This document shows positions 1 to 36,318 of a stretch of 36,318 nt of DNA, in pieces. Source of the stretch: a virus; the IMG/VR virus record IMGVR_UViG_3300046718_000122, positions 1 to 36,318 of that record; one strand, given 5' to 3'. Within the stretch, counting starts at the first letter, position 1, and the number at the start of each line of letters is the position of its first letter. The notes beneath the pieces were generated by a model, which worked only from the letters and a program-made list of their open reading frames with translations, had not been told where the DNA came from and searched no databases. The position numbers were made by a program, and so were the translations under genes.

Positions 1-43
1 TATTTTCTTTGGCCGAAACACATCCAAGATACCCTAAGGACAA

Positions 44-529
44 ATGGCACGACGCAATCCACATGTAACGCCCACCGCACTCAAGATTCTCAAGTCAGAC
101 CGCAGGACGCAGAGCGCACACGGCAAATTGACAGCTGACATGGAACTGCCAGCGGTGCCGGTGAACGCATACCCCACGTGGCCGCGTCAATTTCAGATGG
201 AAGCGTTGCGCATGTGGAAGCGGTTGATGCCTCATTTGCAAAAATACGGGCTGGTCACGGATGCCGATCTGTCAGCGTTTGCACGCTATTGTCAAGACGC
301 GGGCGAAGTGAAATGGTTACAATCGGTGCTCGACAAAGAAGGCTACACACAACGCAGTAATGCAAACGGTATGGTAGCGTCGTGCTACTGGTCGATGCGC
401 AACAAGATACAGGACCGGATGCTAAAGACGGAAGTTGAATTTGGATTTACGCCTGCATCGCGCAGTCGCGTGAAAGTGTCACACGGTGCGGACGATGCGC
501 CGAAGAAGCAAGCATGGGCGGGCCTGTGA
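44..529 (+). CDS. terS: Terminase small subunit, P27-like
   Basis: A 161-residue protein placed directly before the large terminase, as small subunits usually are. The N-terminus is basic (MARRNPHVTPTALKILKSDR), followed by a helical segment around residues 45-90 with the pattern LMPHLQKYGLVTDADLSAFARYC that is typical of P27-family (Terminase_4) small terminases. In the family this subunit binds the packaging-start site on phage DNA and loads the large subunit. The ATG at 44 has a TAAGGA ribosome site 5 bases upstream. The 3' end overlaps the large subunit by 16 bases, which suggests translational coupling. Function rests on family resemblance and context. Confidence 0.85.
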   Translation: MARRNPHVTPTALKILKSDRRTQSAHGKLTADMELPAVPVNAYPTWPRQFQMEALRMWKRLMPHLQKYGLVTDADLSAFARYCQDAGEVKWLQSVLDKEGYTQRSNANGMVASCYWSMRNKIQDRMLKTEVEFGFTPASRSRVKVSHGADDAPKKQAWAGL

Positions 530-2232
530 AGTTCGATGTAGACAAACATCCGCACGTGCACGCGGCACACGCGTATGCACACGATGTCGTCAAAGGGCGC
601 ATTGATGTCTGCCTGTGGGTAAAACTTGCGTGTCAGCGCCAGCTAGACGACCTAGTGCGCGCGCAGGCAGGCGTGGCGTCGTTCCCATTCACGTTTGATT
701 TGGCGTTAGCAGAGCGCTATTGCAAGTTCATCGAATTGCTGCCACACGTGAAAGGCAAGAAGTGGGCAGGTACGCCGATCAAGCTTGAACCGTGGCAATG
801 CTTCACGATGGTGTGCGTGTTTGGTTGGATTAACAAGATCACCGGCTATCGTCGCTTCAAGACTGTGTACGAAGAAGTGCCGCGCAAGAACGCGAAGACG
901 ACGAAGCTTGCAGGCATCGGTCTTGCTCTGTTGACTATCGACGAAGAGCCGGGTGCCGAAATCTACAGCGCAGCGACGACGCGTGATCAAGCAAAAATCT
1001 GCTTTGACACAGCAAACACGATGGCGCAGAAAGAGCCGCATTTCCGCAAGCGGTTTGGTGTCGAATGCCTGACGCACTCCATCTTCGTGCGCAACACCAA
1101 CAGCAAGTTTAATGCGGTGAGCGCAGACGCCGACACGCTGGACGGCCTAAACGTCAGCGGTGGACTGATCGACGAGTTGCACGCGCACAAGAAGCGCGAT
1201 GTGTGGGACGTAATGGAAACGGCAACCGGGTCACGCACGCAGCCGTTGATTTGGGCGATTACCACGGCGGGCAGCAATCGTGCGGGCATCTGCTACGAGC
1301 AGCGCACGTATGCGACCAAGCTGCTGCAGCGCATCGTTGAAGATAATTCATACTTCGCCATCATTTACACGATTGATGAAGGCGACGTATGGACTGACCC
1401 GGCAGTGTGGAAGAAAGCGAATCCGAATTACGGCATCAGCGTTGATATTGATGACCTGACGCGTAAGGCAGTAAAAGCAATGGCGATGCCTAGCGCGCAA
1501 AATAACTTCCTGACCAAGCACCTTAACGTGTGGGTCAATGCCGACACATCGTGGATGGACATGTTGGCGTACGATTCGTGTCTCGATGAAACGATGACGC
1601 TCGAGCAGTTCGTTAAGCAGGAAGCGATCGTTGCGCTCGACCTTGCATCACGTGTGGACGTTGCAGCCAAGATGCTGCTGTTCACGCAGCAGATCGAAGG
1701 ACAGACGCACTACTACGCATTCGGTCGTTACTATTTGCCCGAATCAGTGTTGGAGAGCGATGACCCGCACGATTTCTACGCTGGCGCAGCGAAGAATGGC
1801 GGCAATCTGGTGCTGACGCCGGGTGATGTGATTGACTTCGAGTTCATCGAAAACGATCTGGACAAGGACAACGCCAAGTTCCTCATTCGCGAAGTCGCGT
1901 ACGACCCGTTCCAAGCGACGCAGTTTGCCACACGCGCGGCTGCGCGCGGCTACAACATGATCGAAGTGCGCCCGCTGGTGCTGAACTTCAGTGAAGCAAT
2001 GAAGGAACTGGAAGCGGCGGTGCTGCAGAAGCGGTTTCACCACGACGGCGACAAGATTTTGCAATGGATGTTTAGCAACGTCGTGTGTCACCGCGACATC
2101 AAAGACAACGTGTACCCACGAAAGGAACGCGACGAGAACAAAATCGATGGCGTCGTTGCATTGATCATTGGAATAAACCGCGTGATGGCTGCACGCGAAG
2201 TTGAAAAGGAACCGGGCATGGTGCTGCTATGA
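514..2232 (+). CDS. terL: Terminase large subunit (packaging ATPase/nuclease)
   Basis: A 572-residue HK97/P27-partner type large terminase, the ATP-driven motor that pumps DNA into the prohead and cuts concatemers. A deviant Walker A (PRKNAKTT) lies at about residues 123-130 and the Walker B/catalytic Glu is GGLIDELH at about 216-223. The C-terminal half carries the RNase H-like nuclease, with Asp residues in IVALDLASRVDVA, VAYDPFQA and the late ENKIDGVVAL segment. The length is normal for the family. The start at 514 lies inside the small-subunit gene, and the stop overlaps the portal start by 4 bases (ATGA). The arrangement is a standard packaging module. Confidence 0.95.
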   Translation: MGGPVKFDVDKHPHVHAAHAYAHDVVKGRIDVCLWVKLACQRQLDDLVRAQAGVASFPFTFDLALAERYCKFIELLPHVKGKKWAGTPIKLEPWQCFTMVCVFGWINKITGYRRFKTVYEEVPRKNAKTTKLAGIGLALLTIDEEPGAEIYSAATTRDQAKICFDTANTMAQKEPHFRKRFGVECLTHSIFVRNTNSKFNAVSADADTLDGLNVSGGLIDELHAHKKRDVWDVMETATGSRTQPLIWAITTAGSNRAGICYEQRTYATKLLQRIVEDNSYFAIIYTIDEGDVWTDPAVWKKANPNYGISVDIDDLTRKAVKAMAMPSAQNNFLTKHLNVWVNADTSWMDMLAYDSCLDETMTLEQFVKQEAIVALDLASRVDVAAKMLLFTQQIEGQTHYYAFGRYYLPESVLESDDPHDFYAGAAKNGGNLVLTPGDVIDFEFIENDLDKDNAKFLIREVAYDPFQATQFATRAAARGYNMIEVRPLVLNFSEAMKELEAAVLQKRFHHDGDKILQWMFSNVVCHRDIKDNVYPRKERDENKIDGVVALIIGINRVMAAREVEKEPGMVLL

Positions 2233-3614
2233 GTCCTGACACATTCGCACAGACACAACAACGCATGGCGAGCAAGCCGCTGATTCTTGCAGCGTGGCGC
2301 GATGCACGCATCGCAGAGCGCGAGAAGGAAAAAGAAAAAACAACGCCACGCGACGACATGACAGGTCTGTCGTTCGCTGAGTTCAGCGACTTCGTGCGCG
2401 GTGGTGCCGACAAGTTCAGTGGTGTGGTGACGGAACGCACCGCAATGAACAGCGCAGCGGTGTACGCGTGTGTTGCACTGCTCGGCGGTGCGATGTCGAA
2501 CATGCCGCTTGAGTTCTTCCGCCGTGGTGATGACAATGCTGGCGTGGACCGCGAGCAATATATGCCTGACGAGTGGTGGTTGTTCAATGAATCGCCGTTT
2601 CCTGCGTGGACTGCTGCAACGTGGCGCGAATACATGATGTGGTCGCTGCTGCTGCAAGGCGACTCGTTCACGCGCATACACCGTGCATCGCCGCTGTCGC
2701 CAAAGATCGTCGGATTCGAGCCGCTGCACCCGATGTCGGTCGTCGTGCGCCGTTACGGTGATCGCTTGCGTTATCAAGTGTCGCCGCAACCGTCACAGCA
2801 ATGGGAATCACCGGCACCGCCGATGGCGAATTACGATCAAGACGACATATTGCATGTGCCCGGTCCGGGATTCGACGGATTGCGCGGTATGTCGCAGATT
2901 ACATCAGCGCTGCACACAGCAGGGTCAATTGCGCTGTCGTCCGATGATTACATGGCCAATTTCTTCAAGAACAGCGCGCGTCCGGACTTTGTACTTGAGA
3001 CGGATGGCAAGATGGAGAAGGACCAGCAAGAGACGCTGCGTGAGCAATGGAACGAGAAGTACAGCGGCACTGCGCGCAGCTTCCTACCTGCGATTCTGAC
3101 CGGTGGATTGAAGCTGAAAGCAATCCAGTTGACGGCCAATGATGCGCAACTGCTTGATACGCGCAAGTTCCAAGTTGAGGACATTTGCCGCATCTTCGGT
3201 GTGCCGCCGTTCATGGTCGGACAGACGGAGAAAACGACGAGTTGGGGAACGGGTATCGAGCAACTAGGCATCGCATTTGTGAAGTACACGCTCGGTCGCC
3301 ATCTGGTGAAGATCGAACAGGAAATCAACCGCAAGATATTCCGCACCAATCCGCGTTTCTGCGTGTTCAAGACTGACGGACTGCTGCGCGGTGACATGAA
3401 GACGCGGCACGAAGCGTACCGTTCTGCAATCGGGCGTGCAGGTGAACCGGGCTGGATGACGATTGATGAAGTGCGCACCAAGGAATACATGCCGCGAATG
3501 GGCGGTGACGCTGCCAAGTTGAATCCGGGCATACCAGCGAAAGCACCGGGTGCCGATACTGGCGACAACACACAAGGAAATCCAGATGAACCGACTACTG
3601 CGACTGCTGGCTGA
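2229..3614 (+). CDS. Portal protein, HK97 family
   Basis: A 461-residue HK97-type portal, which forms the dodecameric ring at the capsid vertex through which DNA enters and to which the tail attaches. The conserved start of the portal core, with AAVYACVALLGGAMSNMPLE, lies around residues 75-95. The sequence FGVPPFMVG, typical of this family, is near residue 325, followed by YTLGRHLVKIEQEINRK. The C-terminal 30 residues are Gly/Pro/Thr-rich and probably disordered. The ATG overlaps the terminase stop by 4 bases, and the 3' end overlaps the protease gene by 29 bases. The product is clear from motifs and order. Confidence 0.93.
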   Translation: MSPDTFAQTQQRMASKPLILAAWRDARIAEREKEKEKTTPRDDMTGLSFAEFSDFVRGGADKFSGVVTERTAMNSAAVYACVALLGGAMSNMPLEFFRRGDDNAGVDREQYMPDEWWLFNESPFPAWTAATWREYMMWSLLLQGDSFTRIHRASPLSPKIVGFEPLHPMSVVVRRYGDRLRYQVSPQPSQQWESPAPPMANYDQDDILHVPGPGFDGLRGMSQITSALHTAGSIALSSDDYMANFFKNSARPDFVLETDGKMEKDQQETLREQWNEKYSGTARSFLPAILTGGLKLKAIQLTANDAQLLDTRKFQVEDICRIFGVPPFMVGQTEKTTSWGTGIEQLGIAFVKYTLGRHLVKIEQEINRKIFRTNPRFCVFKTDGLLRGDMKTRHEAYRSAIGRAGEPGWMTIDEVRTKEYMPRMGGDAAKLNPGIPAKAPGADTGDNTQGNPDEPTTATAG

Positions 3615-4338
3615 CAATCGCTCTCTGCCGCACGGCGAAGGGCAACTGCGCCGTTTCGAAGTCAAGAATGCGACCGCTGACGAAGCGACAGTGTACGTGT
3701 ACGATGCAATCGTGTCGTCACAGTTGGAAGCTGACTTTTGGGGCGGTGTTGCTGCTGAGCCGTTCGTGCGCGCATTCAACGACATCAGCGCGCCGTTGAT
3801 TCATCTGCGCATCAATTCACCGGGCGGCGACGTATTCGCTGCACGCGCAATGGAAACAGCAGTGCGACAGCACAAGTCTGCGGTTCTCGTTCACATCGAC
3901 GGTTACGCCGCGTCTGCTGCCAGCATCCTTGCGATGGCGGGCGACGAAATCGAAATTGCGGACGGCGGCTGCATCATGATTCACAATTCGTGGTCACTGG
4001 CGATGGGCAACGCTGCCGACATGCGCAAGACCGCTGATCTGTTGGAGCAGGTCGATGCGTCGATTGTCGCCACGTTCGTGAAGCGCACCGGCATGGATGC
4101 CAAGGACATCGCGCAGCTGATGACCGATGAAACGTGGATTTTTGCCGAAGACGCGGTTGCTGGCAAGTGGGCTGATCGCATTGCACCGGACAGCGCCGAA
4201 GCGAAGCTGAACTGGAACATTGCAGCATTGCTGGACAAACCCAAAACGCCGACGCCTGAGAGGGTGCCGGTGCCCGACACGGAATCACGCGTAGCGGCAG
4301 AGCGCAAGCAACGTCACTACGAACGCATCGCAGCCTAG
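3586..4338 (+). CDS. Prohead protease, ClpP-like (S14)
   Basis: A 250-residue ClpP-like serine protease between portal and major capsid, the position of the prohead maturation protease in HK97-like phages. It would trim the scaffold-like N-terminus of the capsid protein. The ClpP fold motifs are visible: IHLRINSPGGDVFAARAM (about residues 71-90), nucleophile Ser in GYAASAAS (S110) and the His in IMIHNSW (H133). I chose the ATG at 3586 because AAGGAAA sits 5 bases upstream. An in-frame GTG at 3550 exists but has no ribosome site. The start lies inside the end of the portal gene. Confidence 0.93.
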   Translation: MNRLLRLLADNRSLPHGEGQLRRFEVKNATADEATVYVYDAIVSSQLEADFWGGVAAEPFVRAFNDISAPLIHLRINSPGGDVFAARAMETAVRQHKSAVLVHIDGYAASAASILAMAGDEIEIADGGCIMIHNSWSLAMGNAADMRKTADLLEQVDASIVATFVKRTGMDAKDIAQLMTDETWIFAEDAVAGKWADRIAPDSAEAKLNWNIAALLDKPKTPTPERVPVPDTESRVAAERKQRHYERIAA

Positions 4339-4349
4339 CGGCGCGATTA

Positions 4350-4370
4350 AACAACGCGGTATGCGTTGTT
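4350..4370 (+). promoter_or_regulatory. Hairpin ahead of the capsid gene
   Basis: A perfect 8-base inverted repeat, AACAACGC and GCGTTGTT, with a 5-base loop, is followed by CTTCTAA and then the capsid ribosome site AGGAGA. There is no true T-run, so it could be a weak attenuator, an RNA-processing site or an mRNA stabiliser at the 5' end of the highly expressed capsid message. The structure is seen in the sequence; the role is inferred. Confidence 0.5.
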
Positions 4371-4394
4371 CTTCTAACGACAGGAGACAAGAGC

Positions 4395-5666
4395 ATGAAC
4401 AGCATTCAGGAACTGAGGGAACGCCGCTCGGCCAAAGCAACGGATGCGCGGAAGTTGCTCGACGACAACAAGGGCGAGAAGTGGACGCCGGAAGTCAGCG
4501 GCAAGGTCGATGCGCTGTACGAAGAAATCGACAGCATCGAAGGCCAGATCAAGGCGCACCAGCGGCTGCTCGACATCGAAGCAGACAAGCCGGATGGCAA
4601 CTTGAACGACGCCAAGCGGGTCAAGGATGTGTACGACCCGAAGGACCCGAAGAACGCAGCGCGCGTGCTGTACAATCGCTTTCTCCGCGAAGGTGACAAG
4701 GGATTCAGTGCGGAAGATTGGGCAACCGTGCGCGCCACGATGTCGACGACGACCGGCACCGAAGGCGGCTATACGGTGCCATCGCTGATTTCATCGCAAC
4801 TGTATGACGCGATGAAGGCGTACGGCGCAATGCGCGCGGTGTCCAACGTCATCCCCACGCAGGATGGTAAGCCAATGTCGTTCCCGACTTCGGACGGCAC
4901 GGCTGAAATCGGTGAGTGGATCGCGCAAAACATCACTGCAACGGCGCTCGACCCGGTGTTCGGCACTGTGCCACTCAACGTGTTCAAGGCATCGAGCAAG
5001 ATCGTTGCTGTTCCGATCGAGCTGTTGCAAGACACGGTAATCGACATGGAAGGATTCGTGCGCAATCGTCTTGCGCAACGCATCGGACGCCTTGGTAATC
5101 TGGCGTTCACTGTCGGCACTGGCACCACGCAGCCGGATGGCGTTGCGTTGAAAGCGACGGTGGGCAAGGTTGGCACGACCGGGCAAGTAACAGGCATCAT
5201 CTACGATGACGTAGTGGACATGATTCACTCCGTTGACCCGGCCTATCGTACGTCGTCGGCGGTGTTCATGATGTCGGATGCGCTGGTCAAGACCGTGCGC
5301 AAGATCAAGGACACAACCGGTCGTCCGATCTGGGCACCGAATTACGATGAAGGAATCCGTACCGGTGCAGGCGATGCAGGCGGTGGTTACACGAGCCAAA
5401 ACGTGGCGGTGCCGTTCGATCTGTTGCTCGGCTACCGGCTGTATATCAACAACGATCTGGCGGTGCCAGCGGCCAACGCGAAGTCAGGCCTGTTCGGTGA
5501 CTTCTCGTATTACAAGATTCGTGATGCGATGGACGTTCAACTGTTCCGGTTCACGGACAGCGCGTACACGAAGCTTGGCCAAGTCGGTTTTCTCGGCTGG
5601 TGTCGCATGGGCGGCAATCTGATGGACACCAACGCCATCAAGTATTACCAAAACTCGGCCACGTAA
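4395..5666 (+). CDS. Major capsid protein, HK97 fold
   Basis: A 423-residue HK97-type major capsid protein. Residues 1-75 are a charged coiled coil, the delta-domain that acts as an internal scaffold and is normally removed by the prohead protease encoded just upstream. The mature domain probably begins near residue 110-120, around TTTGTEGGYTVPSLISSQL. This is followed by the N-arm and the E-loop/P-domain pattern, with MSFPTSDGTAEIGEWIAQN and then KIVAVPIELLQDTVIDMEGF. A good ribosome site (AGGAGA) precedes the ATG by 8 bases. A rho-independent terminator follows the gene, consistent with a separately controlled, strongly expressed transcript. Confidence 0.95.
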   Translation: MNSIQELRERRSAKATDARKLLDDNKGEKWTPEVSGKVDALYEEIDSIEGQIKAHQRLLDIEADKPDGNLNDAKRVKDVYDPKDPKNAARVLYNRFLREGDKGFSAEDWATVRATMSTTTGTEGGYTVPSLISSQLYDAMKAYGAMRAVSNVIPTQDGKPMSFPTSDGTAEIGEWIAQNITATALDPVFGTVPLNVFKASSKIVAVPIELLQDTVIDMEGFVRNRLAQRIGRLGNLAFTVGTGTTQPDGVALKATVGKVGTTGQVTGIIYDDVVDMIHSVDPAYRTSSAVFMMSDALVKTVRKIKDTTGRPIWAPNYDEGIRTGAGDAGGGYTSQNVAVPFDLLLGYRLYINNDLAVPAANAKSGLFGDFSYYKIRDAMDVQLFRFTDSAYTKLGQVGFLGWCRMGGNLMDTNAIKYYQNSAT

Positions 5667-5684
5667 GCGGCAATTTCTCCGTAT

Positions 5685-5715
5685 GCGTGCGCAAGTGATC
5701 GCGCACGCTCTTTTT
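5685..5715 (+). terminator. Rho-independent terminator after the capsid gene
   Basis: GCGTGCGC and GCGCACGC form an 8-base GC-rich stem with an 8-base loop, followed at once by TCTTTTT. It lies between the capsid gene and the next open reading frame and would reduce read-through into the connector genes. Confidence 0.85.
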
Positions 5716-5729
5716 GGAGAGTGAAAGGC

Positions 5730-6137
5730 GTGAGCAATACCGGCATGCGCGTGCGGATATGGGCGCTGGAGCAGGCCATGTTCAACGGCGGTGTGACGAC
5801 TGCCGAATTGCGCGACGAGTTCGACTTTACGTTGCGCGGTGCGGCAGGGCGTTTAGCAAAGTTGCGTGCTGCCGGATTGTTGGAAGTTGAATTAAGCAGC
5901 ATTCGTGGACGATGGCGTAATGTGCTGACTGATGCGGGGCGTGCATTCTTGGCGCAGCCGTCAACAGAGAAAGCGAAACAGATTCCCGATGCCAATCCGC
6001 TTTGCGCTGCGCTCGGATTGACAGTAAGGCAAGTACCAAGCGCAGGGCGTGTGTACAAGTTCGGAGAATTACAACATGAATCAACAGGTCAGCAGCAAGG
6101 AAGCGCCAAAGGCGAAGAGCAAGGACAAGGATGGTGA
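5730..6137 (+). CDS. Putative winged-helix protein
   Basis: About 135 residues. The N-terminal half reads like a winged helix-turn-helix: TTAELRDEFDFTLRGAAGRLAKLRAAGLLEV, then a basic IRGRWRN wing and LTDAGRAFL. The C-terminal third is Gln/Glu/Gly-rich and lies in the region overlapping the next gene, so it may be under weak constraint. The GTG at 5730 is preferred, because GGAGA at 5716 is 9 bases away; the upstream GTG at 5721 would leave no spacer. A regulator-type fold between capsid and connector genes is seen in some phages, but its target is unknown. It could control late gene expression. Confidence 0.6.
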   Translation: MSNTGMRVRIWALEQAMFNGGVTTAELRDEFDFTLRGAAGRLAKLRAAGLLEVELSSIRGRWRNVLTDAGRAFLAQPSTEKAKQIPDANPLCAALGLTVRQVPSAGRVYKFGELQHESTGQQQGSAKGEEQGQGW

Positions 6138-6318
6138 TGTCGAAGTGCGGCTGCTGTCGGACTCGCAATTCGGCAAGGCCAACGACATTGCGCAGGTGCC
6201 CGCTGCGATGCTCGACGTATTGAAGGAAAACGGGCAAGTCGACGACAACGATGCGGCCATCGAGTACGCAAAGACATTGCCGCAGAACAAGAAGCAAAGC
6301 AAGGACGACGACAAGTAA
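6076..6318 (+). CDS. Small charged protein, unknown
   Basis: An 80-residue, highly charged protein that I do not recognise as a named family. Residues 3-18 are Lys-rich, and the C-terminus ends in QSKDDDK. A short folded segment, IAQVPAAMLDVLKENGQVDD, could be a small helical domain. The ATG at 6076 has GGAG 11 bases upstream, and the gene starts 62 bases inside the end of the preceding one. Its position between capsid and head-tail connector matches small head-completion or decoration-type proteins, but nothing in the sequence proves this. Confidence 0.6.
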   Translation: MNQQVSSKEAPKAKSKDKDGDVEVRLLSDSQFGKANDIAQVPAAMLDVLKENGQVDDNDAAIEYAKTLPQNKKQSKDDDK

Positions 6319-6332
6319 CGAAAGGACCGGTA

Positions 6333-6929
6333 ATGGGCCTGACTCTGATCACTCCGCCAACGCTGCAGCCGGTAACACTAGCTGAGGCGAAGAATCATCT
6401 ACGTGTTGATGCCGACATCACGCAGGACGAACAGCTTATTACCGATCTGATCGACATTGCAACGGCAACGTGTGAAAAGGAACTGCGCGGTTCAATTCTG
6501 CCGCAGACATGGCAGTTGTCGTTGGATATGTTCCCGTACAATGGTGTGATTGACTTGACGAAAGGACCGGTAAGCGCTGTCACCGCGTTGCGCTACTACG
6601 ACACAGCGGGCGTGGTGCAGACGATCGCGCCAGTAAATTACGTGCTTGATACGAATCGCCGCATTGCGCGCTTGGTAGCGGCGGTCGGCTACTCGTGGCC
6701 TGCCGTGTGGTTCGGCTATCCGGGCGTCGTGCAAGTGATGTACACTGCCGGATACGCAGACGCAACGAAGGTGCCAAAGCCAATCAAGCAATGGATACTG
6801 ATGTGTCTGGCTGCACTGTACGAATCGCGCGAGCAAGTGTTCATCGCGAAGCAGCGCGGGCAGACCGTGCAAGTGATGCCAACTGCAAATTCACTGCTCG
6901 AGCGTTATCTTGTTGAGGAAATCGGATGA
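6333..6929 (+). CDS. Head-tail connector, gp6-like
   Basis: A 198-residue protein matching the phage gp6-like head-tail connector (adaptor) family. It opens with LITPPTLQPVTLAEAKNHLRV, the usual N-terminal signature. It continues with helical QLITDLIDIATATCEKELRG, a beta segment, and the typical later pattern VMYTAGYADATKVPKPIKQWIL. In HK97 this protein forms the ring below the portal. The ribosome site AAGGA precedes the ATG, and the stop overlaps the next gene by 4 bases. Position within the head-to-tail connector block supports the call. Confidence 0.85.
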   Translation: MGLTLITPPTLQPVTLAEAKNHLRVDADITQDEQLITDLIDIATATCEKELRGSILPQTWQLSLDMFPYNGVIDLTKGPVSAVTALRYYDTAGVVQTIAPVNYVLDTNRRIARLVAAVGYSWPAVWFGYPGVVQVMYTAGYADATKVPKPIKQWILMCLAALYESREQVFIAKQRGQTVQVMPTANSLLERYLVEEIG

Positions 6930-7258
6930 CGCTGCAATCTGGCGCGCTCAACAAGCGTGTGCGATTGGAGACACGCTCTGTCGGCACGGATGTGCACGGC
7001 GGGCAGTTGGACGTATTCACGCCGTGGATTACCGTGTGGGGGCGCATCGAAACGATCAGTGGTAAGGCATTGGGTGCCGCAGAGTCACTGCAAGTGCAAG
7101 TGACGCACGAAATACAGATTCGTTATCGACCGGGCGTGATCGCGCCGATGCGCGCAATTTATCAGAATCGCTATTTTGACATCGTTGCCGTGCTTGACCC
7201 GGACGAGTCGCATTTTGAACTGCTGCTGCTGTGCGTGGAAGGGACCAGCCGTGGTTGA
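6926..7258 (+). CDS. Head closure / head-tail joining protein
   Basis: A 110-residue protein of the phage head-tail joining type (SPP1 gp16/HK97 gp7-like). It has an N-terminal GALNKRVRLETRS, a conserved central WITVWGRIETISGKAL, the pattern THEIQIRYRPGVIAPMRAIYQNRYFDI, and a C-terminal beta strand ending in ELLLLCVEG. In the family it plugs the connector after DNA packaging and offers the docking face for the tail. It overlaps both neighbours (4 bases upstream, 8 bases downstream), as expected for tightly coupled connector genes. Confidence 0.85.
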   Translation: MTLQSGALNKRVRLETRSVGTDVHGGQLDVFTPWITVWGRIETISGKALGAAESLQVQVTHEIQIRYRPGVIAPMRAIYQNRYFDIVAVLDPDESHFELLLLCVEGTSRG

Positions 7259-7802
7259 TAGCGTAACTGTTCAAGTAAGCGGACTGTATCAACTTGAGAA
7301 GACGATGCTTGGTTTTAACGACCGGCTGCATCAAAAAGTCATCCGCCGTGGGCTGGTTGCCGGTGGTCAACTTATTCGCAATCAGGCGCGTGCGAATGCA
7401 CCGGTGCTAAAAGGCGTGGAACATATCACCGGGCCGCGTAATGATCAGCACATTCGTGGTCAGTTGAAGCGTGCTATTGTGTTGAAGTATGACAAGCCAG
7501 AGTCGACCAAGTTTGTTAAGCAGTATGTTATTGCGGTGCGCCATGGGAAAAAGTTCCAAGCAAAGAACATGGATGCGTATTACTGGTACATGTTGGAGTT
7601 CGGCACGAAGGGTCACGTTGTGAAAGCAGTTGACGCACAGGTGCTGTCGGATGGCTCAACGGCATACGGTATGCGGGCGCGCATTCCGGCGCAACAAGCA
7701 AATCCATTCATGCGTAACGCGTTCAACGTGACGCAAGGTGATGCGTTTAATGTTGTGCGCTACTCGTGGGGCGACGGAATTGCAGCGGAGTTGGCCAAAT
7801 GA
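7251..7802 (+). CDS. Tail-connector protein, HK97 gp10 family
   Basis: A 183-residue HK97 gp10-like (HK97-gp10/minor tail) protein. The family start is present (VQVSGLYQLEKTMLGFNDRL), followed by GLVAGGQLIRNQARANAPV and the later YWYMLEFGTKGH and QQANPFMRNAFN. The likely start is GTG at 7251, which has AAGGGA 6 bases upstream and overlaps the previous stop by 8 bases. Upstream in-frame codons in the overlap give a Cys-rich stretch unlike the family. The protein would terminate or join the tail tube at the head interface. Confidence 0.85.
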   Translation: MVDSVTVQVSGLYQLEKTMLGFNDRLHQKVIRRGLVAGGQLIRNQARANAPVLKGVEHITGPRNDQHIRGQLKRAIVLKYDKPESTKFVKQYVIAVRHGKKFQAKNMDAYYWYMLEFGTKGHVVKAVDAQVLSDGSTAYGMRARIPAQQANPFMRNAFNVTQGDAFNVVRYSWGDGIAAELAK

Positions 7803-8146
7803 GTGTGGACGTTGAAGCGCTGATGTTTGCGGTGTTGTCGCCCATTTCGCCCGGTCATGTGTGGAACACGCACGCGGCGGACAGCGAAATTAGCGAACAT
7901 ATCGTGTTTACTCGCATCGATGTTGTGCCAGCAACAACGCTAGCAAATGGCGCACCGCTGGAGAATTCGCACTACCAAATCGACATTTACAAGGAGCAGC
8001 GTGTAGATGCATACACGCTGGCAACAGCAGTGAAAAACGCGATGGCTGGTGCATCGTTTGTAAATATCCGCACCAATGAGTACAACGGGTATGAAGACAC
8101 GGTAAAGCTTCATCGCTGCGCACTTGATTATTCCGTTTGGGCCTAA
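7799..8146 (+). CDS. Tail completion protein, DUF3168-like
   Basis: A 115-residue protein resembling the DUF3168 tail completion family (lambda U-like). It has a short N-terminal helix (VEALMFAVLSPI), then VFTRIDVVPATTLANGA, YQIDIYKEQRVDAYTLATAVKNAM and a C-terminal strand, KLHRCALDYSVWA. The ATG overlaps the previous stop (ATGA). Gene order gp10-like, DUF3168, major tail protein is the common siphovirus order, which supports a tail terminator or completion role. Confidence 0.8.
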   Translation: MSVDVEALMFAVLSPISPGHVWNTHAADSEISEHIVFTRIDVVPATTLANGAPLENSHYQIDIYKEQRVDAYTLATAVKNAMAGASFVNIRTNEYNGYEDTVKLHRCALDYSVWA

Positions 8147-8166
8147 CCTTTCGAAGGAGCAACATC

Positions 8167-8811
8167 ATGCCCTCAACAGCAGTAAATGCACAAGGAACAG
8201 TCCTTGCGATTGGTTCCGGTTCGGGTGCCGCAAAGACGATCACCGCCATCACGCAGGGCTATCCTGCATTGGTGACGGCGACTGCGCATGGTCTGAATGC
8301 GGGCGATGTCGTCGCAATTGCCGCCGTTCTTGGTATGACGCAAGTGAATGGCAACACGTACGTCGTGCAGTATCCGACGGCGAATTCATTTGCGTTGACC
8401 AACGTGAACAGCACCGCGTATACCGCGTATACATCGGGCGGCACTGCAACGCCTGTCACGTTCTCGCCAATTGGCAACGTCAAAAGCTTTTCCGGTTTCG
8501 ACGGCCAAGCATCGGAAATCGATGTGACGAACTTTCAATCTGTGGCCAAAGAGTTCCGGCTCGGACTGATCGACAACGGACAAATGCAATCCGATCTACA
8601 TCTGGACAACAGCGATGCGGGTCAGCTTGCTGCACGCGCGGCGCAGATCGCCAGCGCAGTGAAGCAGATGAAGCTTACCCTGCCCGCTGGTGCAACGCCG
8701 AATGCGACGTTCAACGCGTATGTGAAGCAGTTCAGCATTAACGGTGCGGTCGATGGCGTCGTCGCCGCGTCGATTACGCTGCGTATCAGCGGTAACGTTG
8801 CGTGGGCGTAG
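8167..8811 (+). CDS. Major tail (tube) protein with FCCH-like insert
   Basis: A 214-residue major tail protein, identified by position and by its C-terminal half: GNVKSFSGFDGQASEIDVTN, then EFRLGLIDNGQMQ and a late VDGVVAASITLRISG, the usual tube-protein pattern. Near residues 28-100 it carries an extra beta-rich module. ALVTATAHGLNAGDVV and MTQVNGNTYVV closely match the FCCH-like (E1 ubiquitin-activating enzyme) module known from phage structural proteins. This module probably decorates the outside of the tube. AAGGAG lies 8 bases before the ATG at 8167. A terminator follows. Confidence 0.85.
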   Translation: MPSTAVNAQGTVLAIGSGSGAAKTITAITQGYPALVTATAHGLNAGDVVAIAAVLGMTQVNGNTYVVQYPTANSFALTNVNSTAYTAYTSGGTATPVTFSPIGNVKSFSGFDGQASEIDVTNFQSVAKEFRLGLIDNGQMQSDLHLDNSDAGQLAARAAQIASAVKQMKLTLPAGATPNATFNAYVKQFSINGAVDGVVAASITLRISGNVAWA

Positions 8812-8830
8812 CAGTGTCGTCTGTCTGATT

Positions 8831-8867
8831 GCAGCCGTCATCTGGCAACAGTGGCGGCTGCTTTTTT
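8831..8867 (+). terminator. Rho-independent terminator after the major tail gene
   Basis: A 10-base stem (one G-T pair) is formed by 8831-8840 and 8852-8861 (ends GCAGCCG/CGGCTGC). An inner CTG-GCAA-CAG gives a GNRA-type tetraloop. Six Ts follow. Its position just after the major tail protein suggests that the tube protein is made in excess over the tail chaperones and tape measure. Confidence 0.85.
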
Positions 8868-8895
8868 CGTTCTCTATCACGGAGTAACATCAATC

Positions 8896-9306
8896 ATGAA
8901 GATTCTTCGCGCAGCAGATGTCACCGCATCAAAAGACTACACGTACATCGAACTTGCGGTGCCGGAGTGGGGCGATGACGTTGGCGTGCGTATGCGCACG
9001 TTGACGAGTGGTGAGCGGCATCGTTTCGAAACGCAAATGTTCCAGACTGAAATCGCGATGGTCGACGATGGCAAGGGCAACATGGTGCCGCAGGAAAAGC
9101 GTATCATCAATCCGGCAATTAACTTGAAGACGTTGCTGCTCGGTATGTGCCTTGTTGACGAAGACGGCGCACGCCTGTATCCGGATGATGGCATCGGCAT
9201 TCTTGATTCACGCAATGCAGTTGTTATCAACCGTCTGTTTACCGAAGCGATGAAGTTGAACGGCATGAACGCGGAAGCGGTCAGCGACAAAGCAAAAAAC
9301 TCCTAA
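8896..9306 (+). CDS. Tail assembly chaperone (lambda G-type)
   Basis: A 136-residue protein between the major tail protein and the tape measure, the place of lambda gpG. It carries LAVPEWGDDVGVRMRTLTSGERHRFE near the N-terminus, a pattern common in tail assembly chaperones. The start at 8896 has GGAGTAA upstream. The gene ends with the heptamer A_AAA_AAC in its own reading frame, two codons before the stop, and the -1 frame stays open into 9300-9665. This is the classical G/GT arrangement, in which both forms coat the tape measure during tail assembly. Confidence 0.88.
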   Translation: MKILRAADVTASKDYTYIELAVPEWGDDVGVRMRTLTSGERHRFETQMFQTEIAMVDDGKGNMVPQEKRIINPAINLKTLLLGMCLVDEDGARLYPDDGIGILDSRNAVVINRLFTEAMKLNGMNAEAVSDKAKNS

Positions 9307-9346
9307 CGCACCCGCTGCGCCTGTTTAAATGCAGATTGGGTGCGTT
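9294..9346 (+). promoter_or_regulatory. Programmed -1 ribosomal frameshift site
   Basis: The slippery heptamer A_AAA_AAC is at 9294-9300 in the zero frame (gcA AAA AAC TCC TAA). Four bases downstream, AACGCACCC (9305-9313) and GGGTGCGTT (9338-9346) form a perfect 9-base stem. The 24-base loop contains a further CTGC/GCAG pairing. Sliding back one base continues as CTC CTA ACG and is open to 9665. This matches lambda G-GT frameshifting in position and logic. The stem is longer and better formed than needed for chance. Confidence 0.9.
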
Positions 9347-9665
9347 GCTTGGTATGACGCTGGCAGCGATCGACAGCGAAATCGACGCAGAGGAATTGAC
9401 GACATGGCAGGCGTTTTACGAATTGGAGCCATGGGGATTCGTGATGGACAATTTCCGCGCAGGCATCATTGCGGCAACATACGCAAACATGCAGCGGTCG
9501 TCGAAATCAGCATCACCGCCAATGCTCGCACTCGATCTGTTCAAGGGCATTGGTATTATGAAAATTTTGACTAAGGAGAAGGAACCGGTAGAGACACCGG
9601 AACAAGTGGCGCGCAACGTGAAAGCATACATCATGGGCGTGGAGCAGGCAGGAAAGCGCAGTTAA
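9300..9665 (+). CDS. T-part of tail assembly chaperone GT (frameshift extension)
   Basis: This is the -1 frame extension read after the slippery site and adds about 121 residues to the G-type chaperone, giving a GT fusion of about 256 residues (8896-9665). The extension contains DAEELTTWQAFYELEPWGF, the hallmark of the lambda T/DUF4035-type region that contacts the tape measure. There is no good ribosome site or start codon of its own, which argues for synthesis only by frameshifting. The tape measure gene follows after 12 bases. Confidence 0.87.
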   Translation, partial: LLTHPLRLFKCRLGALLGMTLAAIDSEIDAEELTTWQAFYELEPWGFVMDNFRAGIIAATYANMQRSSKSASPPMLALDLFKGIGIMKILTKEKEPVETPEQVARNVKAYIMGVEQAGKRS

Positions 9666-9677
9666 CAGAGGATTGCA

Positions 9678-12600
9678 ATGGCCATTGGCTCACTTGGCGC
9701 ACTAGTCATTTCGCTAACAGCGGAAACCGCGCAATTTAATAGCGCGATGACGAAGGCTGCTTATACAGCCAACAAGGAACTTGGCAACATCGCGAAGGAC
9801 GCATCATCCGCTAGCAAAGCGATTTCCGGCATCAATGCGAGTCTTGAATCTGTTGGGCTAGGATTCCGCACGCTGCTTGGCCTTGCAGCGGGCGGCGGTT
9901 TCCTGATGATGGTGAAGGGCGCGATTGACTCGCAGGCGTCGATGCACGATCTGGCGCTGACTGTCGGCACATCGGTTGAGCAGTTGTCGTCATTGGTGCC
10001 AGCAGCGAAGCTGAGCGGCCAATCGATGGATGATGTCGGCAAAATCGCGCTCAAGCTGTCTAAGTCGCTGACCGAAGCACAAGACGGCACCAGCAAAGCA
10101 GCACTGACGATGAAGGCGCTCGGATTCAGTGAGCAGGATGTTGCACGCATGGCACGCGACCCTGTGAACGCGATGATTGAGATTGCCAAGCGTACGAAGG
10201 AGTTCACGCAAGACGGCGCAATTGGTGCCGCTACGATGGAGTTGTTCGGTAAGCGTGCGGAAGAAGTCGGCAAGTTCATGACTGAACTGGCAAATCAGCA
10301 GCAATTTGCCGCGACGATGACGCAGGAGCAGACAGACGCAGCAAAGCTAGCCGAAGAACAGATGCTGGCGTTGCAGTTGAACACGGAAGCTACATCGCGC
10401 GCATTTGCAAATGCGATGGTGCCCGCGATTACCGATGTGTTGCAGGGGTTCAATGATCTGGCAGCGAAAAAGGACGGTACAACGTCGTTCTTTAGCGTGC
10501 TTGATACGCTGGTACGCGCGGCGGGCATCAGTGTCATTACACTGTGGACCGGGCTGAAAGACATCGGCACCACGCTTGGTGCATTGATTGCGTCATACGT
10601 GTCTGTTGCAACGGGCAATCTATCTGCTGTCGGCACGATCTGGAAAGAACACAACAAGGACATAGAGAAGAACAACGATGAAATGTTGGATGCATGGGCG
10701 ACCATGCTTGGTGAAGTAACGGGTAAAGAGAACGCGCAGACAGCAGCGGAAAAGGCGCACACAGGCGCGCGTGGTGATCTGAATCTTGCATTCGGCAAGA
10801 CGAAAGCAGCGATCGACCCCGGACTGCAAGCAGCGGTCGACTTCGAAAACAACTTGATGAAGCAGATTGCTACATTCGGTTTGTCCGAAGAAGCGATGCT
10901 GAAATATCAAGCGCGACAGAAAGGACTTGGTGACGCCGACGATGCAATGATTAAGCAATTAATCATTCTAAAGATGAATCAGGCTGACTTCGACGAAGAA
11001 ATCAAAAAGTCGACCGATGACATGAAGAAGCTTGGTGATGCGATGACCGCCGAGAAGCAGGCGGCTATCGACACTAATGCTGAGTGGCTACACGCGATTG
11101 ACGATCTGAAATTTGAAACGTCGCTGATGTCGCTGAATACGGCAGAGCGCGAGCGTGCGATACTGATGCGCAAGCTGGAAAAAGACGCGGTTCATCTGAC
11201 AGCGGACGAATACCAACGGTACAAGGATGCAATTAACGCCGCAGTAGACGACAAAGCAGCAACGCAATCGATGATCGATAGCGCTAATGAATCTGCGCAA
11301 GCATGGAAGCAAGCAGCAAACACAATTGAAAATGATCTGATTAGCGCATTTGAGAACGGAGTGAAGACAGGTGCTAGTCTGTTCACTGATCTGAAAAACC
11401 TTGCAATCAAGCTGTTCAGTCAGTTAATCTTGCGCCCGATGCTGCAGCCGTTATCAAACAGCATGGCGTCGATGTTTGGCGGCGGCGGCGGTGCAGGCGG
11501 CAGCATGAACTTGCTTGGCGAAGGTTTCAGCCTAGCGAACAACACGTGGGGCGGTGCTGCGGGCGGCATGGGTCCACCGAATCCAAACGCGATGTTTGGT
11601 ACAAGCGGTATGTCGGAAACGTACGGCGGCTATGCTGCAGGCGCGATGGGCGGCGCAGCAGCAGGCTACGGCATCGGCACAGTTGCTGGTCAGCTGTTCG
11701 GCAACAGCCGTAATCAGCAAAGCATGCAGATGGGCGCGACGATTGGTGGTGCCGTAGGGTCGATATGGGGACCGATTGGCTCGCTCGTCGGTAGTATGAT
11801 TGGTAGTGCTGTCGGTTCGCTGATTAAGGACGGCGGCGGTGCGAAAGTAGGCGGCAGCGCGACGACAGGTGGCACGTGGAGTACGCAATTGATGGAAGGC
11901 GGGCGCTATTTCACGCCTAACGATGCTGATGCTGATTTGAAAAAGGCGGTGAAGGTTAGCAGCGACAGTTATAGTGGCTTGTACAAGTTGCTTGGCGGCG
12001 GCGGTCTAACGTCGGCGCAGTTTGCGATGGGCTACGACACCGACCCGAAGGGCACCGCGCCTAATCGTGCACGCGCGGGTGTGATCGTTAATGGCAGGCA
12101 AGTTTACCAATCGAATCAGGAAGACCTTGGCACCGACCCTGCCCGGTTGACAGCAGCACTCGCGTTGGAAGCGCAGCGCTCGATTCTTGCTGCATTGCAG
12201 GCGTCCGATCTGCCAGCAGACATCGCCGCATTGCTGAACTCGGTTAACGCTGCGACTGCATCACAGGACACGATATCGGGACTTGAGCAATTCGCCAGTG
12301 CGATGCAAAACATCGACACGCTGATGTCATCGAATCTTGGCGACGAAGCAACGAAGTATCTGAAAGCGCAGAACGCGACAGCAATGGATTCGTTCCATGG
12401 CACTGCGACAGCACTGCGCGATCTGCTTACTGCGGCGGATTACAGCACGGCAGGTGTTGATGCGCTGACTGCTGCAACGAATGATTACTATCGATCGGCA
12501 GTGATTTTGCTGGCGCAGATCGAACAAGTAAAGCAATCGATTAGTAACATGTTCGGTGATACGATTCGTTCGATGACATTGCAGACGCTCGACAAACCGG

Positions 12601-13025
12601 GCCAGTATGATTACTTGATGAATGAAGCTGGCGATCTGCAGGCGCAGATGCTGGCCAGCAACGACCCGGCACAGATTGCTGCACTTGCGCAGAAGATCAA
12701 CGATGACCTTAATGCTGCGTTCGGTTTGCTCACGCCAGAGCAGCAGCAGGAGTACCTTGGTCAGTTCACGCAAAACATCACTGATTTGAACACAACAGTT
12801 GAGGACAAGCTAAATGAAATCCGCGATAACGTTACAACAGCAGTTGGCGACACGCTCACTGAGGCAAGCAACAATCTATCGCTTGCTGCAGATAAATTCA
12901 CTACGGCAGCCAATACCGCCGACAATGCAGCCAATACGAATCTCGCAGCCGCGAATACGCCTCTGCAAGTTGACGTAACGACGCACGACGGTGCACCGGC
13001 AGAAGTGAACGTGAGCGGCGGCTGA
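9678..13025 (+). CDS. Tape measure protein
   Basis: A 1115-residue protein, the longest in the window, whose length would set the tail length. The N-terminus (SLTAETAQFNSAMTKAAYTA) is the usual lambda H-type start. It is followed by a hydrophobic Gly-rich patch near residues 60-85 and long alpha-helical stretches. A Gly/Ala-rich region at about 595-720, including AVGSIWGPIGSLVGSMIGSA, may insert in or cross the host inner membrane during DNA entry. The C-terminus is again helical and Asn/Ala-rich. AGAGGATTG provides the ribosome site. Order (chaperones, tape measure, tail tip) supports the call. Confidence 0.93.
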   Translation: MAIGSLGALVISLTAETAQFNSAMTKAAYTANKELGNIAKDASSASKAISGINASLESVGLGFRTLLGLAAGGGFLMMVKGAIDSQASMHDLALTVGTSVEQLSSLVPAAKLSGQSMDDVGKIALKLSKSLTEAQDGTSKAALTMKALGFSEQDVARMARDPVNAMIEIAKRTKEFTQDGAIGAATMELFGKRAEEVGKFMTELANQQQFAATMTQEQTDAAKLAEEQMLALQLNTEATSRAFANAMVPAITDVLQGFNDLAAKKDGTTSFFSVLDTLVRAAGISVITLWTGLKDIGTTLGALIASYVSVATGNLSAVGTIWKEHNKDIEKNNDEMLDAWATMLGEVTGKENAQTAAEKAHTGARGDLNLAFGKTKAAIDPGLQAAVDFENNLMKQIATFGLSEEAMLKYQARQKGLGDADDAMIKQLIILKMNQADFDEEIKKSTDDMKKLGDAMTAEKQAAIDTNAEWLHAIDDLKFETSLMSLNTAERERAILMRKLEKDAVHLTADEYQRYKDAINAAVDDKAATQSMIDSANESAQAWKQAANTIENDLISAFENGVKTGASLFTDLKNLAIKLFSQLILRPMLQPLSNSMASMFGGGGGAGGSMNLLGEGFSLANNTWGGAAGGMGPPNPNAMFGTSGMSETYGGYAAGAMGGAAAGYGIGTVAGQLFGNSRNQQSMQMGATIGGAVGSIWGPIGSLVGSMIGSAVGSLIKDGGGAKVGGSATTGGTWSTQLMEGGRYFTPNDADADLKKAVKVSSDSYSGLYKLLGGGGLTSAQFAMGYDTDPKGTAPNRARAGVIVNGRQVYQSNQEDLGTDPARLTAALALEAQRSILAALQASDLPADIAALLNSVNAATASQDTISGLEQFASAMQNIDTLMSSNLGDEATKYLKAQNATAMDSFHGTATALRDLLTAADYSTAGVDALTAATNDYYRSAVILLAQIEQVKQSISNMFGDTIRSMTLQTLDKPGQYDYLMNEAGDLQAQMLASNDPAQIAALAQKINDDLNAAFGLLTPEQQQEYLGQFTQNITDLNTTVEDKLNEIRDNVTTAVGDTLTEASNNLSLAADKFTTAANTADNAANTNLAAANTPLQVDVTTHDGAPAEVNVSGG

Positions 13026-13026
13026 T

Positions 13027-13557
13027 ATGTCACGTGAATTAACGGCTGGTATCGCCACGGCGCTCACCACGCAGGGTAGCTACTTCGGCTGGCTGCTAAT
13101 GATCACGCTAAACACCGGGCAGGCGCTGCGTTATACGTCGCTCGACGCAGGATTTGACTACGGCGGCTATACGTGGCAGTCAGTTGACATGGACATGCCC
13201 GATCTGTCGTGGGATGGCACGATCATGAAACCGGGCGTGCTGGTGCTTGGCGATGCAGACCGTCAGTTTTGGGCGATGGTCAACAATCTGTCGATTGCTG
13301 ATGCACGCGTGGCGCTGTTTGCGATTTACGCAGCGGCCAGTGGTGAAGCTGAGCCGGTATGGGCCGGGCGTGTTGGCAAGTGTTCAATCAAAGACCTTAC
13401 GCTGCAAGTCGAATTAACGAACGGTTCCGATCTGATTTCGGTGCCGCGCCGTCGCATTCAGTACGTCATTAATGCAGCGTTCCTGCTGCCGGGTGGAACT
13501 TCAATCGATATGAGTAATCAACACTACATCATCACTCGACCGGTAACAAGCGCATGA
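13027..13557 (+). CDS. Tail-tip protein, DUF2163-like
   Basis: A 176-residue beta-rich protein directly after the tape measure, one base beyond its stop. The pattern YTWQSVDMDMPDLSWDGT and PVWAGRVGKCSIKDLTLQVEL resembles the DUF2163/distal tail hub-type proteins found at this position in siphoviruses. I do not see a peptidase motif such as NlpC/P60. It probably forms part of the ring linking tube and tip. The C-terminal 30 residues may be a short extension. Family assignment is moderate; structural role from context is more secure. Confidence 0.65.
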   Translation: MSRELTAGIATALTTQGSYFGWLLMITLNTGQALRYTSLDAGFDYGGYTWQSVDMDMPDLSWDGTIMKPGVLVLGDADRQFWAMVNNLSIADARVALFAIYAAASGEAEPVWAGRVGKCSIKDLTLQVELTNGSDLISVPRRRIQYVINAAFLLPGGTSIDMSNQHYIITRPVTSA

Positions 13558-13904
13558 ACAATTATCCTGATTACCCGCAAGCGGAAGGCACAAAACTGGT
13601 CGTGCGTAGTGGTATTCGCTTGCGCATGGCGTCAAACGGTCTAGTGCGTGCGCGTGCGCTGCAATCGGTTAGCTTTCACGATGTCGTCATTGTGCATAAG
13701 AATCTGATGCTGGCCGATGTCGACATAATCAAGACGTTCCATGAGAACAACCGTGGCGTCGATGTTGCGGTTACACTGGTGCCGTATGGTGGACTCGCGT
13801 TAACGTGCGTGTTCGACACACCGCCGTATCAAGAAGAGCCACAATTATTGTCTGCTGGTCAGGCGCTGTTCACGATGACAGTTAACTTGAAACAGTCACA
13901 GTGA
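13554..13904 (+). CDS. Small tail-tip protein, unknown family
   Basis: A 116-residue protein translationally coupled at both ends: ATGA overlap with the previous gene and GTGA overlap with the following J-like gene. It has a mixed alpha/beta character with RSGIRLRMASNGLVRARALQ and VDVAVTLVPYGGLALTC. I do not recognise a named family. Its place between a tip protein and the J-like protein suggests a baseplate/tip component comparable in position to lambda K or I, but it lacks the catalytic motifs of K. Confidence 0.6.
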   Translation: MNNYPDYPQAEGTKLVVRSGIRLRMASNGLVRARALQSVSFHDVVIVHKNLMLADVDIIKTFHENNRGVDVAVTLVPYGGLALTCVFDTPPYQEEPQLLSAGQALFTMTVNLKQSQ

Positions 13905-16900
13905 CAAGTCCAATCCCTGCAGTACCGAATGCGGGCGTATCGCCCGGTACGGGTGCTGCTGGTGGTGTTCCCACACCCGGTAGTTTTGATTGGGCAATGC
14001 GTCTCACCGGCAACTTTCCATCACCGGCAGGCGCACCAGCAAAATCACTGAACAAAAACGGTCGCAAGGCTGCTGATCGACAGATTACCGTTGCAGCGCT
14101 CGATTCAATCATTCCGATTGTGTACGGGCAGGCACGACTGCCCGCGTTGCTGGCCAATGTGCTTGTGTACAACGGCAATTGGGTGTTCTGGATTATCTGG
14201 TGCGAAGGACCAGTAAACGCAATCGTTAGCATCAGCGGCGATGACAAGCCGCTTGATCCATCAATAACGGTCACGAATTACCTTGGCAATCCGGGTCAGA
14301 CCGTTAACGCAACGCTGCAGGCTGCGTTTGCTGCGACTCATACATACCCGAATTTCTCAGAGACTTGTCCGGGCCTGTGTTACTCCGTGATTGTCGTACC
14401 GTCCAACAAGGCGGGTAACTTTCCACAGTTCAACGCGATTATACAGGGCCAGCTTGTTAAGCGTTGCAACGGATTCATGGTGCACGACACGACGCAGCAG
14501 GCGGGCGGTGATGCCAAGGCGTATCATCGCTTTTCAGTCGGTAACGGTTATGTTGTGCAGAGCGGTGACAAACTTGTATGTGACGTATTCGTATGTGACA
14601 CGGTGCCGACACGCACAGGCGTGGGTGGCGTTACTTTGGAGTTTACTGATGCAACGACTGCGCACGGTCTGGGCGTTGTGGACCAGAACGCGCAAGGGTG
14701 CGCAGCATATGCGGCTGCTCGCACTGGCGTGTGGGCTACCCGCACCATGTCGCTCACAGCGGCTGTCGGCAAAACGGTCAATTGGGCGAGCGTTATTAAT
14801 GAAGCGGATTCGGTTGGCCAATACCGGGCGCTTTTCCGCAACATCAAAATCGTCAATACGACCGGGACAATTACGCGCACCACGTTTTATGGCGTCGGCG
14901 GTCCGATCAGCGCAAACACGCTGCAGTTGGCAGCGTACAACACATCGTCAATTATCATTGTCGATACGTCGATTTACAGCCGCAATCCGTCAGAGCAAAC
15001 AGCAGATTTGATCACAGCTAACGGGTTTGCTGTTGATTGGGAGAGCGTAGCTACGTGCGCGTTCACCAATGACAGGATTGTTGGCGTAGCGCCCAACACC
15101 GAAGTGCAGCGGCTGTGCGACATTGCGATCGATCACGAGCAATCATTGCAACAGTGGCTCGATTCGATGCGCACCGCTGCGTGCTGCTGGCTCTCAGTGC
15201 AAGATACCGTTAAATTCGTCCCTGACGTTGCGGTGCCGAGTTCGTTTACGTATGATCACAACGCGGGCAATGTGATTGGTGTTACTGACCCATCGCTGCA
15301 GGACACATCACGACTGCCAACGGTGATGGAAATCATCTACACTGACACATCATCGCTGCCGTGGCAGGACCGTATTGCACCGCTGGTAAAGCGACAGGGC
15401 GTGGACAGTGGCGCGATCGATTGGCGCAAAACTTCGATTCGCTGTCCATGGATTACGCGTCAGTCGCAAGCAACGCGTGAAGGAATCGAACGAATTAACA
15501 AAACGTGGCTGCGCTCGATCACATCATCAGTCATGGTGATGGACGAAGGGCTGACGCAGGAAGTCGGTGATGTTGGAACGATTAACTATCCTGATGTCGG
15601 CTTCGGTACAACGCTGATTCGCGTGATGACCATCAAGCCTAACAATGATGGTTGGGAACTGCAGTGCGTGAAGGAAGACCCGGCTGTTTATTCAACATCT
15701 GTGCAAGCAGGGCCAAGCATTCCGAATACGAGCCTGCCCAATCCGCTCAACATACCAGCACCAACGAATCTGGCGTGGGGCGAAGAACTGTACGTATTGC
15801 CGACAGGCGTAGTGTCATCGCGCATGCGTGCAACGTGGGATGACATGCGCAATGCGTTCCCATCACTGAGCGGCTACGGTGTGACAGTGTACAACGGCAC
15901 GCAATTGCTCGAGACTGCGGTGGTGCAGACGCCAAGCTATGCGTATCTTGCGCCACAGGCGGGTGTGTCGTACACGATTAACGTGCAAACTGTAATGAGC
16001 GCATTTTCCAGTGGCGCGACCAGCGCAGTTGCATCGTGCTTGGGCAAGCTATTGAAACCGGGCGATGTGCCGTATCTGTTCATCTACGAGACGGCAGGCA
16101 TTCTTAACTTTTCGTGGATTCCTGCTGTTGATCTTGATGTGACGGCGCACGAAATCCGCTACGGGCCAGTTGGCAGCGCAACGTGGGACACAGCAACGAC
16201 GTTGGAGCGGGTGCCGTTCCCTGCACGCACGTATGTCACGCATACAGTGGTGCCGGGTAACTATCGCTTCTTCATCAAAGCGCTAGACAGCATTCGCAAT
16301 TCGACTTATCCAAACGGACAGGAGAGCATTAACGCCAAGACATTTGATATCAACGTCGGCGGTGACCCTAATTTGTTCAATGCTGGCTCGTATGCGTACA
16401 CGACGCCAACACTCGTGAACATGGCAGCATCGCGCGAGTTGAACACGACAACGTGGCGCAGTGAATACGGCACATCGTGGAATGCTGCGTTTCCGTTGCC
16501 GATGTCGGCCAATTACACTAATCCGTTGTCGCAGTATTCCGGCACCGGTGTATCATCGCTGACAACGGAAGCGTTTGATCTAGGCATCCAGTATTCCGGC
16601 ACGTTTGTTGCGTCGATGGACTATGTTGATATCATTGGCGTTGCATCGTTCTACATCGAAGTGTCGAATGATAACTTTGTTGCTGATACGCGGCAGTTTG
16701 TCGGACAGAGCGCAACAGCGACTGCGCGCTACGTGCGGCTGCGCGTGCAGACATCGGGCGAAATGCTCGTGCGTTCGCTTGGTGTGGTGAACGTCTCCGT
16801 TATTGCGTTGTCGGAGAATTTTGATGTGATGACCAGCGCGAGTGGTCCGGTCACTGTTACGCTATCGCGTGCATACACGCGCGTGAAGACGATTCAGCTG

Positions 16901-17110
16901 ACGGCAGACGTTAGCGCAGGACAACGCAACCCCGGATTCCTTAACGTGCTGCTTACTGGCAGTCCGCGTTTTGATGAATCGGGCATGGACACGCCCGACA
17001 CGTACAACGACAATGTAACGATACCGGCCAACACGCTAGATGTCGAATGTTGGGATGGATTGAATGTGATGGTAGCCTGCCCGGTTAAGGGCGTGTTTAC
17101 AGGAATCTGA
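13901..17110 (+). CDS. Tail-tip/host specificity protein, J-like
   Basis: A 1069-residue tip attachment protein comparable in place and layout to lambda J. The N-terminal region has a conserved DSIIPIVYGQARLPALLANV (about residues 67-87). A central hub-like part (about 350-480) contains VQRLCDIAIDHEQSLQQWLDS and CCWLSVQDTVKFVPD, the pattern of the phage tail hub family. From about residue 620 onward, beta-sandwich segments resemble fibronectin type III repeats, for example WIPAVDLDVTAHEIRYG. The C-terminus is a discoidin-like beta region. GTG start, overlapping the previous stop (GTGA). It would contact the host receptor or hold the fibres. Confidence 0.83.
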   Translation: MTSPIPAVPNAGVSPGTGAAGGVPTPGSFDWAMRLTGNFPSPAGAPAKSLNKNGRKAADRQITVAALDSIIPIVYGQARLPALLANVLVYNGNWVFWIIWCEGPVNAIVSISGDDKPLDPSITVTNYLGNPGQTVNATLQAAFAATHTYPNFSETCPGLCYSVIVVPSNKAGNFPQFNAIIQGQLVKRCNGFMVHDTTQQAGGDAKAYHRFSVGNGYVVQSGDKLVCDVFVCDTVPTRTGVGGVTLEFTDATTAHGLGVVDQNAQGCAAYAAARTGVWATRTMSLTAAVGKTVNWASVINEADSVGQYRALFRNIKIVNTTGTITRTTFYGVGGPISANTLQLAAYNTSSIIIVDTSIYSRNPSEQTADLITANGFAVDWESVATCAFTNDRIVGVAPNTEVQRLCDIAIDHEQSLQQWLDSMRTAACCWLSVQDTVKFVPDVAVPSSFTYDHNAGNVIGVTDPSLQDTSRLPTVMEIIYTDTSSLPWQDRIAPLVKRQGVDSGAIDWRKTSIRCPWITRQSQATREGIERINKTWLRSITSSVMVMDEGLTQEVGDVGTINYPDVGFGTTLIRVMTIKPNNDGWELQCVKEDPAVYSTSVQAGPSIPNTSLPNPLNIPAPTNLAWGEELYVLPTGVVSSRMRATWDDMRNAFPSLSGYGVTVYNGTQLLETAVVQTPSYAYLAPQAGVSYTINVQTVMSAFSSGATSAVASCLGKLLKPGDVPYLFIYETAGILNFSWIPAVDLDVTAHEIRYGPVGSATWDTATTLERVPFPARTYVTHTVVPGNYRFFIKALDSIRNSTYPNGQESINAKTFDINVGGDPNLFNAGSYAYTTPTLVNMAASRELNTTTWRSEYGTSWNAAFPLPMSANYTNPLSQYSGTGVSSLTTEAFDLGIQYSGTFVASMDYVDIIGVASFYIEVSNDNFVADTRQFVGQSATATARYVRLRVQTSGEMLVRSLGVVNVSVIALSENFDVMTSASGPVTVTLSRAYTRVKTIQLTADVSAGQRNPGFLNVLLTGSPRFDESGMDTPDTYNDNVTIPANTLDVECWDGLNVMVACPVKGVFTGI

Positions 17111-17112
17111 CA

Positions 17113-17850
17113 ATGCCACTCGTTCTGCGATCTGTGAAAGGCTCACCGCTCACGCAAGCTGAGCACGACGCCAATCACAAGGAAATTGGTTACATTGGTG
17201 CTAACATTTCAAGCGCAGCGACGACCGACCTTAACACGGTTGCCGGTAATCGCGCTGATGTGCTTGGCACCGCGACGATTACAAGCTTTGGCATCAACGC
17301 ACCAAGCGGCACGATTCGCATTCTTCGCTTCCAAGGTGCGTTAACAATCACGTATAATGCAAGCACGCTGATTCTGTTCGGTGGTGTTAACTTCATCACC
17401 AAAGCGGGCGACATTCTCACGTTTCAGAAGGAAGCGGCAGCAGGCGTCGATGGCTGGCGGCTGATTGATGTACAGACCGCAGACGGTCGCATCGTGCGCG
17501 CGGCGGCGATCACGTACAACGAGTTCAACGCGGGCGCAACGCTGAACGGCGCGGTTGTGCTCAATGCAAACAGCGGTGTGAAGCAGTATGGCACGGTGAC
17601 CGGCAACATTACTGGCATTACGATGACGCAGCACACGGACGGCGGTGTGCAGCGTGTCGAATTGCTGCTAACGCAGGACGGCACCGGTGGGCGCACGCTC
17701 GGTGGCCTGACGTTTGCTAACGGATTCGTGTGGAAGGCGGGTGCTGATAAAGCGTTGTCTACAGGCGCGGGTGCTGTCGATCTGATGCTGATGGAGTACA
17801 GGCCAAGCATCGCAAAATGGATCGTTGAACTGATGAAGGGCCTTGCTTAA
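17113..17850 (+). CDS. Tail fibre-type protein
   Basis: A 245-residue protein. Its first 20 residues, RSVKGSPLTQAEHDANHKEI, match the KGSPLT-AE-DAN start common to phage tail fibres that dock on the tip. The middle is beta-rich and repetitive (TITSFGINAPSGTIRILRF, ITYNASTLILFGG). The C-terminal LLLTQDGTGGRTLGGLTF and final KWIVELM are typical trimeric fibre ends. It starts 2 bases after the J-like gene, and its stop overlaps the next start (TAATG). It is probably structural and perhaps receptor-facing; the ligand is unknown. Confidence 0.7.
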   Translation: MPLVLRSVKGSPLTQAEHDANHKEIGYIGANISSAATTDLNTVAGNRADVLGTATITSFGINAPSGTIRILRFQGALTITYNASTLILFGGVNFITKAGDILTFQKEAAAGVDGWRLIDVQTADGRIVRAAAITYNEFNAGATLNGAVVLNANSGVKQYGTVTGNITGITMTQHTDGGVQRVELLLTQDGTGGRTLGGLTFANGFVWKAGADKALSTGAGAVDLMLMEYRPSIAKWIVELMKGLA

Positions 17851-18518
17851 TGGCGCTTAGTTACATCGGCATCGGCATTGCCAAAGGCGGTGCAGCCTCT
17901 GCCGCTGTCGTGTCGAATGCGTCAACGCTGGCAGGCGATCTGCTTGTACTGCTGGTGAACTTGGGCGGCGCAACAAATATCACCAGCATTACAGGCGGCA
18001 GTAATCCGGTGTGGACGCAGTTTGGTGTGCGGCAATCGACAGGTGATTCATTAGTAAATCTTGAAGTGTGGACTGCTGTTGCTGCAGCAGCCGACATTGG
18101 CGCGACGTTTACCGTTAACTTCGGTGCTGCAATTCAGTTCACTGTTGGTCTTGAATCGTGGCGCAGTACGATTGCTACGCCATCGCTGGCGAATTTGCAG
18201 GGCGTCACTAGCAGCACGGGCGGCATTGCATCAATTACCGCGCCAACGTGGAATGGCGCTAACGGCATTGCGTTTGCGGGCGGCGACACGTTCGCGGCAA
18301 CGCCAAGCTGCACCGTTACTGGTGGTAATTGGGTGGAGCGCGCAGACCAAGTTAACGGAACGTTGGTCGCATCGGACATCGCTAATGATGTTGCATCGAG
18401 CGGAATAGGTAATGCAGGTTGCATCTTCACGTGGACGCAAACGTGCGCGCAACGATGCGCGATCACGTTTAACGTAGCAGAAATTTCTGGCGCACCGTTG
18501 TTCTTTGGAGCAGATTAA
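17850..18518 (+). CDS. Beta-rich tail-associated protein, unknown
   Basis: A 222-residue, Ala/Gly/Thr/Ser-rich beta protein lying between two fibre-type genes, with 1-base overlaps (TAATG) at both ends. No catalytic motif is visible. The strand pattern (TSITGGSNPVWTQFGVRQS, then LVNLEVWTAVAAAADIGATF) suggests a jelly-roll or concanavalin-like fold as found in capsid- and tail-decorating or sugar-binding phage proteins. There are four Cys residues in the C-terminal third. Its role is inferred only from context. Confidence 0.6.
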   Translation: MALSYIGIGIAKGGAASAAVVSNASTLAGDLLVLLVNLGGATNITSITGGSNPVWTQFGVRQSTGDSLVNLEVWTAVAAAADIGATFTVNFGAAIQFTVGLESWRSTIATPSLANLQGVTSSTGGIASITAPTWNGANGIAFAGGDTFAATPSCTVTGGNWVERADQVNGTLVASDIANDVASSGIGNAGCIFTWTQTCAQRCAITFNVAEISGAPLFFGAD

Positions 18519-19429
18519 TGCCTAGTATTTACACGCACCTTGCGCTTGATAAACCGGACGGCGGCGGCGCATATAATCAGAACGGTACTGCGTTTGGGCA
18601 ATCCGCGCGTGACAATCAGATTGCGTTTTGCAATGCGATCATGCTTGGCGCGGTGGAAGGATTTCTGTACTCGCAATCGGGCGGCACCAATCAGCAGCCT
18701 GCAATTGAGTACATGAAAAGCGGTCTTAACTGGCTGCGGCGCACGAACACGTGGGGCACCAGCGGCGGCGGCACCGGCAATCTGACGCAGCTGCAATACG
18801 ATTGGTCCACGGATGGCGGTGCAACGTGGGCATCGATCATTGCAGCGGAAGTACGCAACTACAGCAGCGGCGGCGATCTGATCAGCACTACGGGTGCCGG
18901 TGGATTCCTTGCGCGCGTGGAAGCGCTGTACGGTCGTGTGCTGGCCAACGTGTCGAATTTCGCTGCACACATCGCGGCAGTCGGCACCGCTGTGCACGGA
19001 CTAGGCAGCATCGCAACGCAGGCGTTTAGTGCTGTTGCGCTTACGGGCGGTGCGATTGATGGCACTGCAATTGGCGGTACTACGCCTGCAGCGGTAACAG
19101 GGCAGACGTTCAAAGGCGTTGTCGTTAATCTTGGTAATCTGAGCGGTGCGACCGTCATTGATTGGAGTTTAGGCGATTACTTCTACGGCACCGTTGTTGG
19201 CGCGTGGACTCCGACATGGGCAAATCTTCCGCCCGCAGGACGCGGGCAAGGTCTTACGCTAGAATTGACGAATCCGGGCGCGTTCGCTATCACCGGCACG
19301 TGGCCGTCCACGAAGTGGCCAAGCGGCACGCTTCCATCGCGCACGGTTGCAGGCATCGATCTGTACGAGTTCACTTGTCGTGATGGCGTCACCGTGCGCG
19401 GTGCGCAGTCGAACAAGGACAGCAGATGA
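18518..19429 (+). CDS. Tail fibre protein
   Basis: A 303-residue fibre-type protein. It contains a short helical/coiled part (VEALYGRVLANVSNFAAHI, near 130-148), then the motif ALTGGAIDGTAIGGTTPAAV, a recurrent collar motif of phage fibres. The C-terminal domain includes GLTLELTNPGAFAITGTWPS and KWPSGTLPS, a common trimerising tail-fibre end. GGAG precedes the start within the previous gene, and the stop overlaps the next start (ATGA). It is probably part of the adsorption apparatus together with its neighbours. Confidence 0.72.
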   Translation: MPSIYTHLALDKPDGGGAYNQNGTAFGQSARDNQIAFCNAIMLGAVEGFLYSQSGGTNQQPAIEYMKSGLNWLRRTNTWGTSGGGTGNLTQLQYDWSTDGGATWASIIAAEVRNYSSGGDLISTTGAGGFLARVEALYGRVLANVSNFAAHIAAVGTAVHGLGSIATQAFSAVALTGGAIDGTAIGGTTPAAVTGQTFKGVVVNLGNLSGATVIDWSLGDYFYGTVVGAWTPTWANLPPAGRGQGLTLELTNPGAFAITGTWPSTKWPSGTLPSRTVAGIDLYEFTCRDGVTVRGAQSNKDSR

Positions 19430-20196
19430 CGATGATGCATCACGTGCTGAACGAGAGCGGACCACGCCCGGTCACGCTGGTTGTTGCAGCCGATGTTGCT
19501 AATTATGATCTGTTCGTGCAAGCAGGGTCACCGCTCGGCCCGGTCGATGTGGTGCTTACGATTAACAGCGGTGTTACGATTTATTCGTCATCGGGCAACG
19601 CTGCGTTGTATCAATCGTCATCGTTTCCTGTCGGCAGCACGGTTAACATCATTAATAACGGCACGATTTGCGGCAGAGGCGGTAACGCAGGCGGCGGTCA
19701 CAATGGTCCCGGCAGCGGCGGTGCCGGATTGCCCGGTTCACCGGGCGGTGCAGCGGGTGATGCTATTGCACTATCTGATGATTGGACTATTGATAACACG
19801 TATGGTAACATTTTTGGCGGCGGCGGCGGCGGCAGTGGCGGCTATTCATCAATGTCAAGTGGCGCTTATGGTGATGGCGGCGGCGGCGGCGGCGGCGGTC
19901 AAGGTCGTGATGGCGGAGCGCACGGTAGTGGCGGTGCTGCTGGTATAAACGGCACTAAGGGCAACAATGGCGGTAACGGCTCTGTCAGCACCTATGGCAG
20001 AGGCGGTGCGCGCGGCGGTGATGCGGGCGATGGCGCCGATGGCGGCGGATGGGGCAACAAAGGCGGCAATACGTTTGGCGGCAGTTATGGCACCGTTATT
20101 GGTGGTGCGCCCGGTGATGCGATCACGCTGAACGGTCACACGGCGACATTCATTGGCGGTAACAATCCGTCGCAAGTTAAAGGAGCAGTAGCATGA
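19426..20196 (+). CDS. Glycine-rich adhesin, candidate receptor-binding protein
   Basis: A 256-residue protein. The N-terminal third is beta-rich, with SSSFPVGSTVNIINNGTICGRG at about 66-87. The middle is a series of Gly-rich runs (GGAGLPGSPGGAAGDA, GGGGGGSGGYSS, GGGGGGGGQGRDGG) separated by short variable loops. The layout is reminiscent of T-even gp38-type adhesins, where polyglycine helices stack and the intervening loops bind outer-membrane receptors. It is the last gene of the fibre block. No enzyme motif is seen. The homology is by architecture rather than by sequence, so the receptor-binding role is an inference. Confidence 0.6.
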   Translation: MTMMHHVLNESGPRPVTLVVAADVANYDLFVQAGSPLGPVDVVLTINSGVTIYSSSGNAALYQSSSFPVGSTVNIINNGTICGRGGNAGGGHNGPGSGGAGLPGSPGGAAGDAIALSDDWTIDNTYGNIFGGGGGGSGGYSSMSSGAYGDGGGGGGGGQGRDGGAHGSGGAAGINGTKGNNGGNGSVSTYGRGGARGGDAGDGADGGGWGNKGGNTFGGSYGTVIGGAPGDAITLNGHTATFIGGNNPSQVKGAVA

Positions 20197-20399
20197 TCGA
20201 CGAACGAGTGATACGGCTGTTAAATCAAGTCGCGCTACTGCACACCGCGTTACGGCACGCAGTTACGCGCATTAAAGTAAACGGCCAGACAGAAGATGCG
20301 GAATTGCTCGAGTACGCGATGCAAGCGCTAAACGCGAGTGAAGACACGGCACCGGAAATCGTGGCCGATCTAACGAAAGCGCTGCACACCGGAGTGTGA
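20193..20399 (+). CDS. Small helical protein, unknown
   Basis: A 68-residue, largely helical protein without membrane segment or Cys. The N-terminus (VIRLLNQVALLHTALRHAVT) could form an amphipathic helix or short coiled coil. AAGGAG precedes the ATG, and the start overlaps the adhesin stop (ATGA), so it is probably translated together with it. It could be a small chaperone for the adhesin or an unrelated accessory protein. I do not recognise a family. Confidence 0.6.
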   Translation: MIDERVIRLLNQVALLHTALRHAVTRIKVNGQTEDAELLEYAMQALNASEDTAPEIVADLTKALHTGV

Positions 20400-20405
20400 T
20401 ATAAT
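20397..20405 (+). promoter_or_regulatory. Possible extended -10 promoter
   Basis: TGATATAAT is a perfect extended -10 element (TG-N-TATAAT), but there is no recognisable -35 at 16-18 bases upstream. It overlaps the start codon of the small gene at 20404, so any transcript would begin inside that gene and serve 20603 onwards. Treat as tentative. Confidence 0.3.
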
Positions 20406-20538
20406 GGAAAGGATCGTGATATCCGTGGTTCTGGCAAAGCTGGCGTTGTTCGTCAAGGAACACACGGCAATCGTTGTTGCGGATTTTGTTGTCGGTTTTG
20501 CATTCGGCATTCTGGTTGGCCATTATCTGGCAATCTGA
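20404..20538 (+). CDS. 44-residue membrane protein
   Basis: A short open reading frame of 44 residues. After an N-terminal MERIVISVVLAKLALF and a charged VKEHT, there is one clear membrane segment, IVVADFVVGFAFGILVGHYL. GGAG lies 10 bases before the ATG, and the frame begins 4 bases after the preceding stop. A small single-span protein after the tail genes could be a holin or an antiholin/pinholin-like protein, but no lysis enzyme is next to it, so the role is open. Confidence 0.55.
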   Translation: MERIVISVVLAKLALFVKEHTAIVVADFVVGFAFGILVGHYLAI

Positions 20539-20602
20539 TTGCCCGCCGTGCGGCAGTTCGCTGTCGTTTATTTCAACGCAACACAAGCAAGGAGACATAA
20601 AA

Positions 20603-21103
20603 ATGCTTGATCCGAAAGTACCGTTAGCAACGTTTATCGGCACGCCGCAGGTGCGTGTCGTCACGCCCGATGGTAAGAGCGTGATTGCATGGGCGAACAT
20701 GCTGCCTGTTACCGGTGGTTCGCAAGGCATACCGGGCAAGCGACAGGAAGCAGCCGTGTGCGCAGCGTTCAACAAACTCAAGCTGACAATTGACGACTTC
20801 ATGACCAAGGCGGATTTTAATCACGTGATGGGCGGCAATGGCCCACCGCGTTACGACTTCCACGCGGGCATGTATTACGATTACGGCGCATTTGAGAACG
20901 GGCATCCGTCGGGCATTCGCATTTGCACGGATGAATCGTTGCTTGTGGCCAAGAGTCGTCAACCGCGCCCGCCTGTCGGTGGCGGCACACCGCCACCGGA
21001 AGGCACGACGCCGCCCGCAGAAGGCGGGGAAATCAGCGACGACGAGTACGGCACCGACGACGCCGCTGCGCTTGCTGCAGTCGAAGCAGACAAGAAGGCG
21101 TAG
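20603..21103 (+). CDS. Hypothetical protein with Pro/acidic tail
   Basis: A 166-residue protein of unknown function. The first 120 residues look folded: VPLATFIGTPQVRVVTPDGK, a helical RQEAAVCAAFNKLKLTIDDF, then PRYDFHAGMYYDYGAF. The C-terminal 45 residues are low-complexity, with GGGTPPPEGTTPPAEGG followed by an acidic/Ala segment ending in Lys-Lys-Ala. The ATG at 20603 has AGGAG 9 bases upstream; the frame is open further back but lacks a ribosome site there. The Pro-Gly-rich tail resembles that of the next protein, which suggests that the two belong together. Confidence 0.65.
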   Translation: MLDPKVPLATFIGTPQVRVVTPDGKSVIAWANMLPVTGGSQGIPGKRQEAAVCAAFNKLKLTIDDFMTKADFNHVMGGNGPPRYDFHAGMYYDYGAFENGHPSGIRICTDESLLVAKSRQPRPPVGGGTPPPEGTTPPAEGGEISDDEYGTDDAAALAAVEADKKA

Positions 21104-21110
21104 CAGGGAA

Positions 21111-21131
21111 CAGCGCGCATTTAGCGCGTTG
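21111..21131 (+). promoter_or_regulatory. Intergenic hairpin
   Basis: CAGCGCGC and GCGCGTTG pair over 8 bases (one G-T) with an ATTTA loop. There is no T-run, only ATTTGTTG afterwards. It is the first of four hairpins that separate the accessory genes of this region. Confidence 0.45.
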
Positions 21132-21166
21132 ATTTGTTGTGCATCATCAACAAGAGGAGTAACACA

Positions 21167-21601
21167 ATGCAACCGTTTCTAGCAATGATCATGCCGCTTG
21201 CCAGCGGCACAACGCCACCGGATGGCGGCACACCGCCAAGCAACGGCGGTCCTGTTGACCCCGGCTATTCGCCGCCGTGGGCGCAAATCCCACCGGGCGG
21301 CGGCACACCACCGGAAGGCGGCGGTCCTGTTGACCCCGGCTATTCGCCGCCGTGGGCGCAAATCCCACCGGGCGGCGGCACGCGTCCACCGCGTCCATCG
21401 TCACCGCGTGGCACCAATGCAGTTGTGATGCCAATGCCCGCAACCGATCCGCCGACAGCACCACCGGCAGGATTGTCACCGGACAGCAAGCAAGTGCTGA
21501 TCTGGTTTGGACCGGGCACGCAACCCGCAGTCGCATGGGTCGCGCCGTACGCATCAACCGGCCCGATCACACCACCGGCAGAAGGAACGCCGCCCGCGTA
21601 A
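21167..21601 (+). CDS. Pro/Gly-rich repeat protein
   Basis: A 144-residue protein with an N-terminal MQPFLAMIMPLASG followed by proline-glycine repeats. Two near-identical units contain GGPVDPGYSPPWAQIPPGGG. The C-terminus is more conventional (SPDSKQVLIWFGPGTQPAVA). Proteins with a short beta-type start, DNxLPPG-like Pro repeats and a final VWV segment are common hypothetical proteins in podo- and siphoviruses; their role is unknown. The ATG at 21167 has GAGGAGT 7 bases upstream. It may be a structural spacer or surface protein. Confidence 0.65.
   Translation: MQPFLAMIMPLASGTTPPDGGTPPSNGGPVDPGYSPPWAQIPPGGGTPPEGGGPVDPGYSPPWAQIPPGGGTRPPRPSSPRGTNAVVMPMPATDPPTAPPAGLSPDSKQVLIWFGPGTQPAVAWVAPYASTGPITPPAEGTPPA
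21245..21381 (+). repeat. Two-copy direct repeat, 62 bases, period 75
   Basis: Bases 21245-21306 and 21320-21381 are identical over 62 positions. They encode two copies of a PVDPGYSPPWAQIPPGGG-type unit in the Pro/Gly-rich protein. DNA-level identity points to a recent duplication. Confidence 0.9.
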
Positions 21602-21621
21602 TTGCGTGCAGCGTGTAGTGG

Positions 21622-21649
21622 CGTGGGTGCCAGAGCAGCGGCACCCACG
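21622..21649 (+). promoter_or_regulatory. Perfect 10-base hairpin
   Basis: CGTGGGTGCC and GGCACCCACG pair perfectly around an 8-base loop and are followed by ATAACAGG, not by a T-run. It lies between the repeat protein and the first PEP-CTERM gene. Confidence 0.5.
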
Positions 21650-21683
21650 ATAACAGGCAACATCACAACAAGGAGATGTTGAC

Positions 21684-22334
21684 ATGAGGCAGTCATGGAA
21701 GCTAGCACTTGCGGCACTTGCATTAGTGTTTGCTGCATCATCGGCAAGCGCTGATGTGATTTTGACATTCGGCCAAGTCTTGCGCGGCGACACAATCGTT
21801 GCAACGGATGACGGCACGACGACCGACATCACCGGCACTGATATTGCCGTTACGGTGACGGAAATCGAAGCAAACAGTCCTTCCGTACCGTTTGCTGCGT
21901 TGTTGAATCTCGATGCAACAAGCACCGGTCCTGCACAGATCGGGCCGCTTGGCATCGTTGAACCGTTCGATGGCACGTTCTCCATCACCAATGCGTTGTT
22001 ATGCGGTGCTGGTAACTGTCTGTCGGGTGTGTTTAGTGGCGCAACGTTTGGCTTTTTGGGCGGTGCATCGCTCACGATGTCAAGCGCCATGCCGCCCGGT
22101 TCATTGACATTCACCAGCGATGTGATCACGGAACTTGGCTTGCCGCGTGGTCTGTCGTTCTCGTTTGCCAACGTTACGCCGCCGGTCGGTTTCAACGGCA
22201 CCACAATTGCAGCGTTCGAGTCGTCGGTATCGGGCACGTTCTCTGCAGCGTTGGTGCCGGAACCCGCACCGCTGGCGCTGTTCAGCGCTGGTCTGTTCGG
22301 GCTGGCGTTCGTCGGTCGGCGCAAAAAGCAGTAA
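21684..22334 (+). CDS. PEP-CTERM sorting-signal protein 1
   Basis: A 216-residue exported protein. An N-terminal signal peptide is clear: basic MRQSWK, hydrophobic LALAALALVFAASS and a cleavage site near ASA-DV. The C-terminus is a complete PEP-CTERM signal: Pro-Glu-Pro at about 192-194, a membrane helix (LALFSAGLFGLAFV) and the basic end RRKKQ. In bacteria such proteins are processed by exosortase during export to the envelope or exopolysaccharide layer. The middle (residues 22-190) is a Thr/Ser/Gly-rich beta domain. AAGGAG precedes the ATG. It is adjacent to a second protein of the same kind. No exosortase is encoded here, so the host would have to supply one. Confidence 0.88.
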   Translation: MRQSWKLALAALALVFAASSASADVILTFGQVLRGDTIVATDDGTTTDITGTDIAVTVTEIEANSPSVPFAALLNLDATSTGPAQIGPLGIVEPFDGTFSITNALLCGAGNCLSGVFSGATFGFLGGASLTMSSAMPPGSLTFTSDVITELGLPRGLSFSFANVTPPVGFNGTTIAAFESSVSGTFSAALVPEPAPLALFSAGLFGLAFVGRRKKQ

Positions 22335-22341
22335 AACAACG

Positions 22342-22365
22342 CCCGCGCGTGACGGCACGCGCGGG
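22342..22365 (+). promoter_or_regulatory. Perfect 10-base hairpin between the PEP-CTERM genes
   Basis: CCCGCGCGTG and CACGCGCGGG pair perfectly with an ACGG loop. TATAACAAGGGGAAGG follows, which holds the next ribosome site. Without a T-run it is more likely an RNA-stabilising, processing or attenuating element than a terminator. Confidence 0.55.
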
Positions 22366-22386
22366 TATAACAAGGGGAAGGAACAA

Positions 22387-23208
22387 ATGAAACGGTTACT
22401 GATATTAGCATTACTGCTGATCGCAAGTCCTGCATTCGCTGGCCTGTGCAGCTTGGTTGGTGCGCAGAATCAGACTTGCACCTTTGCGTCTGACACCAGC
22501 GGCGGCACGACGCTGTACACCAATCCATCGAATCTGTCGAACATTGGCAGCGGTACAATCAATCCGTTCCTTGGCGATCAGGTCGGTGGCAACGGTGGAA
22601 TCGAGTCAGGCGTCAACACTGATGATGCATCGGTCAATACGCTGCCGCTGAACGACAAGCGCGACAACAACAACACCTTCACCAATACGATGTCGCTGTC
22701 CGATCTTGGCGTCGTCACTATCGGCGGTGTTGACTACTACTCGTTCTTTCTCGACATCAACGAACCGAACGGCAACGGGCAAAACCTGCTGTCGCTCGAC
22801 CGGCTCGCGATCTTCGGGCAGACCGGTGCAACGCCGGGTGCGCCTGTTGATCTGAACAGCACCAACATCACATCGTTGGATGACGTTGATGTGTTCCCGA
22901 ATCTGACGGTGGTTTATCGTCTCGGTGTCGGCAACGATCTGCAACTTGACTACAACCTGTTTGCAGGTAGCGGTATCGGCTACGACATGCAGTTGCTGGT
23001 GCCCACGGTGCTGTTTGCGCCGCTGGTGCCGGATTCACGCATCGTCTTTGCCGTGCAGTATGGTGCGCTGTCAGGCAATCTGGCCGAAGACGGTTTCGAA
23101 GAATGGGCGTTTCGGCCAGCGGTGCTAAAGGTCGTACCGGAACCGATGCCACTTGCATTGACAGGCATTGGTTTGCTTGGGTTAGCGTTCGTTCGACGGC
23201 GCAAGTAA
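22387..23208 (+). CDS. PEP-CTERM sorting-signal protein 2
   Basis: A 273-residue exported protein with a typical signal peptide (MKRLLILALLLIASPAFA, cleavage after AFA) and a C-terminal PEP-CTERM signal: Pro-Glu-Pro at about 251-253, hydrophobic LALTGIGLLGLAFV and basic RRRK. The mature part is Asn/Asp/Thr/Gly-rich and probably all-beta (MSLSDLGVVTIGGVDYYSFF, DVFPNLTVVYRLGVGNDLQL), with two Cys residues near its start that could form a disulfide. Apart from the signals it does not resemble protein 1 closely. The ATG at 22387 has GGGGAAGGA upstream. Its role in the phage is unknown; modification of the host envelope is one possibility. Confidence 0.88.
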   Translation: MKRLLILALLLIASPAFAGLCSLVGAQNQTCTFASDTSGGTTLYTNPSNLSNIGSGTINPFLGDQVGGNGGIESGVNTDDASVNTLPLNDKRDNNNTFTNTMSLSDLGVVTIGGVDYYSFFLDINEPNGNGQNLLSLDRLAIFGQTGATPGAPVDLNSTNITSLDDVDVFPNLTVVYRLGVGNDLQLDYNLFAGSGIGYDMQLLVPTVLFAPLVPDSRIVFAVQYGALSGNLAEDGFEEWAFRPAVLKVVPEPMPLALTGIGLLGLAFVRRRK

Positions 23209-23386
23209 ACAACGAGCACCAAAGGTAAGCGGTGAGAGCCTGTACGTCCGAATCCACCGCAGTTTCTCCGCTGATATGGGGAGTGTTCGCGCCGTGGCGA
23301 GCAGCGACGCATTGACTCCATATGGTGCGGGCGCAGACCGTCGCGACGTACGATAACGTCGCACTTTTCAATGAGGAGTTGTCAAC
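23209..23386 (+). other. Structured intergenic region
   Basis: This is the longest gene-free stretch. GCGGTG (23229-23234) can pair with CACCGC (23255-23260). Alternatively AGCGG (23228-23232) plus AGA (23235-23237) can pair with TCT and CCGCT at 23265-23272, so two structures compete. GCGACGT and ACGTCGC (23343-23349, 23356-23362) form a further perfect stem, followed by ACTTTTC and the GAGGAG ribosome site of the next gene. I found no tRNA cloverleaf and no convincing promoter. It could be an attenuator-like leader or a small RNA. Confidence 0.35.
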
Positions 23387-23554
23387 ATGACAATAGGGCT
23401 AGAGTTCGTGCTGTTTCTGATTCTTGGCTTGGTGTTGTTCATACCGCTGGTGGAGAACGGCAGATTGGCTGCTATGGTCGTGTTCGTGGTGATCATGGCG
23501 CTGTGGCTGATCGGCGGATTGGCTGGTTGGAATCTGCATCTGCCGGTCAAATAG
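23387..23554 (+). CDS. Two-span membrane protein, 55 residues
   Basis: A short gene with a strong ribosome site (GAGGAG, 8 bases before the ATG). The 55-residue product has two membrane helices, roughly residues 7-21 (FVLFLILGLVLFIPL) and 27-47 (LAAMVVFVVIMALWLIGGLAG), joined by a short polar loop ENGR, and a short C-terminal tail. It is the last gene of the + strand arm before the terminator. Two-span size and topology fit small phage holins, but this is a general resemblance; it could equally be an envelope or superinfection protein linked to the PEP-CTERM cassette. Confidence 0.65.
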   Translation: MTIGLEFVLFLILGLVLFIPLVENGRLAAMVVFVVIMALWLIGGLAGWNLHLPVK

Positions 23555-23594
23555 TGTTGCGTTGCGCTGGTTCCTCTTCCTGACCAGCGTAGTT

Positions 23595-23629
23595 GACCGC
23601 CCGGTTTGCTGCACCGGGCGGTCTTTTTT
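23595..23629 (+). terminator. Strong rho-independent terminator at the convergence point
   Basis: GACCGCCCGG (23595-23604) and CCGGGCGGTC (23614-23623) form a perfect 10-base stem with a 9-base loop, followed by six Ts. It ends the rightward late transcript exactly where the leftward genes end: the last T is part of the stop codon of the - strand gene at 23629. An additional CGCTGGT/ACCAGCG hairpin (23565-23589) lies just before it. Confidence 0.92.
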
Positions 23630-24384
23630 CAGCGCTTTTTCTTCGTCTTGCCCTTGGCCTTTGCAGCCTTGGGTGCCGGTTCCGGCTTGCGCCGTGCTAC
23701 GCGTGCTGCTGCTACTTCGTCCGGATGCTTGCGTATCCAGTTGCCAATCCACATGCGTTGCAGCCCGTTATTCAAGTGGGCGCATCGCTCGCGCGAGCCA
23801 TCCGGTATGCCGTTGCTCTTGGCAATCAGCCACAGGTCGTCCAGCGTGTCAGCTTCCTTGAGTAGGGCGGCTACTTCGTCATGCCGGGTGTTCGGACGGC
23901 CCGGTGCAGACCGGCTCTCTAGATGCCTCTCCGTGACCGTCCTTGGTACTTCCGTTCTTTTCGTCTTTCCAGCGGCTACCGATATAGCCTGCGCAGAGAC
24001 AGACACAGACGATGCCGCCCGCGTTAAGCTGGCGCTTGGCTGCTGCTGTTGAACCGTAGCGGGTATCATCCGGACCAGTTCGAACGGCAACATGGTGTCG
24101 GTCAAGAAGCATTGGCTTATCTCACCGGGCGGGTTCTGGATGCGCTTCATTGCACGCAGCCATACGCCGTGCAGTTCGGTCACCGTCCACCGGTCGTCCC
24201 GCTGCGCCAGATAGCACACCGTGTCGCCCACGTTGACTTCATGCCGGGTGATGCGCTCCAGCTTGGGCAGCGGCGGCTCGGCTGCTTGTGCTGCTGCTGC
24301 GATTGCTGCGCGGTCGATGCTGTCGTCACGCTCGATCAGCACCGCGTCCTGCTGCTGCGCCTTACTTTTGCGTTTCGCTTTCAT
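23629..24384 (-). CDS. Basic protein of unknown function
   Basis: A 251-residue protein, the last gene of the leftward arm. The N-terminus is basic (MKAKRKSKAQQQDAV). A central segment (HEVNVGDTVCYLAQRDDRWTV, near 48-68) may be a small beta-barrel. Residues 165-215 contain a helical HDEVAALLKEADTLDDLWLI segment. The C-terminus is Lys/Ala/Pro-rich (PKAAKAKGKTKKKR), similar in style to the H1-like protein at 25292-25837. It may bind nucleic acid. I do not recognise a family. The ATG follows immediately after the stop of the upstream 40-residue gene; no clear ribosome site is seen, so translation may be coupled. Confidence 0.6.
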   Translation of the reverse strand: MKAKRKSKAQQQDAVLIERDDSIDRAAIAAAAQAAEPPLPKLERITRHEVNVGDTVCYLAQRDDRWTVTELHGVWLRAMKRIQNPPGEISQCFLTDTMLPFELVRMIPATVQQQQPSASLTRAASSVSVSAQAISVAAGKTKRTEVPRTVTERHLESRSAPGRPNTRHDEVAALLKEADTLDDLWLIAKSNGIPDGSRERCAHLNNGLQRMWIGNWIRKHPDEVAAARVARRKPEPAPKAAKAKGKTKKKR

Positions 24385-24507
24385 CTATCGTCCCTTCTTC
24401 CTGTTGATTTCACGAATGGCACACCTGAGCAGCAGCCACAGCACCAACACTGCGGCTGCGTACCCAAGCAGACCGAAAAACACCTTGATGTCAACTGCCT
24501 GTATCAT
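24385..24507 (-). CDS. 40-residue single-span membrane protein
   Basis: A short - strand frame. Its ATG overlaps the stop of the upstream 79-residue gene (ATGA), and its TAG lies directly before the ATG of the downstream gene. The product has a membrane helix, FFGLLGYAAAVLVLWLLL (about residues 10-27), and a basic cytoplasmic tail ending RKKGR. Tight packing on both sides argues that it is real. Function is unknown. Confidence 0.55.
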   Translation of the reverse strand: MIQAVDIKVFFGLLGYAAAVLVLWLLLRCAIREINRKKGR

Positions 24508-24743
24508 GCTGCTGCGTTGGTCACTTCTTCAACGCTGTTGAACGCCTCTTCCAGCGACTGCACCGCTTCCTCAAGGCTCGTCGCTGCTGCGTCCAGCGCT
24601 TGGCCCTTGTCGCTCTCTTGCGCCTTTTCGCCCTTCTCGTCAAACTCGCTGCGCGCCTCACCCGCGATCGTCTCCAACTCCGACTTTACTTGCTCGATGG
24701 TGGTCGCGATGACGGCCAGTGCCTTCAATTGTGCTGATTTCAT
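24504..24743 (-). CDS. Small acidic coiled-coil protein
   Basis: A 79-residue, almost entirely helical, Glu/Ala-rich protein with heptad-like spacing (VIATTIEQVKSELETIAGEA, then LEEAVQSLEEAFNSVEEV). AGGAGAT precedes the ATG by 7 bases. Similar small coiled-coil proteins with EKGEKAQES-type acidic middles are common early phage products of unknown role. It is followed by an overlapping membrane-protein gene. Confidence 0.65.
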   Translation of the reverse strand: MKSAQLKALAVIATTIEQVKSELETIAGEARSEFDEKGEKAQESDKGQALDAAATSLEEAVQSLEEAFNSVEEVTNAAA

Positions 24744-24775
24744 GCTGTATCTCCTGTTTAGGCAAGTCGCCCGAT

Positions 24776-24796
24776 GTGCGCGCTGTCACCGCGCAC
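24776..24796 (-). terminator. Hairpin after the 133-residue gene (repeat copy A)
   Basis: GTGCGCG and CGCGCAC form a 7-base stem with a 7-base loop just beyond the stop at 24810. There is no T-run, so termination would be weak. The hairpin and its flanks (24768-24804) closely resemble those at 25885-25922, with identical 14-base ends. Confidence 0.5.
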
Positions 24797-24809
24797 GCCG
24801 TGCTGCTCG

Positions 24810-25211
24810 TCAGCCGAATACGACTTCGTTAAATAGACCAGCTTGCACGATTACGTCGTAATCACACGAGTCCATCGCGCCCGCGTTGCCGCACGCGTCA
24901 GCCAGCAGACGGCCAAGTACCGAGTAATGCGTCTTGACAACGCCAGTCAGCAGGCGCTCGACACCAAGGCGTATGGTGCCGTACGTGACGACGCCGAACT
25001 GATTGTTGTGGTCCTCTGCGTCGTACGCGTCGAACGACAAGTACTCGAAGCTTTCACCGGGCAACGGCAGGAACGGCTCGCGCTTGATGTTGCCTGCCGC
25101 GCACCAGTAGCCGATACCGCCTTCGAGTGCGCCTGACATGACGTTGGCGCAAAACTCGTCAGTAATGATAATGCGCGCATTGACAACGTGCGCATTGTTG
25201 GGTTGGTTCAT
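24810..25211 (-). CDS. Hypothetical protein
   Basis: A 133-residue, acidic, mixed alpha/beta protein with no recognised family. It contains FCANVMSGALEGGIGYWCAA near residues 20-39, then SFEYLSFDAYDAEDHNNQFG, and a C-terminal VIVQAGLFNEVVFG. The first segment recurs in hypothetical phage early proteins from other genomes as far as I can judge by eye, without a known function. Translation starts 8 bases downstream of a conserved CGATAGAGG leader. Confidence 0.65.
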   Translation of the reverse strand: MNQPNNAHVVNARIIITDEFCANVMSGALEGGIGYWCAAGNIKREPFLPLPGESFEYLSFDAYDAEDHNNQFGVVTYGTIRLGVERLLTGVVKTHYSVLGRLLADACGNAGAMDSCDYDVIVQAGLFNEVVFG

Positions 25212-25219
25212 GGTTGTGT

Positions 25220-25228
25220 CCTCTATCG
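25220..25228 (-). promoter_or_regulatory. CGATAGAGG leader, copy 1
   Basis: Exact copy, 8 bases before the ATG at 25211. AGAGG is a Shine-Dalgarno match; the CGAT extension is not explained by ribosome pairing. Confidence 0.7.
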
Positions 25229-25245
25229 TGGGTTAAATAGCAAAC

Positions 25246-25270
25246 GGCCCGGTGTGTTTGGCACCGGGCC
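25246..25270 (-). terminator. Terminator-like hairpin after the H1-like gene
   Basis: GGCCCGGTG and CACCGGGCC form a perfect 9-base stem with a 7-base loop. Reading leftward it is followed by GTTTGCTATTT, a broken T-rich tract. It would reduce read-through from the H1-like gene into the 133-residue gene. Confidence 0.7.
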
Positions 25271-25291
25271 GCTCGGTAATGCACATTGCTC

Positions 25292-25837
25292 CTACAGTGC
25301 GCGGATGCGATTGCGCAGGGCCATCACACGCGTACCGACGTTGCCCGATTTGGCGAATGGCAGCTTGCGCAGCGCCTTTTCGAAATCGGCTATCGTCTTG
25401 CAGCCGTCAAAGTCGCTGCTGAGCGTGTCCTTGTCAGCGTTGGCGTGTGCCTTGGCAGCATAGGCGAACAGTTCGTCTTCGCTCATGCCACGCGTGGCCT
25501 TGGCCGTCGCATCGCCGTTGTCGTACGACTGCGCACCGCTGGCAGTCTTAACGCCGTTCTTGCTGTACGTCGCTTCGGTGCCGTTCGGCAGGACGCGGTT
25601 GATTACGTCGCTGCCCGGTGCGCGCTTCGCGCCCTTGGCCTTCTTCGCCTTGACAGCGGGCGATGCCTTCTTCGCCTTGGCGGGTGTCTTCGCCTTGGCC
25701 TTGCCCTTGGCCTTCGCCTTGGGTTTGCTGACCTTGACCTTACCGGGCCGCTTCGCTGCCTTCTTCGCGGCGGTGCCTGCCGGGGCGGTCTTCACTTTGG
25801 TGGTGCCAACGTCCGTGGTGCTGTCAACGATACTCAT
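25292..25837 (-). CDS. Histone H1-like Lys/Ala-rich protein
   Basis: A 181-residue protein. Residues 15-75 are a run of Lys/Ala/Pro repeats (KAKGKAKAKTPAKAKKAS), like the tails of bacterial H1-type and AlgP-type DNA-binding proteins. The C-terminal 90 residues are a small folded domain containing GVKTASGAQSYDNGDATAKA and VGTRVMALRNRIRAL. The ATG at 25837 is chosen for its AAGGAAAC ribosome site; the frame is open further upstream without one. It probably coats or compacts DNA, either phage or host. The repeats make the exact length prone to variation. Confidence 0.75.
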   Translation of the reverse strand: MSIVDSTTDVGTTKVKTAPAGTAAKKAAKRPGKVKVSKPKAKAKGKAKAKTPAKAKKASPAVKAKKAKGAKRAPGSDVINRVLPNGTEATYSKNGVKTASGAQSYDNGDATAKATRGMSEDELFAYAAKAHANADKDTLSSDFDGCKTIADFEKALRKLPFAKSGNVGTRVMALRNRIRAL

Positions 25838-25892
25838 GATTGTTTCCTTATGGTGGTGGCCATTATTGGCCGTATTGGGCAAACCGCCCGAT

Positions 25893-25914
25893 GTGCGCCC
25901 GGTCAAGGGCGCAC
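25893..25914 (-). terminator. Hairpin after the 51-residue gene (repeat copy B)
   Basis: GTGCGCCC and GGGCGCAC form a perfect 8-base stem with a 6-base loop next to the stop at 25921. A second small GGGC/GCCC hairpin follows. Compared with copy A the stem sequence changes on both sides, so pairing is kept (compensatory change). Confidence 0.55.
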
Positions 25915-25920
25915 GCCGTG

Positions 25921-26076
25921 CTATTCGCTAACCTTGCGTGCTGCGCGCACCTTGCGCCGTTCGATGGCCTTGACTGTGCGGGCGTATTGCGGGTTGCTCT
26001 TCATGTCGGACTTGTGATCGGCGGCTGCTTGGTAGGCGGCTGCGCGGAGTTCGGCTAGTGTCGGCTGCGTCTTCAT
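25921..26076 (-). CDS. 51-residue basic protein
   Basis: Found by translating the intergenic sequence. Helical and basic: MKTQPTLAELRAAAYQAAAD, then RTVKAIERRKVRAARKVSE. GAGGA ribosome site within a conserved leader lies 6 bases before the ATG, and promoter P1 is just upstream. Lys/Arg-rich helices suggest nucleic-acid binding, but no family is recognised. Confidence 0.65.
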   Translation of the reverse strand: MKTQPTLAELRAAAYQAAADHKSDMKSNPQYARTVKAIERRKVRAARKVSE

Positions 26077-26082
26077 CGTGGT

Positions 26083-26090
26083 CCTCTATC
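26083..26090 (-). promoter_or_regulatory. GATAGAGG leader, variant copy 2
   Basis: Eight of nine positions match; the first base is T (TGATAGAGG). It is 6 bases before the ATG at 26076 and between promoter P1 and the gene. Confidence 0.55.
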
Positions 26091-26115
26091 AATGTTTGTC
26101 AATTAACCAACCCGT

Positions 26116-26162
26116 ATTGTACCATACCCGGATTGGCTTGTGAATTACCGTTCGTCGGCTCG
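26116..26162 (-). promoter_or_regulatory. Early promoter P1 (extended -10)
   Basis: On the - strand: -35 TTCACA (26139-26144), 17-base spacer, TGG then -10 TACAAT (26116-26121). It precedes the 51-residue gene. Bases 26143-26162 upstream of the -35 are identical over 20 positions to those upstream of promoter P2 (27501-27520), a possible activator/operator site. Confidence 0.65.
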
Positions 26163-26178
26163 GATGGACGGTCAACGG

Positions 26179-26319
26179 TCATGGCCGCGCCTTGGCTGCA
26201 CGCGCACGACGAGCGGCAACGGCACAGCCGTAGCACGTGCGCGGCTTGACCTTCGCCCACCGCAACACGTACACCGGGCCACGGCAGACGCGGCAGACAT
26301 CGCGGCGGTGCCGGTTCAT
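26179..26319 (-). CDS. 46-residue four-Cys zinc-ribbon-like protein
   Basis: A short - strand frame whose ATG overlaps the stop of the next upstream gene (ATGA). It has two CxxC pairs, C9/C12 and C29/C32 (CRVC and CYGC), in a very basic sequence ending ARRARAAKARP. This spacing is a typical zinc ribbon, which would bind nucleic acid or protein. The high Arg/Lys content favours nucleic acid. It has no named family that I recognise. Confidence 0.6.
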   Translation of the reverse strand: MNRHRRDVCRVCRGPVYVLRWAKVKPRTCYGCAVAARRARAAKARP

Positions 26320-26522
26320 GGTCGCGCCTGCGGGTGATGGCGTGCAACGTGCTTGTTAAAGCGGGTGATCATGTACGACACGGCACCGCGTATGCTGTTG
26401 CCGCCAAATGCGCGCACGTACCGGAACTCGCGCCCGCACTCGCTGCAGACAAACACCGCTTCATGCGGCGGTGTCTGCACCGGTGTTTTCATGTCAAGGC
26501 GTGGCATCATGGCTGTTCTCAC
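26316..26522 (-). CDS. C2H2-like zinc finger protein
   Basis: Up to 68 residues. It contains CSEC (C26, C29), the Phe in REF, a longer than usual insert, and paired His near the end (KHVARHH, H58 and H62 or H63), a C2H2-like arrangement. The GTG at 26522 overlaps the previous stop (GTGA); an ATG at 26510 is an alternative, and neither has a strong ribosome site. It is translated with the four-Cys protein that follows. It could be a small DNA- or RNA-binding regulator. Confidence 0.6.
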   Translation of the reverse strand: MRTAMMPRLDMKTPVQTPPHEAVFVCSECGREFRYVRAFGGNSIRGAVSYMITRFNKHVARHHPQARP

Positions 26523-26821
26523 TCGTAGTGCGGGCGTAGCACCGGAAACGGTGCGGGCGGGTGCCGCTCGACCCGGTACGACAACGCACCCTCACATATG
26601 ACCGAGCCAATGTCGCCACGCGCACCGCGCGCCCGGTTCTGCCGGTCAGCGTCAGCGTTCATGCGGCGGCAGTAGTCGCCCGCGTTGCTCAGGTTGAAAA
26701 AGGTGGTGCTTGGCTCGCCTGTCGGCTCGCCGTACGTGTACCACCACCCGCCTTCCTCAGGTCCACCGTAGCCTTGATTGGTCCAATAGGCGTTCACGTA
26801 CAACATCTGCTTGCGTGTCAT
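26519..26821 (-). CDS. Hypothetical protein, Tyr/Trp/Gly-rich
   Basis: A 100-residue protein with an aromatic N-terminal half (LYVNAYWTNQGYGGPEEGGW) and a charged middle (CRRMNADADRQNRARGARGD). No family recognised. It starts 6 bases from a conserved leader; the leader lies inside the last codons of the upstream gene, so the two are probably co-translated. Confidence 0.6.
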   Translation of the reverse strand: MTRKQMLYVNAYWTNQGYGGPEEGGWWYTYGEPTGEPSTTFFNLSNAGDYCRRMNADADRQNRARGARGDIGSVICEGALSYRVERHPPAPFPVLRPHYE

Positions 26822-26822
26822 G

Positions 26823-27050
26823 TCAGTCCTCTATCGTTAGTGGGGCAGGTAAGCCAGCGCTGCGGAATGCAGCGTTGATGTCGCTGGCAGCAAACGCGTA
26901 GTCGCCCGGTGCCAACGAGTAAACGTAAATCGAACACTCGACTTCGCCGCTGTGCAGGTAGTAGTAGCAGCCACCGCGCGTGTTGCGATGCAGCCGCTCA
27001 GGACGACCAGCGGCTGCGAGTGCGCGATTAATGCGGGCGATGGTGGTCAT
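26823..27050 (-). CDS. Hypothetical protein, 75 residues
   Basis: A small alpha/beta protein: N-terminal helix (TIARINRALAAAGRPERLHR), then beta strands GGCYYYLHSGEVECSIYVYS and a C-terminal helix. The ATG at 27050 is used because TAGGAGCA precedes it; the longer frame to 27065 lacks a ribosome site. Its last codons contain the leader for the next gene. The helix-then-sheet order resembles the neighbours at 27235 and 27573, so these may be distant paralogues. Confidence 0.62.
   Translation of the reverse strand: MTTIARINRALAAAGRPERLHRNTRGGCYYYLHSGEVECSIYVYSLAPGDYAFAASDINAAFRSAGLPAPLTIED
26828..26836 (-). promoter_or_regulatory. CGATAGAGG leader, copy 3
   Basis: Exact copy, 6 bases before the ATG at 26821, embedded in the last codons (Thr-Ile-Glu-Asp) of the upstream gene. 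Confidence 0.7.
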
Positions 27051-27058
27051 GATTGCTC

Positions 27059-27232
27059 CTACCAAGTGGCGGGTGTTGAATAATTGGTTAGATACTCTTC
27101 AAGGTTTGACTCTTCGCCTACATTGCCGAGCCATACCCATACGCTGTCGGATGCTAGGCCAATGTAGACTCGACCATCAACGATAATTCGGCCCGAGTCA
27201 AGCAACGCAGAAAGTCTTGGATATGGATTCAT
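27059..27232 (-). CDS. 57-residue hypothetical protein
   Basis: A short frame between two overlapping small genes. The product starts MNPYPRLSALLDSGRIIVDG and continues with VYIGLASDSVWVWLGNVGEE, a compact beta-rich protein. GGAG lies 8 bases before the ATG, within the end of the upstream gene. The stop TAG is part of the next ribosome site TAGGAG, which is evidence for a real, coupled gene. Function is unknown. Confidence 0.6.
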   Translation of the reverse strand: MNPYPRLSALLDSGRIIVDGRVYIGLASDSVWVWLGNVGEESNLEEYLTNYSTPATW

Positions 27233-27234
27233 GA

Positions 27235-27438
27235 TCAGAACTCCGCCACGATGTAGCCAGCGTGATCGATCGACACGAACACGCGGTACAGCGGGTCATT
27301 GTTCACGATATACACGAATTGGCCAGCGACGTTACGCCCGATGGATTTCACGGACTCAACGTTGTTGTCAGTGTAGCCAGCGTTAATCAGCGCTTCATTG
27401 ATTTGCTCGGCGGTCAGTCTGGTGAAGTTCGTCATCAT
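27235..27438 (-). CDS. Small early protein, 67 residues
   Basis: A helix followed by strands: TAEQINEALINAGYTDNNVE, then VAGQFVYIVNNDPLYRVFVS and a final GYIVAEF. It is the first gene after promoter P2, 8 bases from the conserved leader. The architecture is like that of 26823-27050. No family recognised. Confidence 0.63.
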   Translation of the reverse strand: MMTNFTRLTAEQINEALINAGYTDNNVESVKSIGRNVAGQFVYIVNNDPLYRVFVSIDHAGYIVAEF

Positions 27439-27446
27439 TTTGTTTC

Positions 27447-27455
27447 CCTCTATCG
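27447..27455 (-). promoter_or_regulatory. CGATAGAGG leader, copy 4
   Basis: Exact copy, followed by GAAAC and 8 bases before the ATG at 27438. It lies between promoter P2 and the gene, so it is transcribed. Confidence 0.7.
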
Positions 27456-27473
27456 GTTGTCATCAAAAACCGT

Positions 27474-27520
27474 ATTATACCATGCCCGTTGTCAACGTGT
27501 AATTACCGTTCGTCGGCTCG
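27474..27520 (-). promoter_or_regulatory. Early promoter P2 (extended -10)
   Basis: On the - strand: -35 TTACAC (27497-27502), 17-base spacer, TGG plus a perfect -10 TATAAT (27474-27479). A TTGACA at 27490-27495 is only 10 bases from the -10 and cannot be its -35. The upstream 20 bases (27501-27520) are shared with P1. Confidence 0.72.
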
Positions 27521-27547
27521 CTTGACAAGGACGAGCGGTAGGGGACC

Positions 27548-27565
27548 GGGTGCCGGTCGGCACCC
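27548..27565 (-). terminator. Terminator-like hairpin after the 91-residue gene
   Basis: GGGTGCC and GGCACCC form a 7-base stem with a 4-base loop, 7 bases beyond the stop at 27573. Leftward it is followed by GGTCCCCTACC, without a T-run, so it would be inefficient or serve 3'-end stabilisation. Confidence 0.45.
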
Positions 27566-27572
27566 GCCCGCC

Positions 27573-27848
27573 TCACAGGATGATGCCCACGTAGGGCGTC
27601 ACGCAATACGTTGACAATTGACCGTTCTGCGTCAGCACCACGACCATGTGTTCACGCATCTGGATTGTCTGCCAGATCGTCCACCCGCTTAACGGATGGT
27701 CAATGTCCTCACTGGTCGCCGCGCACACCGCCCGGTGCAGTTCAGCCGCTAGCCCGTTAGGGAAGTCCGGTGACGTTGCTGCCCCAACAACGAGCTTGCT
27801 CGTCTCCTGCGTGTATGAGTCCCAAATCGTTACGCTGTACTGATTCAT
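27573..27848 (-). CDS. Hypothetical protein, 91 residues
   Basis: An alpha/beta protein: N-terminal strand (YSVTIWDSYTQETSKLVVGA), helix (LAAELHRAVCAATSED), then a strand pair containing MREHMVVVLTQNGQLSTYCV. AAGGAC lies 7 bases before the ATG, and the ATG overlaps the upstream stop (ATGA). It is the last gene of the P3 transcript before a hairpin. No family recognised. Confidence 0.62.
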   Translation of the reverse strand: MNQYSVTIWDSYTQETSKLVVGAATSPDFPNGLAAELHRAVCAATSEDIDHPLSGWTIWQTIQMREHMVVVLTQNGQLSTYCVTPYVGIIL

Positions 27849-28030
27849 TGCTTGTCCTTCACCGTGACCCGCACGTATTGTTTCGTTACTTCCGGCTGAA
27901 ATCCAACGCGCGCAGCAGCGTGCACCGCGTTACGCAGACTTAGGCCGGTCTGATTAGCAATGTACGCAGCAGCACCGCGTGCATCGCGCGCATCGTACAG
28001 CTTGCGCAGTACCTTGTAATGTGATGCCAT
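27845..28030 (-). CDS. Hypothetical protein, 61 residues
   Basis: Helical and basic: YKVLRKLYDARDARGAAAYI, then NQTGLSLRNAVHAAARVGF, a possible helix-turn-helix-like arrangement, ending in a strand YVRVTVKDKQ. The 19 bases from its ATG back through the conserved leader are identical to those of the neighbouring gene at 28040-28249. No family recognised. Confidence 0.6.
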   Translation of the reverse strand: MASHYKVLRKLYDARDARGAAAYIANQTGLSLRNAVHAAARVGFQPEVTKQYVRVTVKDKQ

Positions 28031-28036
28031 GTTAGT

Positions 28037-28045
28037 CCTCTATCG
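28037..28045 (-). promoter_or_regulatory. CGATAGAGG leader, copy 5
   Basis: Exact copy, 6 bases before the ATG at 28030, and overlapping the last codons and stop of the upstream gene. Confidence 0.7.
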
Positions 28046-28249
28046 TTTGATGTTGCGTTCGCGTTTGATGTCGTTAACCAACAAGTCCTCACGCCAGTAC
28101 ACGATGCGTGGGTTCGTATTAACGCGCTGCAAGCGTGCTGCTTCCGCAGTCGCCGCCTCACCTGTCGCGTGTTCGCTCACACGTATTCGCTTGAATCGCC
28201 CGTTAGTGTCAACGGAATCAGCATTGCGATAAACATAGTATCGTTGCAT
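28040..28249 (-). CDS. Hypothetical protein, 69 residues
   Basis: A small basic protein: MQRYYVYRNADSVDTNGRF (strands), then HATGEAATAEAARLQRVNTN (helix) and a C-terminal WREDLLVNDIKRERNIKR. Its last codons contain the leader for the next gene. No family recognised. Confidence 0.6.
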   Translation of the reverse strand: MQRYYVYRNADSVDTNGRFKRIRVSEHATGEAATAEAARLQRVNTNPRIVYWREDLLVNDIKRERNIKR

Positions 28250-28255
28250 GTTAGT

Positions 28256-28264
28256 CCTCTATCG
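28256..28264 (-). promoter_or_regulatory. CGATAGAGG leader, copy 6
   Basis: Exact copy, 6 bases before the ATG at 28249. The surrounding 19 bases equal those of copy 5, pointing to duplication of the leader itself. Confidence 0.7.
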
Positions 28265-28274
28265 TCAAGTAAGC

Positions 28275-28293
28275 GCGCGGCGACAAGCCGCGC
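28275..28293 (-). terminator. Hairpin after the 49-residue gene
   Basis: GCGCGGC and GCCGCGC form a perfect 7-base stem with a GACAA loop, just beyond the stop at 28300. Leftward it is followed by GCTTACTTGACG, with no T-run. Possible processing or 3'-protection site. Confidence 0.45.
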
Positions 28294-28299
28294 ACCAAA

Positions 28300-28449
28300 T
28301 CAGAACCGGGCAAGGCGCATCGCCACCCAATACACACCATCCAACGCCACACGCAGCACGCCCCAATTCAACACACGCGCCACGCGATCACCGCGCCACT
28401 CAAGCAACATCAGCCACATCGCAAGACGACCAGCAACGACGAATTTCAT
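28300..28449 (-). CDS. 49-residue hydrophobic/basic protein
   Basis: The first gene downstream of promoter P3. The product alternates hydrophobic and Arg residues (MKFVVAGRLAMWLMLLEWRG, then VLRVALDGVYWVAMRLARF), as in membrane-associated amphipathic helices. A conserved leader is 6 bases from the ATG. There are no Lys residues after residue 2 and many Trp and Met. Early, strongly promoted small phage proteins are often host-takeover factors; here that is only a guess. Confidence 0.6.
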   Translation of the reverse strand: MKFVVAGRLAMWLMLLEWRGDRVARVLNWGVLRVALDGVYWVAMRLARF

Positions 28450-28455
28450 GATTTC

Positions 28456-28464
28456 CCTCTATCG
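28456..28464 (-). promoter_or_regulatory. CGATAGAGG leader, copy 7
   Basis: Exact copy, 6 bases before the ATG at 28449 and 16 bases downstream of the P3 -10 element. Confidence 0.7.
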
Positions 28465-28480
28465 GTTAGACTGCGGGCGT

Positions 28481-28509
28481 ATTATACCACAGCGACGCAG
28501 CGAACGCAA
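28481..28509 (-). promoter_or_regulatory. Early promoter P3 (extended -10)
   Basis: On the - strand: -35 TTGCGT (28504-28509), 17-base spacer, TGG plus perfect -10 TATAAT (28481-28486). It lies between the end of the Z-genome operon and the small early genes. It shares the extended -10 with P1 and P2 but not their 20-base upstream block. Confidence 0.7.
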
Positions 28510-28536
28510 CCCCGCGTACGCGTGCGCCCGGTGCCG

Positions 28537-28968
28537 TTACGACGACAGACGGAACGCTAACGCCTGCGGGTCGATGCGACCGCGCCAGAAACCGTAGCCG
28601 TACCAACACCACATCAACTTGTTCCATGCGCCGATGTTGTCAATCTGATCATGACGAATCAGTAAGTAATCGTACGAGTGCTGCGCACCACCGGCACCAA
28701 TGCGCGCCAACACGAAGCTGCGCCCGCCGTGCTGCTTTAGCCAATCACGCTGGCCATTAGTAAGCTTCGGTATCGTCAACGGCGCATCCTTTGCAACGGG
28801 CCAGTGATCAACGACTTTCAGTTCGATGTGGCCCGTTTGCCCGTTGCACGAGTATGCAACGTCAGGATGATTAGGCGCTGCCTTGTTCTCTACGCGTGTT
28901 GCGTGCTGCCAGTGACCGTGCATCACGCGTGACACGTAATCCCACAGCGCCTGCTCTGGCTTTTTCAC
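28537..28968 (-). CDS. PD-(D/E)XK nuclease
   Basis: A 143-residue protein with the PD-(D/E)XK nuclease core: NHPDVAY (P35-D36) and GHIELKV (E49, K51) separated by 12 residues, preceded by a helix with RVENKAA and followed by LTNGQRDWLKQHGGRSFVLA. This layout is that of small phage VRR-NUC/HJC-like endonucleases. It is the last gene of the Z-genome operon; its GTG start overlaps the previous stop (GTGA). It may cut host DNA or resolve recombination intermediates. Confidence 0.78.
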   Translation of the reverse strand: MKKPEQALWDYVSRVMHGHWQHATRVENKAAPNHPDVAYSCNGQTGHIELKVVDHWPVAKDAPLTIPKLTNGQRDWLKQHGGRSFVLARIGAGGAQHSYDYLLIRHDQIDNIGAWNKLMWCWYGYGFWRGRIDPQALAFRLSS

Positions 28969-29432
28969 GGCTCGCCGCCTTCGCTGTCGGGTGCCGGTGG
29001 CTGCGGGTTCAGCACTTCCACCGCACCGCCCATGCTGCGCACGAATTGACGATCAGCGTGCTTGCTGTCGGTCGTCTCCAGCAGGCTGCAATCGCTGTTG
29101 TACTCGTCCAGCACCAACGCACGCAGCAACAGCAGGTACACGATGGCGTCCAGAATGCGACCTTCGATCGGCTCGCTTGCGTCGTCGTCGATGTAAACGC
29201 TGGTGCCGCGTCTGATCGCTTCTGCACAGAATGCCTTGATGCTGCGTACGTGCTTGTCGAATGGCACCGCCCACACCGCAAATGGCGACAGGCCAAGGTC
29301 GATTGCGTTCTGCTTGAAGTTGTCTAACTGGTCATCGCTGCCGTGCGTGTATTCGGCACCCTTCGTTGCCGTGATGCCGTTGACTTCGGCAAACGTGCGG
29401 TCCACCAGTGCCTGCCATTCCGTGCGTGTCAT
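28965..29432 (-). CDS. MazG/DUF1599-like helical protein
   Basis: A 155-residue mostly helical protein. It contains KGAEYTHGSDDQLDNFKQNA (about residues 24-43), then FDKHVRSIKAF and EPIEGRILDAIVYLLLLRAL. The Tyr-x-x-x-x-D..NF, K-x-x-R-I/K, and E..I.D...Y.LLLR pattern is that of the DUF1599-like, all-alpha NTP pyrophosphohydrolase-like phage proteins associated with nucleotide metabolism. It is co-transcribed with the purZ cassette, with overlap at both ends. It could be a further dNTP-controlling enzyme, but the catalytic residues cannot be assigned securely by eye. Confidence 0.6.
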   Translation of the reverse strand: MTRTEWQALVDRTFAEVNGITATKGAEYTHGSDDQLDNFKQNAIDLGLSPFAVWAVPFDKHVRSIKAFCAEAIRRGTSVYIDDDASEPIEGRILDAIVYLLLLRALVLDEYNSDCSLLETTDSKHADRQFVRSMGGAVEVLNPQPPAPDSEGGEP

Positions 29433-29686
29433 GATTTGTCTCCCTTGTTGATGTTGCTGATCGTTAACGGGTCGCCCTCAGCAGGCAACTTGTTTAGGTC
29501 GTGATTGATTTGCCATGCGACGACTTCGGCAAACGTCCAATTGTTCTTCTGTATCGACACCGCAATTCGCTTGATGAAGCAGCGGTTTTGCCAGAAGATA
29601 ACCTGCGGTTCCGGTCCTTTAAACATCGGCACCTGTACTGCAAGCACCGTGCCCTTGTTGAAATCAAGCAGTTCGATGTGTTTCAT
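29429..29686 (-). CDS. Small protein of the Z-genome operon
   Basis: An 85-residue protein: beta strands at the start (MKHIELLDFNKGTVLAVQVP, then PQVIFWQNRCFIKR), a helix WTFAEVVAWQINHDL, and a charged end. I do not recognise a family. The ATG at 29686 overlaps the datZ-like stop (ATGA), and GGAG lies 10 bases upstream; the frame is open farther upstream only inside datZ. Co-translation with DatZ suggests a related job. Confidence 0.62.
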   Translation of the reverse strand: MKHIELLDFNKGTVLAVQVPMFKGPEPQVIFWQNRCFIKRIAVSIQKNNWTFAEVVAWQINHDLNKLPAEGDPLTISNINKGDKS

Positions 29687-30276
29687 CGTGAAGTCTCCAC
29701 TGTGCCCTGCCGCGTTATCAGCGTATCGGTTAGTACGCTCACCACCACTGACCAATCATACTGTGGCCACTGGTCCTGTGCGTCACGGATTCGCTGATGC
29801 AGCCTGCGGTCAACGATGCGTACCGTCTCCAGCGCGTATGCGCCCACGCCTTCAATTGTCAGGAACCGGATTACTTCAATCTCTTCTGCGATCTTAACGA
29901 CCGCGTACGGTAAGCCTTGCTCATGCGTGCGCGCCCACTGGTCCATTACCGCCCAATTGTCGGACAGTTCAGCTTCGGCGCTGTGCATTACATCGCCAAT
30001 CGATACCTTGGTCTTGTTGGCCGTTGCAAATAGCAGCTTTGTTGGTGTCGGCGGGTCGCCCAACACGCCTTCTGGCGTATCGTGCATCATCGCCCACGAA
30101 ATCATCGCATACTTGGCGTCACTGTCCATTTGAATGTTCAGCCGCCCGCACAGTTCGTGCACGATCACCATTACCGACCACGAGTGTTCTGCAACCGTCT
30201 GCTCACGCATCGTGCGCACCGTGTGCCAGCGCTTAACGTGCTGACAGCGTAACACTTCATACAGCGTCATTTCCAT
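29683..30276 (-). CDS. datZ: DatZ-like dATP triphosphohydrolase (HD domain)
   Basis: A 197-residue HD-domain phosphohydrolase of the YfbR/DatZ type. The order is W17-H18, TVAEHSWSV (H31), MMHDTPEG (H65-D66) and GDPPTPTK (D74). The usual last metal-ligand Asp in the K-x-A-D motif seems to be Glu here (VKIAEEIEVI, E131). In Z-genome phages DatZ strips dATP to deoxyadenosine, so that the polymerase meets dZTP instead. The ATG at 30276 has GGAGAGGAAG upstream and lies inside mazZ (20-base overlap). It stands in a purZ-mazZ-datZ row, which separates it from ordinary YfbR. The D-to-E change should be checked. Confidence 0.85.
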   Translation of the reverse strand: MEMTLYEVLRCQHVKRWHTVRTMREQTVAEHSWSVMVIVHELCGRLNIQMDSDAKYAMISWAMMHDTPEGVLGDPPTPTKLLFATANKTKVSIGDVMHSAEAELSDNWAVMDQWARTHEQGLPYAVVKIAEEIEVIRFLTIEGVGAYALETVRIVDRRLHQRIRDAQDQWPQYDWSVVVSVLTDTLITRQGTVETSR

Positions 30277-30592
30277 GTGTGTCTTCCTCTCCGTTATGTT
30301 GCATGGTGCCGGTTGCGGTGTGGTGCCATTTGCGCGCACGATTAATTGCCATCTTCTCTTCAACTGCGCGCCCGATGTCGCGTATGCCGTGCATATGCGC
30401 AAGGTCTACCAGCATGATGAACACATCAGCCCATTCACCCGCTGCGTGCGGCTTGCGCACCACTTCACCGATTTCCTCATACAGCTTGAGGAACGCCATC
30501 CACGGTTGCCGATGCGGAAAAGCTGCATCCGCCCATTGCACAACCTGCGTCTGCATTTCGGTGATGCTGTCGTTGCTAGACACCAGCTTCAT
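30257..30592 (-). CDS. mazZ: MazZ-like dGTP pyrophosphohydrolase
   Basis: A 111-residue MazG-fold protein. KLYEEIGEVV carries the metal-binding E39, E40, E43, and GEWADVFIMLVDLA carries E53 and D56, as in MazG-like/DUF550 enzymes. The region from HMHGIRDIGRAVEEKMAINR to RKW is the typical end. In the Z pathway MazZ hydrolyses dGTP (and GTP) to dGMP, the substrate for PurZ. The ATG overlaps the purZ stop (ATGA), and AGGAG is in the end of purZ. The specificity for dGTP is inferred from the cassette. Confidence 0.87.
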   Translation of the reverse strand: MKLVSSNDSITEMQTQVVQWADAAFPHRQPWMAFLKLYEEIGEVVRKPHAAGEWADVFIMLVDLAHMHGIRDIGRAVEEKMAINRARKWHHTATGTMQHNGEEDTHGNDAV

Positions 30593-31707
30593 CGCATATA
30601 CTCCTCTGTTTGACTGCAGATGCCCGCGTCACCAATCATGCGGCTTAACGCTTCCAATGATGCAGGTATTGCGCCCATGTCGTGCACGTTGTGATGCTGT
30701 GGTCCGTCACCGAGCCAGCGCACGCGCGCATTCGAGCCTTGCAGGTGCGGCTCGAGCCATTGCACAAACCGTGCGATGTCGCCGCGCGTTCTGCAGTAAT
30801 TGACGAAATTGAGGAATATGTCGTTGATTCCGTTCTGCCACACCGCCTCACGCATCTGCGTCACGCTGAATGTTGCAATGCGTCGCTGCAGCTTCGTCAC
30901 CGTCGTCAGTTCCGGTGCGCGCCCGATTTCCACCCAATCAATCTCCTTCGAATCATCGTACCACGGACCGGACCAGCCTACCATTCTGCCGCCGTCGTCG
31001 TAGCGATTTGCAACGCGTATCGGGTAAGTGCGCATCGTGCCGACGACACGCGTTATCCAATCGCACGGTATGCCCGCGTCTGCGATCGTTTGCGCGGTCG
31101 TTACGTCGCGCGATGTGCAGTACGGATACATACCGTGATAGATCGACAGTGAGTAACCTTGCGCGCCTTCAACTTGTATGACCTTGGCGCGCTCCAACGC
31201 TTCGCAGTATTCCGCCCGCGTCACCACGTAGCGGTGCAGTGGGGTGCCGCGTAGCGCATCGCGTGCAATGTTGGAGTTGTCCGGATTGCGCCGTATGCGG
31301 TGAATCATTGCAGCACCAACGCCCTTTTTCGTGCTGCCGATCTTGGTCATCGGGCCTGCTTCTTCGTTGCGATGCTGCTGCGTCACCACGGCGGCAGACG
31401 GATGAATCAGTATTGCTGCTTGGCGCACGTATTCGTCACAGTTGATCAACTCCATCATCAGCGCTTGCGGGTCGATCACGCTACCCGGCCCGATCAGCAC
31501 CTGCCGCAGTGCCGGTGACACAATGCCGTTGGCCAACTGCGTGTGCACGAACTTTCGCCCTTCGTCATCAATGTACGTGTGGCCTGCATTCGGTGCCCAT
31601 GCCGTCACCACCGTGTCTGGCTGATCACGCTTGGCCAGATACCCAGCAATCAGTCCCTTGCCGGTACTGCCGAATTGCATGTCAATGATTACCGTTACCT
31701 TCCTCAT
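30589..31707 (-). CDS. purZ: PurZ, 2-aminoadenylosuccinate synthetase
   Basis: A 372-residue member of the PurA family with the phage-specific PurZ signature. The P-loop/active-site segment reads QFGSTGKG (residues 11-18): Ser14 stands where PurA has the catalytic Asp (QWGDEGKG). NAGHT with His43 is kept, as are IGSTKKGVGAAM (where PurA has IGTTGRGIGPA) and PELTTVTKLQRRIATFS near the C-terminus. PurZ joins dGMP and aspartate, which is then cleaved (host PurB) to the 2-aminoadenine nucleotide dZMP. The ATG at 31707 has AAGGAG and overlaps the polymerase stop (ATGA). PurZ is shorter than PurA (about 430), as expected. Confidence 0.95.
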   Translation of the reverse strand: MRKVTVIIDMQFGSTGKGLIAGYLAKRDQPDTVVTAWAPNAGHTYIDDEGRKFVHTQLANGIVSPALRQVLIGPGSVIDPQALMMELINCDEYVRQAAILIHPSAAVVTQQHRNEEAGPMTKIGSTKKGVGAAMIHRIRRNPDNSNIARDALRGTPLHRYVVTRAEYCEALERAKVIQVEGAQGYSLSIYHGMYPYCTSRDVTTAQTIADAGIPCDWITRVVGTMRTYPIRVANRYDDGGRMVGWSGPWYDDSKEIDWVEIGRAPELTTVTKLQRRIATFSVTQMREAVWQNGINDIFLNFVNYCRTRGDIARFVQWLEPHLQGSNARVRWLGDGPQHHNVHDMGAIPASLEALSRMIGDAGICSQTEEYMR

Positions 31708-33635
31708 TTGTTCTCCTTGTACTGCGTCGCTTCGTCGCTGCACGCAATCCACCACGTATCACCGAATCCGCCGTCTGCACGGATTGGTGTCTTGCACTTA
31801 ATCGGGCACTCTACGCCATCAAACGTCTGCAGAATGTGTTGCAAGTCTCTGTCATAGCGCCTGTCGCGATCACTGCGTGTGCAGGACAGATCGACTTCGT
31901 CATGCACACTGAGCAGCAATCGCAGATCACCGTCGCGCACTTCACCGCTGTTGATGTACTCGTCAATCTCGATTAACTTTTGCTTCATGCTGTCGGCGCT
32001 GCTGCCTTGGAAGATCAGTCCACCCGCCTTGTGCGCACCGATTCCCTTAGGAAAGCGCAGATGCCGACCCATCACGGTTTTGACATAAGTGCGCGTGCGT
32101 GCTACTGCGGCTGCGTCGTCCAGCAGCTTACCGATACCGGGCACCGCTGCGTGGTACTGCTCAAAGATGCTGACTGCTTCCGGACCGGGCAGCAGGTATT
32201 CCTTGCCGCGCGAGTTCGTCTCTGTCGTGTATGGCAAGCCGATTTCCTGTGCCATGCGCCCTTGCCCCATGCCAAACACTAGGCCAAGGTCAATCTGCTT
32301 CGCGTTCGGGTCGCCCGGATGTCGCGCGCTACGCGGCAGCTTTGTCAAATCAGCAACCATTTGATGAAAGTCGGTGTTTTCATCGGCTGCATACAGTGCG
32401 TTTATCTTCTTATCTTTCAAGTAATGCGCAAACCAACGGAACTCGAATTGATTCCAATCGAAGCACAGCCAGCGGTCGTCACCGTGCGGCAGGAACAGAC
32501 CGCGCACCTGTGACGCCATCTGCCGGTTGCGCTTGTGAATTTGGTGCAGGGCCGGGTCGTTCACGCTCAGTCGCCCGGTCACGGTGCCAAGGTCGTTTTC
32601 GCTGCGACACTGATTGAAGTTGCAGTGCACCGTGTGCACGCCGTTGCCGTTGCTGCGTGCGTTGCCGATGATGTGACCGCGCAGGAACGTGCCCGCCATC
32701 TTAATCAATGCTCGCTGCTCGATGATTAGTGCTGCGCGCGGGTCGGTCATCTTGCGCATCGTCGGGCTGTCGATCGATGGATTGCCTGCTTCCGTTTCTT
32801 CTGCACGCGTGCCGTCACTCAGGTGCCACACGCCGTCGCCGTCCTTCTCTGGCTTGAACAGATCGCGTATCTGCTTGGCGCTGTTGATGTTGATGTCATC
32901 ATTGCCGGTCATGCGCTGTATCTTTTTGTAGTTGTCTTCGATGTCCTTATTGGTGACAACCAGCAGCTTTTCTGCCGCAGGTACGTTAACACGGATGCCG
33001 ACACGCTCCATGCGCACCAGCACCGGCAGCAGTCGCTGCTCCAAGCGCACGACATCAGCCAACCCACAGCGTGCGGATGATTCTTCTCTGTCAATTGCGT
33101 CCTGCCGCGCAATCTCGTCCTGTTGCCATTGATGCAGCAGCAGCGTCGTGTGTACGTCCTGCCGCGCGTATTTCGACACCCAAGCAGTCGGTGCCTTAAC
33201 AAGATTGTTGACTTGTGCGTGCTGCGTAGGCTTGCCGCCGAAGCGCGCAGCCAACTTTTCCCATATTTCAGTGTCCTTGCCCACGCCCACATACTGCTTG
33301 CCGAGCGTGTCCAGATCGTAAGCAAACAGCGTTTCGTCGATCAGCGCTGCATTGACCATCGTGCATACCACACGACCATCGGGCAGGTTCACGCCTGCTT
33401 CGCGCAGAAAATGAATGTCGAACTTGGCATTGTGCGCGACCCAATACGGCACCCGCTGCACCTGCTTGCGCAGCCACTCCAGCACCTGTGGCAGATCGCG
33501 TGCGTCCCAATACGCCGTTTTCTTGTCGGGCGTTGCAATCGCGATGCCAAATATCTTGTCACGGTGCCACAGCAGCCCGGTCGTCTCCGTGTCGATCACG
33601 ACGTACGGATAGCGCGACAAGTCGGGAAAAATCAT
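31704..33635 (-). CDS. Family A DNA polymerase (DpoZ-like)
   Basis: A 643-residue polymerase with 3'-5' exonuclease. Exonuclease: VIDTETTGL (D15, E17), AHNAKFDIHFL, and YARQDVHTTLLL. Polymerase: motif A CFDWNQFEFRW, motif B with Lys in AKQIDLGLVFGMGQG, motif C LLLSVHDEVDL. DpoZ, a family A polymerase that favours Z over A, is found beside purZ in phiVC8-type phages. Direct overlap with purZ (ATGA) makes this the likely identity. The ATG at 33635 overlaps the previous stop. Preference for dZTP is inferred from the neighbourhood. Confidence 0.88.
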   Translation of the reverse strand: MIFPDLSRYPYVVIDTETTGLLWHRDKIFGIAIATPDKKTAYWDARDLPQVLEWLRKQVQRVPYWVAHNAKFDIHFLREAGVNLPDGRVVCTMVNAALIDETLFAYDLDTLGKQYVGVGKDTEIWEKLAARFGGKPTQHAQVNNLVKAPTAWVSKYARQDVHTTLLLHQWQQDEIARQDAIDREESSARCGLADVVRLEQRLLPVLVRMERVGIRVNVPAAEKLLVVTNKDIEDNYKKIQRMTGNDDININSAKQIRDLFKPEKDGDGVWHLSDGTRAEETEAGNPSIDSPTMRKMTDPRAALIIEQRALIKMAGTFLRGHIIGNARSNGNGVHTVHCNFNQCRSENDLGTVTGRLSVNDPALHQIHKRNRQMASQVRGLFLPHGDDRWLCFDWNQFEFRWFAHYLKDKKINALYAADENTDFHQMVADLTKLPRSARHPGDPNAKQIDLGLVFGMGQGRMAQEIGLPYTTETNSRGKEYLLPGPEAVSIFEQYHAAVPGIGKLLDDAAAVARTRTYVKTVMGRHLRFPKGIGAHKAGGLIFQGSSADSMKQKLIEIDEYINSGEVRDGDLRLLLSVHDEVDLSCTRSDRDRRYDRDLQHILQTFDGVECPIKCKTPIRADGGFGDTWWIACSDEATQYKENK

Positions 33636-33853
33636 CGCTTGCCGCCCCCATATTGACGCAGCATGCCTGCACGCATCTGCGCGCCAAACCATGCTGTTTT
33701 CGTTTCCTCTATTGTTGATGCAGAGATTTTCAATGCTGCTATAAGCACTTCATCCGAGCAGGACACGTGTTCCCCAACCAGCTTAAGGATCGTGCCCGCA
33801 ATGGCGTTAATTTCTAACGGATTAGCGTGTTCAATTCTCGATTCTTCGGTCAT
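33632..33853 (-). CDS. Small helical protein before the polymerase
   Basis: A 73-residue helical protein: EINAIAGTILKLVGEHVSCS, then DEVLIAALKISASTIEETKT and FGAQMRAGMLRQYGGGKR. AGAGGGA lies 6 bases before the ATG; the stop overlaps the polymerase start (ATGA). No recognised family. It lies between helicase and polymerase, so it may be a replication accessory protein. Confidence 0.65.
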   Translation of the reverse strand: MTEESRIEHANPLEINAIAGTILKLVGEHVSCSDEVLIAALKISASTIEETKTAWFGAQMRAGMLRQYGGGKR

Positions 33854-33866
33854 GTTGGTCCCTCTT

Positions 33867-35294
33867 TTACAAATCGTACCCGTTGTCGCCGTGCACGATG
33901 TCCAGCCGATGGCGTGCGCGCGTTATGCCGACGTAGAACACGCGCGCTTCGCTGTCAGGGTCGTCCACCATGCCGCTCACCACGCGTTGTGTCAGCGCCG
34001 TGTCGATTACAACGCGGTCCGCTTCACGCCCTTTGCTGGCGTGTATTGTCATCAGCTTTAGGTTAGGTTTTACGTCAACATCAACGCTGCTGTAATAGCG
34101 TTCCTTCCATGGCGTGACGTTCACCGCGTCCACATCGCGCCGTGCGGCAAGCGCTGCAAGGTCTTTGCTTGCAATCAGCTTCTTGGTGCGGTCGTCGCCT
34201 TCCATCGCCAGCACCGCAAGCTCGTCCTTGCTAACTGAGCCAGTGTCACGCAGCGTGTGATGGGCGCGCAAGGCTCGAGCAGTGCGATTCTGCAACGGAC
34301 CGGGAAAACCGCCCTCAGTCAGATACGGAATGCACAGATTCATCAAATGTCGCTCTACTTCCTTTTTGCGCGCACCGGTACGGACGAGTATTAGCGTGCT
34401 GTCGCCGTTCAAGTGCACATCGTTGTGGCTCGCGTGTTCACGCAGGGTGCCGGGTTCGTCGCGCGGCGCATAAACTTTCTCAACACGATTACTGACACGG
34501 TGAATCACGCTTTGCGCGAGCGTGTGCACGGTGCGCGGTATGCGGTGCGACTGCGGCAGCACCAACCGCTCTGCCTTGTGCAGCTGTTCAAACTCCACCA
34601 TACCATGCGGATTCGCACCGCCCCACACGTAGATTGCTTGGTCATCGTCGCCCGCAATGTGCACTTCCTCAATCGCCCACTGCAGCAGCGTGTTAATCAC
34701 CTGCCATTGCAGCGGTGACAGGTCTTGTGCTTCATCGACCAGCAGCACCCGCGCGCCGTGTGGCCTTGGGTGCGTGACGTAGCGGCGCAACATGTCGTTA
34801 AAGTCGATCATGCCCTTCTTGTGCTTCCACGCTTCGTAGCGCTCAACGAAGAATTCGTATTGCTTCCATGACCCGGTGCACTGCGCGCGGTCGAACACTG
34901 CGTGCTGATCAGCAAACGTCACTATGGCGAGATTGTAAATACCAAGGTACTCGTCGCCCACTTCTACTTGCTCGCTGTCATCGATGGTGCCGCCGCGCAT
35001 CGGCACCCCGATCGACTGTGCAAACTCGCGCATACGTGCGTGATCAATGACCATGCCGCGCGACAATTCCAGCAAGCGGAAGCACAGGCTGTGAATCGTG
35101 CTTACCTTGTCACTGTTTTTGAGTCCAAGTCGCTCTAACGCCTCTGCTGCAGCTGCTTTGGTGTGTGACAGAAACCCGATGTCCTCTGCTGCGTAGCCGC
35201 GCGCTCTCAGGTCGTCAATGCGGCGCATTAGTTCGGTGGTCTTGCCGGTGCCGGGTGAACCGTATACGGCAAACGCCTTTAGTCGTTGCTTCAT
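33867..35294 (-). CDS. UvrD-like SF1 DNA helicase
   Basis: A 475-residue superfamily 1 helicase. Motifs in order: I GSPGTGKTT (about 12-20), Ia FLSHTKAAAAEAL, II LLVDEAQDLSPLQW (about 196-209), III HIAGDDDQAIYVWGG (225-239), IV PQSHRIP, V MTIHASKGREAD, VI VFYVGITRARH (near 455). It is shorter than UvrD/Rep (about 670-720), with reduced 1B/2B subdomains, as in compact phage helicases. ATG overlaps the previous stop (ATGA), with GGAG upstream. It is likely to unwind DNA during replication or recombination. Confidence 0.93.
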   Translation of the reverse strand: MKQRLKAFAVYGSPGTGKTTELMRRIDDLRARGYAAEDIGFLSHTKAAAAEALERLGLKNSDKVSTIHSLCFRLLELSRGMVIDHARMREFAQSIGVPMRGGTIDDSEQVEVGDEYLGIYNLAIVTFADQHAVFDRAQCTGSWKQYEFFVERYEAWKHKKGMIDFNDMLRRYVTHPRPHGARVLLVDEAQDLSPLQWQVINTLLQWAIEEVHIAGDDDQAIYVWGGANPHGMVEFEQLHKAERLVLPQSHRIPRTVHTLAQSVIHRVSNRVEKVYAPRDEPGTLREHASHNDVHLNGDSTLILVRTGARKKEVERHLMNLCIPYLTEGGFPGPLQNRTARALRAHHTLRDTGSVSKDELAVLAMEGDDRTKKLIASKDLAALAARRDVDAVNVTPWKERYYSSVDVDVKPNLKLMTIHASKGREADRVVIDTALTQRVVSGMVDDPDSEARVFYVGITRARHRLDIVHGDNGYDL

Positions 35295-35497
35295 CGCAGC
35301 ACTCCACCCACCGGATAGCGCAGATCGTTGAGCGCACGCTTTGCTGCAATCACGCGTCGTCGCGCTTCTGCTACTTCGTCTTCACAATGTTCGCGGTGCT
35401 TGTCCCACCAGCGCACATCGTGCATCGCCTTTTCGATGCGCTTGTTGAGCAGCCACAGTTGGATTGAGTACGGAAGGAAGATGAATAAGTTGTGCAT
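35291..35497 (-). CDS. Small membrane-anchored coiled-coil protein
   Basis: A 68-residue protein with a hydrophobic N-terminus (MHNLFIFLPYSIQLWLLNKR) and a charged helix (HREHCEDEVAEARRRVIAAK). A topology of short anchor plus cytoplasmic helix is plausible but the anchor is short. It has a conserved leader, and its stop overlaps the helicase start. No family recognised. Confidence 0.6.
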   Translation of the reverse strand: MHNLFIFLPYSIQLWLLNKRIEKAMHDVRWWDKHREHCEDEVAEARRRVIAAKRALNDLRYPVGGVLR

Positions 35498-35503
35498 GGT
35501 GAG

Positions 35504-35512
35504 CCTCTATCG
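35504..35512 (-). promoter_or_regulatory. CGATAGAGG leader, copy 8
   Basis: Exact copy, 6 bases before the ATG at 35497, far from the other seven. GACGGT/ACCGTC (35518-35534) forms a small hairpin just upstream. Confidence 0.65.
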
Positions 35513-35573
35513 GTTAGGACGGTATCGCACCGTCGCCACGTGCGCGCGTGGTCGTCGCTGTGGAATGTGTCAG

Positions 35574-36318
35574 TTAGAAATCACCGCCACGGTTAACGTG
35601 CCCGCTGCCATCATCATCGCCTGCATCAAATCCGCTCGTGTCAGCAGCAACACGCCCGCCTTTGATCTGATTGTAACGGTACTCTGCGAACTTGAACAGC
35701 TTTTCACTGCCGACATAGCCAAGGTCACTGATGGCGAAGTTGTAAAACGTGCCCTTCTTGCCTTTCTCTTCCATCGATTCGACCTTGTACTGACGCGAGA
35801 AGCGGTCGCCGCCGAACAGCTTAATCTGCGAGTTCCACCGTCGCGCAATCTTCATCTTGCTGCGTGCCATCGACAGCACGATGTCTTCCCACTTGTCGCC
35901 GTTCACCAGAATGCAGAACTGCTGTGCGGTGTCGACTATCTGCAGGTCGCTCTCGTCGTCGAGTTCTTCAATCTTCTTCGCGGCCAACTCCGCTGTCGGG
36001 TACGAGCCACGGAATCCGGCACCGTCCGACTTTTTGCGGTCAACCCATACAAGATATTCCTTGCGAAAGTAAATCGGCAGCACCGTCACCGAGTCGCCGT
36101 ACAGTTCGCGCGTGACGTTGTTGTACAGCATTCCGTCATCTGCGTCTTCGATATACTGCGGGTCGCGCTTTTGCTTACACGGTGACAGCGCCTGCACGAT
36201 TTCCAAGCGTGGAATGATCAGATCGGATACGTCGATGTTCTCATTACCGCGCCCGGCACCAACCTTGCCCTGCATGAATGCTGGCATCTGTGCTGCTGTC
36301 GTTGCGAGTTGCTTTCCC
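35574..36318 (-). CDS. Replication-associated phage protein, 5' end missing
   Basis: An incomplete gene that continues beyond the right edge. The in-frame ATG at 36287 has no ribosome site, and the frame stays open to 36318 with a Thr/Ala/Gln-rich stretch that fits the usual N-terminus. At least 237 residues are seen. It has GNENIDVSDLIIPRLEIVQA near the start, a basic MARSKMKIARRWN, and an acidic Gly/Asp-rich end (GFDAGDDDGSGHVNRGGDF). Acidic tails and the G(T/N)EN-(D/S)DL-IPR pattern occur in phage proteins encoded beside replication genes. Single-strand DNA binding is a possible role, unproven. Confidence 0.65.
   Translation of the reverse strand, partial: GKQLATTAAQMPAFMQGKVGAGRGNENIDVSDLIIPRLEIVQALSPCKQKRDPQYIEDADDGMLYNNVTRELYGDSVTVLPIYFRKEYLVWVDRKKSDGAGFRGSYPTAELAAKKIEELDDESDLQIVDTAQQFCILVNGDKWEDIVLSMARSKMKIARRWNSQIKLFGGDRFSRQYKVESMEEKGKKGTFYNFAISDLGYVGSEKLFKFAEYRYNQIKGGRVAADTSGFDAGDDDGSGHVNRGGDF

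Follow-up and report, generated by a model that had tools for sequence, protein, structure and literature searches.

The question raised by this locus is whether an uncultivated tailed phage carries DNA in which 2-aminoadenine (Z) takes the place of adenine, and how complete its gene set for making such DNA is. The initial annotation had claimed that a polymerase gene, purZ, mazZ and datZ form one overlapping operon here and make up the full set for this replacement. We addressed this claim in the viral record IMGVR_UViG_3300046718_000122, which was analysed in its entirety (36,318 bases, referred to below as the window) and which may be incomplete, as a fragment of a phage genome. We consider it very probable that the locus is a Z-DNA cassette, encoding the enzymes and the pathway for a genome with Z in place of A.

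Layout of the coupled minus-strand genes

The structural genes of the window lie on the plus strand, where the terminase gene is followed by portal, protease, major head protein and tail genes, and the replication and nucleotide genes lie on the minus strand (Table 1). On that strand, dpoZ, purZ, mazZ and datZ are consecutive from 33635 to 29683, with overlaps of ATGA, ATGA and 20 nt, and Shine-Dalgarno-like stretches are found upstream of purZ, mazZ and datZ. The coordinates and the junctions read from the sequence therefore agree with the earlier description of four consecutive, overlapping genes. The limits drawn for the cassette were right for these four genes, but the coupled run, as read from the sequence, reaches beyond them in both directions and spans 33853 to 28537. 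The gene order pol-(...)-purZ-mazZ-datZ is the same as in known Z phages.

Table 1. Coordinates of the terminase gene, the coupled run and the adjacent helicase gene in the window.
Feature	Coordinates	Strand	Remarks
Terminase gene	44-2232	+	
UvrD/PcrA-like helicase	33867-35294	-	Pfam UvrD-helicase, 97.5 bits; phrog_1967
73-aa ORF	33632-33853	-	Directly upstream of dpoZ, overlapping it via ATGA
dpoZ	31704-33635	-	Family A DNA polymerase with 3'-5' exonuclease, 643 aa, phiVC8-like
purZ	30589-31707	-	2-aminoadenylosuccinate synthetase, 372 aa; start within the ATGA at the dpoZ end (31704-31707)
mazZ	30257-30592	-	Unfused DUF550 (MazZ-1 type) dGTP pyrophosphohydrolase, 111 aa; start within the ATGA at the purZ end (30589-30592)
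datZ	29683-30276	-	HD-domain dATP triphosphohydrolase, divergent, 197 aa; start 20 nt before the mazZ end
85-aa ORF	29429-29686	-	ATGA coupling to datZ (29683-29686)
155-aa gene	28965-29432	-	phrog_6802 (fam155); ATGA overlap with the 85-aa ORF (29429-29432)
143-aa gene	28537-28968	-	phrog_2165; GTGA overlap with the 155-aa gene (28965-28968)

The outer members of the run are less easily placed in families. The 73-aa ORF had no family match above cut-off, and for the 85-aa ORF neither tblastn against 50,697 phage records nor Pfam gave a match. The 143-aa product matched its family (listed as DNA helicase) at E = 1e-20, and HMM matches placed relatives of it downstream of datZ in four known Z phages (L002, L003, L005 and L006). 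At the DNA level, no match to the window was found among phage records, and searches with single-protein and family patterns gave no relatives in bacterial genomes. A TTGCGT-17-TATAAT element with TG before the second hexamer was spotted by eye upstream of the next minus-strand gene (minus strand, 28481-28509), and it scores below the promoter-scan threshold. Between 20400 and 28500, frames occur on both strands and family matches are almost absent; the ORFs scanned included none recognisable as an integrase or repressor.

Synthetase, pyrophosphohydrolase and polymerase

The synthetase scored 374.7 bits against the NCBIfam model amino_Aden_PurZ (NF038379; cut-off 300), and its best solved relative was S-2L PurZ (7odx; E = 1e-89). 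It also matched the Pfam adenylosuccinate synthetase family, which favours reading the enzyme as an ordinary PurA for adenine supply. This reading has almost nothing left to it and is refuted by the sequence, as the score against TIGR00184 purA was only 125 bits (cut-off 396), the neighbouring genes encode DpoZ, MazZ and DatZ, and Ser14 of GSTGKG, to which the initial annotation had correctly pointed, replaces Asp13 of the E. coli PurA motif GDEGKG. The dGMP pocket, whose residues have assigned roles (PMC8342488), is intact (G22, S23, N49, A50, T132, Q190, V241 and the T273-T276 loop, in S-2L numbering). In a tree of 71 sequences, in which E. coli PurA was the sole PurA and stood on a long branch, the window's protein grouped within PurZ, apart from PurA and from the separate PurZ0 clade (SH-aLRT 99), which is the outcome expected of a PurZ in the phylogeny that had been named as a check. 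A close tie to S-2L, suspected from shared PurZ motifs, was not upheld, as the protein sits loosely with uncultivated viruses and S-2L on a weakly supported branch (SH-aLRT 81). Its nearest relative in the tree comparison was 61% identical, and since a pattern search found at least 391 PurZ relatives in IMG/VR, this kind of enzyme is common.

MazZ matched the Pfam family dATP-dGTP_PPHyd (PF04447; 38 bits, cut-off 23), and S-2L MazZ was its sole PDB match (7ody; E = 7e-16). All of the metal ligands are kept (Glu40, Glu43, Glu53 and Asp56, equivalent to E35, E38, E50 and D53), as are the catalytic Arg87 (R83) and the guanine-specifying Ile59 and Asp63 (I56 and D60). The conserved ligands and I56/D60 equivalents therefore place the protein, which is also unfused, in the MazZ-1 type.

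The polymerase scored 692.5 bits against the NCBIfam model phage_DpoZ_1 (NF038380; cut-off 500), with phiVC8 DpoZ as its best solved relative (7pbk; E = 2.8e-114). Its Phe454 corresponds to the F459 steric-gate change, Phe at this gate being the one change common to both DpoZ clades (PMC8599892), and Leu450 and Gly539 are the equivalents of L455 and G548. The exonuclease residues Asp15, Glu17 and Asp73 (D26, E28 and D85) are present, and R440 and the HD pair of motif C are retained. In exonuclease helix E2, Gln138 and Val142 occupy the positions of R161 and M165, where R or K and M, I or A are reported as well conserved, not defining (PMC8599892); because an R161A/M165A mutant retained Z preference (PMC8599892), these two residues leave membership in DpoZ unaffected.

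The identities of these enzymes, the order and coupling of their genes and the residues that they carry are read directly from the window, and the catalytic steps proposed here are each taken from characterised relatives (PMC8342488, PMC8065100, PMC8599892, PMC12884076). MazZ would cut dGTP to dGMP, which PurZ would join to aspartate, with ATP or dATP, to give dSMP; host enzymes, which the completion of dZTP requires (PMC8342488, PMC12884076), would carry the path on to dZTP. DatZ would remove dATP, and DpoZ would favour dZTP over dATP for insertion opposite T, a proposed preference by which the genome would come to have Z in place of A. In E. coli, a datZ-mazZ-purZ triad put Z into the DNA (PMC8342488). 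The curated scores, the solved Z-phage relatives, Ser14 of PurZ and its grouping in the tree together make Z DNA likely in this phage, and we infer that Z is present in the virion.

The divergent active site of DatZ

Curated models, solved relatives and active-site residues supported the earlier view that PurZ, MazZ, DatZ and the polymerase all belong to Z-phage families. As for the claim of a full set, three members (DpoZ, PurZ and MazZ) are certain, whereas DatZ, with its unique residue changes, is less so. This protein matched PHROG 7076 (dATP triphosphohydrolase; E = 1.2e-29) and the Pfam family YfbR-like (PF12917; 48 bits, cut-off 25.9), and its best PDB match was S-2L DatZ (6zpa; E = 6e-11). 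In S-2L numbering, R19, W20, H34, H66, D67, E70, D75, K81 and K116 are kept, and these include the metal-A ligands H34, H66 and D67. The remaining metal-A ligand, Asp119, is replaced by Glu131, a conservative change, whereas all 118 others in a comparison of 119 have Asp at this position; likewise, Thr19 replaces the base-selecting Ile22, where the 118 others have I, M, L or V. In S-2L DatZ, D119 belongs to the metal A site and I22 excludes the 2-amino group of Z, and the I22A mutant was a weaker dATPase that showed a trace of dZTPase activity (PMC8065100). Because Glu131 and Thr19 are unique among the 119, both the activity and the selectivity of this protein are uncertain, and we have filed it as a DatZ homologue whose activity is in question. 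Each of the two changes is one base from a codon found in relatives (Asp and Met, respectively), which leaves some room for an assembly error. Real divergence is instead favoured by the fact that DatZ has diverged further than the other three proteins, with 22-30% identity to its counterparts in cultured Z phages.

These changes bear on how far adenine would be replaced. A weak or relaxed DatZ would leave dATP in the pool, in which case substitution by Z would be partial and discrimination would fall to DpoZ and perhaps to another dATP-removing protein, such as the 155-aa protein. Such partial substitution would fit the two unique residues, the behaviour of the S-2L I22A mutant and the divergence of DatZ relative to PurZ, which ranks third highest among 74 loci. 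We nevertheless regard it as unlikely, in view of the retention of every other DatZ catalytic residue that was checked, the ability of Glu still to bind metal and the signature residues kept in DpoZ. A genome in which Z replaces A is the reading that we prefer.

Related Z clusters, the 155-aa family and the phage backbone

Among the closest known systems are the cassettes of the SH-Ab 15497, Kokobel2 and PMBT28 type, whose DpoZ is likewise of model NF038380, with helicase, DpoZ, PurZ, MazZ and DatZ in identical order, PurZ 50-52% and DpoZ 41-43% identical, and the helicase gene preceding dpoZ as in the SH-Ab 15497-like Z phages (L004-L006). Unlike this type, the window has pol and purZ adjacent with nothing between them, an unfused MazZ without DUF5664 in place of a DUF5664-DUF550 protein, a 155-aa gene downstream of datZ and a different terminase. 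Cyanophage S-2L (purZ, mazZ, datZ) shares the unfused MazZ-1 and has a PurZ that is 47% identical, but it has a PrimPol and no DpoZ (PMC8065100), and no relative of the 155-aa gene. The phiVC8/ZP6 type shares the DpoZ and PurZ families and a downstream datZ, but has MazZ-2 in place of the DUF550 MazZ-1 and an additional large gene (annotated as integrase or primase) between pol and purZ. The PurZ0 phages (Arthrobacter phage Wayne and its kin) likewise have a PurZ homologue and a family A polymerase for Z DNA, but DutZ/DmtZ replace DatZ/MazZ (PMC12884076) and their synthetases form the separate PurZ0 clade. IMG/VR also holds a group of Z-cluster viruses (L118-L145) with purZ, a DUF550 mazZ, datZ and a 155-aa family gene, in which no DpoZ match was found within the fetched flank; as three of them (L129, L133 and L140) group with S-2L PurZ (support 100), Z viruses of the S-2L kind that have no DpoZ close by may be common.

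The 155-aa protein belongs to phrog_6802 (function not assigned; E = 4.5e-14), here called fam155, and had no Pfam match. A search of IMG/VR with the family alignment gave 73 loci, of which 40 matched purZ or datZ in the flanking sequence fetched (at most 8 kb), a share that is inflated by the drawing of the seeds from Z loci and that includes among the 73 nine of the seeds' own contigs. PurZ carriers number only some hundreds among the 2.9 million IMG/VR contigs. At 80% identity, the family forms 25 Z-linked clusters, including that of the window, and 19 unlinked ones. It is not exclusive to Z phages, 15 unlinked carriers being without PurZ over the whole record; it was found in none of 16 cultured PurZ/PurZ0 phages, and one Microcystis phage has a member. 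When the presence of fam155 was placed on the PurZ tree, its carriers proved scattered and 11 changes were needed, no fewer than 4 of which are required by well-supported branches. The idea that its carriers have a faster-evolving DatZ was rejected (P = 0.97). The family thus recurs beside the Z set in many uncultivated viruses, without earlier description as part of that set.

In one IMG/VR locus (L150:7686-8708), a single open frame encodes a fam155 domain and then a DUF550 MazZ domain, which mirrors the DUF5664-DUF550 protein of SH-Ab 15497 with the first domain exchanged. None of 29 fam155 records, made up of the window and 28 further ones, had DUF5664 (PF18909), which did occur in 14 of 40 Z viruses picked because fam155 was not seen near their purZ (Fisher P = 1.7e-4, a value that ignores shared ancestry); only some of these 40 records were checked for the family from end to end. 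On the PurZ tree, DUF5664 clusters mainly around SH-Ab, with further occurrences elsewhere. The fusion and the failure to find fam155 together with PF18909 suggest that fam155 may substitute for DUF5664, enzymes of the DUF5664-1 kind being known to hydrolyse dATP and dGTP (PMC12884076).

Homology of the 155-aa protein to DUF5664 itself was rejected (hhalign probability 0.1%). Two AlphaFold models were made (pLDDT 74 and 83.5), neither of which had a significant PDB fold match. The model with pLDDT 83.5 predicted a fold of mainly four helices, and the weak viral matches of the first, poorer model were to Nmad ('nucleotide modification associated domain') proteins, at a best E of 0.15-0.36 and a probability of 0.90-0.99. 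The residues K24, Y28, N38, F39, K60, H61, I89, R92, D95 and Y99 are invariant in the family. It is quite possible, though somewhat short of an even prospect, that fam155 is a component of the Z cluster that replaces DUF5664, and it would then probably act as a helical dNTP pyrophosphohydrolase or as a MazZ partner that clears dATP/dGTP. Two further loci were observed: in L025:10545-11672, a 375-aa frame has the fam155 domain at its C-terminal end and begins with a part that, judged by eye, resembles a DNA adenine methyltransferase (motifs GGKFRQG and DPPYAN), and in a 307-kb phage record (L144:7977-14624), fam155 and a DUF550 gene are neighbours and PurZ is weakly matched about 5 kb away.

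The nearest cultured relatives of the large terminase are those of Marinobacter phage AS1 (56%) and Burkholderia phage BgVeeders33 (49%), both of which are without PurZ. This terminase lineage was found in none of 11 cultured Z phages searched and in 2 of 43 uncultivated Z viruses (at 45% and 27%), whose records may be fragments, so that the negatives among them are not firm. Judged by its terminase, the cassette sits in a backbone different from those of cultured Z phages, and this difference in distribution suggests that the cassette has passed from one phage lineage to another. A backbone from a different lineage, together with the two unusual DatZ residues, would also be compatible with a mosaic genome in which the cassette is decaying or has been repurposed and the phage no longer makes Z DNA. 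We consider this very improbable, given that all four frames are open, that they are tightly coupled and have Shine-Dalgarno-like sites, and that the pocket residues of PurZ and MazZ are intact, and we retain the reading of a Z-DNA cassette.

The four-gene Z set was already known, and what the window adds to it is the linked 155-aa gene, the DatZ variant and the different backbone. The fam155 gene is a testable candidate for a new gene of Z metabolism, and the natural DatZ variant at the positions of Ile22 and Asp119 offers a test of what determines selectivity against dZTP. The phage itself represents one more lineage with a predicted Z genome, consistent with spread of the cassette by exchange.
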